NCBI RefSeq assembly: GCF_005221385.1
Contig: NZ_CP039904.1
Coordinates: 62,001-126,000, forward strand
Direction of reading: 5' to 3'
Length of the DNA stretch: 64,000 nt
DNA from: Agrobacterium tumefaciens
GTDB taxonomy: Bacteria; Pseudomonadota; Alphaproteobacteria; Rhizobiales; Rhizobiaceae
Below the pieces are notes generated by a model that was given only the letters and a program-made list of their open reading frames with translations, was not told the origin of the DNA and made no database searches. Made by a program: the position numbers and the translations under genes. Below, piece after piece: positions 1 to 64,000 of this stretch. Position 1 is the first letter of the stretch. Every line of letters starts with the position of its first letter.

Positions 1-357
1 TGAAATGCGGATGCGATTGGCAACATCCATCGCATGTTTCATGGTGAGTTCACTGCTCTGCTGCGCGGTTATCAAGCTGTCCATGATGGCGCTGATGCGT
101 CCGCGAATTTTGCCCTCCTCCTGCGGCGTGGTGTTGTAAGCGATGTAGAGCAGGTCGATCGCATTGTCGGTATCGCGCTTGGCGCGCTCGACATCGTAGG
201 TCCCCTGGATCTTATCAACATAATACCGGACGAGCGCCGTATCCGCCTTGGGAAGGCTGAATTCCGGCTTCGACACGATCGCTTCGACATCGGCATCGAT
301 CGCGCTGTTGAGTTTGGTTTCCCGGCTTTCGAGATTGACGACATTATTCATTTTCAT
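1..357 (-). CDS. Hypothetical protein, C-terminal part off-window
   Basis: The reading frame is open from an ATG at 357 to the left edge, giving 119 visible codons and no stop, so the C-terminus is missing. A CAGGAG ribosome-binding site lies a few bases before the start; a second in-frame ATG at 351 is possible. The protein is charged and looks mostly helical, with no signal peptide or membrane segment in the visible part. It follows the coiled-coil exported protein at 401-1300 by about 43 bases on the same strand, so the two are probably co-transcribed. I do not recognise a family. Confidence 0.6.
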   Translation of the reverse strand, partial: MKMNNVVNLESRETKLNSAIDADVEAIVSKPEFSLPKADTALVRYYVDKIQGTYDVERAKRDTDNAIDLLYIAYNTTPQEEGKIRGRISAIMDSLITAQQSSELTMKHAMDVANRIRIS

Positions 358-400
358 GCTCCTGTTGATGGTTGTTACGGAGAGTCATGGGGTTGATCGT

Positions 401-1300
401 TCACGATCCGCATTGTTTCCTGGCATCTTCAGGCAATCCGGCCTCGGTGGAGGAAATGAACTGCGGCACGTCCTTGGTCAGGCCGTCGATCTCGGCGGAC
501 AGCCGGTCGACCTGACGTATTTTCGCGTCGTCAGGATTGACCTCGCTCGCTTCCTTGAGGGCATTGGTGAAATTGCCGAGCTGAATGTTGAAGTCCTGAA
601 CCTTGCCGTTGATGGTGGAAATCGCCGCTTTGAGCCTGGTGATCTGCTCTTCCAGATTTTTCACTGCGCTCTGGTTTTCCGCGTGGCTCTGCTGTGCCGC
701 TATCAGCTGGCGGCGATTGTTTTCGAGCTGGTTGCGAACGCCCTCAAGCGCCGTCCGGGCATTGTCCAGTCGCGGCAGTGCGATGCGATATTCCCTCTCC
801 GCGTCATTCATCCAGCCCAGCGCCTTCACCGCGGCGTCACCGGCCTGGCAAATTCCCGGCAGGAAGAAGAGGACGCCGCTGCATATTGTTACTCTCTTGG
901 CCTGCTCGTCCCTTTCCCTTCGGGCTTTTTCGAACACGGCCTGACGCGCCCTGACGTTCTCGCTCTCAGACTGAACCAGTTCTTCATAGCCCTTCACGGC
1001 CGTCTCGGACTGCGCCACCTGCCGTTCCAGCTCGATCTGCAGGTACATGGCCTCTCCCAGCGCCCGCTCCCGTTCGGCGCTGAGCTGTTGCTGCGCCGTC
1101 AGATGTTCCATCAGGCACACGGATCGGCGGCCGAGCAGCTCCCGGCTGGCTTCCGCCTGTTCAAGTTTTGACTGGAACGCCGCCACCTGTTCGGTGGTGA
1201 GGGCGGCCGCATTTGCAATGGCCGGCTGACCCATGGACGGAATATCAAACTGCATCGCAATTGCCGCAAGGCCGGCAAAAATAACATGTCGAAGTTGCAT
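401..1300 (-). CDS. Exported coiled-coil protein of unknown function
   Basis: This is a 299-residue protein. The start at 1300 is chosen because AGGAGG lies just upstream and because the protein then opens with a signal peptide (MQLRHVIFAGLAAIAM... ending near IANA). The longer open frame back to 1585 adds an unlikely leader. After the signal the chain is almost entirely long heptad-like helices rich in Glu, Gln, Ala and Arg. They are broken near residue 150 by a short hydrophobic Cys-containing stretch (CSGVLFFLPGICQAG), which could be a disulfide-linked helical turn. It is probably periplasmic. The gene at 1-357 lies immediately downstream. No enzymatic motif was seen. Confidence 0.7.
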   Translation of the reverse strand: MQLRHVIFAGLAAIAMQFDIPSMGQPAIANAAALTTEQVAAFQSKLEQAEASRELLGRRSVCLMEHLTAQQQLSAERERALGEAMYLQIELERQVAQSETAVKGYEELVQSESENVRARQAVFEKARRERDEQAKRVTICSGVLFFLPGICQAGDAAVKALGWMNDAEREYRIALPRLDNARTALEGVRNQLENNRRQLIAAQQSHAENQSAVKNLEEQITRLKAAISTINGKVQDFNIQLGNFTNALKEASEVNPDDAKIRQVDRLSAEIDGLTKDVPQFISSTEAGLPEDARKQCGS

Positions 1301-1866
1301 CGCTTTATCCTCCTTCTGAGAATTGGTGGTGAATGGACGTGCCGCGGCCCAGCCGGCATTGCTGCCGGACGCGCCAGAAACTCGGTAGAAACATGCGGAT
1401 GCCAGGCGGCTTCGGGATGCACTTTCCGTCACCTCGCCAAGGCCAAGAAAACAACCATCAAAGATTGTGCTTTCGATTGCCCAACGAAAGATATCGCGTC
1501 CGAAGCCAAATAAAATTATGCAATAAAAACAGACGATAACATTGTTATTATCGCCGCTCTCGCAAACCGTTCCAAAAGGGCACATATTTCAACGTGCTCT
1601 TTAACACTCAATTTATGAGAGTATTTTTTAATACCCCTCGGGAGAGCGATGCGGGAGTGCAACAAATTGCACGCATCTCCCGAACCCGGAACATTTCAGC
1701 TGTCATGTGGGCCTGAACGGCCGCAGTCGGTGAGCAAAACTCATATTTTTAAATTCGCCATAAAGTAGCGAAACTTAAATTCCGTGGGAGAAAGGCATCT
1801 GGAAAAGCAGCTGCGCAGGATTCAAAATCGCTCCCGCAAGGAGACCCCGTTCGGCCGCAGCCGGAC
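1301..1866. other. Intergenic region with divergent promoters
   Basis: This 566-base stretch separates two divergent genes. It is AT-richer than its surroundings around 1500-1640 and must hold promoters for both. A stem-loop can be drawn at 1652-1682: CGGGAG pairs with CTCCCG around an inner TGCAA/TTGCA stem, with a five-base bulge. No T-tract follows it. I see no convincing gene. Confidence 0.5.
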
Positions 1867-2694
1867 ATGCTTCAGGAGAGGCTGACACCCCTTGCGAACC
1901 GGATCCTGAACGATGCCGCTTTTGACGAGACTGTCATCCGTCTTTGCTCGCAGATATCGAGGGTCTACAAGCAGGAACCACGCCTCGTCCGCGCTCTCGG
2001 TGATTTCGGCGCATTCGCAACGATCCTGTGCGCCGTCGCTCTGGCATCGGTTCATGGCGGACGATTTACCCTGGCTGAGGTTCAGGCCGTCGTCGTCCCC
2101 CGAGGCTGGGCCTCAAGCCGCAGGACACGGGCGCTGATCGACTGGCTGGAACTCGAAGGCGCCGCCCGGCGGCATCAGCCCAATGGCGACAACCGCGAAC
2201 GCCCATGGTCGTTGTGTGGCTGGCTGATCATGGCGATCGAGACACTCGCCGAGACTTATCTTGCCGCAGCCGCGCCATGGCAGGCGCAACCGGTTATGGA
2301 CAGGCCGGCGAAAGACATCGGCGTCAACATCCTTATTGATGGCGTCGGCTGGCTTTTGAAACAACCGCAGGAGTTCAGCCCCACATCAATGGAAACCCTG
2401 ATGTTCCTGGGCCATGCGCCCGGATTTCCTCTGCTGCTGGATCTGCTGTCTGCGGCCAAAACCAGCAAATCCGGTGCCTCCAATTGTGAGTTTTCCCGCA
2501 AGGCGGCTGCGCGCGCCTATGGGATCAGCCGCGCCCAGGTCACGGCCCTATTGGCCAAGGCAGAACGCCTGAGCATCTTGAAGAGGGACGGATCCCGCAT
2601 ACTTCTGAGCGATGGGACATTGCAGAATGTACAAAGGGATATCGCCCATCAACTGGCATTCATTGTCGTGTGGTTAGGGATTTTGAGGGCCTGA
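1867..2694 (+). CDS. Hypothetical protein with HTH-like segments
   Basis: This is a 275-residue cytosolic protein with no signal peptide. Two segments resemble winged-helix DNA-binding regions. One is near residues 65-100, with the pattern FTLAEVQ... followed by RRTRALIDWLELEG. The other is near residues 210-245, where FSRKAAARAYGISRAQ reads like helix-turn-helix and is followed by LSILKRDGS as a possible wing. The start is uncertain: the nearest good purine-rich site (AAGGAG at 1838) is too far upstream of the ATG, and the frame stays open back to 1753 without another ATG. It may be a transcription factor, but I do not recognise the family. Confidence 0.6.
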   Translation: MLQERLTPLANRILNDAAFDETVIRLCSQISRVYKQEPRLVRALGDFGAFATILCAVALASVHGGRFTLAEVQAVVVPRGWASSRRTRALIDWLELEGAARRHQPNGDNRERPWSLCGWLIMAIETLAETYLAAAAPWQAQPVMDRPAKDIGVNILIDGVGWLLKQPQEFSPTSMETLMFLGHAPGFPLLLDLLSAAKTSKSGASNCEFSRKAAARAYGISRAQVTALLAKAERLSILKRDGSRILLSDGTLQNVQRDIAHQLAFIVVWLGILRA

Positions 2695-2769
2695 CGATAT
2701 CAGCGATTGTTCACGATAGCGACGCCACTAGGAAAACCGATGCCGCCGGGTTAGAAGAAGCGATACCGG

Positions 2770-3495
2770 ATGCGTGACATGACCCTGCCAGAAAAGACCC
2801 CAGCCGTGGATGCCACAATCGAGGATCGCTCGCTTTTGATCCGCGAATCCCTGCGCAATGCCATCATCGACCGGCGGCTGGCGCCGGGAACCAAACTGTC
2901 GGAAGCCGAGGTTGGGGCACTCTTCGATGTCAGCCGCACCGTGGCGCGCGCCGCGTTGCAGATTTTGGCCTTCGAGGGGCTGGTGAAGACCGAGCGTAAC
3001 CGTGGGGCCTTCGTTTCCACGCCTTCACCGGAAGAAGCGCGCCAGATTTTCGCCTCGCGCCGCCTGATCGAACCGGGCATCATCGCGGCGGCGGTGGAGC
3101 GCATCACCCCTGCGGATATTGTACGGTTTCAGCATCACCTCGTCGAAGAGGCGCAATATATGAATGAACGCGGCCCGGCGGCACGCCGGGCGGAAATAAA
3201 GGCCTCGGGCGATTTCCATCTCATGCTGGCGGCCCTATCCGGCAATGTCATCCTCCAGCGGTTTATGGATGAGCTGGTCGCCCGCTCCTCGCTGGTCGTC
3301 GCCCTTTATGGCCGTTCGGGTATTTCGAGCTGCGGCCACAACGAACATCTCGCCATTCTCGAGCTTGTCGCAAAGGGCGATGCAAAAGGCGCTTCAGATC
3401 TCATGCTCCATCACCTCGATCATATCGAGGCCGATCTCGATCTGCAGCCGAAGCAGGGTGTCAGCCTGCGAAATGCGCTGGCACCGCTCGCCTGA
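2770..3495 (+). CDS. GntR-family regulator, FadR subgroup (FCD domain)
   Basis: This is a 241-residue DNA-binding repressor or activator. The N-terminal winged helix is clear at about residues 20-80 (SLRNAIIDRRLAPGTKLSEA, then VSRTVARAALQILAFEGLV and a wing). The remainder is the all-helical FCD ligand domain, with the His residues expected for its metal site (GDFHLMLAALSGN, NEHLAIL, HHLDHIE). FCD regulators usually sense small organic acids. No metabolic gene is adjacent: the 3' neighbour is a convergent exonuclease, so the target is unknown. A start at 2779 (MTLPEK) is equally possible, since the ribosome-binding site is weak for both. Confidence 0.85.
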   Translation: MRDMTLPEKTPAVDATIEDRSLLIRESLRNAIIDRRLAPGTKLSEAEVGALFDVSRTVARAALQILAFEGLVKTERNRGAFVSTPSPEEARQIFASRRLIEPGIIAAAVERITPADIVRFQHHLVEEAQYMNERGPAARRAEIKASGDFHLMLAALSGNVILQRFMDELVARSSLVVALYGRSGISSCGHNEHLAILELVAKGDAKGASDLMLHHLDHIEADLDLQPKQGVSLRNALAPLA

Positions 3496-3546
3496 TCGCC
3501 GGCGGAATCGATGGCGGAGAATGTCCGCCGCTCCCGCACGAGTGCT

Positions 3547-4527
3547 CTAGTTGGCCTTGAAGCGGTCGAAGGCTGTGAGGTGCTTGACCGGGGGATCGGC
3601 CTCCCAGCGGTAAATCTCGGTCCGCAGGAAATGCAGCTCCTCGTCGAGCTTTTCTTCGGCCACTTCCACCCACCAGGCTTTGGGTCGGCCATCGGAGCCA
3701 TCTGACCAGCGGTAGCCGCGCTTTTTCAGATGATCCTTCATGTCGAAGGGGCTGTTTTCCGCATAAATGCGGACACGGGAGCGCTGGCTTGCCTGATGCA
3801 GTTCTGCGAAGGGTGCTTCGCCCTGCCCCGCACGGGCATGACCCAGCACTTCCAGAAGCGCAAAACAATCATCGACGGCGCGATGGCCGTCGTGGAAATA
3901 ACCGGACTGCCCTATCAGATAGGCAAGTTTGCTGCCCTCAAAACCCCGCGCCCTCCAGTCGATCTCGGAAACCGAACAGGCCCATGCCTTCTCGCGGAAA
4001 ATCGGTGAGAAAGCCTCGCAGAACGGGCGGTCGAAGCCGGCATTATGGGCGATGATCAGATCCGCCCTGGCAACAAGTGCGCTCAGGCGGTCCATGTCTA
4101 TTACCTGTCCTTCGACCATCTCGTCGGTAATACCGGTCAGGCGCGTGATCTCTTCCGGGATAGTGACGCCGGGCTGCCGCAGGCCGCCATAAACACCGGT
4201 AACGTCGCCGATCGCGCCGTGATCGTCGAATGTGAAGGCGATGACGCCGATCTCGATGATCTCGTCGGTTCGATGATTAAGCCCTGTGGTTTCGGTATCG
4301 AGGATGATGCCCTGACGCGGAAATTCCGGCCGCGGTTTGTCGACGACCGCGCGTGGCATGAGCCGGCGTGAAACACGGTAATTGCCGGTGGATTCAAGAT
4401 ATCCGGCAAGCGTCTCATCATCCGCAACGTTTTTCTGCACCGTTTCGCGGCCGGCCGCTTTTCGCCCCCGTTCACCCTGGGGGAAACGCGCTGCCGCGGA
4501 ACCGAAAAAATCCAACTGGGAGTTCAT
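3547..4527 (-). CDS. DEDDh 3'-5' exonuclease with C-terminal extension
   Basis: This 326-residue protein belongs to the DnaQ/RNase T superfamily. The three Exo motifs are visible: ILDTETTGL supplies the first Asp and Glu, HNAGFDRPF the second Asp, and HRAVDDCFALL the final His and Asp. The enzyme should remove nucleotides from DNA or RNA 3' ends using two metal ions. About 80 residues precede the nuclease domain. About 100 follow it, including YAENSPFDMKDHLKKRGYRW and a Trp-rich PKAWWVEV segment, which looks like a small accessory domain. The start at 4527 (MNSQLDFF) is chosen over the longer frame to 4653, whose extra residues look non-coding. It converges on the GntR gene. Confidence 0.85.
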   Translation of the reverse strand: MNSQLDFFGSAAARFPQGERGRKAAGRETVQKNVADDETLAGYLESTGNYRVSRRLMPRAVVDKPRPEFPRQGIILDTETTGLNHRTDEIIEIGVIAFTFDDHGAIGDVTGVYGGLRQPGVTIPEEITRLTGITDEMVEGQVIDMDRLSALVARADLIIAHNAGFDRPFCEAFSPIFREKAWACSVSEIDWRARGFEGSKLAYLIGQSGYFHDGHRAVDDCFALLEVLGHARAGQGEAPFAELHQASQRSRVRIYAENSPFDMKDHLKKRGYRWSDGSDGRPKAWWVEVAEEKLDEELHFLRTEIYRWEADPPVKHLTAFDRFKAN

Positions 4528-4710
4528 TATGCGCCTGTCCGCCGTATCCGGAAATCGTGATTTAAGTAGTCCAACATATGTGCAGAGGCTCACGGTAACA
4601 ACAGCGGTTGCTGTCATCCACAGAAACTGACCCACACAGGTTGCGGGTTGCACCTTCTCGTTGCGGTGTTAGAAGGGAAATACCGTTCCGTGTTCAAGGA
4701 GAGAAAACGA

Positions 4711-5613
4711 ATGCCGATCCCATCGCTTTCCAACCCGAAGACGCTCGCTGACCAGAGCCGGTTGAAGCTGTTTCCGCTGCAAAGCGGCCCGCAATTCGCC
4801 AATGTGAACATTTCCACCGGCGCAAGCGGCATCGTCTTCACCGGTTATACGCGAGATGCGAGTGCGGATAACGACGCCTTCTCCTGCTGCGGCAGCTATA
4901 CGCTGCGCAACTCCGTCCACGCTGCCATTGCCGGCATGACCAGCGACAATTGCACGCTGTTTGCCCTGAAAAGCGTCATCAATCAGCGCCCGTGCCTCGC
5001 CGTTGGTGGTTTCGATGCCGAAGGCAAGCCCGTCCGGCTGTCGCAGACGGAATTTGAACAGGTCACCAGACCGCTCTTTAATTTCGCCGACAAGGTTTCG
5101 CCGATCCTCGGCAGCGAACCGGCACCGGGCATTCAGGTGCGCAGCGGTGACGCCTCCTACAATTATCAGGTCGATGCGCGCAGCGGCCGTTTCCGCTTCA
5201 CCTATAAGGACAGCATGAACGGTGGGCTTTTCGGACCTTCCGCCGACGGCAATGTTTCGCTTGAGCACGACGGGCACCGACTTGCCAGAATAAGCGCGGG
5301 CGGCAGCTACAGCCAGTCCGACAATTCGATCAGCGGCTCCGCCTATCGCGACATCGATTCCCGTGGTTTCGATGCGACTGTGCGCAGCGGGCAGGCTTCC
5401 GCCATGTTCGGAAGAACCTATACGGAAAACGCCATCACGCGCAAAATCGGCATTGGTTATGGCAATACCTCATTGCGCCGTGAGGACACGCCCGGCGGAA
5501 CAATCAAGGAAAGCCTCGAACACAAGCTGGAAAAAGTCACCCTAGAAGTGTCCCGCACCCGCGACCGGGCGAAAGGCACCGAATATATGCTGACGATCAA
5601 GATGCAGCTGTAA
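4711..5613 (+). CDS. Hypothetical protein
   Basis: This 300-residue protein starts at the ATG at 4711, which has a strong AAGGAGAG site; the longer frame from 4648 lacks one. The N-terminal half includes a Cys pair in DAFSCCGSYTLRN and the segment NCTLFALKSVINQRPCL. The C-terminal half is rich in Gly, Ser and Arg with alternating hydrophobic residues (SGSAYRDIDSRGFDATVRSG), suggesting beta structure. There is no signal peptide. I do not recognise a family. It is divergent from the exonuclease and upstream of the sigma-factor cassette. Confidence 0.65.
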   Translation: MPIPSLSNPKTLADQSRLKLFPLQSGPQFANVNISTGASGIVFTGYTRDASADNDAFSCCGSYTLRNSVHAAIAGMTSDNCTLFALKSVINQRPCLAVGGFDAEGKPVRLSQTEFEQVTRPLFNFADKVSPILGSEPAPGIQVRSGDASYNYQVDARSGRFRFTYKDSMNGGLFGPSADGNVSLEHDGHRLARISAGGSYSQSDNSISGSAYRDIDSRGFDATVRSGQASAMFGRTYTENAITRKIGIGYGNTSLRREDTPGGTIKESLEHKLEKVTLEVSRTRDRAKGTEYMLTIKMQL

Positions 5614-5680
5614 GGCCTGCCCAGGCCGGGGCGGCTCGGACATGCACGTCCGCCGCGATCACGGCCTGCCGGCTTTAACA

Positions 5681-5695
5681 TGATTATTTAAGTTA
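5681..5695. promoter_or_regulatory. Near-match to iron-responsive operator (TGA-N9-TTA)
   Basis: TGATTATTTAAGTTA differs by one base from the TGA-N9-TCA pattern known for RirA-bound iron-responsive operators in Rhizobiales. It lies 59 bases before the sigma-factor start. It is weaker than the exact match at 50130 but sits in the equivalent place. Confidence 0.35.
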
Positions 5696-5753
5696 AGTAT
5701 TGAATTCGCATCTGCCACGGGGTATCGCCTGAAGTCCAATCTCCAGGTCGGTC

Positions 5754-6263
5754 ATGACGCAGCGCGACGACAAATTCCTTTCGGCATTCCTGAAAACCCA
5801 GTCGGATATCAAGCGATATCTGACGCGGATGACGGGCTCGCGCGAGGATGCCGAGGATCTTGCCCATGAGGCATGGATCAAGCTGGCGAGAAACAGCTCG
5901 AATGCATCCGCAGCACCAGTGCCTTATCTCAAGCGCATCGCTAGGTCGCTGGCCATCGATCATGGGCGGGGACGCAGGCACAGGGCCACGACCGAACAGA
6001 TCGAGGATGCCCTTTCCATTCAAGACGAGCGCCCGGGTCCTGACCAGCAGGTGATCGACCGCGACCAGATCCGGCAGCTTATGCGGGTCATCGGTGAACT
6101 GCCGGATCGACAGAGAAAGATGCTGGTCGCGGCGCGGCTGGAATTTCGTCCCTATGCCGAGATCGCGGAAGAGTTCCATGTCTCCACCCGCACGGTGGAA
6201 ATGGAAATCAATCGCGCCCTCAGCTACTGCATCGAGAAAATGGGACATGAGCGGCGCAGATAA
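5754..6263 (+). CDS. ECF-type RNA polymerase sigma factor (FecI/HasI-like)
   Basis: This 169-residue protein has the two conserved ECF sigma regions. Region 2 is at about residues 10-75 (TGSREDAEDLAHEAWIKLAR, then PVPYLKRIARSLAIDHGR). Region 4 is near residues 110-160 (IGELPDRQRKMLVAARLE, then YAEIAEEFHVSTRTVEMEI). It is followed by a FecR-type anti-sigma gene and a TonB-dependent receptor with a signalling domain, the standard cell-surface-signalling order. It should direct RNA polymerase to the receptor operon when the outer-membrane receptor is occupied. Confidence 0.9.
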   Translation: MTQRDDKFLSAFLKTQSDIKRYLTRMTGSREDAEDLAHEAWIKLARNSSNASAAPVPYLKRIARSLAIDHGRGRRHRATTEQIEDALSIQDERPGPDQQVIDRDQIRQLMRVIGELPDRQRKMLVAARLEFRPYAEIAEEFHVSTRTVEMEINRALSYCIEKMGHERRR

Positions 6264-6308
6264 TTTTCGGATTTACCGTTTGTGATCGTTAGAGCTAATG
6301 AGGTTCAT

Positions 6309-6328
6309 GTGAAATTCCGGTATCGGGG
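6309..6328 (+). promoter_or_regulatory. Candidate ECF promoter motif
   Basis: GTGAAATT-CC-N5-CGGGG precedes the FecR gene start by 22 bases. The same motif with identical internal spacing (GTGAAATT-TC-N5-CGGGG) occurs at 51692-51711 before the second TonB receptor. The shared spacing suggests a promoter element read by one or both sigma factors. Confidence 0.35.
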
Positions 6329-6349
6329 CGTATTTTTGATAGGGGTTGC

Positions 6350-7276
6350 GTGTTGAACGAAGGATCCGATGCGCTCAGGAAGAAGGCCACGTCCTTTATC
6401 GTCAGGCTGCGCTCCGGCGCGGCCACGGTTGAGGATACAGAGGCGCTCCGCCACTGGCGCAGCCTCAGCGCCGATCATGAGCGCGCCTTTGTCGAGGCCT
6501 CGGCGCTCTGGCGCGATCTTGGCCCGGCCCTGGAGGCGCAGGCGAAGCCCCCCGTCAACGCCACATCCAGACGATCTTTTCTGGTGGGCAGCAGCCTTGC
6601 CGCCGGCCTTGCAGGCATTGCCATCGCCCTGCCGGAACTCGGTTACCTGCCATCCATCGGCGCAATGCTTGCGGATTTTTCGACTGGCGTCGGCGAGCAG
6701 CAGAATGTCAGCCTGCCGGACGGATCGACCGCCTTTCTCGACGGCGGCTCCGCCCTGTCGCTGGACAGCGGCGAACGGCAGTTCGATCTCACGGCAGGTG
6801 CAGCGGTTTTCACCGTCCAGCAGGCGGCGAACATTCCTTTTGTGGTCAAAGCCGGCAATGGCCGCGTGCAGGCCTCCAGCGGCGCGTTCAGCGTCACCCA
6901 TAATGCCAGCGGCGTGACCGTGGAATGCCTGTCCGGTCCACTCAGCGTGCACTGTCTCGGCGATGCGCAGCTGCTTCCGGGAGAAGCAATCGTCTATTCG
7001 GACGCTGGCCTTGGGGAAAAATCCGCAATCGACCTCGAGACGGCATCGGCATGGCGTGAAGGCATGCTGGTCTTCAACAACCGTCCGCTGGAAGACATCG
7101 TCGCGAGCCTGAACCGCCACCGGCGCGGCAGGATCATCATCACCCGTCAAAGCCTGCGCTCCCTGCACGTCTCGGGCGTCTTTCAGCTCAACCGGCCGCA
7201 GGACATTATCGCGCATCTTGAAGAAACCCTGCATCTTCATGCGGTTGGCGCAGGCGGAATCCTGCTGCTCGTCTAA
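6350..7276 (+). CDS. FecR-family anti-sigma / sigma regulator
   Basis: This 308-residue inner-membrane protein starts with GTG. The cytoplasmic N-terminus (about residues 5-65) has the DUF4880-like pattern of FecR proteins (FIVRLRSGAATVEDTEALRHWRS, then DHERAFVEASALW). A single membrane segment lies near residues 80-100 (SFLVGSSLAAGLAGIAIALP). The periplasmic FecR domain follows (VSLPDGSTAFLDGGSALSL), and the C-terminal region (FNNRPLEDIVASLNRHRRG, then ISGVF-like VSGVFQLNRPQ) is the STN-like part that contacts the receptor. It should hold the upstream sigma factor inactive until the receptor signals. Confidence 0.88.
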   Translation: MLNEGSDALRKKATSFIVRLRSGAATVEDTEALRHWRSLSADHERAFVEASALWRDLGPALEAQAKPPVNATSRRSFLVGSSLAAGLAGIAIALPELGYLPSIGAMLADFSTGVGEQQNVSLPDGSTAFLDGGSALSLDSGERQFDLTAGAAVFTVQQAANIPFVVKAGNGRVQASSGAFSVTHNASGVTVECLSGPLSVHCLGDAQLLPGEAIVYSDAGLGEKSAIDLETASAWREGMLVFNNRPLEDIVASLNRHRRGRIIITRQSLRSLHVSGVFQLNRPQDIIAHLEETLHLHAVGAGGILLLV

Positions 7277-7405
7277 GCCCTTTCGAACCGGAGACAGCGC
7301 TGGATTCCGGACGATCCGAAAATATTACAAAAAAACTCCACAAATCTTTTCGGGTTCATGCGCCTCGGTCGTCTTCCCTATCAGAGGCCGCAGCAAGGCG
7401 GCGAA

Positions 7406-10400
7406 ATGGAAGGGAATACGGGGATGACTTTATTGGCGACGGGACATAAATCCGGTGGTCGCGAACGGCGTTTGAGGCTCGCAGCATTCTGCGCATCACT
7501 GGCCTGCTCCGTATCCTTAGTTGCCCATACCCAGGCCGTTGCGCAGGAGCTGCGCCAATTTTCCATTCCCGCCGGCTCCCTCGATGTGGCGCTGACGCGT
7601 TTTGGCGCCGCAAGCGGCATCCAGATTTTCTACGACGCATCCTTGACGAGAGGGCTCAAAACCTCCGGAGCAGCCGGCTCCCTGCCGCCGCGGGAGGCAC
7701 TCGGCAGGCTGCTTGACGGCACCGGCCTCAGCTTCCGCTTCACCGCGCCCGATCGCGTGACGGTCTCCAATGCCTCACAGGCACCGGAGGCAACCTCTGC
7801 GGATGGCTCGCTCGTTCTCGAAACAATCACCGTCACCGGCAAGACCGGACGATATGGCAGTCCGGATGCGCCTTACGGCAACGATGCCCCGACCGCCTTC
7901 ATTTCGGGTGAAGATATCGAGCGCTTCCGCGGCTCAAGCCCGGCCGACATGTTTCGTGGCACGGCCGGCGTCATGTCCGGCGAAGCGCGAAACGGCGCCG
8001 GTGCCATCGACGTCAACATTCGCGGCATGCAGGGAATGGGCCGCGTCGCCACGACGATCGACGGCGCCGAAAATTCCGTGACTGTCTATCAGGGTTATCA
8101 GGGCGTCTCGAACCGCACCTATGTCGATCCCGATTTCATCGCCGGTGTCGACATTACCAAGGGAGCCGATGCTGCTTCCTTCGGCAATGCCGGATCAGTG
8201 GCGATGCGAACGGTCGGCGCCGACGACATCGTCAAGCCGGGCGAAAAATGGGGGCTGAAGGTCAAGGCTGGCTTCGGCACCAATTCATCAAGCCCGACCG
8301 AAGGGGCATTGAGCGGCTATAGTTACCAGTCCGGCGCAGGCACCGCGACACCGTCCGCTGACGGCATGGACAGGCCCGCCTTCCTCAAGCCGACGACCGG
8401 TTCCGGCAGCGTCATCGGCGCTTACAAGGGCGAGGACATCGATGTCGTCGCCGGATATGCGCATCGCCGCCAGGGCAATTATCACGCCGGCAGCCACGGT
8501 CCTGTCGCGTCCCCGAAAAACATCGGCGACACGAAATATTGGGGCGGCACTTTGCCCAACACGATGATCAATGAAGGTCTGGTCAACTATCGCGGCGGCG
8601 AGGAAGTCCTCAATACCGAGCTGGAAACCCAATCGCTTCTGGCGAAGGTCACGGCGCGTCTGTCAGACGATCAGACATTCCAGATCGGCTACATGGGATA
8701 CAGAAGCGAGGCCGGCGACAGGCTTGCCTCGCGGCTGACCTCGAATACCGGACAGGCGCAGCAGCAGGAACAGACCGTCAGCACCAGCCTCGACACATTT
8801 ACCGCCAGATACAACTGGAACCCCGAAGACAATGACCTCATCGACTTCAAGTCGAATTTCTATTTCAACCATCTCGAAGTCCGCAACCCCGTGCGCGGCG
8901 GGCGTGGCCTGACGCCAGAGAAGATCGGCCTGCCATCAGGCTTCCGGGTCGGCACCGATACCAATATGTGGGGAGCGGAGATTACCAACCGCTCGCAGTT
9001 CAGCCTGGATTACGGCGATTTCGACCTGAATTACGGACTTTCCTACCGTGCTGAAGACACCAAGGGCAGCGACCACACCGCCGTTCTGGAGGGCTGGCTG
9101 ACACCGCGCGACGCCATTCGCCATGAAGGCGCAGCCTTCGCCAAGGCAGCTTACAAACCGGTGGACTGGCTCACCCTTAATGGCGGGTTGCGATACTCCC
9201 ATTATTGGGTCGAAGACAGGTTCGATCCCTATGAGCGTTATCAGGCGCGGGACAAGCCGGTTGGCCTGAAAGTGGATGACGGCGGGTTCAGCCCATCTGC
9301 CGGAGTGACGCTGGAACCGTTCGACAATACCCAGTTCTACATCAATTATTCGAATACGCTGCGCTCGCCATCCATCATCGAATCCGTCTCGGCCTTCAAC
9401 AGCGTCATCGCGAATTCGGGTGTCCTGCCGGAACGCTCCAGCAACTGGGAAATCGGCACCAACATCATTCGCGACGGCATCCTCTCCGACGATGACACCG
9501 CCATGATCAAGTTCGGTTATTTCAACTGGGATGTGAAGAATTACATCTCGCGCACCGTCGTGACCGAACCACAGTTGACGTTGAATATCGGCAATATTCC
9601 GCGCGCCAAGTTTTCCGGTCTCGAACTTTCCGGCCGATACACCAATGGCGGATTTTCGGCAGATCTTTCCGCCAACTACTTCCTGAATGTCGAATATTGC
9701 CGCACGACCCAGACCTGCGACAGCAAGTCTCTCTATGGCGACTATGCGACGAACCATGTTCAGCCGGAATATACGGTCGACCTGACGCTTTCGCAGAAAT
9801 TCCTCGAGGACCGGCTGACGGTCGGGGGCCGCATCTCCTATGTCGGCCCGCGCGCCATCGGCCACGGCGACGTCACCGCGCAGGGTGCGTCGGAATTCAT
9901 CGCGCTTGTCGACTGGGAACCCTATACGCTGGTCGATCTGTTTACCGAATACAAGATCAACGACAACATGACCGCGAGCCTGCGGGTGGAGAACCTGTTC
10001 GACCGTTTTTATGTCGATCCGCTCGGCCTCGTCACGCAGCCCGGTCCCGGCCGCACCATCTATGCCAGCCTTACGGCAACGATCGGCGGCGGCGAGGCCC
10101 TGCCCGGCCTTTCCCCCTTCAGCCGCCCGACGGACGCATCCTTCGTGCGTGACTGGACCGGCTTCCATGTGGGTGCCCATACCGGCGGCGATTTCCTGAA
10201 TTTTGCGGGAAATACGACCTCGCTGGATGGCACATTCAACGATGCGGCCGCACGGGAATCGGCCGATTTCAACCTGCGTGGCGGTGCGTTTGGACTACAG
10301 GCCGGTTATGACCGGCAGCTGGAAAACGGCCTTGTCGTCGGCGTGGAGGCCGATTACACCAAGACCTATCTTCGTGGCCTCGAAAAGTTCGGTTCCACCG

Positions 10401-11011
10401 ATCCGGTGCTGGCAAAGAGCGGTCACCTGGACGCAACGACCAGCTACGATATCGACTGGACGGCCGGTCTGCGCGCGAAGCTCGGTTACGCCGTGAATGA
10501 CAGGTTGCTCGTTTATTCCACCGCCGGCCTGGCGCTGGCGAAAGAAACCCAGTGGCGCGACCAGTATATTTCAGACGGCGCGAGCGGGACCAATCCCCTT
10601 GGCTCCGAAACGACGGCATTCTTTGTGGAGAAGGCTTCCGGAACACGTGCCGGCTTCACAATCGGCCTCGGCGCGGAATATGCGCTGAACGACAATTGGT
10701 CGATCCGTGCGGATTACAGCTACAGCCATTTCCGCGCCAAATCGTTGAAGTTCAAGAACGCCCGCGCCGGCACCGGCAAGGATTATCGCACCAGTGAGCA
10801 GACGGGCACGGAGATGGTCGATCCCGGCTTAAAGAATGATCCGAACATGGCTTGGCTCTGCGATTCCATGCCGGAAGTCTGCGAGCCCTATGAATCACCG
10901 ATCTACGAATATGTGGACCATGTGGGGACATCCGGAATTGCCAACGGCCGCAATGCCTCGAACTCGCTGAACATGCATGCCATCAAGGTTGGGCTGAACT
11001 ATCGCTTCTGA
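7406..11011 (+). CDS. HasR-like TonB receptor fused to Omp25-like barrel
   Basis: This is a 1201-residue outer-membrane protein. The order is: signal peptide (ending near QAVAQ); STN signalling domain, about residues 45-120; plug, about 130-260 (VNIRGMQGMGRVATTIDGAE is typical of HasR-type heme receptors); and a 22-strand barrel ending near residue 895 with GRTIYASLTATIGG. Unusually the frame continues. After a short linker, WTGFHVGAHTGGDF (residue 917, base 10154) opens a second barrel of about 285 residues. It resembles Omp25/Omp31-type porin-like proteins and ends in the usual aromatic NYRF. The start at 7406 has AAGGCGG upstream; 7358 and 7424 are alternatives. Its sigma and anti-sigma genes lie upstream, so heme or heme-protein uptake is likely. 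Confidence 0.9.
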   Translation: MEGNTGMTLLATGHKSGGRERRLRLAAFCASLACSVSLVAHTQAVAQELRQFSIPAGSLDVALTRFGAASGIQIFYDASLTRGLKTSGAAGSLPPREALGRLLDGTGLSFRFTAPDRVTVSNASQAPEATSADGSLVLETITVTGKTGRYGSPDAPYGNDAPTAFISGEDIERFRGSSPADMFRGTAGVMSGEARNGAGAIDVNIRGMQGMGRVATTIDGAENSVTVYQGYQGVSNRTYVDPDFIAGVDITKGADAASFGNAGSVAMRTVGADDIVKPGEKWGLKVKAGFGTNSSSPTEGALSGYSYQSGAGTATPSADGMDRPAFLKPTTGSGSVIGAYKGEDIDVVAGYAHRRQGNYHAGSHGPVASPKNIGDTKYWGGTLPNTMINEGLVNYRGGEEVLNTELETQSLLAKVTARLSDDQTFQIGYMGYRSEAGDRLASRLTSNTGQAQQQEQTVSTSLDTFTARYNWNPEDNDLIDFKSNFYFNHLEVRNPVRGGRGLTPEKIGLPSGFRVGTDTNMWGAEITNRSQFSLDYGDFDLNYGLSYRAEDTKGSDHTAVLEGWLTPRDAIRHEGAAFAKAAYKPVDWLTLNGGLRYSHYWVEDRFDPYERYQARDKPVGLKVDDGGFSPSAGVTLEPFDNTQFYINYSNTLRSPSIIESVSAFNSVIANSGVLPERSSNWEIGTNIIRDGILSDDDTAMIKFGYFNWDVKNYISRTVVTEPQLTLNIGNIPRAKFSGLELSGRYTNGGFSADLSANYFLNVEYCRTTQTCDSKSLYGDYATNHVQPEYTVDLTLSQKFLEDRLTVGGRISYVGPRAIGHGDVTAQGASEFIALVDWEPYTLVDLFTEYKINDNMTASLRVENLFDRFYVDPLGLVTQPGPGRTIYASLTATIGGGEALPGLSPFSRPTDASFVRDWTGFHVGAHTGGDFLNFAGNTTSLDGTFNDAAARESADFNLRGGAFGLQAGYDRQLENGLVVGVEADYTKTYLRGLEKFGSTDPVLAKSGHLDATTSYDIDWTAGLRAKLGYAVNDRLLVYSTAGLALAKETQWRDQYISDGASGTNPLGSETTAFFVEKASGTRAGFTIGLGAEYALNDNWSIRADYSYSHFRAKSLKFKNARAGTGKDYRTSEQTGTEMVDPGLKNDPNMAWLCDSMPEVCEPYESPIYEYVDHVGTSGIANGRNASNSLNMHAIKVGLNYRF

Positions 11012-11032
11012 GGAAACTTTCCACAAGCTTTC

Positions 11033-11061
11033 GAGCCGTGCGCCTATCTGGCGCGCGGCTC
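11033..11061 (+). terminator. Stem-loop after TonB receptor gene
   Basis: GAGCCGTGCGCC and GGCGCGCGGCTC form a 12-bp stem with one G-T wobble and a five-base loop, 22 bases past the receptor stop. No clear T-tract follows, so it may be only an mRNA 3' end or a weak bidirectional terminator between convergent genes. Confidence 0.4.
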
Positions 11062-11079
11062 ACCGAAACATGAGATTGC

Positions 11080-11493
11080 TCACGAAGCCGGACGATTGAG
11101 AATGGCTTCGCAACTCGCCGGATTGCCGATGATCTCACTGGTCTTGATGATGGAGCCGGCATCCGCAGTGATCTTGATGATGCAGTCGCGGCGGTGTTCC
11201 TTGATTTTCATGCCCTCCGTCTGCGTCATCTGGGTCTGTCCATCCACGGACTTGTATTCACGCCGGTTGCTGAGCCCGGCATAGGTCTCCACATCGACCT
11301 TCAGCCAGTAGGATTCGGTTGCGCCCTTGTCGATAACCACCTTGTTGGGGCGACCAAGCCTGGCGATGGCCGCATCCCGCGGCTGCCCCACGAAGGCCGC
11401 GACCGTTCGGGAAATATCGGTTTCTCCGGTTGAGGTGCAGGCGGTGATAATCATCAGCGCAGCCGCCAGACATCCGGTTTCAATCCATCTCAT
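11080..11493 (-). CDS. Small outer-membrane-type lipoprotein
   Basis: This 137-residue protein starts at an ATG at 11493 with GAGGGG upstream; the TTG six bases earlier is less likely. A type II signal ends in the lipobox IITAC, so the mature protein begins with a lipidated Cys near residue 19. The body contains AAFVGQPRDAAIARLGRP, a pattern resembling the BamE/SmpA repeat of small lipoproteins. It also has a conserved pair of later Cys residues (RDCIIKI and ASCEAIL) that could form a disulfide. Function unknown. It converges on the TonB receptor gene. Confidence 0.75.
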   Translation of the reverse strand: MRWIETGCLAAALMIITACTSTGETDISRTVAAFVGQPRDAAIARLGRPNKVVIDKGATESYWLKVDVETYAGLSNRREYKSVDGQTQMTQTEGMKIKEHRRDCIIKITADAGSIIKTSEIIGNPASCEAILNRPAS

Positions 11494-11641
11494 TTTCAAT
11501 CGTCCCCTCGCAAAATATCGCCAGCCGCATAGGTTGCCTACTGCCGCTGCGGGGCAAATCTAGGGTCAATGATTTTATGCTGAAAGGCGGGCGGACAGAA
11601 ATCCCGATCAACTTGTTATGATCGACGGGTGTTGCGCTTCT

Positions 11642-12592
11642 CTATCTATTGCGGAACACGGTGCAGGGGACGCCGACCTGCCGGATCTCTCCGCAGAGCC
11701 TGTTGGCTTCGGCGCGGGTCTCACGGCCGATGCGGGCGGCATAACGCGGGCGCGAGCCGAAATTCCCGCCTCTTTGCCTGACGATGAGGGCACGTTCCGC
11801 ATTGAGCGGTTCCGACAATCCGCCGATCGCGCGGGTGAACAGCCGGTTCGCCACCGCCGGATTGTAATGCGCCGCAAGCTGCACACCCCAGGGCGCCCAG
11901 TCAGCCGAGGAGATGAGAACGGGATCGTTCATGGTGCGGGTGTCGGCCAGACGCAGGCAGGCGTCGAGGAAGGAACGACCGTCATCCAGCGCCGGGGCGG
12001 CCTTTTCCGGCGGGTTGTCTTTCCAGTTCTCGACAGGATATCCGGTGATGGCAAACACGTAATCGCGGGTTTCCATTGGCAGGCGGCCGGTGGCGATGAA
12101 GGTTCGCAACCCCGCCTCGCCGGCATTATAGGCCGCAGCGGCAAGCCCGAAATTGCCGAATTGACCATTCAGCTCGGAGAGATAACGCGACGACGCCTCA
12201 AGCGCGGCAATGATGTTGAAACTGTCCTCGAGACCACGCAGCCTTGCCGTTCCGGGCATGAACTGGGCGATGCCCTCGGCCCCTTTCGGGCTGACCGCAT
12301 CGGCGCGGAACAGGCTTTCGCGCCAGATCAGCCGGGCGAAATAATCCGGCGGGACGGCGTAACGTGCGGCCAGCACCTCGATGGCATGACACAGATCGCT
12401 ATTGTAGCTGCCGACCCGAATGCACAGTTCCGGCGCAACGGCATGGCTATAGGCACAGGCATTTTTCCCCTCCGCCGGCTTCTCAGCCCGGGCGGCACCA
12501 CCGGCTGTCACCAGCAGGCAGACGACGAGAGCGACACGGCCTGTCCATATCCCTGCCAAGCAAACGACCCCATACTTCCAGACGCAACGCAC
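11642..12592 (-). CDS. Lytic transglycosylase (SLT) with SPOR-like C-terminus
   Basis: This 316-residue exported protein cleaves peptidoglycan glycan strands to form 1,6-anhydro ends. After a hydrophobic signal segment (VALVVCLLVTAGGAARA) the goose-lysozyme-like SLT domain shows the catalytic Glu in IWRESLFRADAVS, the GAEGIAQFMPGTA motif and the AAYNAGEAGLRTF motif. The C-terminal part resembles a SPOR peptidoglycan-binding fold: WGVQLAAHYNPAVANRLF, then ANRLCGEIRQVGVPCTVF. The frame has no ATG before the signal; GTG at 12592 is used, and a TTG further in is possible. A host-range or cell-wall-remodelling role cannot be told from sequence. Confidence 0.85.
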   Translation of the reverse strand: MRCVWKYGVVCLAGIWTGRVALVVCLLVTAGGAARAEKPAEGKNACAYSHAVAPELCIRVGSYNSDLCHAIEVLAARYAVPPDYFARLIWRESLFRADAVSPKGAEGIAQFMPGTARLRGLEDSFNIIAALEASSRYLSELNGQFGNFGLAAAAYNAGEAGLRTFIATGRLPMETRDYVFAITGYPVENWKDNPPEKAAPALDDGRSFLDACLRLADTRTMNDPVLISSADWAPWGVQLAAHYNPAVANRLFTRAIGGLSEPLNAERALIVRQRGGNFGSRPRYAARIGRETRAEANRLCGEIRQVGVPCTVFRNR

Positions 12593-12769
12593 CGATCATC
12601 GGGCAATCGCGAAAATATGCCCCGAGCTTCGGCCTTGTTCAATGGAAGTTTCGGTTTCGCGCTGCCGATGCGCATCCGCACTATCAAAAGGCTCGGCGCA
12701 AAACATCCAGCCGGCCCGATTGCCGGGCTGGCTGGACGCTGTCATTTACCCGCTCTGGCGAGAATCCTT

Positions 12770-14554
12770 CTAGAACTCCTGCCATTCATCGTGATTGAGG
12801 GCAACCGCGGCGGAGCCACGCGCCGCAACGGGCCGGGATACCGGGCGGCGCGATTGAGAAGGCGCCGGCCTCACCTCCGGGCTGCTGCGCAGGGAGGATG
12901 ACGAACGCGGCGCTTCATCGAACCTGAACTGGCCCAGAAGTTCGAACAGGGCGGCGGCTTCCCGTGCAAGGCTGTGGCTGGCGGCAGTCTGCTCCTCCAC
13001 CATCGCAGCGTTCTGCTGTGTGCCCTGATCGACGGTATTGACCGCCTGATTGATTTCGGCAAGTGCGGTGGACTGTTCGCGGGCGGCTTCGACAATCGCC
13101 ACGACATTGCTGTTGATATCACGAACCTGCGCCGCGATTTCCTGCAGCGCCGATCCCGCCTTGGTAACCAGGCCGACGCCGTTTTCCACCTGCGAGCCCG
13201 AAGCATTGATGAGGCTCTTGATTTCCTTTGCAGCCGTTGCCGAGCGCTGCGCCAGTTCGCGCACTTCCTGCGCGACGACTGCAAAACCCTTGCCCGCTTC
13301 ACCGGCACGCGCCGCTTCCACGCCGGCATTCAGCGCAAGCAGATTGGTCTGGAAGGCAATCTCGTCGATCACGCCGATAATGTTCGAAATCTCGCGTGAC
13401 GATTTTTCGATCTGATCCATGGCGCCGATCGCATCGCGCACCACCTGGCCCGAATGTTCGGCATGGTCACGGGCACGGGCGACGATCGTGCCAGCCTCTT
13501 CGGCGCGGCGGCTGGAATCGTTGACGGCAGTGGTGATCTCCTCCAGCGCGGCGGCAGTCTCCTCAATCGAAGCGGCCTGCTGTTCCGTGCGTTTGGCAAG
13601 ATCATCGGCGGCGGAGCGTATCTCGTTGGAGCCCGAGGAAATCGCGCCGGCATTTTCAGATACCAGCGTCATCGCTCTCTTCAGCTTTTCCGAGGCTGCA
13701 TTGAAATCCGTCCGCAATCTCTCAAGCGAGGGGATGAATGGCTTGTCAATGCTCTGCGACAGATCGCCATCAGCGAGGTCAGTAAGACATTGCGCCAGCT
13801 TTTCGACATTCTCGACGCGGCCGGTCACGTCGGTCGCAAATTTGACGACCTTGAACACCTTGCCGTTCAGATCGAAGATCGGATTATACGAGGCCTGAAT
13901 GAAGACCTTGCGGCCGCCCTTGCCGAGGCGCATGAATTCATCCGCCACGAGATCACCGCCGGCAAGCCTTTCCCAGAACTGCTTATAATGCGCCGACTGC
14001 GTATAGGCCGGTTCGCAGAACATCGAATGATGCCGGCCCTGAACCTCCGGCAGTGAATAACCCAGTGCCGCCAGAAAATTCTCGTTGGCCGTCAGGACAT
14101 CGCCATCAGGTGAAAACTCGATGATGGCCTGCGCCCGCGACAGGGCGTCGATCTTGCCCGCATCTTCCGCCGCCTTCAGCTTGCGCTGCGTGATGTCGGT
14201 GGCGATCTTGATCACCTTCACCGGCTTGCCGCGGCGAAACACCGGGTTATAGGAGGCCTCGATCCAGACCTCCCTGCCGCCCTTGCCGATGCGCTTATAT
14301 TGCTGCTGGTCGAACTGACCGGCTGAAAGTTTTGCCCAGAAGGTCTTGTAGTCCTGCGAAGACACAACGGCGGGCTCGACGAACATGCTGTGATGCCTGC
14401 CGATGATTTCCGCCAGCTCGTAACCGAGCGCACGACAGAAATTCTCGTTGGCGGTCAGAATTTTCCCGGAAAGGTCGAATTCTATAATGGCCTGGGATTT
14501 GGAAAGGGCGGCAAGAACCGCGAAAGCATTGGCACCCCGATCAAGAAAACTCAC
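12770..14554 (-). CDS. Soluble methyl-accepting chemotaxis protein, two PAS domains
   Basis: This 594-residue chemoreceptor has no membrane segment. Two PAS domains follow each other (about residues 18-125 and 135-245); each carries the same core (AIIEF, NENF, ALGY, RHHSMF, YKxFW, GKGGR, ASYNP). They probably bind heme, flavin or another small cofactor for redox or energy sensing. The signalling hairpin is near residues 390-440 ([20 protein letters not shown]). The last five residues are EWQEF, the Trp/Phe pentapeptide that tethers CheR or CheB. Start: GTG at 14554, because GGAGGA lies eight bases before it; the ATG at 14599 lacks a site. Confidence 0.92.
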
Positions 14555-14849
14555 GCGCAATCCTCCGATGTCAGACAGATGATTCCCTATCAAAATCATT
14601 CAGTAATATTACTGTTACAATATTAAATAATATTTAAGGATAAACTTGACGTCCGTCGCGTGGGTTGCAAAATTCAGACTGAATTTAAACCGGCCATCGT
14701 TTCTTGCCCCAGCCCCATCACCCGCGTCAGCGCCACGGGACCGGCATAACAATTATGCATTATTGCTGTTTATACTCCGGGCATCACGAATCGGATAAGG
14801 CTGCCCTTCGCCGATACGTTGCGGCTTGCCACTGTTTTCGGGAGAAACC

Positions 14850-15440
14850 ATGATCGACGTCGCAACCGCACTCGCCGTGTGGGTCTATATTGCCGGATTT
14901 CTATTTTTGACGGCGCGGCTGGCGCGGCAGACGGGAGAACCGATCTGGCTTTTCGCAAAAGGCCGCGAGCGGCAGGCCGTTCCCGCCATGCTCTTTCGCC
15001 TCGCTTTTCTCCTCGGCGCCCTGCTTCCGCTCGTTACCCTGTGGCTGGAGCCGCAAAATCCGGTCTGGCTTCTGAACCGCGGCGATCTTGGTGCCCCAAT
15101 CCGGATTGGCGGCATGGCGATGGTGCTGGCTGGCGGCCTGATCGCGCTTTATGCGCAGAACTATATGGGCAGGTCATGGCGCATCGGCGCGGCCGAGGGC
15201 CATCTTGGCGCAATCGTCGATAGCGGTCCTTTCGGCCGCTCCAGAAATCCCGTCTTTGTCGGTCAGATCGTGCTGTTTACCGGGCTGGTGCTGGTATTTC
15301 CATCGGTTCTGCAGCTTGTTGTCGCCATCGCTCTTGTCATCGCCGTGTCGCTGCAGGTGACTATTGAAGAACGTGTGCTGACGAAGGAGCTTGGACCGGC
15401 ATATGACGCCTATCGGCGCCGGGTGAGGCGCTGGCTGTAA
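14850..15440 (+). CDS. Isoprenylcysteine methyltransferase-like membrane protein
   Basis: This 196-residue integral membrane protein has about five hydrophobic segments. It carries the conserved C-terminal pattern of the ICMT/PEMT-like family: GPFGRSRNPVFVGQIVLF, then IEERVLTKELGPAYDAYRRRVRRWL. The Arg-Asn-Pro and Glu-Glu motifs form the S-adenosylmethionine pocket in that family. Bacterial members methylate unknown lipids or small molecules. Start: ATG at 14850 with GGGAGAAACC upstream; the frame opens earlier at 14826. No neighbour suggests a substrate. Confidence 0.78.
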   Translation: MIDVATALAVWVYIAGFLFLTARLARQTGEPIWLFAKGRERQAVPAMLFRLAFLLGALLPLVTLWLEPQNPVWLLNRGDLGAPIRIGGMAMVLAGGLIALYAQNYMGRSWRIGAAEGHLGAIVDSGPFGRSRNPVFVGQIVLFTGLVLVFPSVLQLVVAIALVIAVSLQVTIEERVLTKELGPAYDAYRRRVRRWL

Positions 15441-15523
15441 CGACAGTCGAACCTGAGCCGTGGCGTGGCCTTCAGCTTTTTCGGAACATTCATCCGCCGC
15501 AGGCATTTTATGCCGAATGGGGG

Positions 15524-15565
15524 GCCGGCCACAGGCCGGCAAATTTCCTTGCCTGTTCAGGCAAG
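15524..15565. terminator. Paired stem-loops between two + genes
   Basis: Two hairpins follow one another: GCCGGCC-aca-GGCCGGC at 15524-15540 (then AAATTT), and CTTGCCTG-tt-CAGGCAAG at 15548-15565. They may end transcription from the methyltransferase-like gene or shape the leader of the next gene, whose ATG is 34 bases on. Confidence 0.4.
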
Positions 15566-15599
15566 ATGAAGATCAGTTCCAACCTGGAGGAGCACGCAG

Positions 15600-16073
15600 A
15601 TGAAAAAGAACACGATCTGTATCTGGTACGACAAGGACGCCGAGGCCGCCGCCAGATTTTACGCCGAGACCTTTCCCGACAGCGCGGTAACCGCGGTTCA
15701 CCACGCGCCGAGCGATTATCCTTCCGGCAAGAAGGGCGATGTGCTGACGGTGCAGTTCACCGTCGCCGGCGTATCCTGCATCGGTCTGAATGGCGGTTCT
15801 GCCTTCAAACAGACAGAGGCCTTCTCGTTCCAGATATCGACCGAAGATCAGGAAGAAACCGACCGCTACTGGAACGCCATCGTCGGCAATGGCGGAGAGG
15901 AAAGCGCCTGCGGCTGGTGCAAGGACAAATGGGGTGTCTCCTGGCAGATCACCCCGCGCGTGCTGATGGACGCCATGGCCGCCGGCGGCGCTGAGGCCAA
16001 ACGTGCCTCCGAGGCGATGATGGACATGAAGAAAATCGACGTCGCCGCCATCGAAGCCGCACGCCGCGGTTGA
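15600..16073 (+). CDS. VOC-superfamily protein, PhnB-like
   Basis: This 157-residue protein has the PhnB/3-demethylubiquinone methyltransferase-like fold of the glyoxalase superfamily. Characteristic segments are CIWYDKDAEAAARFYAETFP at the N-terminus, GVSCIGLNGG, FSFQISTEDQEETDRYW, and ACGWCKDKWGVSWQITP near the middle. Members bind a metal and small molecules, but the substrates are mostly unknown. The last 35 residues are an Ala/Met-rich helix. Strong GGAGG is present upstream of the ATG. Nothing nearby fixes a role. Confidence 0.85.
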   Translation: MKKNTICIWYDKDAEAAARFYAETFPDSAVTAVHHAPSDYPSGKKGDVLTVQFTVAGVSCIGLNGGSAFKQTEAFSFQISTEDQEETDRYWNAIVGNGGEESACGWCKDKWGVSWQITPRVLMDAMAAGGAEAKRASEAMMDMKKIDVAAIEAARRG

Positions 16074-16331
16074 CGCCAACGGACTATTCAGCAGCAAGTA
16101 GCGAAATTAACTTGATCCCGGAAACACCCGAAACATAAGGGAAAATCCGATTTCATGAAATTAATCGCCTTTCCCCGCCGCGCAGATCGCCCTGCGCGGC
16201 AAGTCATCATAAAACGTTCAACAAAGTGTAAGCGATCCGTCAAAGACGGCTGTTAGCAGAGCCCGTGGCTTCGTGCTGGGAACATGATGTCCTTGCCGAT
16301 CATGCCATCATCCATCAACGGGGCTCAACTC

Positions 16332-17675
16332 ATGAAATCTTCCGCTCTGACCTCTTTCGTGGCCGGCGTCGCCATTGCTGCCGCCTTCGGCGCCACGGCC
16401 GCCCATGCAGAAAAGACCAAGTTCGAATTCTGGTACGGCCTTTCCGGCGATCTTGGCGATCGCGTTCAGGAAACCTGCAAGAAGTTCAACGATTCGCAGG
16501 CTGAATTCGAAATCGTCTGCACCTCGCAGAACGATTACGACGCCACGCTGCAGAACACCATTGCCGCTTACCGCGCCAAGAAGCAGCCCGCCATCACCCA
16601 GATCTATGACGCCGGCACGCTGGACATGATGCTGTCCAAGGCTTTCGTTCCCGCCAAGAAGCTGATGGCCGACAACGGCTACAAGATCGACTGGGACAAT
16701 TATTTCCCCGGCATCGCCAACTATTATGCCACCGCTGCGGGCGAGCTGAATTCTTTCCCCTATAACTCCTCGACCGCGATGTTCTATTACAACATCGACG
16801 CTTTCGAAAAAGCCGGCATCACCTTCAAGCCCGACACATGGGAACAGGTTCAGGAAGCCGCCACGAAGCTCAAGGCTGCCGGCTTTGAATGCCCACTGGC
16901 CTTCAACTTCGACACCTGGATGCTGATGGAGCAGTTCTCCGCCATCCACAACCAGCCGATCGCCACCAAGGGCAACGGTTATCAGGGCCTCGACGCTGAA
17001 CTGACGATCAACAAGACGAAGTTCGTCGATCACGTCAAGTTCTTCAAGAAGATGCAGGACGAGAAGCTGTTCGTCGTCAAGACCAAGCAGCTCGGCATGG
17101 ACATCCTGCCCGCCTTCACCTCGCAGACCTGCCAGATGTTCATGACCTCGATCGCCAATCACGGCACCGTTGCCAAGACCATGCCGGAAGGCGTGAAGTG
17201 GGACGTTGCCATGCTGCCGGTCTGGAAAGGCACCGAGCGCCACAATTCACTGGTTGGCGGCGCGTCGCTGTGGGTCATGGCCGGTCGTCCGGACGCCGAA
17301 TACAAGGGTGCAGCCGCATTCCTGAACTTCATCGCCCAGCCGGAGATGGTTCAGTGGTGGTCGACGGTCACCGGTTACATCCCGGTCACCAAGACCGGCT
17401 TCGACGCCATGAAGGCCAACGGCTTCTATGACAAGGCCCCCTATAAGGGCCGTGAAAAGGCAATCGAAAGCCTGACCTTCACGCCGCCTTCGGAATATAC
17501 CCGCGGTATCCGCCTTGGCGGTTTCACGCAGATCCGCAAGGAAGTCGCCACCTCGCTCGAAGCCATCTTCATGCAGAATGCCGACGTCCAGGCTGAACTC
17601 GACAAGGCTGTCGAGCGCTCCAACGCTGGCCTGCGCCGCTTCGAAAAGACCTATGCCGGCGCCAAGCTGAACTAA
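16332..17675 (+). CDS. ugpB: sn-glycerol-3-phosphate ABC importer, binding protein
   Basis: This 447-residue periplasmic solute-binding protein collects glycerol-3-phosphate and glycerophosphodiesters for UgpAEC. The signal peptide MKSSALTSFVAGVAIAAAFG... ends at AHA. It follows UgpB closely along its length: FWYGLSGDLGD, PAITQIYDAGTLDMMLSKA, PYNSSTAMFYYN, VGGASLWVMAG, TGYIPVTKTGFD and RGIRLGGFTQIRKEV. The start at 16332 is set by the signal peptide; the upstream ATGs at 16284 and 16287 add a non-signal leader. It is first gene of ugpBAEC. A hairpin between it and ugpA would leave more message for the binding protein. Confidence 0.95.
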   Translation: MKSSALTSFVAGVAIAAAFGATAAHAEKTKFEFWYGLSGDLGDRVQETCKKFNDSQAEFEIVCTSQNDYDATLQNTIAAYRAKKQPAITQIYDAGTLDMMLSKAFVPAKKLMADNGYKIDWDNYFPGIANYYATAAGELNSFPYNSSTAMFYYNIDAFEKAGITFKPDTWEQVQEAATKLKAAGFECPLAFNFDTWMLMEQFSAIHNQPIATKGNGYQGLDAELTINKTKFVDHVKFFKKMQDEKLFVVKTKQLGMDILPAFTSQTCQMFMTSIANHGTVAKTMPEGVKWDVAMLPVWKGTERHNSLVGGASLWVMAGRPDAEYKGAAAFLNFIAQPEMVQWWSTVTGYIPVTKTGFDAMKANGFYDKAPYKGREKAIESLTFTPPSEYTRGIRLGGFTQIRKEVATSLEAIFMQNADVQAELDKAVERSNAGLRRFEKTYAGAKLN

Positions 17676-17695
17676 GTTTCCTAAAATTTTCCAAT

Positions 17696-17732
17696 GGCTT
17701 GCCCGAATCGCTTCACGCTTTACGGGCAAGCC
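17696..17732 (+). promoter_or_regulatory. Stem-loop between ugpB and ugpA
   Basis: GGCTTGCCCG and CGGGCAAGCC form a perfect 10-bp stem with a 17-base loop, 20 bases after the ugpB stop and 31 before the ugpA start. There is no T-tract after it. Such hairpins commonly protect the upstream mRNA or partly end transcription, giving excess binding protein. Confidence 0.6.
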
Positions 17733-17762
17733 CGCCCATTTCTCCAGTATTGCCGGTTTTTT

Positions 17763-18653
17763 ATGGAAAAGCGCGCCGTCTTCAAAAGCACGTGGTTGCC
17801 CGTGCTGTTCGCCCTGCCGCAGCTTCTGCTGATCTTCCTGTTCTTCTATTGGCCCGTGGCAGCGGTCATCAACTGGGCCTTCACGCTGGAGCCGCCCTTC
17901 GGCGGCGCTGCGGAATTTGTCGGCCTTGCCAATTTCGAGGAGACCTTCCTCGATCCACTCTATTGGCAATCCGTGCTCGTCAGCATGGTTTTCGCCATTG
18001 CCGGCCCCTTCTTCACCATCCTCATCGGCCTCGTTCTGGCGCTGTGCGTCGATCGCGCCCTGCCCGGCTCCGGTTTCTTCCGGGTGCTTTATATCCTGCC
18101 TTATGCCATCGCGGGTCCTGCCGCCGGCATGGCCTTCCGCTTCATCCTGTCACCGGAGCGTGGTCTCGCCGCCTCCCTCAACGCCTGGTGGCCGGACATC
18201 TGGAACCCGGCCAAATATGGCGAACACGCGTTGATCCTTGTCATCGTCATCTTCATCTGGAAATGGGCGGGTTACACCTTCATCTTCCTGTTCGCAGGGC
18301 TGCAATCCGTGCCGCGCTCGCTGACGGAAGCCGCCGCCATGGACGGTTCCGGCCCCATTCGCCGCGCCATAGACATCCAGGTGCCGCTGCTCGCACCCAC
18401 CCTGTTCTTTCTGACCGTCATCATGATGACCGAGGGTTTCGTCGGCGCCGACACGTTCGGCATCGTCGCCACCACCACCGAAGGCGGCCCCAACCGCGCC
18501 ACGGAGGTGATGGTCTACCGCATCGTCAGCGAAGCCTTCGAGGGGCTGAATTATTCCGGCGCCTCGGCGCAGAGCCTCGTCCTCATCGGCCTCATCATGG
18601 TTTTCACCTTCATCCAGTTCCGCTTCGTCGAGCGGCAGGTCCATTACAAGTGA
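17763..18653 (+). CDS. ugpA: Glycerol-3-phosphate ABC importer, permease UgpA
   Basis: This 296-residue inner-membrane permease has six membrane segments. The EAA loop that docks onto UgpC is seen as SLTEAAAMDGSGPIRRAIDIQVPLL near residues 195-215. Sequence such as ILPYAIAGPAAGMAFRFIL and EGGPNRATEVMVYRI is typical of UgpA. Start: ATG at 17763 (MEKRAVFKS), giving the usual family length; the frame is open back to 17694. It is followed seven bases later by ugpE. Confidence 0.93.
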   Translation: MEKRAVFKSTWLPVLFALPQLLLIFLFFYWPVAAVINWAFTLEPPFGGAAEFVGLANFEETFLDPLYWQSVLVSMVFAIAGPFFTILIGLVLALCVDRALPGSGFFRVLYILPYAIAGPAAGMAFRFILSPERGLAASLNAWWPDIWNPAKYGEHALILVIVIFIWKWAGYTFIFLFAGLQSVPRSLTEAAAMDGSGPIRRAIDIQVPLLAPTLFFLTVIMMTEGFVGADTFGIVATTTEGGPNRATEVMVYRIVSEAFEGLNYSGASAQSLVLIGLIMVFTFIQFRFVERQVHYK

Positions 18654-18660
18654 GGCGGCG

Positions 18661-19545
18661 ATGATCCAGCGCACCCCCTATGCCGACGCCCTGACCTATA
18701 TCCTGATGGTTGCCGGCTTTCTTCTGCTCATCGGCCCCTTCGTCGTCATCATCGCCGGAGCGAGCCAGACGATAACCCAGGTCAACAGCGTACCGTTTCA
18801 TTTCATGCCGCAGGGCGAGTTTCTCGCCAATGCCGAGACAGCCTGGAAACGCGCCAATCTCGGCAATGCGCTGTGGAACAGCATGATCATGGCGACGCTC
18901 GTCACGATCGGCAAGGTAGCGCTTTCGGCGTTTACCGCCTTCGCCATTGTCTTCTTCCGCTCGCCGCTCAAACATCTGTTCTTCTGGACGGTGTTCATCA
19001 CCCTGATGCTGCCGCTCGAAGTGCGTGTCGTTCCCACCTATTCGGTGGCCGCCGATCTTTTCCAGCCGTTCCGTTCCATTCTCGGCCTGTTCGGCATCGA
19101 GGTGACGGTGGAGTGGAACCTTCTCAACTCCTATGCGGGCCTCACCCTGCCGCTGGTCGCCACCGCCACCGGCACCTTCCTCTACCGGCAGTTCTTCATG
19201 ACCATCCCGGACGAGCTGGCGGAGGCAGCGCGTATGGATGGTTCGGGCGCGATACGCTTCTTCGTGGAGATGCTCCTGCCGCTGTCTCGCACCAACATGG
19301 CGGCGCTCACCACCATCATGTTCGTTTATGCCTGGAACCAGTATCTCTGGCCGCTGCTGATGGTCACCGACCCTTCCTACAAGACGGTGATGATGTCGCT
19401 GCGTGCGCTTTTGCCCGCCGAAGACGGTACGCCGGACTGGAACGTCACGCTCGCCGGCTCGCTCATCATCATCACACCGCCGCTTCTCGTCGTGGCCTTC
19501 CTGCAACGCTGGTTCGTCCGCGGTCTCGTTTCGTCCGACAAGTGA
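18661..19545 (+). CDS. ugpE: Glycerol-3-phosphate ABC importer, permease UgpE
   Basis: This 294-residue inner-membrane partner of UgpA belongs to the MalG-type permease family. Six hydrophobic segments are present. The EAA loop reads [17 protein letters not shown] near residues 190-205, followed by [16 protein letters not shown]. The start lies seven bases after ugpA with GAGGCGG upstream. It forms the translocation pore with UgpA. Confidence 0.94.
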
Positions 19546-19579
19546 CGGCGCGCGGCTTTCAACAACAAGGTTTCCCATC

Positions 19580-20704
19580 ATGGCTCAGATCGATATCCGC
19601 CAGGTCCGCAAATCCTACGGCAAGACACCCACCCTGCATGGCGTGGATCTCTCTTTCGAATCCGGCGAATTCGTCGTTATCCTCGGCCCCTCGGGCTGCG
19701 GCAAATCCACGCTTCTGCGCATGATCGCCGGGCTGGAAGACATTACATCAGGTGAAATCGCCATTGGCGGGCGCGTCGTCAACAAGCTCGAGCCGCGCGA
19801 GCGCGGCTGCGCCATGGTGTTCCAGAACTACGCGCTTTATCCGCATATGTCGGTTGCCGGCAATATCGGCTATGCGCTGAAAGTCGCCGGTGTCGCCAAG
19901 GCCGAGCGCCTGCGCCGCATCGAAGAAACCGCAAAGATCGTCGGCCTTACCGATTTTCTGGAGCGTAAGCCGGCCGCCCTTTCCGGTGGCCAGCGCCAGC
20001 GCGTCGCCATGGCCCGCGCGATCATCCGCGAACCGCAGGTCTTCCTGTTCGACGAGCCGCTCTCCAACCTCGACGCCAAGCTGCGCGTTACCATGCGCGC
20101 CGAAATCCGCAAGCTGCACCAGCGCCTGTCCGCGACCTCGGTTTTCGTCACCCATGACCAGGTGGAGGCGATGACGCTGGCCGACCGGCTGGTGGTGATG
20201 AACAAGGGCAATGTCGAACAGGTCGGCCATCCGCTCGATATCTATCATCGCCCCGCCACCACCTTCGTCGCGTCCTTCATCGGTTCCCCGGCGATGAACC
20301 TGTTCACCACAAGGGTCGAAGTCGAATCGCCTGCGGTGATGCTGGGCGGCGCGGCCGTCAAACTCTTCCCTGAAACCGGTCTCGAACTGCGCGGCCGCGA
20401 CGTGACGGTGGGCATTCGCCCGGAACAGTGCCTTGTCAGCACGGAAGAAGGCCCAGGCGTACCGGCAATCGTCGATTTCGTCGAAGAGCTCGGCTCCGGC
20501 CGCATCGTGCATGCCGAGATCGCCGGCGAAACCTTCTCCGCCGCAATCGGCGAAGACCTTTCGGTCAAACCCGGCCAGCGCATCCACCTCACCATGCCGC
20601 CTGCGCACCTGCATTTCTTCGACCCTGCCACCGGCAAGCGGATCGAAACGGAAGGGGCAACCGAGACCAATAATCTTGGCAAGGAGGCATTGCTGGCAGT
20701 CTAG
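19580..20704 (+). CDS. ugpC: Glycerol-3-phosphate ABC importer, ATPase UgpC
   Basis: This 374-residue ATPase energises UgpAE. Walker A is [16 protein letters not shown], the signature motif is [14 protein letters not shown], Walker B is [16 protein letters not shown] and the switch His is in [16 protein letters not shown]. The C-terminal 130 residues form the OB-fold regulatory domain of the MalK class ([10 protein letters not shown]). Start: ATG at 19580 ([15 protein letters not shown]); the frame extends upstream into ugpE without a plausible start. It ends 18 bases from the convergent end of the arabinose-type ABC operon. Confidence 0.94.
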
Positions 20705-20722
20705 AAGACAAGGCCTTTCGGC

Positions 20723-21550
20723 TTAGCCCTTCACGCCTGACGAAATCATGATGGCCTCCGTCACGCGGCGCTGGAAGATGACGTAAGCGATGATGACCGG
20801 CAGTGCAGCCAGCATCGCAACGGCCATCAGGCGCGCATAGGCGACACCGAAGGCATCATTGACCTGGGTAATGCCGACGGGGATCGTCATCATGTTTTCC
20901 GAGGTGACGACGAGGAAAGGCCAGAAGAAGGCATTCCACACGGAAATGAAGGTCACGATCGCCATGGCGGTCGTGATCCCCCAGTTGAGCGGCAGATAGA
21001 CCCGGAACAGGATCGTGTATTCGCCGCCGCCATCCAGCACCACCGCCTCGCGCATCTCCTTCGGCACGCTGTCGAAGAACTGCTTGTAGACGATGATGAC
21101 GATGGGGGTGATGAGCTGCGGCAGGATGATGCCCGCCCAGGTGTTGATGAGGTTGAGGTTCTTCATCAGGATGAACTGCGTGACGACAAGCGTCTGCGCC
21201 GGCACCATGAAACTTGCCAGCACGATGCCATAGAGCAGCCGCCGTCCCGGAAAGCGTATCTGCGACAGCGCATAGGCGCACAGCATCGAAATGAACAGGA
21301 CGGAGACCGTGACGATGACGGCGGTGCCGATGGAATTGACATACCAGGTCAGCAGCCGCGTGTTGAAGATCGCATTCACATAGGCGCCCAGCTGGAACTC
21401 GTCCGGCAGCAGCGATGTGTTGCCGGCAACATTTTCATCGGAGCGAAGCGACGTGACGAAACTCCAGTAGAGCGGAAAAATCCACACCAGCGCCGCCGAA
21501 AAGGTCAAAAGGGTCAGAACGATGTTCTCTAGTTTTCTGGTCGGGCTCAT
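20723..21550 (-). CDS. Sugar ABC importer permease (MalG type)
   Basis: This 275-residue permease has six membrane segments and the EAA motif KEMREAVVLDGGGEYTILFRVYLPL. It is the last gene of the GH51 operon and overlaps the partner permease by four bases (ATGA). Start: ATG at 21550 with GGAGGAACTC upstream; the frame open to 21796 lies inside the partner gene. It probably carries arabinose-containing oligosaccharides, judging by the linked arabinofuranosidase. Confidence 0.9.
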   Translation of the reverse strand: MSPTRKLENIVLTLLTFSAALVWIFPLYWSFVTSLRSDENVAGNTSLLPDEFQLGAYVNAIFNTRLLTWYVNSIGTAVIVTVSVLFISMLCAYALSQIRFPGRRLLYGIVLASFMVPAQTLVVTQFILMKNLNLINTWAGIILPQLITPIVIIVYKQFFDSVPKEMREAVVLDGGGEYTILFRVYLPLNWGITTAMAIVTFISVWNAFFWPFLVVTSENMMTIPVGITQVNDAFGVAYARLMAVAMLAALPVIIAYVIFQRRVTEAIMISSGVKG

Positions 21551-22431
21551 GAGTTCCTCCGGATGCGCAGCAGCTGGAACTGGAGAACGGAAACGATGAC
21601 GATCAACAGGAAAAGCACGGTCGCAACGGCCGAGGCGTAACCGCCATTGTTCATCTGGAAGGCCTCGCGATAGACCTTGAGGAGGAGCACGAAGCTGGAA
21701 TTGAAAGGGCCGCCGCCGCTCAGAAGGTAGATCTGGTCGAATATCTTCAGTTGCAGGATCAGTTGCAGCGTCAGGACAAGTGCCGTCACGGGCCACAGGA
21801 GCGGCCAGGTGACGCGGCGGAAGCGTTGCCAGGTCGTCGCGCCATCCAGCGCCGCCGCTTCATAAAGCTCGGTCGGAATATTGCGCAGGCCGGCAATGAA
21901 CAGCAGCACGTTAAAACCGTTCGTCCACCAGATGGTGACGACAGCGACCATCGGCATCACCCAATATGGGTTCTTGAAGACTGCGACGGGCTTGCCCGCC
22001 AGCAGCGAAATGACCGGCTGGAGAACACCGAACTGCAGATCGAGCATCCATGCCCAGATTTCCGTCACCACCGAGACCGGCAGCACGTAAGGCAGGAAAA
22101 ACAGGCTCATGGCGATTGTCTGCCCGATGCCCGACAGCCGGCTGACGGCGAGTGAAATCATCAGCGCGATGATGGTGGTCGGCACCACGGTCAAGAGGAC
22201 GAAATAACCGTTGTTCTTGAGCGAGGTGACAAACAGCCGGTCGCCCAGCAGTTTCGCGTAGTTCTCAAACCCAACCCAGTTTCCCTCACCGATCAGCGGC
22301 GCATCGGTAAAGCTGATGCGCACCATCTCGATCAGCGGATAAAGGAAGAAGGTGGCGAAGACGACGATGAATGGCGTCACCATCGACAGCGCGATCAGCG
22401 ACTTCTTCCGCCGGTTTTCAATCATTGCCAT
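21547..22431 (-). CDS. Sugar ABC importer permease (MalF type)
   Basis: This 294-residue inner-membrane permease carries the EAA loop LYEAAALDGATTWQRFRRVTWPLLWP near residues 190-215. The motif LSGGGPFNSSFVLLLKVYREAF is usual in carbohydrate-uptake family 1 importers. GGAGGCATTCC precedes the ATG at 22431. The gene is separated from the binding-protein gene by a stem-loop, and its 3' end overlaps the next permease. Confidence 0.9.
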   Translation of the reverse strand: MAMIENRRKKSLIALSMVTPFIVVFATFFLYPLIEMVRISFTDAPLIGEGNWVGFENYAKLLGDRLFVTSLKNNGYFVLLTVVPTTIIALMISLAVSRLSGIGQTIAMSLFFLPYVLPVSVVTEIWAWMLDLQFGVLQPVISLLAGKPVAVFKNPYWVMPMVAVVTIWWTNGFNVLLFIAGLRNIPTELYEAAALDGATTWQRFRRVTWPLLWPVTALVLTLQLILQLKIFDQIYLLSGGGPFNSSFVLLLKVYREAFQMNNGGYASAVATVLFLLIVIVSVLQFQLLRIRRNS

Positions 22432-22464
22432 GGAATGCCTCCGGGCCTCTGCGCATTGCGCGAT

Positions 22465-22491
22465 GCCCTCCAGCCATTGGGGCCGGAGGGC
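22465..22491 (-). promoter_or_regulatory. Stem-loop between binding-protein and permease genes
   Basis: GCCCTCC-a-GCC pairs with GGC-c-GGAGGGC around a short loop, just after the binding-protein stop at 22501. It corresponds in position to the ugpB/ugpA hairpin and probably serves the same purpose, keeping the binding-protein message more abundant. Confidence 0.55.
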
Positions 22492-22500
22492 AGGCGTGGA

Positions 22501-23775
22501 TTATTTGAGTTTGCCCTGAAGTTCGGACTGGATCTGCTCGACGGCTTCCGCGCTGCCGACAAAACCCTGAATGGCCGGCGCGATGACGTTGAGTGCCGCG
22601 TCATAGGCCGGAGAGGCAACCCCGGTAATTGTGGTCTTGGGGTCAAACACCGCCGCCTCCGCCAGCGTGGCATAGGTGGCGTTCGGCTGCATGGCCTTAT
22701 ATTCGGCACTTTCGGTGATCGATTTATAGGCTGGAATATGCCCGGCATCGGCCCAGCTGATGGCGTGTTTTTCCATCCAGCCGATCACCGTCATGACTGC
22801 GGCACGTTTTTCGCCGGAAACCGTCTTGTCGCCTTCATTCGGGATGGCGAAAGCATGGGAATCCGCCCAGGTGGCGCGTTTGCCCATCAAAGGCGGCACT
22901 TCCACCGCACTCCATTTGAACCCGAGCTTGCCGTTCTTTTCCAGATCCTTGTAGGTCGGTACTTCCCAGACGCCATTCAGCTGGAAGGCGGATTTGCCGG
23001 CGGAAAACAGCGCCACCGAGGCCTCATATTCCGCCTGTTCCGGCGCCCAGCCGTTTTCCCGCCATCTGGACATTGTGTCGATGGCTTTTGCGGCCTTTTC
23101 GGCATTGTCGCCGGCCAGAACCTCCTTACCGGTGACGAGTTCGCCACCCTGCTGCGACAGCAGCGTGTAGAACACCCGCCACACTCCGCCTTCACCGCCC
23201 GACTGATAGGTGATCGGCGTCTCAACGCCATTTTCCTTCGCCCAGGCAAGCGCCTTTTCGAAATCCTCGATCGTCTTTATGCCGGTCAGCTTGCCTTCGG
23301 CATCGAGATAGGGAGAGCCCTTCAAAAGATCGGCGTTGTAATAAAGGACAAGGGCGTGAATATCGAACGGCACGGCGTAAAGCTTGCCGTCCTGCGTGGC
23401 CGCCTCCACCGGCGCGCTGAAGAAATCTTCCGTCTTCAGCCCGGCATCCTCAAGATCCTTTGCGGTGATTTCGCTCAGCACCCTTTCTTCAAGGCCAAGC
23501 GGCCCGCGCGACAGGTGATAGGTCATGATATCCGGCCCTGAACCGACCGCAGAGGCCGTTCTGACCTTGGTGTAAAAGGGAACGCCCCATTCCAACGTCG
23601 TGCCCTTGATCTGGATATCGGGATGTTCCTTGTTGAAGGCCTCGATCAGCGCTTTCATGCGCACGCCGTCACCACCGGCCAGAAAGTCCCACCAGATGAT
23701 ATCCTGCCTGGCAAGCGCCGGCATGGCGGTCAAACCCAGAACCGTGCCGATAAGCAATGTCTTGATCAATCGCAT
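22501..23775 (-). CDS. Sugar ABC importer, solute-binding protein
   Basis: This 424-residue exported protein has the signal peptide MRLIKTLLIGTVLGLTAMPALA. It is a family 1 extracellular sugar-binding protein: IIWWDFLAGGDGVRMKALIEAF, then KLYAVPFDIHALVLYYN, then LFSAGKSAFQLNGVWEVP. GGGAGGAATAACG precedes the ATG at 23775; a longer frame begins at 23802. It lies between the ATPase and permease genes of the GH51 operon, so its ligand is probably an arabinose-containing oligosaccharide. That is inference from context. Confidence 0.9.
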   Translation of the reverse strand: MRLIKTLLIGTVLGLTAMPALARQDIIWWDFLAGGDGVRMKALIEAFNKEHPDIQIKGTTLEWGVPFYTKVRTASAVGSGPDIMTYHLSRGPLGLEERVLSEITAKDLEDAGLKTEDFFSAPVEAATQDGKLYAVPFDIHALVLYYNADLLKGSPYLDAEGKLTGIKTIEDFEKALAWAKENGVETPITYQSGGEGGVWRVFYTLLSQQGGELVTGKEVLAGDNAEKAAKAIDTMSRWRENGWAPEQAEYEASVALFSAGKSAFQLNGVWEVPTYKDLEKNGKLGFKWSAVEVPPLMGKRATWADSHAFAIPNEGDKTVSGEKRAAVMTVIGWMEKHAISWADAGHIPAYKSITESAEYKAMQPNATYATLAEAAVFDPKTTITGVASPAYDAALNVIAPAIQGFVGSAEAVEQIQSELQGKLK

Positions 23776-23847
23776 CGTTATTCCTCCCGTTTCTTGAAAC
23801 ACCCCGTCAGGGGATGGTTTGCTGCATCGAAAGGCGCCTCCTCGCGC

Positions 23848-24921
23848 CTATCGCAACCTTTTGCCGTCGCTGTCGAAAACCAGGATCCTGTCGGGCGAGG
23901 CGCTGAGCGAAACGGACCGGCCATCCAGCTGCTCCCGGGAGCCCTGCCGCTGCACGATAAGCTCCTTTCCCGCCCTGGTGCGGGTGTAGAGGTAAGACAG
24001 ATCGCCAAGCTCCTCAGCCACCTCGACGATGACAGGTAAGACGCCTCCATCCGTGATCGCCAGATGTTCCGGCCTGATGCCAATCTCGAGCCGCTGGCCG
24101 GGCGACACCGGTTGCGACAACCGCGCTTCGAGAGGCCGTTCGCCGCCTTCAAGGGCAAGGGTCACGCGGCCATCACGCTGCTCCACCACATCGGCCTGCA
24201 GGAAATTCATCGCCGGCGATCCGATAAAGCCCGCCACGAAACGATTGTCGGGATCGTCATACAGCGTCAGAGGCGCCCCCGCCTGCTGCACGATGCCGCC
24301 CTTCAGGACGAAAATCCTGTCGGCAAGTGTCATCGCCTCCACCTGATCATGCGTGACATAGATCATGGTCGCGCCGAGCTTGCGGTGCAGCCGGGTCAGT
24401 TCCAGCCGCATCTGCACACGCAACTCGGCGTCCAGATTGGACAGGGGTTCATCGAACAGAAAAACCTTCGGCTGCCGCACGATGGCGCGGCCGATGGCCA
24501 CACGCTGCCTCTGGCCACCCGAAAGTTGCGAAGGCCTTTTGTGCAGATGCTCGTCAAGCTGCAGGATGCGGGAGGCCTCGCCCACCCTCTCATTCACCTC
24601 CGCCTTCGGCCGGCGGGCAAGCCGAAGGCTGAAAGCCATGTTCTCGAACACCGTCAGATGCGGATAGAGCGCATAATTCTGGAAGACCATCGCAACGCCG
24701 CGATCGGCCGGTTCGACCGCGGTAACATCGCGGTCGTCAATGGCGATGCGGCCGCCACTGGTTTCCTCAAGCCCGGCGATCATGCGCAACAGGGTGGATT
24801 TTCCGCAACCGGAAGGCCCCACGAACACCGCGAAGCTGCCGGTCGGGATTTCCATCGAGACGTCCCGGATCGCTGCGAACGATCCGAAGGACTTGGCGAT
24901 ATTGTTGAGACGGACACCCAT
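23848..24921 (-). CDS. Sugar ABC importer, MalK-type ATPase
   Basis: This 357-residue protein has Walker [17 protein letters not shown], signature [14 protein letters not shown], Walker [17 protein letters not shown] and switch [14 protein letters not shown], followed by a C-terminal regulatory OB domain (LEIGIRPEHLAI). It is encoded seven bases after the GH51 enzyme, so the two are co-translated or at least co-transcribed. The ATG at 24921 fits the GAGGCG site better than the GTG three bases earlier. Confidence 0.92.
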   Translation of the reverse strand: MGVRLNNIAKSFGSFAAIRDVSMEIPTGSFAVFVGPSGCGKSTLLRMIAGLEETSGGRIAIDDRDVTAVEPADRGVAMVFQNYALYPHLTVFENMAFSLRLARRPKAEVNERVGEASRILQLDEHLHKRPSQLSGGQRQRVAIGRAIVRQPKVFLFDEPLSNLDAELRVQMRLELTRLHRKLGATMIYVTHDQVEAMTLADRIFVLKGGIVQQAGAPLTLYDDPDNRFVAGFIGSPAMNFLQADVVEQRDGRVTLALEGGERPLEARLSQPVSPGQRLEIGIRPEHLAITDGGVLPVIVEVAEELGDLSYLYTRTRAGKELIVQRQGSREQLDGRSVSLSASPDRILVFDSDGKRLR

Positions 24922-24928
24922 CACCGCC

Positions 24929-26440
24929 TCACTGAACCTTCAGGCGCAGCACGTGATAGGACAACGCCGGCACGGAGCCTTTGAGTGCCCCATCCTCGAC
25001 AGCGACGCCACTGCCCGGCACCGGCACGACGCGGTCGGGCTGGTCCGGGCCGTTTCCGACCCGCAGGTCATATCCCGCCATCGCAAGATGCAGGCTGAGG
25101 CTGGCTGATGAAAATCCGGTAAGGCTGACATTGATATCCGCCGCCTCGGTAAGATGGCGGTTGAGGACGAACAGCGTCACCACGCCTTCTTCCTCGCTGA
25201 AGACCCCGGCGACATCGAGATATTTGACATCGTCAGCCGCGTTGCAGTCGTAAGTCGGGCAATCGACCGCGACATTCAGCGCAACACCACGGCCATAAAG
25301 CGAGGCGAACTGATAGGGATAATAGATTGTCTGACGCCAGGCCGGGCCGTTCTTTTCTGCCCGGATCGGGGCGATGACGTTGACGAGTTGGGCGATGCAG
25401 GCGATGCGCACGCGGTCCGAGCGGCGGATGAATTCATTGAGCAGACCGGCAACGAAGAGAGCATCTTCGAAATTATAGGTCTCTTCCAGCAGGGCGGGCG
25501 CTTCCGGCCAATCCCAGCTCTTGATGCGTTTGCTGTCGTCTTCGCGGATGTGATACCAGACGTTCCATTCGTCGAAGCAGATGGAAACATCGTTTTTGGC
25601 GCGCTTCTTGGCTTTCACATAATCGATGACGCCGGCGATCGTCTGGATGTAACGGCCGGTCTCTTCGATCTTGCCGAAATAATTCAGCGTGTCGCGGCTG
25701 TTATTGCCGAAATATTTGTGCAGCGAGATATGATCGACATTCTCGTAGCATTCCTCCAGCACTTCGCGTTCCCACTCGGGATAGGTCGGCATGCCGTCAT
25801 TCGAACTGCCGCAGACGATCGCTTCAATTGTCGGGTCGAAGCCTTTGAAAGCCTTGGCGGTTTCGTTGGCCAGCCGGCCATATTCCACCGCCGTCTTGTG
25901 GCCGATCTGCCAGGGGCCGTCCATCTCGTTGCCGAGGCACCACATCTTCACGCCATGCGGTTTCTCGGTGCCGTGGCTGCGGCGCAGATCGCTAAGCTCG
26001 GTGCCGCCGGGAAAATTCACATATTCAAGGAAGTTACGGGCATCATCCAGACCGCGGGAACCAAGATTGACCGCCAGCATCATCTCGATGCCGGCCATCT
26101 GCGCCCAGTCGGCGAATTCATTGATGCCGATCTGGTTGGTTTCCTTTGACCGCCAGGCAAGGTCCAGACGAATAGGCCGCTTGTCGCGCGGGCCGATGCC
26201 GTCTTCCCAGCGATAGGCGGAAACGAAATTGCCGCCGGGATAACGGATGGCGGGAATTTTCAGGTCCTGCACGAATTTCAGGACATCCCTGCGAAAGCCG
26301 TTCTCATCCGCCTGCGGATGGCCGGGCTCGTAAATCCCGCCATAGATCGCACGCCCCATATGCTCGATGAAGGCGGAATATAGGCGATCGTCGATACGCC
26401 CAATCCGGAAGTCCCGGTGGACTGAAACCCGCGCTTTCAT
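24929..26440 (-). CDS. Alpha-L-arabinofuranosidase, GH51
   Basis: This 503-residue enzyme releases terminal L-arabinofuranose from arabinan or arabinoxylan oligosaccharides. The (beta/alpha)8 domain carries the catalytic acid/base Glu172 in WCLGNEMDGPW and the nucleophile Glu291 in CFDEWNVWY. Substrate-site segments IRYPGGNFVSAYRWEDGIGP and HKYFGNN are also conserved. The last 120 residues form the usual beta-sandwich. There is no signal peptide, so it acts in the cytoplasm on imported oligosaccharides. It leads the five-gene operon with the ABC importer; AGGAGAGCC precedes the ATG at 26440. An inverted-repeat operator lies upstream at 26472. Confidence 0.95.
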   Translation of the reverse strand: MKARVSVHRDFRIGRIDDRLYSAFIEHMGRAIYGGIYEPGHPQADENGFRRDVLKFVQDLKIPAIRYPGGNFVSAYRWEDGIGPRDKRPIRLDLAWRSKETNQIGINEFADWAQMAGIEMMLAVNLGSRGLDDARNFLEYVNFPGGTELSDLRRSHGTEKPHGVKMWCLGNEMDGPWQIGHKTAVEYGRLANETAKAFKGFDPTIEAIVCGSSNDGMPTYPEWEREVLEECYENVDHISLHKYFGNNSRDTLNYFGKIEETGRYIQTIAGVIDYVKAKKRAKNDVSICFDEWNVWYHIREDDSKRIKSWDWPEAPALLEETYNFEDALFVAGLLNEFIRRSDRVRIACIAQLVNVIAPIRAEKNGPAWRQTIYYPYQFASLYGRGVALNVAVDCPTYDCNAADDVKYLDVAGVFSEEEGVVTLFVLNRHLTEAADINVSLTGFSSASLSLHLAMAGYDLRVGNGPDQPDRVVPVPGSGVAVEDGALKGSVPALSYHVLRLKVQ

Positions 26441-26471
26441 AGGCTCTCCTCCCTGCGCATTTATATCTTAA

Positions 26472-26493
26472 AATATGGTATGAACCATATTTG
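26472..26493. promoter_or_regulatory. Inverted-repeat operator of GH51 operon
   Basis: Perfect 8-bp arms AAATATGG and CCATATTT are separated by six bases, 32 bases before the GH51 start codon and in an AT-rich stretch that should hold the promoter. It is the only such repeat seen nearby. The ArsR-type regulator gene upstream is the obvious candidate to bind it. Confidence 0.6.
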
Positions 26494-26560
26494 ATAATAT
26501 AGTTGCCGAGGGAATCCGCGCCTGTCAACCGCGAAAATCATACTTTTAAAATTTGAAGGC

Positions 26561-27490
26561 TCAGTCTGCCGTGCGCAGGCGCAAGACGATGTCCTGATCG
26601 TAATTTCCGAAACCCCGGCCGAAGATATTCAGCCCGCCCGGATGTTTCGCGTCGGCCTTGACTTCGATGCGCAGGCGGATGGAACGATGGCTCACCAGAT
26701 CGATATCCGCCAGCGTCACATCCGAAATGCGGGTGCCATCGACATAGGTTCCCTGCGCGGTGATGCGCCAGGTTTTGAGCATGCCATATTGGGAACCGGA
26801 GAGTTTCCACCAATCGGGCGTGAACACCCCTCGCTTGTCACCGAAGTCGCCCGGCGAGGTCCACACGCCGATTTCCCTGCCGTTGACAGAGAGGGTTATG
26901 TCCGACGGCCAGTTGCTGTGCGTTCCCGGCACCTCGGAACTGACCTCCATCGAAAACTCGATTTCTTCGACGTTTCGGCCCTGAATCTTGGCATTATTGG
27001 GGAATTGATATTCCACGAAGCCGGATGTCAACCATAAGAGCGCCGTCTTCATGCGATCAGGATCCATGAAGGTATCGGGCACATCCAGAAGCCCGATAAT
27101 ACCATCAGGCGAACAGATGCCGCAGGGTGCCGTCACCGAACTCTGGGTATAAAGACCGAGCGGCATGGCCACCGCAATGTAATTGGAGGCCGCCGGCGCC
27201 TCGGGCCTTCGGAAGGAAACGATGAGTTCGTCGCAGGTGGCGAAGCAGATTTTCTGGCTGCCCTTGCGCGCCTTGCGCGTCTCGGTTCGCAGCAGCCCCG
27301 CCTCTTCAAGAACGGCCACACCGGCGGAAACGGTGGACTGGGGCAATTCCAGCCGCTGTGCGATCTCGTTGACATTCAGACCGCTCGTCTCGTGCAGCAG
27401 CTTCAATATCTGCACGCGGATCAACGAAGCGGCCGCTTTCAGGACATCGAATTCTTTTTCAGCATCAACCAGGAGGAAATTGGGGGCCAT
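26561..27490 (-). CDS. ArsR-like regulator with C-terminal ligand domain
   Basis: This 309-residue protein has an ArsR/MarR-like winged helix at residues 15-90 (SLIRVQILKLLHETSG, then VNEIAQRLELPQSTVSAGVAVLEEAGLL). The remaining 210 residues look like beta-sandwich sequence, not a classic ArsR metal site: FVEYQFPNNAKIQGRNVEEI, NWPSDITLSVNGREIGVWTS, NIFGRGFGNYDQDIVLRL. They include Trp-rich patches suitable for binding sugar. No ArsR metal-binding Cys-x-Cys motif is present. It lies 120 bases upstream of the GH51 gene in the same direction, with the operator between, so it likely controls arabinoside use. Confidence 0.75.
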   Translation of the reverse strand: MAPNFLLVDAEKEFDVLKAAASLIRVQILKLLHETSGLNVNEIAQRLELPQSTVSAGVAVLEEAGLLRTETRKARKGSQKICFATCDELIVSFRRPEAPAASNYIAVAMPLGLYTQSSVTAPCGICSPDGIIGLLDVPDTFMDPDRMKTALLWLTSGFVEYQFPNNAKIQGRNVEEIEFSMEVSSEVPGTHSNWPSDITLSVNGREIGVWTSPGDFGDKRGVFTPDWWKLSGSQYGMLKTWRITAQGTYVDGTRISDVTLADIDLVSHRSIRLRIEVKADAKHPGGLNIFGRGFGNYDQDIVLRLRTAD

Positions 27491-27597
27491 TCTCTAATCT
27501 TCAGATTTATCGATCCAGATCAGGATTTCTGGCTTAAATACCCTATACTTGTCCAGTGTTGTTTATCGTTCAGGCATATCTGAAAGTTAAAGGCATG

Positions 27598-27640
27598 AAA
27601 AAGGCATCGCCACGCAGCCTTGAGACCACGTGGCGATGCC
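27598..27640 (-). terminator. Rho-independent terminator of orphan binding-protein gene
   Basis: CGTGGCGATGCC... and its partner form a perfect 12-bp stem (27603-27614 with 27629-27640). On the minus strand it is followed by five T residues. It begins ten bases past the stop codon of the solute-binding protein gene at 27650-28942. Confidence 0.85.
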
Positions 27641-27649
27641 CCTTTGTCG

Positions 27650-28942
27650 TCAACCGCGCTTGCGCAGGGTCCGCGTGCCGGTGTCGACAAGATTCTGCGC
27701 CGCTTCATCCACGCTGGCGCGACCGAAGGCGAGCGAATCGGCAATCGGACGCATCACGCCACGGTCGAATTCATTGGCACCGATGGGGGCGGGCTCCGGA
27801 TAGGCATCGGTCTTTCCGGACAGGCTTTCGATATAGTCCACCGATTTGCGCTCAGTCTCATTGAGGCTCGGCAATACTGCCTCACGCACCTTCTTTGCCG
27901 GCGGCACGCCGCGTTCCACGCCCAGTACCTTGCCGGCTTCCAGATCGTTGACGAAGAAGTTGATGAACTTCGCCGCCGCTTCCGGATTGGTGGAGGTGGA
28001 CGAAATGGACCAGATAAGTCCCGGCCGGTAATAATGCCCGGTCGGCTTGCCGGCCCCCTCACCCGGCAGCATGCCGATGGACAGCGTTTTCTTGTTGAGC
28101 GCCTGATAACCCACAAGCTGGTTGGAATAGGCAAAACCCGTGGCGGAATTGCCAAGCGTCAAGGCGTTGGATTCAATGGTATTGTCATCACGCGTCTGGA
28201 TATCGGCGGAAACGCAGAGCTTGTCCTCGCGCAGCTTCTCCCAATAGGCGAACCATTCCTTGGCGTCTTCCTTGTTGAAGCCGATGGTGCCATCCTGAAA
28301 CAGCAGCTTGCCGCGCTGGCGAAGCCAGACATCGAAGACGTAATGATAACGCGCACCATAGGGAATGGCCCAATAATTGCGCCGCGCCGGGCCGTTCTTC
28401 TTGAAATCGCGCGCCAGTTCCGCAAGCGCCGTCCAGGTGATCTGCCCTTCCGGCATGGAAACACCGGCTTCCTTCAGCGCTTCGGCATCATACATCATGC
28501 AGAAGGAATTAAGCCCGAGACCGACGCCGTAAAGCTTGCCGTCGATGCGGCAAAGATCGATCTCGCTCTTGCCGAAGCTGGAAAGATCAAGCGCCGAGCC
28601 GACGAAATGATCTAGTTCCATGCAGGCGCCACGGCCGGAATAATCGGCGATGGTGGATGGTTCCAGCTGGAAGATATCGGCGACATTGCGTCCAGCCATC
28701 GAGGTCGCAAGCTTGGTCCAGTAGTCGGAGCCGGCGATCATTTCGCCGCTGACCACCGTTTGCGGATCGGCCTTCTGGTAAAGGGCGATGACGTCATTGG
28801 TGCGCTTGTTGCGATCGGCTGATCCCCACCACACGCAACGAAGCCGGGTCTCGGCCGCCAGCGCGCGGAAACCGCCCGCCGCAACCCCAAGACCGGCCAG
28901 CGCCGCCGTCACCAAAAATCCACGTCTGTCGATAGTTTGCAT
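27650..28942 (-). CDS. Orphan sugar-binding protein, Tat-type signal
   Basis: This 430-residue family 1 solute-binding protein is exported with a twin-arginine-like signal (DRRGFLVTAALAGLG). It has no permease gene beside it: a terminator follows and the LacI gene faces it. It is a clear paralogue of the binding protein at 37719-39008: both contain WWGS...R.N, SDYW.KLAT.. or SDYWPRLATQ, GRVDGKLYG/RIDGKLYG, SNQ.VGYQ.LNK and GVERGVP. It therefore probably feeds sugar to the permeases encoded at 35891-37712. It would be controlled by the LacI protein through the shared intergenic operators. Confidence 0.88.
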   Translation of the reverse strand: MQTIDRRGFLVTAALAGLGVAAGGFRALAAETRLRCVWWGSADRNKRTNDVIALYQKADPQTVVSGEMIAGSDYWTKLATSMAGRNVADIFQLEPSTIADYSGRGACMELDHFVGSALDLSSFGKSEIDLCRIDGKLYGVGLGLNSFCMMYDAEALKEAGVSMPEGQITWTALAELARDFKKNGPARRNYWAIPYGARYHYVFDVWLRQRGKLLFQDGTIGFNKEDAKEWFAYWEKLREDKLCVSADIQTRDDNTIESNALTLGNSATGFAYSNQLVGYQALNKKTLSIGMLPGEGAGKPTGHYYRPGLIWSISSTSTNPEAAAKFINFFVNDLEAGKVLGVERGVPPAKKVREAVLPSLNETERKSVDYIESLSGKTDAYPEPAPIGANEFDRGVMRPIADSLAFGRASVDEAAQNLVDTGTRTLRKRG

Positions 28943-28958
28943 CTGCTCCTCCCGCGTT

Positions 28959-29039
28959 TTGCAAATTTTTCACTGACTACTTAATTCTTGCAAATTTTCT
29001 ATATTTGCAATATTTGCATCATAATAGATTTTTTTGCAA
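28959..29039. promoter_or_regulatory. Array of TTGCAA palindromes in divergent promoter
   Basis: TTGCAA occurs at 28959, 28988, 29005 and 29034, with start-to-start spacing 29, 17 and 29 bases. The first two copies share the longer word TTGCAAATTTT, and TTGCAT lies at 29014. The whole lies between the divergent binding-protein and lacI genes. TTGCAA is self-complementary and close to the central part of typical LacI-family operators. Confidence 0.55.
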
Positions 29040-29053
29040 GCGCAGGAGACGAC

Positions 29054-30118
29054 ATGAACGATACGCCCGACATCAGCCGCCCGCGCCAGTCGGATATCGC
29101 CCAGCGCGCCGGTGTCTCCATCAGCACCGTCTCTCGTGTTCTCGCCGGGGAAAAAGGCATCAGCGCTTCGATCCAGACCAAGGTTCTGGGGGTTGCGGCG
29201 GAGCTCGGTTATCCGTTGCGGCCGGTCACCAGCCAGGCCGGCGGCGTGCCGCTGGAGGGCAAGAAAGTCCTAGCCCTGATGTCCGCCGAAAGGGCAACCG
29301 GCGATATCGGCGCTTTTTATCACGATATTTTCGACATGCTGCGCAGCCTTGCCCAGACGGACGGGTTTGAACTCGATATCCGGCTGCTGCACCAGAAACA
29401 GGTGGATGACGCCCTGACACAGCGGGTCTGCGAAGCGGACGGCCTTCTTGCCATCGGTCTCGACCCTGAAGAGGAGATCATCCACCGCATCACGCAGGGT
29501 GTGCTGCAGCCGGTTCTGGTCAACAGCGCCGACCCCTCGATGACGCTGGATTGTGTTTCGCCCTCCAATTTTTACGGCGGTGCAATGGCAGCGCGGCGGC
29601 TTCTGGAACTCGGCCACCGCAAGGTCGCCTATATCGGCCCGCACCACCGCCACACCATACGCGAGCGCATGCGCGGCTTCCGCCACACCATCCTTGAGGA
29701 AGAAGGCACGACCTATGAGGAATTCCTGCTCTCCACCGTGGATAGCGGCTTCGGACAGGCGGGTGATGCGGTTCGCCAGCTACTGGCCAAGAACCCTGAC
29801 CTGACCGGCATTTTCTGCATGAATGATGCGATTGCGCTCGGCGCGCTGGGGGCGGCGCAGGAGCTTGGCCTTGCCGTGCCGGACGATCTTTCCATCATCG
29901 GCTTCGACGACCTGCCCTTTGCCGAACTGTCCACCCCTCGCCTCAGCACCATCCGCGTCGACCGCCGCGAGATTGCCCGCGAGGCAGTGGAATTGATGCG
30001 CCGCCGGCTGACGGAACCTTCCGCCAATGCCCGGCAGGTGCAGCTGGGTGTGCAGCTGGTGGAAGGACAGACCGCCGGACAGGCGAAAAAGACGGGAAAG
30101 GCGATACGTAATGCATGA
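29054..30118 (+). CDS. LacI-family transcriptional regulator
   Basis: This 354-residue protein has the N-terminal LacI helix-turn-helix (SDIAQRAGVSISTVSRVLAG, residues 11-32) and hinge. A periplasmic-binding-like sensor domain follows (VLALMSAERATGDIGAFYHD, FCMNDAIALGALGAAQE, SIIGFDDLPFAELSTPRLST). Start: ATG at 29054 with CAGGAGACGAC upstream; an earlier frame opening at 28988 is non-coding promoter. It leads a four-gene operon in which each gene overlaps the next, and faces an orphan binding protein. It probably represses both transcripts until the imported glycoside or its product binds. Confidence 0.92.
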   Translation: MNDTPDISRPRQSDIAQRAGVSISTVSRVLAGEKGISASIQTKVLGVAAELGYPLRPVTSQAGGVPLEGKKVLALMSAERATGDIGAFYHDIFDMLRSLAQTDGFELDIRLLHQKQVDDALTQRVCEADGLLAIGLDPEEEIIHRITQGVLQPVLVNSADPSMTLDCVSPSNFYGGAMAARRLLELGHRKVAYIGPHHRHTIRERMRGFRHTILEEEGTTYEEFLLSTVDSGFGQAGDAVRQLLAKNPDLTGIFCMNDAIALGALGAAQELGLAVPDDLSIIGFDDLPFAELSTPRLSTIRVDRREIAREAVELMRRRLTEPSANARQVQLGVQLVEGQTAGQAKKTGKAIRNA

Positions 30119-31988
30119 TGCGGCAAACAATGATCCGATGACCCGTTTCAATCCGCTCTATGGCAATCCGCTTAAAACCCGCGCCGATGTCAGAAAGGCG
30201 CTTGATGACAGTTTCGCACCGCTCCTGCCCTATTTTTCGCAAAGCGGCGCAAGGGTGACACTTAGCGGCACTGCCGCGCATTTTGACCGGGCGGCGGCCG
30301 ATCTGGAAGGATTTGCCCGGCCGCTCTGGGGCATCGCGCCGCTGGCGCTCAGCGGCGACAGTTTTGCGCATTGGCCGCTTCTGGCGAAAGGCATCGCCAA
30401 CGGCACCGATCCCGCCCATCCCGATTATTGGGGCGACGTGCGCCAGAAGGATCAGCGGCTGGTGGAACTTGCAGCTCTGGGCTTTGCGCTTCGGCTTGCG
30501 CCGCAACATCTTTGGGAACCCCTCTCCGACGCGCAAAAAGACAATGTCCGCCGCTATCTGCTGACGGCGCGCGAGCGCAATTATGCCGACAATAACTGGA
30601 AGTTCTTCCGGGTGATGGTCGACATGGCGCTCGATCATCTGGGCGTAGATTTCGACCGCAGCCTGACGGAAACCTTCCAGGCGGAGCTGGACGGTTTCTA
30701 CATTGCCGACGGCTGGTATCGGGACGGCGATTATCGCCGCATCGACCACTATATCGCCTTCGCCATGCATTTTTACGGCCTGATCTACGCAAAACTCAGC
30801 AAGCCTGGTGATGCTTACGCCGAACGTTACCGCGAACGCGCCCGCCTGTTTGCCGGCGATTTTGCCAGCTGGTTCGATGAGGATGGCGGGGCGCTGGCCT
30901 TCGGCCGGTCCATGACCTATCGTTTCGCCTGTGGCGGTTTCTGGGCAGGCCTTGCCTTTGCCGATGAAGAGGCTCTGCCCTGGGGCGAAATCAAGGGGCT
31001 TTATCTGCAGCATCTGCGCTGGTGGGCACAAAAGCCGATTGCCGATCGCGACGGCGTTCTCTCCATCGGTTACGCCTATCCGCAGCTGACCATGTCGGAA
31101 AGTTATAATTCGGCCGGTTCTCCCTATTGGGCCTTCAAGGCCTTCCTGCCGCTCGCCTTGCCGGAAAGCCACCCCTTCTGGCAGGCGGAAGAAAAGTTGC
31201 CTGAAACCTCCACCAAACCGCGGCCGCTTCTTCATCCCGGCATGGTGATGATGCGAACGAAAGGCAACGTCACGGCACTTTCCAGCGGGCAGGAAACCCT
31301 GTCGATGCGCGGTGGGTCGGAGAAATATGCCAAATTCGCCTATTCCTCCCGTTATGGTTTTGGTGTGGAGGTGGATGAGCGCGGCTTCAGGACCAATGGT
31401 TTTGACAACATGCTGGCCTTCTCGGAAGACGGTTTGCATTACCGGGTGCGCGAAACCAACGAAAAGGTTCTGCTGGCGGGGGAAAACCTGCGGGCGACAT
31501 GGAAAGCGTTCCCCGATGTCGAGGTTGAAACGACGCTGGTTGCCGCCGGCGACTGGCATATCCGACTGCACCGGATCACCTCCGCCCGGCCGCTTTCCGT
31601 CACCGAAGGCGGCTTCGCCATCCACCGCAACGACGGCGACAGCGATGCCATAACCGAGACAGCCGGCCACGCATCGGCTGATTGCGGCACCGACATTTCC
31701 GCGATCATCGATCTCGGCTCCGTCATATCCCGCCAGGGCATCGCACTGAAGGCGCTACCCAATACCAACCTCGTCAATGCCAAAACCACGGTGCCGCAAT
31801 TGCGCGGGGACATTCCAGCCGGCGAAACTCTGCTTGCCTGCGCCGTCTTTGTGGGGCTGGCCGGACCTGAAAGCAAAAAAGCCCTGGCAGCTATTCCCGT
31901 TCTCCCGGACATCAGGGCGCTCGACCGCCTGTTTGCCGAACACGGCGTCCCGGTCAGCAGCATGGCGGCGACGGGAGAGCCACGATGA
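30111..31988 (+). CDS. DUF2264 protein, probable glycoside hydrolase
   Basis: This 625-residue cytoplasmic protein belongs to the DUF2264 family. Its N-terminal half looks like an alpha/alpha barrel (ADNNWKFFRVMVDMALDHLG, WYRDGDYRRIDHYIAFAMHF, YGDGRS-like FGRSMTYRFACGGFWAGLA). The C-terminal half (WKAFPDVEVETTLVAAGDW) is beta-rich. From memory, CAZy family GH154, which includes a beta-glucuronidase, is built on DUF2264 proteins; treat that as moderately certain. The gene overlaps lacI by eight bases and the following dehydrogenase by four, so it is in that regulon. The start at 30111 is fixed by this overlap; a second in-frame Met follows at residue 10. It may cleave an imported uronide or rhamnoside. 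Confidence 0.82.
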   Translation: MHDAANNDPMTRFNPLYGNPLKTRADVRKALDDSFAPLLPYFSQSGARVTLSGTAAHFDRAAADLEGFARPLWGIAPLALSGDSFAHWPLLAKGIANGTDPAHPDYWGDVRQKDQRLVELAALGFALRLAPQHLWEPLSDAQKDNVRRYLLTARERNYADNNWKFFRVMVDMALDHLGVDFDRSLTETFQAELDGFYIADGWYRDGDYRRIDHYIAFAMHFYGLIYAKLSKPGDAYAERYRERARLFAGDFASWFDEDGGALAFGRSMTYRFACGGFWAGLAFADEEALPWGEIKGLYLQHLRWWAQKPIADRDGVLSIGYAYPQLTMSESYNSAGSPYWAFKAFLPLALPESHPFWQAEEKLPETSTKPRPLLHPGMVMMRTKGNVTALSSGQETLSMRGGSEKYAKFAYSSRYGFGVEVDERGFRTNGFDNMLAFSEDGLHYRVRETNEKVLLAGENLRATWKAFPDVEVETTLVAAGDWHIRLHRITSARPLSVTEGGFAIHRNDGDSDAITETAGHASADCGTDISAIIDLGSVISRQGIALKALPNTNLVNAKTTVPQLRGDIPAGETLLACAVFVGLAGPESKKALAAIPVLPDIRALDRLFAEHGVPVSSMAATGEPR

Positions 31989-33001
31989 CGAACCCGCTTC
32001 CGCGTCTCAGCCTTGCCATGGACCCGGAGCGGACGCAGCATGTGCTGACACCACAGGCGCTAGAAAGACTGTCGCAGAGCGTCGATATCATCGATATCAA
32101 CCGCATCTGCGACTTTCACGATCCATCGATAAAAGACCAGCTGGAACGGACGGATATTCTCCTGACCGGCTGGGGCTGTCCCGATATCGGCGCGCGGGAA
32201 CTGGCGTTGATGCCAAGGCTCAAACTGATTTCCCATGCCGCCGGCACGGTGAAATATTTCCTCTCGCAGGCGGTCTTTGAGCGCGGCATCACCGTGTGCA
32301 GCGCGGCGGAGGCCAATGCGCAGCCGGTCGCCGAATTTACGCAGGCGATGATCCTGCTTGCCGGAAAGCGCGTATTCAGCTTCCGACGGCTTTATGGAAA
32401 CGACCGCGGGCGGGAAAACGTCGATCACCTGCAATCGCAGGCCATCGGCAATCTCGGCCTGACGGTCGGCGTGGTCGGCGCATCGCGCATCGGGCGTCGG
32501 GTTATCAATCTGCTGAAACCCTTCGATCTCGACATCATCCTTTTCGACCCGTTTTTAAGCGCTGCGGAGGCGGAGCGACTTGGCGTGCGGCTGGTATCGC
32601 TTGATGCGCTGATGGCAATGAGCGACGTCATTTCGCTGCATGCGCCGTCGCTGCCGCAGACCCGGCATATGATCGGCGCGGAAGCACTCGCCCGGATGAA
32701 GGACGGCGCAACCCTGATCAACACGGCGCGCGGCGCTCTGGTGGATGAGGAAGCACTGCTGACTGAGCTAAAAACCGGGCGTATCGAAGCCGTCATCGAT
32801 GTGACCGATCCGGAAGTGCCGCCGCCGGATTCCGCCTTCTACAGCCTGCCCAACGTCTTCCTGACGCCGCACATCGCCGGCGCCGTAGGCCTAGAACGCG
32901 CCAGGCTGGGCGACATGGCAATCGCGGAAATCGAACGCTTTTGCCAGGGCGCGGCACTTGAACAGCAGGTGCGGCCGGAACATCTGGAACTGATTGCATG
33001 A
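31985..33001 (+). CDS. D-isomer 2-hydroxyacid dehydrogenase family protein
   Basis: This 338-residue NAD(P)-dependent oxidoreductase has a Rossmann motif at about residue 155 (GVVGASRIGRRVINLL) and the family's catalytic Arg, Glu and His in NTARGALVDE, DVTDPEVPPPDS and LTPHIAGAVG. It should interconvert a 2-oxo acid and a 2-hydroxy acid, or act on a sugar acid. Overlaps of four bases with genes on both sides indicate tight coupling with the DUF2264 hydrolase and the TIM-barrel isomerase. The exact substrate cannot be read. Confidence 0.88.
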   Translation: MTNPLPRLSLAMDPERTQHVLTPQALERLSQSVDIIDINRICDFHDPSIKDQLERTDILLTGWGCPDIGARELALMPRLKLISHAAGTVKYFLSQAVFERGITVCSAAEANAQPVAEFTQAMILLAGKRVFSFRRLYGNDRGRENVDHLQSQAIGNLGLTVGVVGASRIGRRVINLLKPFDLDIILFDPFLSAAEAERLGVRLVSLDALMAMSDVISLHAPSLPQTRHMIGAEALARMKDGATLINTARGALVDEEALLTELKTGRIEAVIDVTDPEVPPPDSAFYSLPNVFLTPHIAGAVGLERARLGDMAIAEIERFCQGAALEQQVRPEHLELIA

Positions 33002-33774
33002 GAATTTTCGAGCCGGGCCTCTGCTCCGTCACCTTCCGCTCCCTGTCGCCGCAGGCGGTCATCGACCTTGCCGTCGCAAACGGCATCAAGGCAATAGAGT
33101 GGGGCGCGGATATCCATGTGCCGCCAGGCGATCTCGAAAACGCCAGGGATGTGGCCGAGCGGACCGCTAAAGCGGGCCTCACCGTCTCTTCCTACGGCTC
33201 CTACATCTTCGCGCCGGATTTTACGCGGCAAGATTTGACCGCTGTTCTCGAAACCGCCAAGGCCCTCGGCACCGGCCATATCCGTATCTGGCCGGGCCAA
33301 CGCAAAAGGCCCTCCACCGACTACTCTCCCGCCGAGCGCCGCAGGGCCACCGAGGCGCTGGCAGAGATCGCCCGCCATGCGCAAGATTACGGCATGACGA
33401 TCGGCCTCGAATATCACCCCAATTCACTGACGGACACCCTGCCCTCGACCCTGCAACTGGCGCAGGATTTGGCCGTGCCTAACCTGTTTTTCTACTGGCA
33501 GCCGGCACCCGGCCTGCCGCTCGAAAAGGCTCTCGCTGAAATATCGGCAATCGGCTCACGCATCTGCCATCTGCACGTCTTTGCATGGCTTGCCGACACC
33601 AGCCGCCTGCCGCTTGCCGACCGTGCGGATTATTGGCGGTCGTGCGTCGAGGCGTTGCAGGCGAGCGGCTGGACGAAGACGGCTTATGCGATGCTGGAAT
33701 TCGTCAGGGGTGATGATGTCGGTCAGTTTGCGGAAGATGCGGTGGCGCTACGCGAGATTCTTGATAGGTTATAA
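32998..33774 (+). CDS. TIM-barrel sugar isomerase/epimerase family protein
   Basis: This 258-residue protein has the xylose-isomerase-like (AP endonuclease 2) fold. Probable metal ligands are Glu in GLEYHPNSLT, His in CHLHVFAWL and Glu in AMLEFVRGDD. Such enzymes epimerise, isomerise or eliminate water from sugars or keto-sugars. It ends the LacI-led operon, with a start that overlaps the dehydrogenase stop (ATGA). Confidence 0.85.
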   Translation: MRIFEPGLCSVTFRSLSPQAVIDLAVANGIKAIEWGADIHVPPGDLENARDVAERTAKAGLTVSSYGSYIFAPDFTRQDLTAVLETAKALGTGHIRIWPGQRKRPSTDYSPAERRRATEALAEIARHAQDYGMTIGLEYHPNSLTDTLPSTLQLAQDLAVPNLFFYWQPAPGLPLEKALAEISAIGSRICHLHVFAWLADTSRLPLADRADYWRSCVEALQASGWTKTAYAMLEFVRGDDVGQFAEDAVALREILDRL

Positions 33775-33819
33775 ACCCGACCGACCTATGCGCTCCTCTG
33801 CAGACAAACAGACCACGCC

Positions 33820-34086
33820 ATGACACCACGTATCAAAAACATTGTAACGAAGCGGCCAGGCATTCTTAAAATCAACTGGACAGATGGCGGCCAATCAACG
33901 GTCGATCTCTCCGGATGGATAGCAAGCGGCGGAGAATTACTAACTCCACTTCTTTCAACGGATGTCTGGAAAACCGCAACGATTGCCGATTATGGAGCGA
34001 GCGTGGAATGGGATAGCCAGAACCTAGAAATAGATGCCTATCATCTCTATCAAATCGTCAAGCATCAGCGACTAGCTGAAAACTAG
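33820..34086 (+). CDS. DUF2442-family small protein
   Basis: This 88-residue protein has the pattern NWTDGGQSTVDLSGWIASGG... TIADYGASVEWDSQNLEIDAYHLYQIV, typical of DUF2442. Its function is not established; some members lie next to toxin-antitoxin-like DUF4160 genes, but none is seen here. It lies 45 bases after the sugar isomerase with no clear ribosome-binding site, and its 3' end overlaps the convergent membrane-protein gene. Base composition is lower in GC than the neighbours, which may indicate later acquisition. Confidence 0.72.
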   Translation: MTPRIKNIVTKRPGILKINWTDGGQSTVDLSGWIASGGELLTPLLSTDVWKTATIADYGASVEWDSQNLEIDAYHLYQIVKHQRLAEN

Positions 34087-34454
34087 AACAATCTCGCCCG
34101 ATAAGCATCAATTGCATCCATCAAGGCTTGTTGCTTCTTCCTTGCCGCCTCGGGCCGGCCGCTCACTAGCATGGCTGCGATCCAGTACCAGCCGAAAACC
34201 CATTGCGCAGCTAACACGACTACTAAAAGGATAGGGAGACCAGCAATCAGCAGAAAAACTTTTGCGATATCGTCGGAGTATGATTGCAGCAAAATATACG
34301 GCAATACGAACGGCATTGCCATCATAAACCACCAGAATGATACTACCGCCCATATCGGAAAGACTGCTATGAATGGCGTCCGTTGCGCCTTATTGAGCGA
34401 CCAAAACTCGCTGAGATGACGATAATATGTCACTCGTTGCCATAATCCGCGCAT
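34083..34454 (-). CDS. Small membrane protein of unknown function
   Basis: This 123-residue protein has two or three hydrophobic segments: AVFPIWAVVSFWWFMMAMPFV with VLPYILLQ, and FLLIAGLPILLVVVLAAQWVFGWYWIAAMLV. Its C-terminus is basic and helical (ARKKQQALMDAIDAYRARLF). It is convergent with the DUF2442 gene and overlaps it by four bases. No family was recognised. Like that gene it is somewhat AT-richer than its surroundings. Confidence 0.65.
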   Translation of the reverse strand: MRGLWQRVTYYRHLSEFWSLNKAQRTPFIAVFPIWAVVSFWWFMMAMPFVLPYILLQSYSDDIAKVFLLIAGLPILLVVVLAAQWVFGWYWIAAMLVSGRPEAARKKQQALMDAIDAYRARLF

Positions 34455-34575
34455 TCATCTCTCCAGCCCCAATGCCTCCAAATTGACGAGATTTGCCTTG
34501 TTTTGCAATCGGACTTTACAAGCGCATCTGTCATTGCAGTTTGCGGCCGTTCAAAGGAATGATGTCATCACCCAT

Positions 34576-34689
34576 ATTCCGTAACCCGGACCTGCTCCGG
34601 GATCCAGGGTGAGCAAGCTTTTGATCGCGTGAGGCTTTTTTTGCTACACAGAAGCACTGGATGCGAGCTCAAGGCCGGCATGACGGAAT
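34576..34689. repeat. Diverged inverted-repeat element (RIME-like)
   Basis: Two imperfect copies of a roughly 35-base unit face each other. ATTCCGTAACCCGGACC... GATCCAG at 34576-34607 corresponds, on the other strand, to ATTCCGTCATGCCGGCC... CATCCAG at 34689-34657. Inside the left copy, CCCGGA and TCCGGG form a small hairpin. This is the style of the dispersed palindromic mosaic elements of Rhizobiales. Confidence 0.65.
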
Positions 34690-34728
34690 AGTTTTTTTCC
34701 CCTTGCCGTCAACACGTTGATACAAGTG

Positions 34729-35802
34729 TCATATCCGCCGCCCATCCGCCCCGAACAGATGTGTCTTGGCCAGATCGAACGCAAAGGGAATGGTCTCGCC
34801 GATGCGGATCTGGCGCTGGCCGTCCAGCAACACGGTGGCCGGTTGGCCGTCCGGGGTATTGGTGTAAACCACCGTCGAGCCGCCGAGATGTTCCACGAGC
34901 TGGATGGAAGCCTCGCCGAGCGAGGATTGCGCCTGCGGGTTGACGTGTTCAGGGCGCACGCCAAAGGTCAGCGGTTCGCCTTCGCCGGCCGCAACCGGCT
35001 TTTCCAGCACGATGCGCTGCCCGGCCACCTCGATGGTGCGGTTGGAACTATCGCCTGAAATCACTTTGGCGGAGAGGAAGTTCATCTTCGGCGAGCCGAT
35101 GAAACCGGCCACGAACTGGTTGGCCGGATTATTGTAAAGATCGAGCGGCCGGCCGACCTGCATGATGCGGCCGTCACGCAGCACGACGATCTTGTCGGCC
35201 ATGGTCATGGCTTCCACCTGATCATGCGTCACATAGATCATGGTGCTGCCGAGCGTCTGGTGCAGCTTGGCGATTTCGACGCGCATCTGCACGCGCAGTT
35301 CGGCATCGAGGTTGGACAAAGGCTCGTCGAACAGGAAGATTTTCGGCTCGCGCACGATAGCCCGGCCAATGGCGACACGCTGGCGCTGGCCGCCCGAAAG
35401 CGCCTTCGGCTTGCGCTGCAACAACGGGCCGATCTGAAGGATATCGGCGGCCTTCTGCACCCGCGCCTCGACTTCCGGCTTCTTGTAACCCGCCGTTTCC
35501 AGCCCGAAGGCGAGGTTCTTGTAGACGCTCATATGCGGATAAAGGGCATAGGACTGGAAAACCATGGCGATGCCGCGCTTGGAGGCGGCTGTTTCGTTGA
35601 CCCTTTCGCCATCGATGCGAAGATCACCCTCGGAGATTTCCTCCAGCCCGGCAATCATGCGCAAAAGCGTGGACTTTCCGCAGCCCGAGGGGCCGACAAA
35701 AACGGTGAACTCACCCGGCTCGATCTTCAGATCGATACCGTGAACGACCGGAAAAGCGCCGAACCGCTTGACGATTTTTTCCAGAGTAATGCTGCTTGCC
35801 AT
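34729..35802 (-). CDS. Sugar ABC importer, MalK-type ATPase
   Basis: This 357-residue ATPase has Walker [17 protein letters not shown], signature [14 protein letters not shown], Walker [17 protein letters not shown] and switch [14 protein letters not shown], with a C-terminal regulatory domain (LTFGVRPEHVNP). It is the last gene of the operon that starts at the binding protein (39008). GGGAGAAACAGC precedes its ATG. It may serve the permeases with either of the two paralogous binding proteins. Confidence 0.92.
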   Translation of the reverse strand: MASSITLEKIVKRFGAFPVVHGIDLKIEPGEFTVFVGPSGCGKSTLLRMIAGLEEISEGDLRIDGERVNETAASKRGIAMVFQSYALYPHMSVYKNLAFGLETAGYKKPEVEARVQKAADILQIGPLLQRKPKALSGGQRQRVAIGRAIVREPKIFLFDEPLSNLDAELRVQMRVEIAKLHQTLGSTMIYVTHDQVEAMTMADKIVVLRDGRIMQVGRPLDLYNNPANQFVAGFIGSPKMNFLSAKVISGDSSNRTIEVAGQRIVLEKPVAAGEGEPLTFGVRPEHVNPQAQSSLGEASIQLVEHLGGSTVVYTNTPDGQPATVLLDGQRQIRIGETIPFAFDLAKTHLFGADGRRI

Positions 35803-35890
35803 GCTGTTTCTCCCGACTGTCGCGCCGCGCCAAGGGCGGCCGCGACAGTGTTGATGGTCTTATAAAATGCGTTCCCGATCCGGGTTCCGT

Positions 35891-36766
35891 TCAGCGTTTC
35901 ATTCCCGTCGTGGCGATGCCTTCGATCAGCAGCCGCTGGAAAAACAGGAAGAACAGGAAGACCGGCACCAGCGACAGGTTGGACATGGCGAAAAGCGAGG
36001 TCCAGTCCGAGCTGCCGGTGGAATCCACGAAGGATCTGAGGCCGAGCTGCACGGTGTAGGTGTTGATGTCGTTCAGATAGATCAGCGGACCGAAGAAATC
36101 GTCCCAGGTCCAGATGAAGGAAAAAATGGCGGCCGTGGCCAGCACCGGCAGCGATAGCGGCAGCATGATCTTCCAGTAGATGCGGAAGGGCGAGCAGCCG
36201 TCCATGACCGCCGCCTCGTCCAGTTCACGCGGGATACCGCGGAAGAACTGCACCATCAGGAAGATGAAGAAGGCGTCCGTCGCCAGATATTTCGGCACGA
36301 TCAGCGGCAGCGATGTGTTCACCCAGCCCATTTCCAGAAACAGGATATATTGCGGGATGAGCACCACGTGATAGGGCAACATCAAGGTGCCGAGCATCAG
36401 CGCGAACCAGAAATTGCGCCCGCCGAACCGCAGCCGGGCAAAAGCAAAGGCCGTGAGCGAGCAGCCGACCACGTTTCCTATGGTGGCGAGCACGGAGATG
36501 AAGAAGGAGTTCCAGAAGAACTGCCCGAAACTCACCTGCAGCCCCGTCCAGCCGCGAATATATCCGCCGACATCGACCGCCGAGGGAATGAGCGAGGAAG
36601 AGCCGAACAGCTCATCCTGCGGCCGGAACGAACCTGATATCATCCACAGGATCGGATAGAGCATCGCGAAGGAGGCGATGATCAGCGCCGTGTGGAGCAT
36701 CACCGATTTCAGCGGCGTGCGTTGCGGGCCTTGTCCCGGCCGGGGAGCGGTAACAGCATCAGTCAT
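35891..36766 (-). CDS. Sugar ABC importer permease (MalG type)
   Basis: This 291-residue permease has six membrane segments. The EAA loop is RELDEAAVMDGCSPFRIYWKIMLPL. It overlaps the preceding permease gene by eight bases. The short Pro-rich N-terminal tail (TAPRPGQGPQRTPLK) is cytoplasmic. It forms the pore with the product of 36759-37712. Confidence 0.9.
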   Translation of the reverse strand: MTDAVTAPRPGQGPQRTPLKSVMLHTALIIASFAMLYPILWMISGSFRPQDELFGSSSLIPSAVDVGGYIRGWTGLQVSFGQFFWNSFFISVLATIGNVVGCSLTAFAFARLRFGGRNFWFALMLGTLMLPYHVVLIPQYILFLEMGWVNTSLPLIVPKYLATDAFFIFLMVQFFRGIPRELDEAAVMDGCSPFRIYWKIMLPLSLPVLATAAIFSFIWTWDDFFGPLIYLNDINTYTVQLGLRSFVDSTGSSDWTSLFAMSNLSLVPVFLFFLFFQRLLIEGIATTGMKR

Positions 36767-37712
36767 CGTAATGTACCCAGTATTTCGCGCTGAGGAACGA
36801 GAAGGCCGTGAACAGCGAGATGATGATCACCAAAATCCAGGCCAGCGCCGAGGCATAACCCATGCGGAAGAAACCAAAGGCTTCCTGATAGAGGTAGAGC
36901 GTGTAGAACAGTGTCGAGTTGATCGGCCCGCCGGTACCTTCGGAAATGATGAAGGCGGGCGTGAAGGCCTTGAAGGCGTCGATCGTCTGGATCACGGCGT
37001 TGAAGAAGATCACCGGGGTCAAAAGCGGCAGGGTAATGCGGAAGAACTGCCGCACCTTGCTTGCACCATCGATTTCGGCGGCTTCATACATATCCTGCGG
37101 GATTTGTCTCAGACCCGCGAGGAAGATGATCATCGGCGAACCGAACTGCCAGACCGACAGGATGACCAGCGTGTAGATCGAATAATCCGGATTGGAAATC
37201 CAGCTCGGCCCTTCATAACCGAAAGCCTGCCAGAGGATCATGTTGACGAGACCGTCAGAGGCGAAAAGCTGGCGCCAGAGCACGGCAATCGCAACGCTGG
37301 AACCCAGCAGCGACGGCAGGTAGAATATCGCCCGGTAAAGCGTCAAACCCTTGATGCCGCGATTGAAGGCAAGCGCCACGAGCAGCGCGAAGATCAGCTT
37401 CAGCGGCACTGACAGCAGCACATAGGTAAAAGTCACCTGCATGGCGGCTGCAAATTTCGGATCATCGGTGGCGATGCGCACATAATTTGCCGCCCCCACC
37501 CAGTCCGGCGACTGCAACAGGTCGTAATTGGTGAAAGACAGGTAAAGCGACGCGAGCGCCGGGCCCAGCGTGAGGCCGAAGAAGCCGATCAGCCAGGGCA
37601 GGAGAAACAGGTAGGCGTGAATATTGCGGTCGAACATCCGCCTCACGCTGCCCCGCTTCGGGAGAGCCGCGCCACGGCTCTCCCCCACAAGAGTTTCAGA
37701 TCGAAATGCCAT
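36759..37712 (-). CDS. Sugar ABC importer permease (MalF type)
   Basis: This 317-residue permease has the EAA motif MYEAAEIDGASKVRQFFRITLPLL and the family segment EGTGGPINSTLFYTLYLYQEAF. It starts seven bases after the binding-protein stop. Probable substrates are glycosides handled by the operon on the far side of the TetR gene, since both carry the same operator. Confidence 0.9.
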   Translation of the reverse strand: MAFRSETLVGESRGAALPKRGSVRRMFDRNIHAYLFLLPWLIGFFGLTLGPALASLYLSFTNYDLLQSPDWVGAANYVRIATDDPKFAAAMQVTFTYVLLSVPLKLIFALLVALAFNRGIKGLTLYRAIFYLPSLLGSSVAIAVLWRQLFASDGLVNMILWQAFGYEGPSWISNPDYSIYTLVILSVWQFGSPMIIFLAGLRQIPQDMYEAAEIDGASKVRQFFRITLPLLTPVIFFNAVIQTIDAFKAFTPAFIISEGTGGPINSTLFYTLYLYQEAFGFFRMGYASALAWILVIIISLFTAFSFLSAKYWVHYDD

Positions 37713-37718
37713 ACGCCA

Positions 37719-39008
37719 TCACTTCCGTTTGATAACGGTTTCAGATTCCTTGACGAGACGGTCACCGCCCTCTTCCGGCGAAATCTTGCCGAAGCCAACT
37801 TCTTCCGCCGTGCGTTTCAGGACGAAGGCGAACTCACCCGCACCCGGAGGTGGCGCCGGCGGCAGATCGCCGACGCCGGGGGTAATCTCGGCAATATATT
37901 CCACCATGCTCTTGCTGACCTCATCGAGCTTGGGGGTCAGCGCGTTGCGCATGGCTTCCGAGGCCGGAACGCCACGTTCGACGCCGAGAATATCGATGCC
38001 CTGCGGGTCGGCGACCAGGAAGTTGATGAACCCAACCGCCTGCTCGATGCCGGCGCTGCCATTGGCGACGCTTATGAGCATGGAAGGCTTCAGATAATGG
38101 CCGGAAGGGCCATCCTTCGTGCTCTTCGGATAGGAGCTGATGGCAAGCTTGGCCTTGTTGAGCTTCTGATACCCGACGAACTGGTTGGAATGGGCGAATG
38201 CGGTTGCCGCCTTGCCCGTCGTCAGCGGGTTGGTTTCGATATTGAGCTGGTCGAGCGCCTGCACATCGGCCGGCACACAGGCGCCGCTCTTGCGCAGATC
38301 CGCCCACAGGGTGAACCACTTGGTCGCATCCGTCGGATCGAAACCGATGCCGCCATCCTGTGTATAAAGCGATTTGCCGTTCTGCCGCAGCCAGTTTTCA
38401 AAGCTCGGCTCCACGCCGCTGGCATCGGCCGTGGCGTAATAACCGGGCTTCGGCTTGTTCTTGCTCAGCTTGGCGGCGTTTTCGGCAAACTCCTCCCAGG
38501 TCTGGCCGATAGACGGCGGTGTTGCGCCGGATTTTTCCCAGGCCGCCTGATCGAAGAAAACGGCACTGGAATTGACGCCGAGATTAATGCCGTAAAGCTT
38601 CCCGTCGACCCGACCGGAATCGATGTTCATCTTGCCGAAATCTTCGATCTTCAGGCCCTTGCCGATATATTCATCGAGGGGTGCCAGCGCGCCGCGACGG
38701 CCATATTCGAAGATGTAACGATAATCCATCTGGATCAGGTCGGGCGCATTGCGGCCAGCCACCTGCGTGGCAAGGCGCGGCCAGTAATCACTCCAGCCGG
38801 CAAATTCACCGGCAATGTCGAGATCGGGCTTGACCTGCTTATAGGCCGATATCGCCTTGTTGGTGCGATCGGCGCGTTCCTGCGACCCCCACCACAACAT
38901 GCGAAGGCGCGCGGCCTGCGCCTGCGCCGACCCTCCTCCCAATGTTGCAAGCGACAGGGCCGCAAGCCCTGCTGAAAGCACACCTCTCCTGTGAAGCATC
39001 ATGGGCAT
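37719..39008 (-). CDS. Sugar ABC importer, solute-binding protein
   Basis: This 429-residue exported family 1 binding protein has the signal HRRGVLSAGLAALSLATLGG ending near AQA, with an RR pair suggestive of Tat export. It is paralogous along its length to the orphan protein at 27650-28942. GGAGGAGTTGCCA precedes the ATG at 39008; the ORF is open to 39035. It leads the transporter operon, and the TetR-type palindrome at 39070 lies 62 bases upstream of its start codon. Confidence 0.9.
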   Translation of the reverse strand: MPMMLHRRGVLSAGLAALSLATLGGGSAQAQAARLRMLWWGSQERADRTNKAISAYKQVKPDLDIAGEFAGWSDYWPRLATQVAGRNAPDLIQMDYRYIFEYGRRGALAPLDEYIGKGLKIEDFGKMNIDSGRVDGKLYGINLGVNSSAVFFDQAAWEKSGATPPSIGQTWEEFAENAAKLSKNKPKPGYYATADASGVEPSFENWLRQNGKSLYTQDGGIGFDPTDATKWFTLWADLRKSGACVPADVQALDQLNIETNPLTTGKAATAFAHSNQFVGYQKLNKAKLAISSYPKSTKDGPSGHYLKPSMLISVANGSAGIEQAVGFINFLVADPQGIDILGVERGVPASEAMRNALTPKLDEVSKSMVEYIAEITPGVGDLPPAPPPGAGEFAFVLKRTAEEVGFGKISPEEGGDRLVKESETVIKRK

Positions 39009-39069
39009 TGGCAACTCCTCCCTATTGACTGCCAATTGATGATGAACGTAAACGACACTTGCCGTTTTA

Positions 39070-39083
39070 TAACTAATTGGTTA
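39070..39083. promoter_or_regulatory. TetR operator, copy 1
   Basis: TAACTAATTGGTTA is an almost perfect 14-bp palindrome between the divergent binding-protein and tetR genes. With flanks it reads A-TAAC...GTTA-CA, the same as copy 2 at 39997. The two copies differ at two positions only. Confidence 0.7.
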
Positions 39084-39125
39084 CATGGGAACACTGATCG
39101 CAAACATTGTCAAGCGGGTGTTGAA

Positions 39126-39824
39126 ATGGAAGAAACCACGAAAAACCATCAACCCGATCCGGCTCCGGAAAAAGCGCCTGCCCCCAAGCGCAAACGCGCC
39201 ACCGCACAGGTCCGCAACCCGGAAAGAACCCGGGCCGCCATCCTTGAAGCCGCCCGCCGCGAGGTGGCCGCCAAGGGACTGGCAGGCGCAAGAATAGATG
39301 TCGTCGCCCGCCGCGCCGGCACCAACAAGCGCATGATCTACCATTATTTCGGTGACAAGGATGCGCTTTATCTCGCCGTTCTGGAAGACGCCTATCGCCA
39401 TATTCGCCACACCGAACGGCGGCTCGATCTCACCCGCAAGCCCCCATCGGAAGGGTTGCGGGAACTTGCGCTTTTCACCTGGCATTATTTTCTCGACCAC
39501 CCGGAATTCCTGAGCATCCTTGCCACCGAAAACCTCAATAAAGCCCGCTATCTCAAGCAATCTCCGACGATTGCCGCCATGCACTCGAATTTCATTTCCG
39601 AGCTTGAGGACGTGCTGCGGCGCGGCAGCGATACGGGCGAATTCCGCGACGGCCTCGATCCGATCGACGTCTATCTGACCATAGCGTCGCTCGGCGCGTT
39701 CTATTTGTCGAACCGGTTTACGCTGTCGACGATCTTTCAGCGCGACCTGACCGACCCTGCCGAGCTGGAACGCTGGGGCCAGCACATAGTTGATACCCTG
39801 CTTGCTGCAGTGCGGCCGATCTGA
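39126..39824 (+). CDS. TetR-family transcriptional regulator
   Basis: This 232-residue regulator has a 30-residue charged Pro/Lys tail, then the TetR helix-turn-helix (RTRAAILEAARREVAAKG, ARIDVVARRAGTNKRMIYHYFGDKDALYLAVL). The C-terminal domain (FTWHYFLDHPEFLSILATENL) resembles the RutR/AcrR-type ligand domain. Start: ATG at 39126; the frame open to 38991 covers the promoter. It sits between the ABC operon and the Gfo/DUF993 operon and probably represses both through the two matching palindromes. Confidence 0.9.
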   Translation: MEETTKNHQPDPAPEKAPAPKRKRATAQVRNPERTRAAILEAARREVAAKGLAGARIDVVARRAGTNKRMIYHYFGDKDALYLAVLEDAYRHIRHTERRLDLTRKPPSEGLRELALFTWHYFLDHPEFLSILATENLNKARYLKQSPTIAAMHSNFISELEDVLRRGSDTGEFRDGLDPIDVYLTIASLGAFYLSNRFTLSTIFQRDLTDPAELERWGQHIVDTLLAAVRPI

Positions 39825-39858
39825 ACCAGCGGAACCGGATTATCCTTTAACAACAGTG

Positions 39859-39896
39859 ACGACGCGCCATTCGCATCCGCGAAGCGCGTCGTTTCC
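39859..39896 (+). terminator. Terminator of tetR
   Basis: ACGACGCGC and GCGCGTCGT make a perfect 9-bp stem with a 16-base loop, followed by TTCCTTTT. It begins 35 bases after the tetR stop, so the downstream operon needs its own promoter, which carries operator copy 2. Confidence 0.7.
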
Positions 39897-39996
39897 TTTT
39901 GCGACGCGGCACAAAGCCGTTATTCCGGCCGCCGCCACGGCATGTGATTTTCCTGCCAAAAACATCTTGACAGATCGCATCCTTCACGACCACAAA

Positions 39997-40010
39997 TAAC
40001 CAAATGGTTA
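39997..40010. promoter_or_regulatory. TetR operator, copy 2
   Basis: TAACCAAATGGTTA lies 59 bases before the start of the first Gfo/Idh/MocA gene. It matches copy 1 at 12 of 14 positions and shares the flanking A and CA, which supports common regulation of importer and catabolic operon. Confidence 0.7.
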
Positions 40011-40069
40011 CAAATTGCCATGTTTGACGGAAGCGGCTTTCGGGAAAAGGTCGCCTTGGGAGGAAATTC

Positions 40070-41212
40070 ATGAAACGTATCGGCGTCATCATGCACGGCA
40101 TCACCGGCCGCATGGGTTACAACCAGCATCTCGTGCGCTCCGTTCTCGCTATTCGCGATCAGGGCGGCGTGCTGTTGAAGAACTGCGAAAGGGTCATGCT
40201 CGACCCCATTCTGGTCGGCCGCAATGGTGCGAAGATCGAGGAAATCGCCAGGAAGCACAATGTCGCCCGCTGGACGACCGATATCGATGCGGCGCTGGCA
40301 AACCCTGACGATACGCTGTTCTTCGATGCCGGCACGACGCAGATGCGCGGCAGCCTGCTGGAGAAAGCCATCAAGGCCGGCAGACACGTTTATTGCGAAA
40401 AGCCGATTTCCGACACGATGGAAGAGGCGCTGGCCATCGCCCGGCTCGCCGAAAGCGCCGGCATCAAGCACGGCGTGGTGCAGGACAAGTTGTTCCTGCC
40501 CGGCCTGCGCAAGCTGGCCATGCTGCGCGACAGTGGCTTTTTCGGCAAAATCCTGTCGGTGCGCGGCGAGTTCGGTTACTGGGTTTTCGAAGGCGACTGG
40601 CAGCCGGCGCAGCGCCCCTCATGGAACTACCGTCTGAAAGATGGCGGCGGCATCATTCTCGATATGCTCTGCCACTGGCGTTATGTGCTCGACAACCTGT
40701 TCGGTCCGGTGAAATCGGTAAGCTGCCTTGGCGCCACCCATATTCCGGAACGTTTCGATGAGCAGGGCAAAGCCTATAAGGCGGATGCGGATGATGCGGC
40801 CTATGCCACCTTCGAGCTTGAGGGCGGCGCCATCGCCCACATCAACTCCTCATGGGCCGTGCGCGTGCGCCGCGACGATCTCGTGACGTTCCAGGTGGAC
40901 GGCACCCACGGCTCGGCAGTGGCGGGCCTGACCAAATGCTTTACCCAGCATCGTACCAACACGCCGAAACCGGTGTGGAACCCCGACCAGCCGCAGACCA
41001 TCGATTTCTACAAAACCTGGCAGGAAGTGCCTGATAACGTCACCTACGACAACGGCTTCAAGGCGCAGTGGGAAATGTTCGTGCGCCATCTCGTCGACAA
41101 CGACCCGTGGCCCTACGGCCTCATGGAAGGCGTCAAGGGCGTGCAGCTGGCGGAACTGGGGCTGAGATCGTGGAAGGAACGCCGCTGGCTCGACGTTCCC
41201 GCCATTTCCTGA
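40070..41212 (+). CDS. Gfo/Idh/MocA-family oxidoreductase
   Basis: This 380-residue NAD(P)-dependent sugar dehydrogenase has a nucleotide-binding segment at the N-terminus (IGVIMHGITGRMGYNQHL), the catalytic Lys in YCEKPISDTMEEAL, and a C-terminal alpha/beta substrate domain (KDGGGIILDMLCHWRYVLDNL). GGGAGGAAATTC precedes the ATG. It opens the TetR-controlled operon. Enzymes of this family commonly oxidise C1 or C3 of a sugar or glycoside; the exact substrate cannot be inferred. Confidence 0.88.
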   Translation: MKRIGVIMHGITGRMGYNQHLVRSVLAIRDQGGVLLKNCERVMLDPILVGRNGAKIEEIARKHNVARWTTDIDAALANPDDTLFFDAGTTQMRGSLLEKAIKAGRHVYCEKPISDTMEEALAIARLAESAGIKHGVVQDKLFLPGLRKLAMLRDSGFFGKILSVRGEFGYWVFEGDWQPAQRPSWNYRLKDGGGIILDMLCHWRYVLDNLFGPVKSVSCLGATHIPERFDEQGKAYKADADDAAYATFELEGGAIAHINSSWAVRVRRDDLVTFQVDGTHGSAVAGLTKCFTQHRTNTPKPVWNPDQPQTIDFYKTWQEVPDNVTYDNGFKAQWEMFVRHLVDNDPWPYGLMEGVKGVQLAELGLRSWKERRWLDVPAIS

Positions 41213-41222
41213 GGAGGCTGAC

Positions 41223-42386
41223 GTGAGCGAACTCAAGCTTCCGAAGGAAGACCGCAGCATCGAGGTCTACAGCCTATCAGGCACGCCGGTCGCGGTTGAA
41301 AAACGCAGTGCGGCGGATTTCAACCGCATCGCCTTCGCCGCCGCCCATGTGGTGGCCGATCCGCTTGCCGATAACGACCCGTGGCTTAACCCCGCCATCG
41401 ACTGGGACGCCACCCTGCGCTTCCGCCATCGCCTGTGGGACCTCGGCCTCGGTGTCGCCGAGGCCATGGATACGGCACAGCGCGGCATGGGGCTGGCATG
41501 GCCGCAGGCGCAGGAACTGATTTCCCGTTCGCTGAAGGAAGCAGCCAGCCGCAAGGATGCGCTGATTGCCTGCGGTGTCGGCACGGACCATCTGAATGGC
41601 AGCGATTACGATCTAAACCAGATTATCGATTCTTACCTGGAACAGCTTGATTTTGTTCAGCGAGAAGGTGGGCGCGTAATCCTGATGGCAAGCCGCGCGC
41701 TGGCCGCCGCCGCCCGCTCGCCGGATGATTATCTCAAGGCCTATGCCAGAGTTTTATCCCATGCCGACGAGAAAGTGGTGATCCATTGGCTGGGCGAAAT
41801 GTTCGATCCGGCGCTTGAGGGTTATTGGGGTTCTGCCGACCATATGCAGGCGATGGAAACCTGCCTTGCCATGATCGAGGAGAATGCCGACAAGATCGAC
41901 GGCATCAAGATTTCGCTTCTTTCCAAGGAAAAGGAAATCGTCATGCGCCGCCGCCTGCCGGCAAGCGTGCGCATGTATACCGGTGACGACTTCAACTATG
42001 CGGAACTGATCGCCGGTGACGAAAAAGGTCACTCGGACGCACTGCTCGGCATTTTCGACGCCATTGCGCCGGCCGCCTCCAAGGCGCTCGCCAGCCTGAA
42101 GTGCGGCGCGGACAATGAATTCTTCGACATTCTGGAACCGACGGTGGCGCTTTCGCGCCATATCTTCAAGGCGCCGACCCGCTTCTACAAGACCGGCGTG
42201 GTGTTCCTCGCCTATCTCAACGGGTTGCAGGATCATTTCACCATGGTCGGCGGGCAGGAAAGCACCCGCTCCACGCAGCATTTCGCCGAACTTTTCCGGC
42301 TGGCGGACAAGGCCAATGTGCTGGCCGAACCGGATCTCGCCACACACCGCATGAAGGCATTCCTGGCCGTCAGAGGCATCGCGTGA
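41223..42386 (+). CDS. DUF993 protein, dihydrodipicolinate synthase-like
   Basis: This 387-residue TIM-barrel protein of family DUF993 is distantly related to dihydrodipicolinate synthase and other Schiff-base aldolases. A candidate Schiff-base Lys is in KIDGIKISLLSKE (about residue 240). Other conserved-looking segments are GVGTDHLNGSDYDLNQI, VIHWLGEMFDPALEGYWG and RMYTGDDFNYAELI. The start is GTG at 41223 with GAGGAGGCTGAC, ten bases after the first dehydrogenase. It probably cleaves or dehydrates the oxidised sugar made by that enzyme, but no member is known to me with an established reaction. Confidence 0.85.
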   Translation: MSELKLPKEDRSIEVYSLSGTPVAVEKRSAADFNRIAFAAAHVVADPLADNDPWLNPAIDWDATLRFRHRLWDLGLGVAEAMDTAQRGMGLAWPQAQELISRSLKEAASRKDALIACGVGTDHLNGSDYDLNQIIDSYLEQLDFVQREGGRVILMASRALAAAARSPDDYLKAYARVLSHADEKVVIHWLGEMFDPALEGYWGSADHMQAMETCLAMIEENADKIDGIKISLLSKEKEIVMRRRLPASVRMYTGDDFNYAELIAGDEKGHSDALLGIFDAIAPAASKALASLKCGADNEFFDILEPTVALSRHIFKAPTRFYKTGVVFLAYLNGLQDHFTMVGGQESTRSTQHFAELFRLADKANVLAEPDLATHRMKAFLAVRGIA

Positions 42387-42422
42387 GGCGAGACGTTGGA
42401 GCAAAGAAGGGGAGATACAAAG

Positions 42423-43244
42423 ATGAGTCTTGAAGGCCTTTCCATCAATTTCGCCACCGTGCGCCAGGGCGGTGCTTTCGGTGCCATTGTTGATGCCTGC
42501 CTTGCGCATGGCATCACCGCCATTTCGCCTTGGCGCGAACAGGTGCACGGCGTCGGGCTTGCGGAAGCCGCCCGCATTGTCGAGCAGAACGGCCTGCGCC
42601 TTTCCGGCCATTGCCGCGGCGGCTTTTTCCCCGCCCCTGATGCGGAAGGCCGCCGCCGCGCCATCGAGGACAATAAACGCGCCGTCGATGAAGCCGCCGC
42701 CATGAAGGCCGATTGCCTCGTGCTGGTCGTGGGCGGCCTGCCCGCCGGCTCACGGGACCTCAAAGGCGCGCGACAGATGGTGGAAGACGGCATGGCCGAG
42801 CTTCTGCCCTATGCGCGGGACGCCGGCGTGCCACTGGCCATCGAACCGCTTCACCCCTTTTACGCCGCCGAGCGCGCCTGCTTCAACACACTGAAACAGT
42901 CGCTTGATCTCTGCGACCGGCTGGGGGAAGGCACCGGCGTTGCCATCGACGTCTACCACGTCTGGTGGGACCCGGAACTGGAGGAACAGGTGGCGCGTGC
43001 GGGCAGAAACGGGCAAATTCTCGCGCATCATATCTGCGACTGGCTGGTGCCCACCACCGATCCGCTCAATGACCGCGGCATGATGGGTGACGGCGTGATT
43101 GACCTGAAGGCATTTCGCGCCATGATCGAGGCCGCCGGCTTCCACGGCCCGCAGGAAGTGGAAATCTTTTCGCATCGCTGGCAGGCGCGGCCGATGGACG
43201 AGGTTCTCGCCACCGTGGTCGAGCGCTTCAAGACTGTTTGTTGA
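42423..43244 (+). CDS. TIM-barrel sugar isomerase/epimerase family protein
   Basis: This 273-residue protein has the xylose-isomerase-like fold. The metal site can be traced as Glu in LAIEPLHPFY, Asp in VAIDVYHVWWD, His in LAHHICDWL and Glu in EVEIFSHRW. Comparable proteins next to Gfo/Idh dehydrogenases act as epimerases, isomerases, or beta-eliminases of 3-keto-glycosides (as recalled for levoglucosan use). Start: ATG at 42423 with AAGGGGAG upstream. It is third in the operon. Confidence 0.87.
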   Translation: MSLEGLSINFATVRQGGAFGAIVDACLAHGITAISPWREQVHGVGLAEAARIVEQNGLRLSGHCRGGFFPAPDAEGRRRAIEDNKRAVDEAAAMKADCLVLVVGGLPAGSRDLKGARQMVEDGMAELLPYARDAGVPLAIEPLHPFYAAERACFNTLKQSLDLCDRLGEGTGVAIDVYHVWWDPELEEQVARAGRNGQILAHHICDWLVPTTDPLNDRGMMGDGVIDLKAFRAMIEAAGFHGPQEVEIFSHRWQARPMDEVLATVVERFKTVC

Positions 43245-43263
43245 GATATCCGGGAGAGAGACA

Positions 43264-44499
43264 ATGCCTGAAAGGGTGAAACGCAAACGTTATGCGCTGG
43301 TCGGAACCGGCAATCGCGGCACCACCATGTGGGGCCGCGAACTGCTGGCCGGCTGGAGCGACTATGTCGAGCTGGTCGGCATTTGCGACCTGAACCTGAT
43401 GCGCGCCGAACGCGCCCGCACCATGATGGGATCGAGCGCACCGCTCTACGACGATTTCGACCGGATGATGCTGGAACAGCGCCCGGAACTGGTGATCGTC
43501 TGCACGCCTGACGACACGCATGACGACATCATCATCCGCGCGCTCGAAGGCGGGGCCGACGTCATCAGCGAAAAGCCCATGACCACCACCCCGGAAAAGA
43601 TCGATCGCATTCGCGCGGCGGAGGCCAAAAGCGGCCGCCGGGTCGACGTTTCCTTCAACTATCGTTTCTCTCCCACCGCCGCGCGTATCAAGGAACTGAT
43701 TGACGAAGGCGCCATCGGCACGGTCACGTCAGTCGATTTTCACTGGTATCTCGATAATCAGCACGGCGCGGATTATTTCCGCCGCTGGCACGCCTTTACC
43801 GAACATTCCGGCAGCCTGTTCGTGCACAAGGCCACCCACCATTTCGATCTGCTGAACTGGTATCTCGATTCCGACCCTGTGGAAGTGAAGGGTTTCGGAC
43901 AGCTGCTGCATTATGGCAGGAACGGCCCGTTCCGCGGAACGCGCTGTCGCACCTGTCCGCACAAGGATGAGTGCGACTATTTCATGGATCTCGGCGCCGA
44001 TCCCTTCCTTGACGCGCTTTACGAGGACCCTTCGACCGTGGACGGCTATATGCGTGACGCCTGCGTCTTCCGCGAGGAGATCGATATCCCGGATACGATG
44101 AGCGCCTCGATCCGTTATGCGAGCGGCGTGCAGGTTTCCTATTCGCTCAATACCTATATGCCGATCGAAGGTCATCATATCGCCTTCAACGGCCATAAGG
44201 GCCGCATTGAAATGCGCCAATATGAAAAGCAGCCCTGGACGGAGCCACCGGCGGACGAAATCCTGCTGGTGAAAAGCTTCGGCGGCGGGGTCGAGCACAT
44301 CTGGGTGCCGCATGAGCCGGGCGGCCATTATGGCGGCGACAACCGCATGCGCGACATGATCTTCAAGCCGGGTTCGAACGACCGGCTGCGGCAGCGGGCC
44401 GGTTCGCGGGCCGGTGCGATGTCGGTTCTCTGTGGCGTGGCGGCGCTGAAGAGCGCCCGTGAGGGCGGCTCCGAAGCGGTGAAATCACTGCCGCTCTAG
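43264..44499 (+). CDS. Gfo/Idh/MocA-family oxidoreductase with Cys cluster
   Basis: This 411-residue dehydrogenase has Rossmann motif ALVGTGNRGTTMWGREL and catalytic Lys in ISEKPMTTTPEKI. It has His residues in HKATHHFDLLNWYL. Near residue 225 it carries CRTCPHKDEC, followed by a further Cys in RDACVFRE, which is a possible structural zinc site in some members of this family. It ends the operon, and its substrate may differ from that of the first dehydrogenase: one oxidation and one later reduction of keto-intermediates would be a common logic. Confidence 0.88.
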   Translation: MPERVKRKRYALVGTGNRGTTMWGRELLAGWSDYVELVGICDLNLMRAERARTMMGSSAPLYDDFDRMMLEQRPELVIVCTPDDTHDDIIIRALEGGADVISEKPMTTTPEKIDRIRAAEAKSGRRVDVSFNYRFSPTAARIKELIDEGAIGTVTSVDFHWYLDNQHGADYFRRWHAFTEHSGSLFVHKATHHFDLLNWYLDSDPVEVKGFGQLLHYGRNGPFRGTRCRTCPHKDECDYFMDLGADPFLDALYEDPSTVDGYMRDACVFREEIDIPDTMSASIRYASGVQVSYSLNTYMPIEGHHIAFNGHKGRIEMRQYEKQPWTEPPADEILLVKSFGGGVEHIWVPHEPGGHYGGDNRMRDMIFKPGSNDRLRQRAGSRAGAMSVLCGVAALKSAREGGSEAVKSLPL

Positions 44500-44591
44500 A
44501 GAATCTTCGGCGCGCGGCCCCTTCGATAGCGGGACGCGCGCTGCAACTGGCAAAAAGAACGGACGATATTCCGCAGATTACGCGCTTCTTC

Positions 44592-44603
44592 CTTACCGGT
44601 AAG
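44592..44603. promoter_or_regulatory. 12-bp perfect palindrome
   Basis: CTTACCGGTAAG lies 30 bases before the start of the small membrane protein at 44633. Such a compact perfect palindrome is likely to be a regulator site or a remnant of one; no protein is assigned. Confidence 0.35.
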
Positions 44604-44632
44604 ATGATCACCGGGGGAAGAGAGAGTGAATT

Positions 44633-44752
44633 ATGTCCAGTTTTGAATCCTTCGTTCCGCTTATCATCATCGGCGTCAGCCTCTTTGTTTTCTTCAAATG
44701 GGTTGGGCGCGACATGAACAGGGACGAGAAAAAACCGCGATCCCGCCGCTGA
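44633..44752 (+). CDS. Small single-span membrane protein
   Basis: A 39-residue ORF: MSSFESF, then VPLIIIGVSLFVFFKWVG as a single membrane segment, then a basic/acidic tail (RDMNRDEKKPRSRR). Purine-rich GGAAGAGAGAG precedes the ATG at 44633. It lies just after the sugar operon and before other small-protein genes. Family unknown; the clean ribosome-binding site and membrane segment argue that it is real. Confidence 0.55.
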   Translation: MSSFESFVPLIIIGVSLFVFFKWVGRDMNRDEKKPRSRR

Positions 44753-44787
44753 CGGCTTGGCACCTGCCCACAGCCGGGCACAGCTGC

Positions 44788-44812
44788 GGAACCTCGCGCT
44801 TCTCCCGGCGTT
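44788..44812 (+). promoter_or_regulatory. Candidate EcfG (general stress) promoter
   Basis: GGAAC, 16 bases, CGTT: an exact match to the alphaproteobacterial general-stress sigma EcfG consensus (GGAAC-N16/17-CGTT). The next ATG, with AAAGGAG, follows 24 bases later at 44836. It suggests that the small protein there is stress-induced. Confidence 0.6.
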
Positions 44813-44835
44813 TTCCCTGCAAAGGAGAACAAGCC

Positions 44836-45009
44836 ATGACGCAGCAGAAAAAGCCGAAAACAGACGAAAAAGGCCCTTCCAAGGCCAGTGACATTCCGCC
44901 TGCCGGCCCACACGCCAAACCCTCCCTCACCGATTATGACAAGACGCCGGGCGCGGGCAGCCTGCCGGACAGCGACAACTCGAAGGATGTTTCGCCGGGC
45001 GCCGGTTGA
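44836..45009 (+). CDS. Small hydrophilic protein, probably stress-induced
   Basis: This 57-residue protein is very rich in Lys, Pro, Ser, Asp and Gly with no hydrophobic core (MTQQKKPKTDEKGPSKAS, then DKTPGAGSLPDSDNSK), so it is probably disordered. AAAGGAGAACAAGCC precedes the ATG at 44836; the longer frame to 44698 is not used. An EcfG-type promoter lies directly upstream. Function unknown. Confidence 0.7.
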   Translation: MTQQKKPKTDEKGPSKASDIPPAGPHAKPSLTDYDKTPGAGSLPDSDNSKDVSPGAG

Positions 45010-45275
45010 CACGTATTCCGTGCGGCGCGCGGCGGCAAAGCATCGGAGAAAATGTTTTAAAATAATTACTTACAAGAAATACTAAGATGAACGAACGTAT
45101 TTTCCGCCGCGCCCTCGTTGCAAAATTGAAAATTCCGGCTATATTTGCCCAATCGACCATTGCTTGTGACCGACGCTCCAGCCTCCGTGCTCTCGTTGGA
45201 TTTCCTCTCAAATAATCGATCCAATCCCGCAAGGTATCGCGGGAACCACAACGATTGCTACGAAAGGAAATCGTT

Positions 45276-45485
45276 ATGAACACTGGTACTGTAAAGTGGT
45301 TCAACGCCACCAAGGGCTTCGGCTTCATTCAGCCTGACAACGGCGGCACGGACGTTTTCGTTCACATCTCCGCAGTTGAGCGCGCTGGTCTGCGTTCGCT
45401 GAATGACGGCCAGAAGGTCACCTACGACATCGTTCAGGACCGTCGCTCGGGCAAAAGCTCCGCCGACAATCTGCGCGCTGCCTGA
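45276..45485 (+). CDS. cspA: Cold-shock protein, CspA family
   Basis: This 69-residue OB-fold protein binds single-stranded RNA and DNA and melts RNA secondary structure. The RNP motifs KGFGFIQPD and VFVHISAVE are visible, after [24 protein letters not shown] precedes the ATG. A long leader (from about 45010) without a gene is typical of cold-shock messages and may fold, for example TCCCGC/GCGGGA at 45223-45243. A terminator follows at 45541. Confidence 0.93.
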
Positions 45486-45540
45486 TTTTTCATTCGCGCC
45501 GCTGGCGTCAATACGACAGCGGAGCGGAATGATTCTGAGA

Positions 45541-45571
45541 GGTCGGGTTCAGCCCGGCCTTTTACTTTTTT
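45541..45571 (+). terminator. Rho-independent terminator of cspA
   Basis: GGTCGGG-ttcag-CCCGGCC (one G-T pair) is followed by TTTTACTTTTTTT. It is 55 bases past the cspA stop and immediately before the next small gene. Confidence 0.85.
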
Positions 45572-45589
45572 TGGCCATGGGAGGCCCTC

Positions 45590-45877
45590 ATGCGCAAAAA
45601 TCTTTACCGCTCCGGCGATGCGATTGTCCTCAAGGCGGGCGTCCTTGGCAGCAATCAGCCCAGCGGGCCTGGCCGGATCATTATGGTTTTGCCGGAAACG
45701 CAGGGTTTGGTTCGTTTCAGGGTTCGTTTTCAGAACGAGAACTTCGAACGGAACATTGCATCCGATGAAATCGATACCGCTTCGTCCTCATCGAGAGGAA
45801 TGGATGCGGAAAGTTTAGCACCCCGTGCTTCGGGATCCAGCTGGATCAACTCGAACACGATCAAAGTCAGAAAATAG
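45590..45877 (+). CDS. Hypothetical small protein upstream of rpsU
   Basis: This 95-residue protein, with GGGAGGCCCTC before the ATG, starts MRKNLYRSGDAIVLKAGVLG and contains GRIIMVLPETQGLVRFRVRF, which looks like a small beta-barrel. Its tail is Ser-rich and basic (NSNTIKVRK). The stop codon at 45875 lies in a hairpin just before the rpsU start, so translation of the two may be linked. Family unknown to me, although rhizobia carry similar ORFs beside cold-shock and S21 genes. Confidence 0.7.
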   Translation: MRKNLYRSGDAIVLKAGVLGSNQPSGPGRIIMVLPETQGLVRFRVRFQNENFERNIASDEIDTASSSSRGMDAESLAPRASGSSWINSNTIKVRK

Positions 45878-45891
45878 CAGCAACGGCTGCT
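45876..45891 (+). promoter_or_regulatory. Hairpin before rpsU ribosome-binding site
   Basis: AGCAGC-aacg-GCTGCT begins inside the stop codon of the upstream ORF and is followed at once by TTTAAGGAGAT, the rpsU ribosome-binding site. It could couple S21 translation to the upstream gene or act as a translational control element. Confidence 0.45.
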
Positions 45892-45904
45892 TTAAGGAGA
45901 TATT

Positions 45905-46141
45905 TTGCAGGTCATCGTCAGAGATAACAATGTCGAGCAAGCGCTTCGCGTCTTGAAGAAGAGAATGCAGCGCGAAGGTATTTTCCGCGAAATGCGTGCT
46001 CGTGAAGCTTACGAAAAGCCGTCGGCAAAGCGCGTTCGTGAAGAAGCCGAAGCCGTACGCCGCCACCGCAAGCTGGCGAGAAAAAAGATGCAGCGCGAGG
46101 GACTGCTGCCGGCTCCTAAAAAGGCTGCCCGCACCCGCTAA
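45905..46141 (+). CDS. rpsU: 30S ribosomal protein S21
   Basis: This 78-residue S21 has the family core [23 protein letters not shown], then [21 protein letters not shown] and a basic tail with [20 protein letters not shown]21 helps the 30S subunit pair with Shine-Dalgarno sequences. The start is TTG at 45905 after AAGGAGATATT; no ATG is available. It lies near the cold-shock gene and may be an alternative, condition-specific copy. Confidence 0.93.
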
Positions 46142-46175
46142 TTGCTAATCCTGCCTTCCCGCAAAGGAGAACGTC

Positions 46176-46391
46176 ATGACCGAACCCAAAGAGGCTGTTT
46201 TCAAACCCGAAAAACTGTCCTCTCAGGATAAGGCATCGATGACGGACAAGGCGGCAAGACAGATTATCACTGCCGAATCCGACCAGCGTGCGCGCAAGAC
46301 GGAACGGCTTCGCCAGCTTCGCGAAGCGCAGGAGGCGGCAACCGCCGCCACTCCGCACCCACCCGCCAAAAGGCCATCCGGTAAAAAATAG
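46176..46391 (+). CDS. Small hydrophilic protein of unknown function
   Basis: This 71-residue protein, with AAAGGAGAACGTC before the ATG, is predicted to be helical and charged (MTEPKEAVFKPEKLSSQDKA, QIITAESDQRARKTERLRQL) with a Pro/Lys tail. It follows rpsU by 34 bases. No family was recognised. Confidence 0.65.
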   Translation: MTEPKEAVFKPEKLSSQDKASMTDKAARQIITAESDQRARKTERLRQLREAQEAATAATPHPPAKRPSGKK

Positions 46392-46537
46392 CGCTGCTGC
46401 GCATTTTGCCGCCGTCCACTCGAAAAACCTCTTGAACCTTATACGCAACAGGCGCACCTTTCGCCTGTCAGCAACCTGTCGAAGGGCGCTGGTGATTGAG
46501 GGCAGACAGCCCTTGCCCCAAACGAAAGGAGGACGTC

Positions 46538-46810
46538 ATGTCTTCCGAGTTTTATTCACCAAGTCTTTCACGCAACCTCGTCCGCACCGGCGGCACGGGG
46601 TATCGGGAAAATGCGTCGCTGCGCCTGCTGCTGAACGCAGCTGAAGAAACGGCCATTCGCCAGGATCGCGACGCTTATTTTGCAGCCTTTCCGGATTTCG
46701 GCGTCCAGACCGACGTGTCGAAGAGAACCGTTCCAGCGGGCCGCATCCGCCTGTCCAAACCGACCCTGTCCTTCGGGAAACAGTCACTCACGGGACCTTG
46801 CCTGTCCTGA
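46538..46810 (+). CDS. Hypothetical small protein
   Basis: This 90-residue protein has AAAGGAGGACGTC before the ATG at 46538; the frame opens at 46496. Segments: YSPSLSRNLVRTGGTGY, LRLLLNAAEETAIRQDRDAY. The 23 bases from the ribosome-binding site into codon 3 are identical to those of the gene at 47621. No domain recognised. Confidence 0.6.
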   Translation: MSSEFYSPSLSRNLVRTGGTGYRENASLRLLLNAAEETAIRQDRDAYFAAFPDFGVQTDVSKRTVPAGRIRLSKPTLSFGKQSLTGPCLS

Positions 46811-46897
46811 CGGTGAAACCGCTTCCCGGCCCTGCCCGCCTTGAGCGACGATGCCCAGGCGTCACATCACATACTGCTTCAACACGAGGAGAACACC

Positions 46898-47035
46898 ATG
46901 GCCAAGGGTCAATTGCGCAGCAACAAGGAAGTCCGCAAACCGAAGAAGGACAAGACCAAAGCCGCGGCGGCAGCACCGACCGGTTCGCAGGTCAAGTTCG
47001 CAAACGCCACGACGGCGGACGGCAAGAAGAAATAA
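46898..47035 (+). CDS. Small basic protein
   Basis: A 45-residue protein starting MAKGQLRSNKEVRKPKKDKT with ATGs preceded by GAGGAGAACACC. It is Lys- and Ala-rich, with no hydrophobic segment, and probably disordered or nucleic-acid binding. It belongs to the run of small stress-type genes after cspA. Confidence 0.65.
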   Translation: MAKGQLRSNKEVRKPKKDKTKAAAAAPTGSQVKFANATTADGKKK

Positions 47036-47244
47036 CAAGGAGGTCTCAGCTGGCCGCCGGCAAATTATAGAGGGTAAAACATCCTTTTAGCTGCCGGACT
47101 TGTTTTGGCCACATTGCCCACCTACATAGCTCATATGGCAACTGCTGGTGAGCGCGAATGAAATTGTCGTTCGCAGTTGTTTTTGTCGCTTTAGACTTTT
47201 GACCACGGATGTACTGGCACTGGTGTTGAAAGCGATATGAGGAA
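47036..47244. other. Intergenic region, possible small RNA or 3' UTR
   Basis: No convincing ORF here; a 14-codon ORF at 47158 lacks support. The stretch ends in a good terminator at 47245. It may be a long 3' end of the preceding gene or a small RNA. The region from 47275 to 47620 also shows no gene apart from the weak promoter-like sequence at 47520. Confidence 0.4.
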
Positions 47245-47274
47245 GGTCGGTGCAATATTGCCCCGGCCTTTTTT
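47245..47274 (+). terminator. Rho-independent terminator
   Basis: GGTCGG, then GCAA-ta-TTGC, then CCGGCC gives a stacked stem of about ten pairs, followed by six T residues. It lies 210 bases after the nearest stop codon on this strand. Confidence 0.8.
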
Positions 47275-47519
47275 GTTGCCCGCAATACCGCAGATTACAA
47301 ATATCTCCGAACGGGTCACCGGCATTCGAATTAACTTGCCTATCAGCCCCAAAGGGCGCACGATTCCCCATCGGTAATTTATGGGCGTTACCGCCGTCAG
47401 GCTGATATGCCGTCCCAAAGCCCCTCGTCCTGCGCATGTCGTTGACCGACAGGACCGTTTTGCAATTTTACACGACATGCACGGCAGCATCGTCCGGGAC
47501 ACCGGAAATGGTTTTCTTT

Positions 47520-47545
47520 GGAAGAGCCCGTCGTTTCAAAACGTT
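47520..47545 (+). promoter_or_regulatory. Weak EcfG-like promoter
   Basis: GGAAG-N17-CGTT differs from the EcfG consensus by one base and lies 75 bases before the gene at 47621. It fits the exact copy at 44788. Confidence 0.3.
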
Positions 47546-47620
47546 GAAGCGTCCTTTGCACAGCGTCCGGATGGACGCGTGACGCTCCGGCTTTGTGTAC
47601 TCCACAGAAAGGAGGACGTC

Positions 47621-47908
47621 ATGTCTTCCACATGCGACAATTGCATCATCTCATCAAGAGACCTGAAAATGCTTCAATCGGTGCTCGAAGGTCTCGGTTA
47701 TGACCACCACCTCGTCGATGATGAGGCCCTTCTTTATAATAATGCGGCCCGCAAGGTGATCCAGCTGTTTCAGGACGGATTGACCGACCCTGCCGATCTT
47801 TCCGAGGAAATGCTTTTTCTGTTCGGCGTTCACAAGCATGAACGCGTGAAAGCCTGGAAGCCGCTGCCGCGTTACGCGATCCAGGGTTTGCCGCCGCTTT
47901 ACCGGTGA
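47621..47908 (+). CDS. Hypothetical small protein
   Basis: This 95-residue protein has AAAGGAGGACGTC before the ATG at 47621. It starts MSSTCDNCIISSRDLKMLQS and contains LEGLGYDHHLVDDEALLYNN and a helical LFQDGLTDPADLSEEMLFLF, with a basic tail. The CDNC pair near the N-terminus could bind metal. Function unknown. Confidence 0.65.
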   Translation: MSSTCDNCIISSRDLKMLQSVLEGLGYDHHLVDDEALLYNNAARKVIQLFQDGLTDPADLSEEMLFLFGVHKHERVKAWKPLPRYAIQGLPPLYR

Positions 47909-48077
47909 GGAAAATGCTGTCTCGCACCTTGCAGGAAGAGCAACCTTCAAAATCACCGATGAAAATAACGGCTTGGCAAATGCTGTATATCAGGCAAGAC
48001 TGAAATGGAGCGTCCTGCGTGCGTTCAAGCGCAACACGGGACGCTCCCCGTATGGAATTTGCAGCATCGGACATCGG

Positions 48078-48102
48078 GGAACCGCGACTGGCTTGCGGCG
48101 AT
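48078..48102 (+). promoter_or_regulatory. Weak EcfG-like promoter
   Basis: GGAAC-N16-CGAT has one mismatch to the EcfG consensus and lies 54 bases before the small ORF at 48156. Confidence 0.3.
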
Positions 48103-48155
48103 GCCCGAGCGGGGTTTCATATCGGCAAGTTTTGCGTCTGCGTGGAGGGTGGAGT

Positions 48156-48269
48156 ATGACGTATGACTGGAGCGGCCGCAGGATGCGGCGCATGCGAGCG
48201 GCGAAACTGACGATCATCAGCCTCGTCGCGGCTTTCGTGCTGACGGCTCCGATCTTTGCCCATTACTGA
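48156..48269 (+). CDS. Very small single-span membrane protein
   Basis: A 37-residue ORF with GGAGGGTGGAGT before its ATG. It starts MTYDWSGRRMRRMRAAK and has one hydrophobic segment (LTIISLVAAFVLTAPIFA), ending in His-Tyr. It could equally be a signal-anchor fragment. The frame is open upstream to 47973, but that part has no start signal. Confidence 0.5.
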   Translation: MTYDWSGRRMRRMRAAKLTIISLVAAFVLTAPIFAHY

Positions 48270-48281
48270 CGCCGTAGAAAT

Positions 48282-49391
48282 TTAGCCTTTGATCAAACCG
48301 TCCGGCTGATTTCGGGCGGCTTTTTTCAGACGGTTCTTCAGCCATTTTTGAACGGGCTGATCATAATTCACCGTCAGCCACCATGACAGGCAGGTCGTCC
48401 CGACCAGGAAAGCGATGCCGGCCGGCAACGCCATGTTTGTCCCATCGACCGCGGGCATCAGAAGCTCCGTCCAGGCCAGAAGCGGAATATGCAGAACATA
48501 CACCGCATAGGACGCCGTGCCCAAAAACACCGACACCAGTGCCGTCCTGCGACCCGGAACCGTCTGGCTTGCGACGACCAAAAGCAGCGGCCAGATGAGC
48601 AGCACGACCATAAGATCGAAAAACGGTCGAAGCTCCCGCGTCATCGGCACGGCGAGGATGAAGCAGACCAGCAGAAGACAAAGAGCAGCCTGTACCGGCC
48701 GCAGCTGCGGCACGCGGTTACGGTAACGATAAATCAGCACGCCGACGAAAAACGAGAAAAATACCCGTCCCATGCCGGCATACATTTCATGCCAGCGAAA
48801 ACCCGCATGCAGCCGGCCAAACTCAGCGGCGGCCACCATCAGCACAATGGCGCTGACGGCCAGCACCGCAGCCGTCTGTTTCGTCGTGGCCCGCACGCCC
48901 CAGCGGGCATAAAACGCATTCACCACCAGCTCATTGAACAGCGACCATGCCGGGCTGACGAGAAACAGCGCGCCGTTGAGGGTGAGCGTGAAGGGAGCGG
49001 GCAGAAAAAGAAGCCCCGTCACCAGAGCGAAAGCCAGCTCGCCGGGATCGATATGGCGATGGAGATCATCGATCGGCGTTGGCAGACCCAGCACATAAAG
49101 ACAGATGAAATAGGCAGCCATCAGGGCCAGCCCCAACCCGTAAAGTGGATAAAGACGCGCAAAGCGCGCCTTCATGAAAAAACCGGGGGCAATCGACCCC
49201 TCGAGCAACTTCCTGCTATAGGCATGCGCCAGCACGAATCCGCTCAAGGCAAAGAACAGATCCACCGCAAGATAGCTCGACGCCGTGCTTTTTCCGAAAA
49301 GCTGCTCGGCGTGACGGTGAACGATGAAGAGGGCAGCCACACCCCTTATGCCGTCGAGCAATATGAAGCGTTCCGGGGACGATTGGACCAT
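48282..49391 (-). CDS. Acyltransferase 3 family membrane protein
   Basis: This 369-residue integral membrane O-acyltransferase, OafA/YrhL-like, has about ten membrane segments. The N-terminal catalytic motif is visible: LLDGIRGVAALFIVHRHA with the His of the family, then YLAVDLFFALSGFVL and RFARLYPLYGLGL. It should transfer acyl groups to sugars of surface polysaccharides. It is divergent from the acyl carrier protein gene at 49703. No ribosome-binding site stands out for the start at 49391. Confidence 0.9.
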   Translation of the reverse strand: MVQSSPERFILLDGIRGVAALFIVHRHAEQLFGKSTASSYLAVDLFFALSGFVLAHAYSRKLLEGSIAPGFFMKARFARLYPLYGLGLALMAAYFICLYVLGLPTPIDDLHRHIDPGELAFALVTGLLFLPAPFTLTLNGALFLVSPAWSLFNELVVNAFYARWGVRATTKQTAAVLAVSAIVLMVAAAEFGRLHAGFRWHEMYAGMGRVFFSFFVGVLIYRYRNRVPQLRPVQAALCLLLVCFILAVPMTRELRPFFDLMVVLLIWPLLLVVASQTVPGRRTALVSVFLGTASYAVYVLHIPLLAWTELLMPAVDGTNMALPAGIAFLVGTTCLSWWLTVNYDQPVQKWLKNRLKKAARNQPDGLIKG

Positions 49392-49702
49392 GGCATTGAG
49401 GCTCGGTGGGGCTGAACGATGTTATTCCACAAAAACGAGGTTTATCGCGCAACGGTTCATCGCTTCCAGTCACAAACTGTTTAACGCAGCATACATTGCG
49501 CAATATTATGAAACACGTCCCCTTGGCCGACACTCTTCCGCAGACGTTAAAGGCATGCTACGTCCGGATGTCATCGATGCTTTGCCCCTTTGACTTTGCG
49601 CATCACGCCCCGCGAAAACCGGCTTCGATTTTTGTGAGGGATGCTCTGGTGCAAATTCAGATCGGGCGGATCGGAGACAGGCAACTTTCGCGGAGTCCCA
49701 TT
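49392..49702. other. Divergent promoter region of acyltransferase and ACP genes
   Basis: This 311-base region contains no convincing gene. The open frame that runs through it on the plus strand, from 49406, joins the ACP gene but lacks a start signal or coding character. It must hold both promoters. Confidence 0.5.
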
Positions 49703-49939
49703 ATGTCCAGCATTGCAGACCGTATCAGAAAAATCATCGTGGACCAGCTTGGCGTAGATCCCGCCACGGTCGTCGATGACGCCAATTTTGCTGACGATCT
49801 CGGTGCTGATTCCCTCGAAGTCGTCCAGGTCGTCATGGAAATCGAAGAAGAATTCGGCGTGGAAATTCCCGATTCCGCCGCAAACACCATCCTGACCGTG
49901 GGTGACGCCATCCGCTTTATCGAAAAAAACAAGGCTTGA
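49703..49939 (+). CDS. Acyl carrier protein paralogue
   Basis: This 78-residue acidic protein has the 4'-phosphopantetheine site Ser37 in [21 protein letters not shown], then [31 protein letters not shown] precedes the ATG at 49703. It is a full-length ACP, but [12 protein letters not shown] differs from the usual AcpP helix II (TVELVMAFEEEF), so it is likely a specialised copy. The divergent acyltransferase suggests a link to acylation of a surface molecule. Confidence 0.9.
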
Positions 49940-50129
49940 TTTGAGGCTTGGTTTTAGGGCCTGCCCGGCAGCGGCTGGTCTACCCCGCCGCTAACAGCGC
50001 CGCAACGGGTCGAGTTTCGACGCAGGCGGCGCGGCCTGTGCCAGACCGTGATATTCACCAGAGCGACGTCTAAAAATACGGCCGGACGTCATCCTCCCGG
50101 CGTATCTTTCGCTGGGCGCAAAAGATATA

Positions 50130-50144
50130 TGATAAAATTAGTCA
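50130..50144. promoter_or_regulatory. Iron-responsive operator (TGA-N9-TCA)
   Basis: TGATAAAATTAGTCA is an exact TGA-N9-TCA match to the RirA-bound iron-responsive operator of rhizobia, 31 bases before the sigma factor start at 50175. It suggests derepression in low iron. Flanking bases are partly palindromic. Confidence 0.6.
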
Positions 50145-50174
50145 TGTTTATTGCCACGGGGTGATTTTTCACCT

Positions 50175-50744
50175 ATGCAGCCCGGGATCGCTCAATCCTT
50201 CCGACCGGGAACCCGCCTCATGTGGAGCAAGCCCACGTCCCGCGCACTCATCGATGATGCCGTACAGCTCTATTATGAGGAACTGTGCAAGGCCATGAAC
50301 CGGCGTGGACACACGACTGCCATTTCGCAGGAGATCGTTCACGATCTCTACGTGCGGCTGACCGGCAAACCCCGGCTCCCGGAAAATACCTCGCTCATCC
50401 GCGCCTTTCTGGTGCGCGCCTGCGCCAATCTCGGCATTGACCGGCGTCGCCGCGAACAGTTCGAGCGCAGGCTGTTTTCCGGCAGCATGGAAGAAGCGCT
50501 TGCCGCGCCACAGCCCGTCAATGATGCCGACAGCCTGGCCGACCGGGAACATCGCCTGAAAGTGCTGCGCCGCGCCGTCATGTCCATGTCGCTGCAGCGC
50601 CGGCAGGTCTTTCTTGCCAGCAGCATCGGAAACCTGAATTCGGTCGATATCGCCGCGCGAAGCGGCATCAGCAAGAACATGGTCGATCGTCATCTGCGCA
50701 AGGCCTATCTGCATTGCCTGGAATGCCTGGAGGAAACGCTGTGA
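50175..50744 (+). CDS. ECF sigma factor (FecI-like)
   Basis: This protein of about 190 residues has sigma region 2 (LIDDAVQLYYEELCKAMNRR, IVHDLYVRLTGKP) and region 4 (AVMSMSLQRRQVFLASSIGN, NSVDIAARSGISKNMVDRHL). The C-terminus is MVDRHLRKAYLHCLECLEETL-like, typical of FecI proteins. Start is uncertain: ATG 50175 or ATG 50220 (MWSKPTS, the more compact protein). It overlaps the anti-sigma gene (GTGA) and has an iron-responsive operator before it, so it should activate the downstream receptor under iron limitation. Confidence 0.87.
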   Translation: MQPGIAQSFRPGTRLMWSKPTSRALIDDAVQLYYEELCKAMNRRGHTTAISQEIVHDLYVRLTGKPRLPENTSLIRAFLVRACANLGIDRRRREQFERRLFSGSMEEALAAPQPVNDADSLADREHRLKVLRRAVMSMSLQRRQVFLASSIGNLNSVDIAARSGISKNMVDRHLRKAYLHCLECLEETL

Positions 50745-51691
50745 CGGGATTGGCAAAAAGCGCCTCGACGTTGCGCGAAGAGGCCGTCGACTGGTTCCTG
50801 CGGCGACGGGAAAGCCCGGACGACCCCATGCTCTCAGCGCATTTCGATGCCTGGATCGCCGGGGATGAACGACATGCAAAGGCCTATGAGCGTGTCCGAT
50901 GTCTTATGGGCGACGCCGGCGCCCTTCTGGCGGGTGATCAGGCGTTTCTGGCAAAGGCAACGCGCAGGCGCGGCAGCGGCAAAGCCAAAGCGGCAGCGGC
51001 GGCCATTGCCGGCGTCTCGCTGCTTTCCGCCTTTTACCTCACCGACATGCCCATGCGTCTGCGTTCCGACCATATGTCCGGCACGGCGGAACGGCAGGTC
51101 GTCACCACTCCAGATGGCTCGACCATCACCCTGAACGCCCACTCCGCGATTGCACTCCGTTTCTCCAAAGAGGAGCGGCGCGTTGTGCTGCTGCGCGGGG
51201 AAATCTTCGTGGAAGTCGCTCCCGATGCGGCGAGGCCTTTTTCCGTCGAGGCGGCAGGCGGCGCGACCACCGCGCTCGGGACGGCCTTCGACGTCGATAT
51301 GCGCAATGAAGCGACGAGCGTGACGGTGCTGGAACACAGCGTGCAGGTGGAAACGGGCGAGCAGGGCCAGAATGGCCGGGTTCATGAAAACCAGCGCGTC
51401 GATTATTCGCCCGACGGCCAGCTTGGCAGCATCGAAACGGTCGACCCCTCCTCCGTTGCCGCATGGCGCAACGGCCGCTTCATCTTCGAGGACAGGCCGC
51501 TTGCCGAAGTGGTGGAAGCCTTCGAGCGTTATCTGCCCGGCCGCATCGTCGTGACGCGGCCGAGCCTGCGGCAAAAGCGGCTGTCGGGCAATTTCGACCT
51601 TTCCAACCCAAATGCCGCTCTTGCGGATCTGGCCGCCGCGCTTGAAATCGGCGTCGTCAAAGCCGGCCCTTATCTGACGGTTCTTTATTGA
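50741..51691 (+). CDS. FecR-family anti-sigma / sigma regulator
   Basis: This 316-residue inner-membrane protein starts with GTG at 50741, overlapping the sigma-factor stop, after GGAGG. The cytoplasmic N-terminus reads VDWFLRRRESPDDPMLSAHF and DERHAKAYERV. The membrane segment is AAAAIAGVSLLSAFYLTDM near residues 85-105. The periplasmic FecR domain follows (VTTPDGSTITLNAHSAIALRF, VLLRGEIFVEV). The C-terminus (FEDRPLAEVVEAFERYLPG, RLSGNFDLSNPNAAL) is STN-like. It transmits the receptor signal to the sigma factor. Confidence 0.88.
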   Translation: MTGLAKSASTLREEAVDWFLRRRESPDDPMLSAHFDAWIAGDERHAKAYERVRCLMGDAGALLAGDQAFLAKATRRRGSGKAKAAAAAIAGVSLLSAFYLTDMPMRLRSDHMSGTAERQVVTTPDGSTITLNAHSAIALRFSKEERRVVLLRGEIFVEVAPDAARPFSVEAAGGATTALGTAFDVDMRNEATSVTVLEHSVQVETGEQGQNGRVHENQRVDYSPDGQLGSIETVDPSSVAAWRNGRFIFEDRPLAEVVEAFERYLPGRIVVTRPSLRQKRLSGNFDLSNPNAALADLAAALEIGVVKAGPYLTVLY

Positions 51692-51711
51692 GTGAAATTT
51701 CTTCGCCGGGG
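51692..51711 (+). promoter_or_regulatory. Candidate ECF promoter motif
   Basis: GTGAAATT-TC-N5-CGGGG begins one base after the anti-sigma stop and 91 bases before the receptor start. It matches the motif at 6309 (GTGAAATT-CC-N5-CGGGG) with identical spacing. Confidence 0.35.
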
Positions 51712-51782
51712 GTGTCCTTAAAAAACGGGCCCATTCGTTCGTGGAGCAGAACAATATCTGCCGCCCCGGAGAGGTGCCCGAA

Positions 51783-54287
51783 ATGACCAGACCACAACCC
51801 GCTTTTCGCCACAGGACACGCGCCCGCGCATCGTTGTTTTCGCTTTTGCTTGCCAGCGCGGCGGTGGCGGCTATTCCCGCACAGGTCTCCGCACAGCAAA
51901 CCCAGAAGGTTGCGATCAACCTGCCCGCCGGCAACATGGCGACCGCGCTCAATCGTCTCGCCAGCCAGTCCGGCCTGCAGATGGTCTATGACGCTTCTGT
52001 CGCCAGGGGTCTGAAAAGCGCTTCCGTATCTGGAACCATGACACCGGCCGAGGCGCTGGAGCGGCTGCTTTCGGGAACCGGCATTCGTTACCAGTTCATC
52101 GGCGAAAAAACCGTCCGTATGGAAATGGCCAACCGTTCCGCCACAGCCTCCGAGAGCGGTGAAAGCACCGTGCTTCAACCAATTACGCTCAAGGGCGGAC
52201 GCGTCTTCAACGGCGATGCCCCAAGCGTGGTCGAGATCGATCAGGCCGCCATCGAGGCCGCACAGTCCAACTCCCTGCCGCAACTTCTTCAGAAAACGCC
52301 GGGCGTCAGCTCCAGCGGCGGCGTGCGCTCGCAAGGTCAATCCACGTCCATTCGCGGCTTTGCCCGGCAGTCCGATGTGCGGCTGCTGCTGGATGGCGCA
52401 CCGAAGAATTTCGAGCGTTACGACCAGGGCACCGTCTTCATCGACCCGGAACTGCTCAAGCGCGTGGAAATCCAGAAAGGCGCGACATCCGTCCGCTACG
52501 GCAATGGCGGTTTCGGCGGCACCGTCATCATGGAAAGCAAGACAGCTTCCGACATGCTGAAGCCGGGCCAGAGCTTCGGCGCATGGGGCAAGACCAGCTT
52601 CCAGTCGGCCAACAAGCAGAAGCTCGGATCGGCGGCGATTTACGGCAAATCCGATTTCGGCGGCCCCGTGACCTATGACGGGCTTGCCTCGGTGATCTGG
52701 CGCAAGAGCGACAATATGCGCGTCGGCGGCGGTCAGGTCTATGACGCGTCCAACGACAAGATCACCTCTTTCTCCGCCAATGCCGGTGCTGCCTATGACG
52801 GCCATGAGCTGCGCGCTTCGGTCATTTACGGAAAATCTGGCGATTACGGCCCGCTTGCCGCCAATCGCGGCGATCTCGGTCTGACGGCCTACTCCATCAA
52901 GACCTATGGTTATGATCTGGCGCGGCTGAGGGCACTGGCCTGGCGTGACATGGAGGATTTTTCCTCAACGCTGAAATATTCCTATGACGGCGACAGCGAC
53001 CTTGTGAATTTCAAGGCAATGGCGAGCTTTTCCGCCACCAGCCTCGATATGACCCGTCCGGCCATTCCGGGTTTCGTTCCGACAGGCTCGCTCGGCGGCA
53101 TGCAGGACGACACGAAATATACCGACTTCAAGCTGGAGGCGGAAAACACGTCCAATTTCGAGCTCGGCGGCGTGTCCCACGTCGCCAATTACGGTGTGCA
53201 ATATATGCGCCACGAGCGGGACTCGTGGATGTACGACATCGCCAACCGCACCAGCGCCCAATATAATTACGGTCGTTATGCCTCATGGATCAAACCGGAA
53301 GGCAAGCAGGAAACCATCGCCGCCTTCTTCCGCGACGAGATCAGCCTGACCGACACGTTCAAGGTGACGCCGGGCATCAGGTTCGACCATATCCGCTCGC
53401 AAGGCGTGCCCAATGCCGCGCCGCGCTACAACACGCCGGCCGCCGGTCACGATTATTCGGCCGTGTCCCACAGCGGCGCGACGCCGGCTCTCAGCATGCG
53501 CTGGGAAGCGGTGCCGGGCACCACCTTCTTTGCCGACTGGGCCTATGCCATGCGCGCGCCCGTCATCGACGAACTCTATTCAAGCCAGAGTCTCGCAACC
53601 ACGGCGTCGGGAACCTCCCGTAACCTGAAGGTGGAGCGCAATAACAACTTCAATCTGGGTGTTTCCCAGCGTTTCGATGACGTGTTCCAGAACGGCGACA
53701 GCCTGACGGCCTCGATCGGCGGCTTTTATAACAACGTTACCAATCCCATCACCCGGCGGTTCGGCAGCGCCAACCTTGCCCGCGTCAAGAATGTGCCCTT
53801 CTACTGGAACACACCGTCCTACAAGATTTACGGCCTCGATTTCTCGGCAAGTTACGATTCCGACTACGTCTTCGGAAATCTCGGCCTCTCCTGGATGAAC
53901 GGTTCCCGCAACGGCGCGATCAACGACGTCTATGGTCCCGATACCTATATGAACGACCTGTCGCCGCTGACCGCCAACCTTCAACTGGGTTACAAGCTGC
54001 CGGACTGGGATCTGGCGCTCAGCTGGAACGGGCAGTTCGTGGCCCATCAGGAGCGCACGCCCGTCAATCAGGGCACGGGCTCTTTTTATGCCCGGCCGGA
54101 AAGCCTTGGTTACGCCGTGCATGGCATCGCTCTCGACTGGACACCGAAGGAAGGCATGATGGCCGGGCTGGAAGTGCATGCCGCAGTCGAAAATCTGTTC
54201 GACAAATATTACTTCCCTTATCTCAGCGATGGCATCGCTGCCCAGCCGGGCCGCAATTTCAAGCTGTCGATCAGCCGCAAATTCTGA
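51783..54287 (+). CDS. TonB-dependent heme/hemoglobin-type receptor
   Basis: This 834-residue outer-membrane receptor has a signal peptide (ASLFSLLLASAAVAAIPAQVSA); an STN signalling domain at about residues 40-120 (INLPAGNMATALNRLASQSG); a plug (LPQLLQKTPGVSSSGGVRSQ, TSIRGFARQSDVRLLLDGAP); and a barrel ending in FKLSISRKF. It resembles the hemoglobin/transferrin/lactoferrin class (NLFDKYYFPYLSDG). GAGAGGTGCCCGAA precedes the ATG at 51783. Length is normal, in contrast to the fused receptor at 7406. The sigma and anti-sigma genes upstream complete a cell-surface-signalling operon. Confidence 0.92.
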   Translation: MTRPQPAFRHRTRARASLFSLLLASAAVAAIPAQVSAQQTQKVAINLPAGNMATALNRLASQSGLQMVYDASVARGLKSASVSGTMTPAEALERLLSGTGIRYQFIGEKTVRMEMANRSATASESGESTVLQPITLKGGRVFNGDAPSVVEIDQAAIEAAQSNSLPQLLQKTPGVSSSGGVRSQGQSTSIRGFARQSDVRLLLDGAPKNFERYDQGTVFIDPELLKRVEIQKGATSVRYGNGGFGGTVIMESKTASDMLKPGQSFGAWGKTSFQSANKQKLGSAAIYGKSDFGGPVTYDGLASVIWRKSDNMRVGGGQVYDASNDKITSFSANAGAAYDGHELRASVIYGKSGDYGPLAANRGDLGLTAYSIKTYGYDLARLRALAWRDMEDFSSTLKYSYDGDSDLVNFKAMASFSATSLDMTRPAIPGFVPTGSLGGMQDDTKYTDFKLEAENTSNFELGGVSHVANYGVQYMRHERDSWMYDIANRTSAQYNYGRYASWIKPEGKQETIAAFFRDEISLTDTFKVTPGIRFDHIRSQGVPNAAPRYNTPAAGHDYSAVSHSGATPALSMRWEAVPGTTFFADWAYAMRAPVIDELYSSQSLATTASGTSRNLKVERNNNFNLGVSQRFDDVFQNGDSLTASIGGFYNNVTNPITRRFGSANLARVKNVPFYWNTPSYKIYGLDFSASYDSDYVFGNLGLSWMNGSRNGAINDVYGPDTYMNDLSPLTANLQLGYKLPDWDLALSWNGQFVAHQERTPVNQGTGSFYARPESLGYAVHGIALDWTPKEGMMAGLEVHAAVENLFDKYYFPYLSDGIAAQPGRNFKLSISRKF

Positions 54288-54311
54288 TCCCCATAAGAGG
54301 CGGAAACCAAA

Positions 54312-54347
54312 GGGGCGGAAACCGTTTCCGCCCCCTCGCCCGTTTTT
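54312..54347 (+). terminator. Rho-independent terminator of second receptor operon
   Basis: GGGGCGGAAA-CCG-TTTCCGCCCC is a perfect 10-bp stem, followed after eight bases by TTTTT. It lies between the convergent ends of the TonB receptor and the GH105 genes. Confidence 0.75.
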
Positions 54348-55441
54348 CAATCCACAAGCAGACTTTCGGCGTAGGCCATCATCAGCGGCCCGACGCCTTT
54401 GGCGTCATCGGAGACAACCGGCTCGGTCAGGTAATAGTCCGGGGAGCCGTCACGATAATTGCCCTCGAAGCCGCCAAGGCCGGCGACATGGACGATGCCG
54501 GCAAGGTGGACGACACCCTCCTCGTCAGCCTTGAGCCGCGTCTCCAGCAATGCATCAAGCGCGCGACGGCCAGCCGCGCGGGCAACATCCGCCTCTTTAC
54601 CTGATAGAAGCCGCAGCCGGCTCGCCCGCAGCAACGCGTAAGCGAACATTGCCGAGGCGGAGGTCTCCTCGTAATTGCCGGCAAGGGCCGGATTATCGAG
54701 CACCTGCATCCACAAACCGTTTCGCGTCTGCCGTGCAACAAGTCCGGTCAGAAGCAGACGCGTCTTTTCCCGAAGCTCCGCCGTCCTGTCGTCATCCGGC
54801 AGGATGACCAGCGCATCCACCAGCGCCATCGCAAGCCAGCCCACCGCACGCGCCCAGATGGCCGGCGATTTGCCGCTTGCAGGATCGGCCCAGCGCTGGT
54901 CGCGGCTTTCATCATAACCATGGACGTAAAGCCCGCCGGCATCGGCCGTCAGCGCAAGCGCGGTTGCGAATTGCCGAAGCGCATCATCGATCAGTTCGGT
55001 GCGGCCAGTTGCCTGTGCATATTCGATCTGGAAAGGCAGCCCCATATAAAGCCCATCCAGCCAGACCTGATGCGGGTAACGCTTCTTGTGCCAATAATTG
55101 CCCGCCTTGATGCGCGGATGGCTGCGGAGCTGGCCTGCCAGATGTTCTGCGGCGGCCAGATAACGCGCCTCACCCGTTTTCGCCGCCAGCGGAAAGAGGA
55201 CCCGCCCGGCAAGAACATGATCGATATTATATTCCTCCGGCGCGTAGCCGGCGAGCATTCCATCGGCCGATATCTGAGCATCAGCCAGACGATGAAGATG
55301 ATCGCTCCAGCGCCGGTCCCCGCTCGCCTGAAACAGAAGCTGCAGCCCCCGATAGATACACCCATCCTCGTAACACCAGCTACCACCCTTGTAGTGCCGG
55401 TATCGTTTCGAGAATTGGTCAAAATAATCAGTGGCTTTCAT
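54347..55441 (-). CDS. Unsaturated rhamnogalacturonyl hydrolase, GH105
   Basis: This 364-residue cytoplasmic enzyme hydrates and releases the unsaturated galacturonyl group left by pectin or rhamnogalacturonan lyases. It has an alpha/alpha barrel with segments GSWCYEDGCIYRGLQLLF, EEYNIDHVLAGRVLFPL, VWLDGLYMGLPFQ (the catalytic Asp region) and SPAIWARAVGWLAMALVD, typical of the family. Start: ATG at 55441 (MKATDYFDQF). It ends the kdgD-gci-gli operon, feeding galacturonate into it. Confidence 0.9.
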   Translation of the reverse strand: MKATDYFDQFSKRYRHYKGGSWCYEDGCIYRGLQLLFQASGDRRWSDHLHRLADAQISADGMLAGYAPEEYNIDHVLAGRVLFPLAAKTGEARYLAAAEHLAGQLRSHPRIKAGNYWHKKRYPHQVWLDGLYMGLPFQIEYAQATGRTELIDDALRQFATALALTADAGGLYVHGYDESRDQRWADPASGKSPAIWARAVGWLAMALVDALVILPDDDRTAELREKTRLLLTGLVARQTRNGLWMQVLDNPALAGNYEETSASAMFAYALLRASRLRLLSGKEADVARAAGRRALDALLETRLKADEEGVVHLAGIVHVAGLGGFEGNYRDGSPDYYLTEPVVSDDAKGVGPLMMAYAESLLVD

Positions 55442-55546
55442 AAGTTTTCTCAACAAATTTCCATGGCGCACCGGGCCGGCATACGAAAAACCTTTCACTC
55501 AGGAAGGGACGGTGAAGCATCCCCGCCCAATCGTCCCCGACCGAAA

Positions 55547-56425
55547 TTATGCCGCAGCGAATGGTGGCAGCTTGAACAGGGCCTCAGGATTATCCACCAG
55601 TGCACGCTGGCGCGCAGCGTCATCCGGCAGCCAGCCAAGAACCAGTTCTGCAAGCCTTGCATCATCGGGATAGGCTGAGGTCTCCCTGATGGAGTTATGT
55701 GGCCAGTTGGTGCCCCAGACGATGCGTTCCGGCGCATGGGCCGCAATCACCCGCGAAAAGGCGGCGACGTCTTCATAGGGCCAGCTCTCACGCGAACTTT
55801 CGTAAACGCCGGCAAACTTGAACCAGAGATTGCCGCGATCGATGAGTTTTAGAAGTGCTGCCATTTCCGGGCCATCAGTTTTGATGCCCTTGAAGAACTT
55901 GCCATGGTGATCGAACACCCAGCGCGAGCGGATTTTCTGAAGGCGCGACAGGTGATCGAGCAGCGTATTGCCATCAAACTGCACCGCCACCATCCAGTCT
56001 GCGGCGTGCGCCCGCTCATCCACCACTTCCAGTTCGGACAGGTTCACCGCACCACCCGGCAGGTCCATGATACGCGCCCCGACGGTACCGGCAGCGGTGA
56101 GGATTTCCATGTCCTTTTCGGTGGTGCTCGCATCAATGATGACAACCGCGCGGGCCGCCTCGCCGATTTCAGCAACGCAGGCAAGCGTATTGGCATTGTC
56201 ACGCTGATGGGCATTACCCTGGGTGATGATGACCCGGTCGATGCCGAGCCATTGCATCAGCTTGCGATAGTCGGCGGGACCGGGAAGCGAGCCCGGCGGC
56301 AGGCCCGGCCCGCCCGGCAAGGCGGGGTAGCCGGGCAGATAGAGATGCATCTGCGTATCGACGGCGCCCTTCGGAAAAGCAGGCTTCGGCGCTTCACCCG
56401 TCAGCTGGCGTTCAAGCTCACTCAT
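55547..56425 (-). CDS. gli: D-galactarolactone isomerase (amidohydrolase superfamily)
   Basis: This 292-residue TIM-barrel enzyme is recognisable from A. tumefaciens: it converts galactaro-1,5-lactone, made by uronate dehydrogenase, to the 1,4-lactone used by the next enzyme. Motifs: AVDTQMHLYLPG near the N-terminus, VFDHHGKFFKGIK, FKFAGVYESSR and IVWGTNWPHNS. It lacks the full HxH set of metal-dependent amidohydrolases, as expected for this group. The gene overlaps gci by four bases (ATGA). Confidence 0.92.
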   Translation of the reverse strand: MSELERQLTGEAPKPAFPKGAVDTQMHLYLPGYPALPGGPGLPPGSLPGPADYRKLMQWLGIDRVIITQGNAHQRDNANTLACVAEIGEAARAVVIIDASTTEKDMEILTAAGTVGARIMDLPGGAVNLSELEVVDERAHAADWMVAVQFDGNTLLDHLSRLQKIRSRWVFDHHGKFFKGIKTDGPEMAALLKLIDRGNLWFKFAGVYESSRESWPYEDVAAFSRVIAAHAPERIVWGTNWPHNSIRETSAYPDDARLAELVLGWLPDDAARQRALVDNPEALFKLPPFAAA

Positions 56426-57558
56426 GCGTCCGGCATCCTGAATTCGGTGAGGGCATCACGGTTGATTTCTATGCCGAGACCCGGACCATCGGGAATGGCG
56501 ACTACACCATTGATCGCCTCGATCGGCTTGCTCAGAACCGCCTGCCGGAACGGATTATAGGTGCGGTCGAATTCCATGATCGGCTCTATCGGATTGACGC
56601 GAACCGGATCGGGCGTCATCGCCGCCATGAATTGCAGCGCGGCGGCGATCTGCACACCGGTGCCCCAGACATGCGGCACGATACGCACGCCATGCAGCGT
56701 GGCGAGCGTGGCGATCTTCTGCGTTTCGGAAAAACCGCCGCAGCCGCAGAGATCGGGCTGGAGAATATCCACGGCACCGGCGGAAAGCGCCTGCCACATG
56801 CCATAACGCCCATGCCAGGTCTCACCGCCCGCAACCGGGATCGGCTGACCGGCCCGCACCCGCTGATAGGCATCCAGCTGTTCGGGAACAACAGGCTCTT
56901 CGAACCAGTCGATGCCATATTCGGCAGCGCGGTTGCCGAGCATTATGGCTTCGGTGACGGTATAACCGTGATTGGCGTCGATCATCAGCCGCATATCCGG
57001 CCCGATCGCATCGCGCACGGCGGCGATGACCCGGAGGTCTTCTTCGATGCCGAAACCGATCTTGATCTTGCAGGCATGAAAGCCTTCCGCCCGCCGCTCC
57101 GCCATCTCCGAGGCATTGTCGGAAACGCGGTCGACACCATCACGCTTGAAGCTGCCGGTGGCATAGGCGCGCACGCTTTCGCGCCAGCGCCCGCCAAGCA
57201 GCATGGAGATGGAGGTACCGTAATGCTTGCCCTTGATATCCCAGAGCGCGATATCGATGCCGGAAAGCGCCGTGAGGCTGAGGCCGCGCTGGCCCTGATC
57301 GCGCAGGGCATTATAAAGCACGGCCCAGAGCTTCTCATTCTCACGCGGGTCCTGGCCGATGAGCCAGCCGGCGTAAGCCTGAACCACGGCGGCGTTCGGT
57401 CTGGCCGGGCCGAGGCATTCGCCCCAGCCGACCGTTCCGTCATCGCATTCGATCTCCACCAGAATATGGGCGCGGCGGTCGAAGCGCATGGAAGCGCTTT
57501 CAAACGGCGTGTCCAGCCGGTGTTCGAGCAGATGCGTGCGCACCGCAGTGATTTTCAT
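56422..57558 (-). CDS. gci: D-galactarolactone cycloisomerase
   Basis: This 378-residue member of the enolase superfamily (mandelate racemase subgroup) opens the lactone ring by beta-elimination to 3-deoxy-2-keto-hexarate. The active-site Lys lies in ACKIKIGFG, the metal ligands in MIDANHGYTV, FEEPVVPEQ and VAGGETWHGRYGM, and a further catalytic His in IVPHVWGTGVQI. It stands between kdgD and gli, with which it forms the oxidative galacturonate pathway. Confidence 0.94.
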   Translation of the reverse strand: MKITAVRTHLLEHRLDTPFESASMRFDRRAHILVEIECDDGTVGWGECLGPARPNAAVVQAYAGWLIGQDPRENEKLWAVLYNALRDQGQRGLSLTALSGIDIALWDIKGKHYGTSISMLLGGRWRESVRAYATGSFKRDGVDRVSDNASEMAERRAEGFHACKIKIGFGIEEDLRVIAAVRDAIGPDMRLMIDANHGYTVTEAIMLGNRAAEYGIDWFEEPVVPEQLDAYQRVRAGQPIPVAGGETWHGRYGMWQALSAGAVDILQPDLCGCGGFSETQKIATLATLHGVRIVPHVWGTGVQIAAALQFMAAMTPDPVRVNPIEPIMEFDRTYNPFRQAVLSKPIEAINGVVAIPDGPGLGIEINRDALTEFRMPDA

Positions 57559-57598
57559 GGCTCGCCTCCCGTTATGCCGTAATCAGGCCCCCGTGTGA

Positions 57599-58531
<933 letters not shown>

Positions 58532-58583
58532 TCACTGACTGAAAGCCACCTAAGCCGCTTGCCGCATCTTTGTCAACAACTCA

Positions 58584-58600
58584 TCATACATCTTGTATGA
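58584..58600. promoter_or_regulatory. GntR-type operator before kdgD
   Basis: TCATACA-TCT-TGTATGA, perfect 7-bp arms around three bases, lies 70 bases before the kdgD start codon. Its shape fits FadR/UxuR-type GntR regulators. The same half-site TGTATGA recurs at 60245 in front of udh. Confidence 0.65.
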
Positions 58601-58624
58601 TGAATTTTGAAAATCTGTCACAGA

Positions 58625-59368
58625 TTATCGCGCCAGCCAGCCGCCATCGACATTGAGAATGGCGCCATGCACGTAATCCGCCGCCGGCGACGCCAGAAAT
58701 ACCGCCGCTCCGGCGATATCCTGCGAGTGCCCCCAGCGGCCCGCCGGAATGCGCTCGAGAATGGCCTTGTTGCGGGCGGCATCCGCACGCAACGCCTCAG
58801 TATTGTTGGTTTCGATATAACCGGGGGCAATGGCATTCACATTGATGCCCTTGGCCGCCCACTCATTGGCCAGAAGCTTGGTGAGACCAGCCACGCCGTG
58901 TTTCGCCGCCGTATAGGACGGCACGCGAATGCCACCCTGAAACGACAGGAGCGAGGCGATATTGACCACCTTGCCGGAGCGGCCCTTCGCCAGCAGCTCT
59001 TTTGCGAAAGCCTGCGTGGTGAAAAACAGCGCCTTGAGATTGACGTCCATCACCTCATCCCAGTCGAGCTCGGAAAACTCGACGGAATCGGCGCGGCGGA
59101 TGATGCCGGCATTGTTGACGAGAATATCGAAACCGGCGTCAGCAAAACTGTCCTTCGCCGCCAGCGGATCGGCAAAATCGATGAGCAGCGCACTCGCCTT
59201 GCCGCCATCCTTTGCGATGAGATGAAGGGTTTCATCCGGCGCGCGACGGGCGGCGCAGACCACCTCCGCGCCAGCGGCGGCGAGACCCACCGCAATCGCC
59301 TGGCCGAGACCGGTATTTGCGCCCGTCACAAGCGCCTTGCGCCCTTCAAGCGAAAAGGGGTTTCTCAT
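58625..59368 (-). CDS. kduD: 2-deoxy-D-gluconate 3-dehydrogenase (SDR)
   Basis: This 247-residue short-chain dehydrogenase has the nucleotide motif ALVTGANTGLGQAIAVGL, catalytic Ser in NIASLLSFQGG, Tyr/Lys in YTAAKHGV and NNAG in LVNNAGIIRR. It reduces 2,5-diketo-3-deoxygluconate to 2-keto-3-deoxygluconate in the isomerase route for unsaturated pectin sugars. It overlaps kduI by four bases (59365-59368). Confidence 0.9.
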   Translation of the reverse strand: MRNPFSLEGRKALVTGANTGLGQAIAVGLAAAGAEVVCAARRAPDETLHLIAKDGGKASALLIDFADPLAAKDSFADAGFDILVNNAGIIRRADSVEFSELDWDEVMDVNLKALFFTTQAFAKELLAKGRSGKVVNIASLLSFQGGIRVPSYTAAKHGVAGLTKLLANEWAAKGINVNAIAPGYIETNNTEALRADAARNKAILERIPAGRWGHSQDIAGAAVFLASPAADYVHGAILNVDGGWLAR

Positions 59369-60189
59369 TTCAGATCCCCCGGCTGAATGAAGTCCATGTC
59401 GGTGTAATCGACATTGTCGCCGGCCATGGCCCAGATGAAGGTGTAAGAGCCGATGCCCGCGCCGGAATGGATGGACCAGGGCGGCGAAATGGCGCCTTCC
59501 TCATTGGAAATGAACAGATGGCGGGTTTCCTGCGGCTCACCCATCAGATGCAGCACACGCGACTTTTCATCCATGCCGAAATAGAGATAGGCCTCCATGC
59601 GGCGATCATGGATGTGCGAGGGAATGGTATTCCAGACCGAGCCGTCCTCCAGCATCGTATAACCCAGCACCAGCTGGCAGCTTTCCATGACCAACGGATG
59701 AATGAACTGGTTGATGGTGCGCTTGTTGGAGGTTTCCGTCGCGCCCAGCTTGACTTCCTTGCTATTGGCAAGCGTGACGAGCTTGGCCGGCAGGCTGCGA
59801 TGCGCCGGGCAGGAGGTGATATAGAATCGGCCTGCCCCGTCAAAGGTGACAGCACCGCTACCGGCACCGAGATAAAGCACATCGCCGCGATTAAGCGTGT
59901 AGGTCTGCCCGCCCGCGCTGACAGTGCCGCTCTCGCCGATATTGACGATGCCCATTTCGCGCCGGTCGAGGAAGGACGGCGTCTTGGTTTCCTCCACCTT
60001 GTCCAGCGTCAGCGGCGCGCCATTTGGCACCGCACCGCCCATGACGAACCGGTCATAGTGTGTATAGATCAGCCTGATTTCACCGGAACGGAACATGTCG
60101 TTGGCGAGGAAATGCCGGCGGAGCCCTTCGGTATCCAGCGTCTTTGCATATTCCGGGTTCACGGCCTGCCTTGTTTCGACGGTCAACAT
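59365..60189 (-). CDS. kduI: 5-dehydro-4-deoxy-D-glucuronate isomerase
   Basis: This 274-residue cupin-fold isomerase converts 5-keto-4-deoxyuronate to 2,5-diketo-3-deoxygluconate. Zinc ligands lie in SHIHDRRMEAYLYF (two His and a Glu) and SIHSGAG (His). The N-terminus TLDTEGLRRHFLANDMF and the motif THYDRFVMGG fit KduI. Start: ATG at 60189 (MLTVETRQ), with GAAGGA upstream; an ATG nine bases earlier is possible. It is divergent from udh. Confidence 0.93.
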   Translation of the reverse strand: MLTVETRQAVNPEYAKTLDTEGLRRHFLANDMFRSGEIRLIYTHYDRFVMGGAVPNGAPLTLDKVEETKTPSFLDRREMGIVNIGESGTVSAGGQTYTLNRGDVLYLGAGSGAVTFDGAGRFYITSCPAHRSLPAKLVTLANSKEVKLGATETSNKRTINQFIHPLVMESCQLVLGYTMLEDGSVWNTIPSHIHDRRMEAYLYFGMDEKSRVLHLMGEPQETRHLFISNEEGAISPPWSIHSGAGIGSYTFIWAMAGDNVDYTDMDFIQPGDLK

Positions 60190-60244
60190 CAAACTCATCC
60201 TTCATGATTGTTGCGTATGGCACATAATATATGTTATCCGCTTT

Positions 60245-60261
60245 TTGTACGATCTGTATGA
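60245..60261. promoter_or_regulatory. GntR-type operator between kduI and udh
   Basis: TTGTACGATCTGTATGA has one arm (TGTATGA) identical to the kdgD operator and the other degenerate (TNNTAC). It lies in the kduI-udh divergent region, where the regulator encoded at 61214 would control both directions. Confidence 0.45.
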
Positions 60262-60326
60262 CAAGGTCAAGAGGCGCCGCCGTATCTCGACCGCGTTGCA
60301 GACGGCAAAGCTCAGGGAGAATGGCA

Positions 60327-61124
60327 ATGAAACGGCTTCTTGTTACCGGTGCGGCGGGCCAGCTTGGCCGCGTCATGCGTGAGCGCCTCGCACCCATGGC
60401 CGAGATATTGCGTCTTGCCGATCTCTCCCCGCTCGATCCGGCAGGGCCGAACGAGGAATGTGTGCAATGCGACCTTGCGGATGCGGATGCCGTGAATGCG
60501 ATGGTTGCCGGTTGCGACGGTATCGTTCATCTGGGCGGCATATCCGTGGAAAAGCCCTTCGAGCAGATCCTTCAGGGCAATATCATCGGGCTTTATAATC
60601 TTTACGAGGCCGCCCGCGCCCACGGCCAGCCGCGGATCGTCTTTGCCAGTTCCAACCATACGATCGGTTATTACCCGCAAACCGAGCGGCTCGGCCCCGA
60701 CGTTCCCGTGCGGCCGGATGGACTTTACGGCGTCTCCAAATGTTTCGGTGAAAACCTCGCCCGCATGTATTTCGATAAATTCGGGCAGGAGACGGCGCTG
60801 GTGCGCATCGGCTCCTGCACGCCGGTGCCCAACAATTACCGCATGCTGTCCACCTGGTTTTCCCACGACGATTTCGTGTCGCTGATCGAGGCGGTGTTTC
60901 GCGCACCTGTTCTCGGCTGCCCGGTCGTCTGGGGCGCGTCGGCCAATGATGCCGGCTGGTGGGACAATTCGCATCTCGGCTTTCTGGGCTGGAAGCCGAA
61001 GGACAATGCCGAGGCCTTCCGGCAGCATATAGCCGAGACGACCCCGCCGCCGGACCCGAAGGATGCGTTGGTGCGGTTTCAGGGCGGCACGTTTGTCGAC
61101 AACCCGATCTTCAAGCAGAGCTGA
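60327..61124 (+). CDS. udh: Uronate dehydrogenase
   Basis: This 265-residue NAD-dependent short-chain dehydrogenase oxidises galacturonate and glucuronate to the 1,5-lactones. Rossmann motif RLLVTGAAGQLGRVMRE; catalytic Ser in FASSNHTIGY, Tyr/Lys in DGLYGVSKCFGENLA. Sequence and length agree with the A. tumefaciens enzyme as I remember it. Start: ATG at 60327 (MKRLLVTG), with GGGAGA upstream; an ATG two codons earlier is possible. It leads the udh-gntR-kdgF operon. Confidence 0.95.
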   Translation: MKRLLVTGAAGQLGRVMRERLAPMAEILRLADLSPLDPAGPNEECVQCDLADADAVNAMVAGCDGIVHLGGISVEKPFEQILQGNIIGLYNLYEAARAHGQPRIVFASSNHTIGYYPQTERLGPDVPVRPDGLYGVSKCFGENLARMYFDKFGQETALVRIGSCTPVPNNYRMLSTWFSHDDFVSLIEAVFRAPVLGCPVVWGASANDAGWWDNSHLGFLGWKPKDNAEAFRQHIAETTPPPDPKDALVRFQGGTFVDNPIFKQS

Positions 61125-61213
61125 GTGATCAGCGGGATTGCAAGCCGGGCCGCGAATAACGTATCGAGGACTTCCGGAAGCAACCCCGCATCCTTTTTAG
61201 AACGGCGACACAG

Positions 61214-61951
61214 ATGACAAAAGCGACAACCTCCGAACCGGCAGCTCCGCAAGCCAAGACGCTTGTGGTGAAGGTTTCGGAGGAACTCCGCAGCCAGATC
61301 GCCAAGGGCCGTTACAAGACGGGCGACCGCCTGCCATCAGAAGCGCAGCTGACGCAGGAATTTGGGGTGAGCCGCACCGTGGTGCGCGAGGCCATCGCCT
61401 CGCTGCGCTCCGACGGTCTGGTCGAGCCACGTCAGGGCGCCGGCGTCTTCGTGCTGGAGCCCGCACCCGTCGAGCGGCGGCCGTTTCACAATATCGATCT
61501 CGCCCGGGTTTCCTCGCTGATTGAAATGCTGGAACTGCGCACCGCCGTGGAAGGCGATGCCGCCGGTCTTGCCGCCATTCGCCGCTCGCCGGCACAGGAA
61601 GAAAAGATCATCGAGGCCTTCGATGCCTTCCGCGCCAGCGCCGCCAGGGGCATTCCGACAGCCGAGGCCGATTTTGCCTTTCATCTTGCCGTGGCCGAAG
61701 CGACCAACAATCCCCGCTTCAGCGAGTTTCTGCAGGTGCTTGGCCCAACCGTCATTCCGCGCCGTGCCGTAGCTGATAATGGCGCAGAAACCGTGCTTTC
61801 ACCCGCCGATCTCAGCCGTCTCGTCGGCGAGCATGAAGCGATCCTGATCGCCATACAGGACGGCAACGAGGATGCGGCGCGAAGCGCCATGCGCAACCAC
61901 CTGAAAAGCAGCCAGACGCGTTATCGCGCCATGCTGCGTGCGCCGCGCTGA
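61214..61951 (+). CDS. GntR-family regulator (FCD), probable hexuronate regulator
   Basis: This 245-residue FadR-type GntR protein has a winged helix at about residues 18-80 (RSQIAKGRYKTGDRLPSEAQ, FGVSRTVVREAIASLRSDGL) and an FCD ligand domain (ADFAFHLAVAEATNNP, GEHEAILIAIQDGNEDAA) with the His pattern of metal-bound acid sensors. It sits inside the uronate operon between udh and kdgF and is the natural candidate to bind the TCATACA/TGTATGA operators. The effector would be a hexuronate or an intermediate. Confidence 0.9.
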   Translation: MTKATTSEPAAPQAKTLVVKVSEELRSQIAKGRYKTGDRLPSEAQLTQEFGVSRTVVREAIASLRSDGLVEPRQGAGVFVLEPAPVERRPFHNIDLARVSSLIEMLELRTAVEGDAAGLAAIRRSPAQEEKIIEAFDAFRASAARGIPTAEADFAFHLAVAEATNNPRFSEFLQVLGPTVIPRRAVADNGAETVLSPADLSRLVGEHEAILIAIQDGNEDAARSAMRNHLKSSQTRYRAMLRAPR

Positions 61952-61982
61952 AAATCAATACTGCAAGACAGAGGAGAACGAC

Positions 61983-62300
61983 ATGCAGCAGCTTCCCAAA
62001 TTCCCCACCGTTTCGCCCGATGACGGCGTGGAACGCACCGTGCTTTCCGAAGCGCCCGAGCTGATGGTCGTGTCATTCCGGTTCAAGACCGGCGCGGAAG
62101 GCAAGCTGCACAGCCACCCGCATGTGCAGTCCACCTATGTCGCCAGCGGCAGTTTTCGCTTTTACCGCGACGGTGACGCCTATGACCTGCAGAAAGGCGA
62201 CAGCCTTGTCGTTCCCGGCCATATCGAACATGGCTGCCTGTGTCTGGAAGAGGGCGAGCTGATCGACTGCTTCACCCCGCGTCGCGACGACTTTCTCTGA
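61983..62300 (+). CDS. kdgF: Pectin-degradation cupin, KdgF-like
   Basis: This 105-residue cupin has the metal-binding motif KLHSHPHVQSTYVASGSFRF and a second His in GHIEHGC. KdgF converts cyclic unsaturated monouronates to the linear ketouronate that KduI uses. GAGGAGAACGAC precedes the ATG at 61983. It follows the GntR gene by 31 bases. Confidence 0.87.
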   Translation: MQQLPKFPTVSPDDGVERTVLSEAPELMVVSFRFKTGAEGKLHSHPHVQSTYVASGSFRFYRDGDAYDLQKGDSLVVPGHIEHGCLCLEEGELIDCFTPRRDDFL

Positions 62301-62308
62301 GCCGGCGC

Positions 62309-63541
62309 TTAGTTCGCGGATAAATCCCTGAGAGTGCGTGGCAGGTTGTTCATGCACTCCGCACCTGATGATGTGACGAGGAACTGGTCCTCGATCATCA
62401 ACGCCCCCAGCCCTTCGCCATAGAAGGGCGCTTCAAGTGCGACCACCATGCCGGGAAGGATGATTTCCGGATTGCCATGGGAAAAGAACGGCCATTCCTC
62501 GATACCGACCCCGCCGCCGACGGAATGGCCGAAATGACCGCGATAATATTCGCTGAAGCCGTCCTTGCGCATCGAAGCCAGCATGGCGGCGTGCACCGCG
62601 CCGAATGTATTGCCGGGGCGGAGCGCTTCCAGTCCACAGGCGAAGGCTGCCTCCAGCGCCTTGAAAATATCGGCAGCAAGAGCCGAGACCGGCCCCCATG
62701 AGAAGGTTCTTGCGCCATCAGAGGAATAACTGTCTACCAGCGTGCCGACATCGGCCTTGATCAGTGCGCCCGGTGTGACCGCCGCCGTCATATCCGACAG
62801 GGCCGGACCGACGGAAATATAGTCCCAATGCCCGCTCAGCGAAAAACCGGATTTTGCGGCATGTGCCTGCGCGCCGGATTTCCAGGCGGCGGAAAGTTGA
62901 CCAAGCGCTACTCCCGGTCGAACGGCGGCTGCCATCTCGACCAACCCTGCCTCGGCGGCGGCTGCCGCCTGCTTCAGAAGTTTGATCTCGCGTTCGGATT
63001 TCACCGCCCTCAGACGTCTCAGCACCATCGAACCATCAACCCAGTTCACGTCGGGCAGCGCCTGCCGCAGCGCTGAAAAATCGGCGGCGGGCATGAATTC
63101 AAGGTCCGCACCAATGCGCGCCGCAGACAGCCCGCGCTCCCGCAAAAGATCGGAGAGCAGGCCGAAACAGGCGGCACGATCGAATGTCTCCGGCCGCGGC
63201 CCACCGGAATTGTTGCGGCGATAGGCATCATCCACCTGCGCGACAGTTTCCACACCCGAAAGATCGACCATATCGATCCAGATGCGATGGCAGCGCAGAT
63301 CTATATCAGGCGCCGCCTTCCCGACGAGCGGGGCGGCATGATCGCTGACGACGGCGGCGAGCCCTGCCCCGGCATCAGCCGGCACCAGCGCGATTGCCGA
63401 ACCCGCCCTGCCCCACATGGTCGCCACGCCGGCATGCGCACCGACGGCATAACGGAAGGCTTCGGGCTGGAACAGCACCAGCGCGTCGATATCCGCCTCC
63501 CGCATCAGCTGCTGCGCACGGCTTCGGTCGATATCGCTCAT
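62309..63541 (-). CDS. M24-family metallopeptidase (Xaa-Pro dipeptidase-like)
   Basis: This 410-residue pita-bread-fold enzyme has the five metal ligands in order: Asp in LIKADVGTL, Asp in YSSDGART, His in HFGHSVGG, Glu in VALEAPFYG and Glu in LMIEDQFLV. The N-terminal half is the usual non-catalytic domain. M24 members cut X-Pro peptides, or hydrolyse creatine and similar compounds. It converges on kdgF with an eight-base gap, and may be unrelated to pectin use. Confidence 0.9.
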   Translation of the reverse strand: MSDIDRSRAQQLMREADIDALVLFQPEAFRYAVGAHAGVATMWGRAGSAIALVPADAGAGLAAVVSDHAAPLVGKAAPDIDLRCHRIWIDMVDLSGVETVAQVDDAYRRNNSGGPRPETFDRAACFGLLSDLLRERGLSAARIGADLEFMPAADFSALRQALPDVNWVDGSMVLRRLRAVKSEREIKLLKQAAAAAEAGLVEMAAAVRPGVALGQLSAAWKSGAQAHAAKSGFSLSGHWDYISVGPALSDMTAAVTPGALIKADVGTLVDSYSSDGARTFSWGPVSALAADIFKALEAAFACGLEALRPGNTFGAVHAAMLASMRKDGFSEYYRGHFGHSVGGGVGIEEWPFFSHGNPEIILPGMVVALEAPFYGEGLGALMIEDQFLVTSSGAECMNNLPRTLRDLSAN

Positions 63542-63671
63542 GGGAACCCCGGTGATTGTTTGGCGGCAGGTTTGTGAACCTACGCTTTAGCAGTCACCGG
63601 GAGAGGAAAGAAGGTGGAAGATGACATCTCCACCCTGAGAATCGTCAGTGGAAGCGAGCGCTTACCGCTTG

Positions 63672-63795
63672 TTTCTTCTCCCCGCCGGGGAGAAGTCCGC
63701 GGCAGCGGGATGAGGGGGCGAGCTCTCCGAAATTCGGCAACGTTACCCCCTCATCCGACCCTTCGGGCCACCTTCTCCCCCTCGGGGAGAAGAAA
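63672..63795. repeat. Inverted-repeat element with two hairpins
   Basis: TTTCTTCTCCCC at the left edge and its complement at the right face each other. Each side holds a hairpin (CTTCTCCCC-gcc-GGGGAGAAG at 63675-63695; CTTCTCCCC-ctc-GGGGAGAAG at 63772-63792), then CCCCTCAT / ATGAGGGG further in. It is a known style of palindromic repeat in agrobacterial and rhizobial genomes. The rest of the gap 63542-63856 holds no gene. Confidence 0.75.
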
Positions 63796-63856
63796 TATGC
63801 CGCAATGCCTTGCCCTATCCGAACGAGCGGCGGATAAATCCGCCGCTCATTGTCTT

Positions 63857-64000
63857 TCAAGCCTCCAGCCACTTCACCTGCTCACCGGTCAGCACGATAT
63901 CCAGCGCCGAAAGGCTATCCTCCAGCTCCGCAATCGTGCGCGGTCCGATCAGCGGGATGACCGGGAAAGGCTGGGCGATGACATAAGCGAGCGCGATGTG
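63857..64000 (-). CDS. Aldo/keto reductase, C-terminal end
   Basis: The last 47 residues of a minus-strand gene whose start is off-window. IALAYVIAQPFPVIPLIGPR followed by TIAELEDSLSALDIVLTGEQ matches the C-terminal cofactor-binding region of aldo/keto reductases. The stop is at 63857. The substrate cannot be told from this fragment. Confidence 0.75.
   Translation of the reverse strand, partial: HIALAYVIAQPFPVIPLIGPRTIAELEDSLSALDIVLTGEQVKWLEA

Follow-up and report, generated by a model that had tools for sequence, protein, structure and literature searches.

A HasR-like TonB-dependent receptor with a second, eight-stranded outer-membrane barrel at its C-terminus in Agrobacterium tumefaciens

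The receptor locus and the layout of the chain

The window, a stretch of 64,000 nucleotides from the Agrobacterium tumefaciens contig NZ_CP039904.1, carries on its plus strand genes for an ECF sigma factor (5754..6263, 169 aa), a FecR-like anti-sigma factor or sensor (6350..7276, 308 aa) and a TonB-dependent receptor (7406..11011). The FecI-like sigma factor has Sigma70_r2 and Sigma70_r4_2 matches above the cut-off and is matched by many ECF models, its score lying below the cut-off of the FecI equivalog; the FecR-like protein is recognised by FecR (PF04773), DUF4880 and FecR_C. An ORF of 321 residues upstream of the sigma gene (4648-5613) gave zero Pfam matches. Elsewhere in the window, at 50151-54287, a second such group of three ORFs was named by eye, one sigma-like, one FecR-like and one for an STN-type TonB receptor (848 aa) that does not have a second barrel.

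The receptor gene is an open frame of 1201 residues plus stop with zero internal stops, and its start could be either 7406 or 7358, since an in-frame ATG at the latter position would make a protein of 1217 aa. A signal peptide, predicted by eye, covers residues 1-47 (7406..7546, +). It is followed by an STN signalling domain at residues 72-121 (7619..7768, +; PF07660, E 2.7e-10), which aligns with the signalling domains of HasR and FecA, by the plug at residues 162-262 (7889..8191, +; PF07715), and by barrel 1 at residues 282-895 (8249..10090, +), where the TonB-dependent receptor barrel model PF00593 matches residues 421-864. A linker of residues 896-918 (10091..10159, +), with low pLDDT, leads to barrel 2 at residues 919-1201 (10160..11008, +), where OMP_b-brl (PF13505) matches residues 917-1122. 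Barrel 2 has a long fourth outer loop (residues 1117-1181; 10754..10948, +) that contains Cys1152 and Cys1159. All of these Pfam matches are above the cut-off.

The AlphaFold2 model of the mature chain, made from a 39-sequence alignment, has a mean pLDDT of 80.7 and a pTM of 0.75 (residue numbers in the window protein, P0001, are those of the model plus 47). Its strand list, counted by hand, contains 22 strands between residues 282 and 895, then a low-confidence linker, and finally eight membrane strands from 919 to 1200 with an additional hairpin in the last outer loop. Barrel 2 also folds by itself, with a mean pLDDT of 93.2. Thus, with PF07715 and PF00593 above their cut-offs and 22 strands, the first part is a TonB-dependent receptor, and with a score above the gathering cut-off of PF13505 and a complete eight-stranded barrel, the second part belongs to the OMP_b-brl family. 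Having two complete barrels in one chain, the protein belongs with the alphaproteobacterial fused multi-barrel outer-membrane proteins. The sequence-only reading had placed the last of 22 strands near residue 895, had let the frame continue without a stop into WTGFHVGAHTGGDF, and had proposed a complete eight-stranded barrel ending in NYRF. These landmarks proved correct, and Pfam, the two structure models and conservation all support a chain with two complete barrels. Among the database names of homologues that were seen, all are receptor names, and the second barrel is never mentioned.

Receptor type and genetic context

Several observations relate the receptor to heme uptake. It scores 337.2 bits with the heme/hemoglobin receptor model TIGR01785, above the NCBI curated cut-off of 316.85, and 251.3 with the sister model TIGR01786 (hemoglobin/transferrin/lactoferrin), below the cut-off of 323.75. 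The best PDB match by sequence is HasR, the heme/hemophore receptor of Serratia marcescens (3csl, E 2.8e-57; also 3ddr), which is also first by E-value in Foldseek, with a target-normalised TM-score of 0.78. The heme receptor ChuA reaches a higher target-normalised TM-score (0.86), and the label 'HasR' therefore rests on sequence and on the STN domain. HasR shares the STN-plug-22-strand layout, and the combination expected of a HasR-type receptor, an STN domain accompanied by genes for a sigma and an anti-sigma factor, is present here, with the sigma and FecR-like genes alongside; the HasR chain, however, stops after its barrel, whereas the window protein adds barrel 2. The heme ligands of HasR, which we take to be histidines in loop 7 and at the plug apex, have no conserved counterparts: there is no His in residues 652-686 of P0001, the barrel-1 stretch aligned with the loop-7 ligand region, and Tyr231, an invariant Tyr in 40 of 40 aligned rows, stands opposite the plug-apex His. 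For this reason we call the receptor HasR-like rather than a HasR. The cargo may accordingly be something other than heme.

The genetic context was examined in 78 distinct loci, obtained by keeping the best 80 of 347 relatives in a genome scan. The neighbours belong to the FecR cluster in 61 of these loci, to TonB in 26, to ExbB in 7 and to ExbD in 5, and a putative ECF sigma cluster adjoins in 45. For the FecR, TonB, ExbB, ExbD and heme oxygenase clusters, at least one representative each was confirmed by Pfam. A heme oxygenase gene lies near the receptor in 15 of the 78 loci, and directly downstream in 14. One locus (L085) has sigma and FecR genes before the fused gene, and heme oxygenase, ExbB, ExbD and TonB genes after it. 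In the window, no heme oxygenase adjoins the receptor; the single one of the genome lies on another contig (C1). Since the oxygenase neighbours fused and unfused receptors alike (8/46 and 7/31), this context supports heme as the cargo and not a heme role of barrel 2 specifically. Overall, the features of the receptor and its locus point to heme, though the presumed His ligands of HasR are not conserved.

Distribution and history of the fusion

A search with residues 900-1201 yielded 55 proteins. The alignment running through both barrels consists of P0001 and 39 proteins (P0002-P0022, P0024-P0028, P0030-P0041 and P0048), giving 40 rows; two short proteins (P0023 and P0029) and 14 of other architecture were left out. 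Among the 78 loci, barrel 2 is present in 46, as a tail of about 220-320 residues past barrel 1, a proportion that overstates how common the fusion is because the loci were ranked by their match to a fused query. Another 31 end at the last strand of barrel 1 or at most three residues from it (three in L044), and one (L075) is interrupted by a contig end. Prevalence is better judged from an evenly drawn sample of 397 genomes belonging to the order: 22 have the receptor at E<=1e-100, and the match extends into barrel 2 in three (the window's own genome, G402 and G228). The matches read through were G402, which is fused, and G188, G307 and G323, with long open frames or close relatives, which all end at the first barrel; three of 397 is therefore a working figure. 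In a survey of 39 genomes of the genus, eight, including the window's own, have a full-length copy with 93-100% identity, and one further fused copy matches at 38% (G036). Some of the surveyed genomes are the same assemblies as those of the 78 loci, so these sets are not independent. In another genome of the genus, an isolated piece (G025:C19:498926-499120) is 59% identical to residues 1138-1201 and has a stop within the match; it seems to be what is left of a fused gene.

The fusion has a wide but patchy distribution, occurring in Rhizobiaceae, Brucellaceae, Xanthobacteraceae, Hyphomicrobiaceae, Nitrobacteraceae, Caulobacteraceae, Sphingosinicellaceae and others, and plasmid records of Pseudochrobactrum, Ancylobacter and Ketogulonicigenium have the same continuous architecture. 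Unfused relatives 41-60% identical to the query also exist. Five assemblies of the 78-locus set hold fused and unfused copies together: Pseudochrobactrum asaccharolyticum (L055/L056), P. kiredjianiae (L062/L031), Brucella pituitosa (L060/L017), a Brucellaceae bin (L061/L070) and the doubtful record SK6B4 (L071/L033). The last of these is titled Bacillus subtilis; its two copies group with Pseudochrobactrum and other Brucellaceae, and the record is probably mislabelled or contaminated. An unfused copy ending in Trp (L068), from a record titled Klebsiella sp. BIGb0407 and thus gammaproteobacterial, groups with two Mesorhizobium copies, and is either a transfer or another mislabelled record.

These observations bear on whether two genes could have been joined by an error of sequencing or annotation, for instance through a frameshift or missed stop near 10090, which the sequence-only reading had named, together with homologues all lacking the second barrel, as grounds for abandoning the fusion. 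Neither situation was encountered. We found no evidence in support of an artefact, and the continuous frame in relatives (46 of the 78 loci and the plasmid records of three genera) as well as the low dN/dS on either side of the junction make it exceedingly improbable. The pairing of the receptor with a second barrel is real and is shared by various related bacteria. Three close pairs (L008, L009 and L010) give a dN/dS of 0.061-0.096 for barrel 2 and 0.035-0.064 for plug plus barrel 1, showing that both barrels are under purifying selection. The linker evolves faster, with a dN/dS of 0.31-0.39 in the two close pairs for which it could be computed; its sequence varies, and its length is held (median 23, range 16-32, n=46, i.e. 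45 loci and the window).

In a receptor tree made quickly from 77 family rows and two poor outgroups, and whose root is not settled, the fused/unfused label takes five changes, at least four of them forced by starred branches. The deep branches are mostly fused, with the unfused L082 and L084 also deep, and one nested group holds 24 of the 31 unfused rows. The 39 fused barrels take two changes in a tree built together with 70 other PF13505 domains; one clade of fused barrels is not rejected (AU p 0.845), the tree constrained in this way being 33.84 log units above the free tree. The second barrels are therefore compatible with a single origin, which these tests do not prove. The distances of receptor and barrel 2 are correlated (Mantel r 0.69, 0/2000 permutations, n=39). 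One old fusion followed by several losses would be the simplest reading of this pattern.

The correlated distances and the linker also bear on the view that barrel 2 is an independent surface protein, such as an adhesin, a porin or a hemin-binding protein, that is merely co-expressed with the receptor and perhaps released by cleavage in the linker once inserted. The low confidence, variability and faster evolution of the linker would suit this view, as would the commonness of stand-alone relatives (the window's genome has eight PF13505 matches above the cut-off, barrel 2 included). However, the linker is 16-32 residues long in all 46 cases measured, barrel 2 tracks the phylogeny of the receptor, and in the fetched flanks of the 31 unfused loci a separate relative of barrel 2 lies near only two (L055 and L071). 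We therefore consider an independent protein unlikely.

The fusion is also reflected in the C-terminal beta-signal. The position at which unfused chains end has Phe in 29, Trp in one and Leu in one of the 31 unfused loci, whereas this old C-terminal position in the 46 fused loci has Phe in 30, Ile in 11 and Leu in five; in the window protein, it is occupied by Ile893. Phe ends 45 of the 46 fused chains at their new C-terminus, the exception (L030) departing from the family frame near its end. These numbers fit a terminal beta-signal that has moved to barrel 2, leaving that of barrel 1 internal and partly relaxed. This could mean that barrel 2 serves mainly in assembly, by providing BAM with the C-terminal signal and letting that of barrel 1 relax, and BAM has been reported to read internal signals too (eLife, PMC10945584). 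Such a role accounts for relaxation after the fusion, though not for keeping an entire barrel whose outer rim is conserved, and 31 relatives do without barrel 2; we regard it as quite improbable as the main function.

A possible role for the second barrel

The fold matches of barrel 2 are eight-stranded barrels of the OmpW/NspA/OmpA type. Taking as conserved those positions shared by at least 75% of the 39 fused barrels, and using as the comparison set the 70 other barrels, several of which are labelled 'outer membrane immunogenic protein' in their source, we found 22 conserved positions specific to the fused barrels, 19 of them on the outer half, and 36 shared ones, two of them on the outer half. 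This enrichment (Fisher p 3e-10; with the fourth loop excluded, 15/18 against 2/36, p 1e-8; at a threshold of 85%, 11/14 against 2/28) is overstated by its p-values, because there was no control family of matched diversity and the inner halves of different barrel families are more alike anyway. Examples of the specific positions are Glu951, Arg1051, Gln1053, Tyr1054 and Arg1182. The last 110 residues contain two Cys in 26 of the 39 fused barrels, none in 13, and never one. The marker for the fourth-loop stretch has a median of 105 in fused barrels (range 53-117, n=45, several being short), compared with 56 in stand-alone ones (range 49-65, measurable in 11 of the 70), so that most fused barrels have a longer fourth loop than the stand-alone ones measured. 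The outer rim and this loop could, from their sequence features, form a binding surface.

Omp31 and the Bartonella hemin-binding proteins (Hbp), which we take to be members of PF13505, would on that basis fall in the same broad eight-stranded family as barrel 2, as would Omp25. They stand alone, whereas barrel 2 is fused to a receptor. Omp31 has been reported to bind hemin, as have some of its relatives, among which the Hbp proteins are counted (PMC9728373; PMC12279742).

The sequence-only reading offered two hypotheses for barrel 2, a docking site for a heme protein or a stabiliser. In the second, barrel 2 would be a structural partner without a ligand that anchors, spaces or stabilises the receptor relative to LPS, to neighbours or to itself. 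The OmpA/OmpW-type fold agrees with this, the linker of constant length and variable sequence fits side-by-side packing, and the five fused/unfused changes, at least four of them forced, fit a dispensable helper. The family-specific conservation, however, lies on the outer half and not on the membrane or periplasmic faces, and a long loop with paired Cys seems more than a stabiliser needs. We consider a structural partner doubtful, while judging it a better candidate than an independent protein. Given the heme-locus context, the conserved outer rim, the long loop with paired Cys and the hemin-binding Omp31/Hbp relatives, a capture or docking role appears somewhat more likely than pure stabilisation.

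The architecture being established, we infer that the protein is a HasR-like, signal-transducing TonB receptor for heme or a heme protein in which barrel 2 is a tethered surface-capture module of the Omp25/Omp31 type, a reading to which we assign a probability of about one half (0.48). BAM would insert the two barrels next to each other. Heme or a heme carrier would be bound by the outer rim and the long fourth loop of barrel 2 and transferred to barrel 1, which would import heme using TonB. The STN domain would signal through FecR and FecI for higher expression, and the heme oxygenase encoded elsewhere in the genome would free the iron. Against capture stand the absence of barrel 2 from 31 of the 78 relatives, the 13 of 39 fused barrels without a Cys pair, the short fourth loop of several, and the unmatched outer-rim comparison, outer halves differing between barrel families in general. 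A functional likeness to HpuAB may be proposed: in these bipartite heme/hemoglobin receptors, a TonB receptor works with a surface partner that aids cargo binding (PMC3792355), the partner being a separate lipoprotein rather than a fused integral barrel.

As to whether two complete barrels in one chain are rare, this description was right, except that other such fusions exist. Fusions of two or three full-length outer-membrane proteins have been reported (Reddy and Saier 2016, PMC4827864), and section 17 of that survey describes four barrel-barrel fusions, including MnoP of Bradyrhizobium, all of them alphaproteobacterial and all involving the same eight-stranded family. These proteins share two or three complete barrels, one of them BRP/OMP_b-brl, with partners given there as OprB, alginate-exporter or PomS/T; TonB receptors (1.B.14) are not among the four. 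In MnoP, the eight-stranded barrel is N-terminal, whereas in the window protein it is C-terminal. We found no fusion of this module with a TonB receptor in the literature searched. Barrel-barrel fusion is thus already known, and what is new, as far as that literature goes, is a transducing receptor of the heme type with a second integral barrel.

Other architectures were seen among the related proteins. Five chains (P0042, P0046, P0063, P0064 and P0069) have two or three PF13505 barrels, and in P0050 PF13505 precedes an OprB porin, as the same survey describes for MnoP. P0044, of 1891 residues, has a plug, a TonB-type barrel and, after these, four PF13505 barrels in tandem (four stretches in Pfam; four domains, one partial, with our own HMM).

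A broader reading, which we hold more tentatively than that of a capture module, is that alphaproteobacteria have repeatedly built poly-barrel machines by means of the eight-stranded OMP_b-brl module, and that the present case would be a covalent, membrane-embedded co-receptor handing heme to a TonB receptor. P0044, if real, would have five barrels in one chain and be its extreme case. BAM would then have to fold two unlike barrels with two beta-signals in one chain, and in the literature covered we found no test of how it ends one barrel and begins the next on the same chain. Because unfused relatives exist and five assemblies hold both forms, the family offers a natural test substrate for BAM. 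As a natural fused co-receptor, it would also make it possible to measure, by simple truncation, what a TonB transporter gains from a tethered capture surface.
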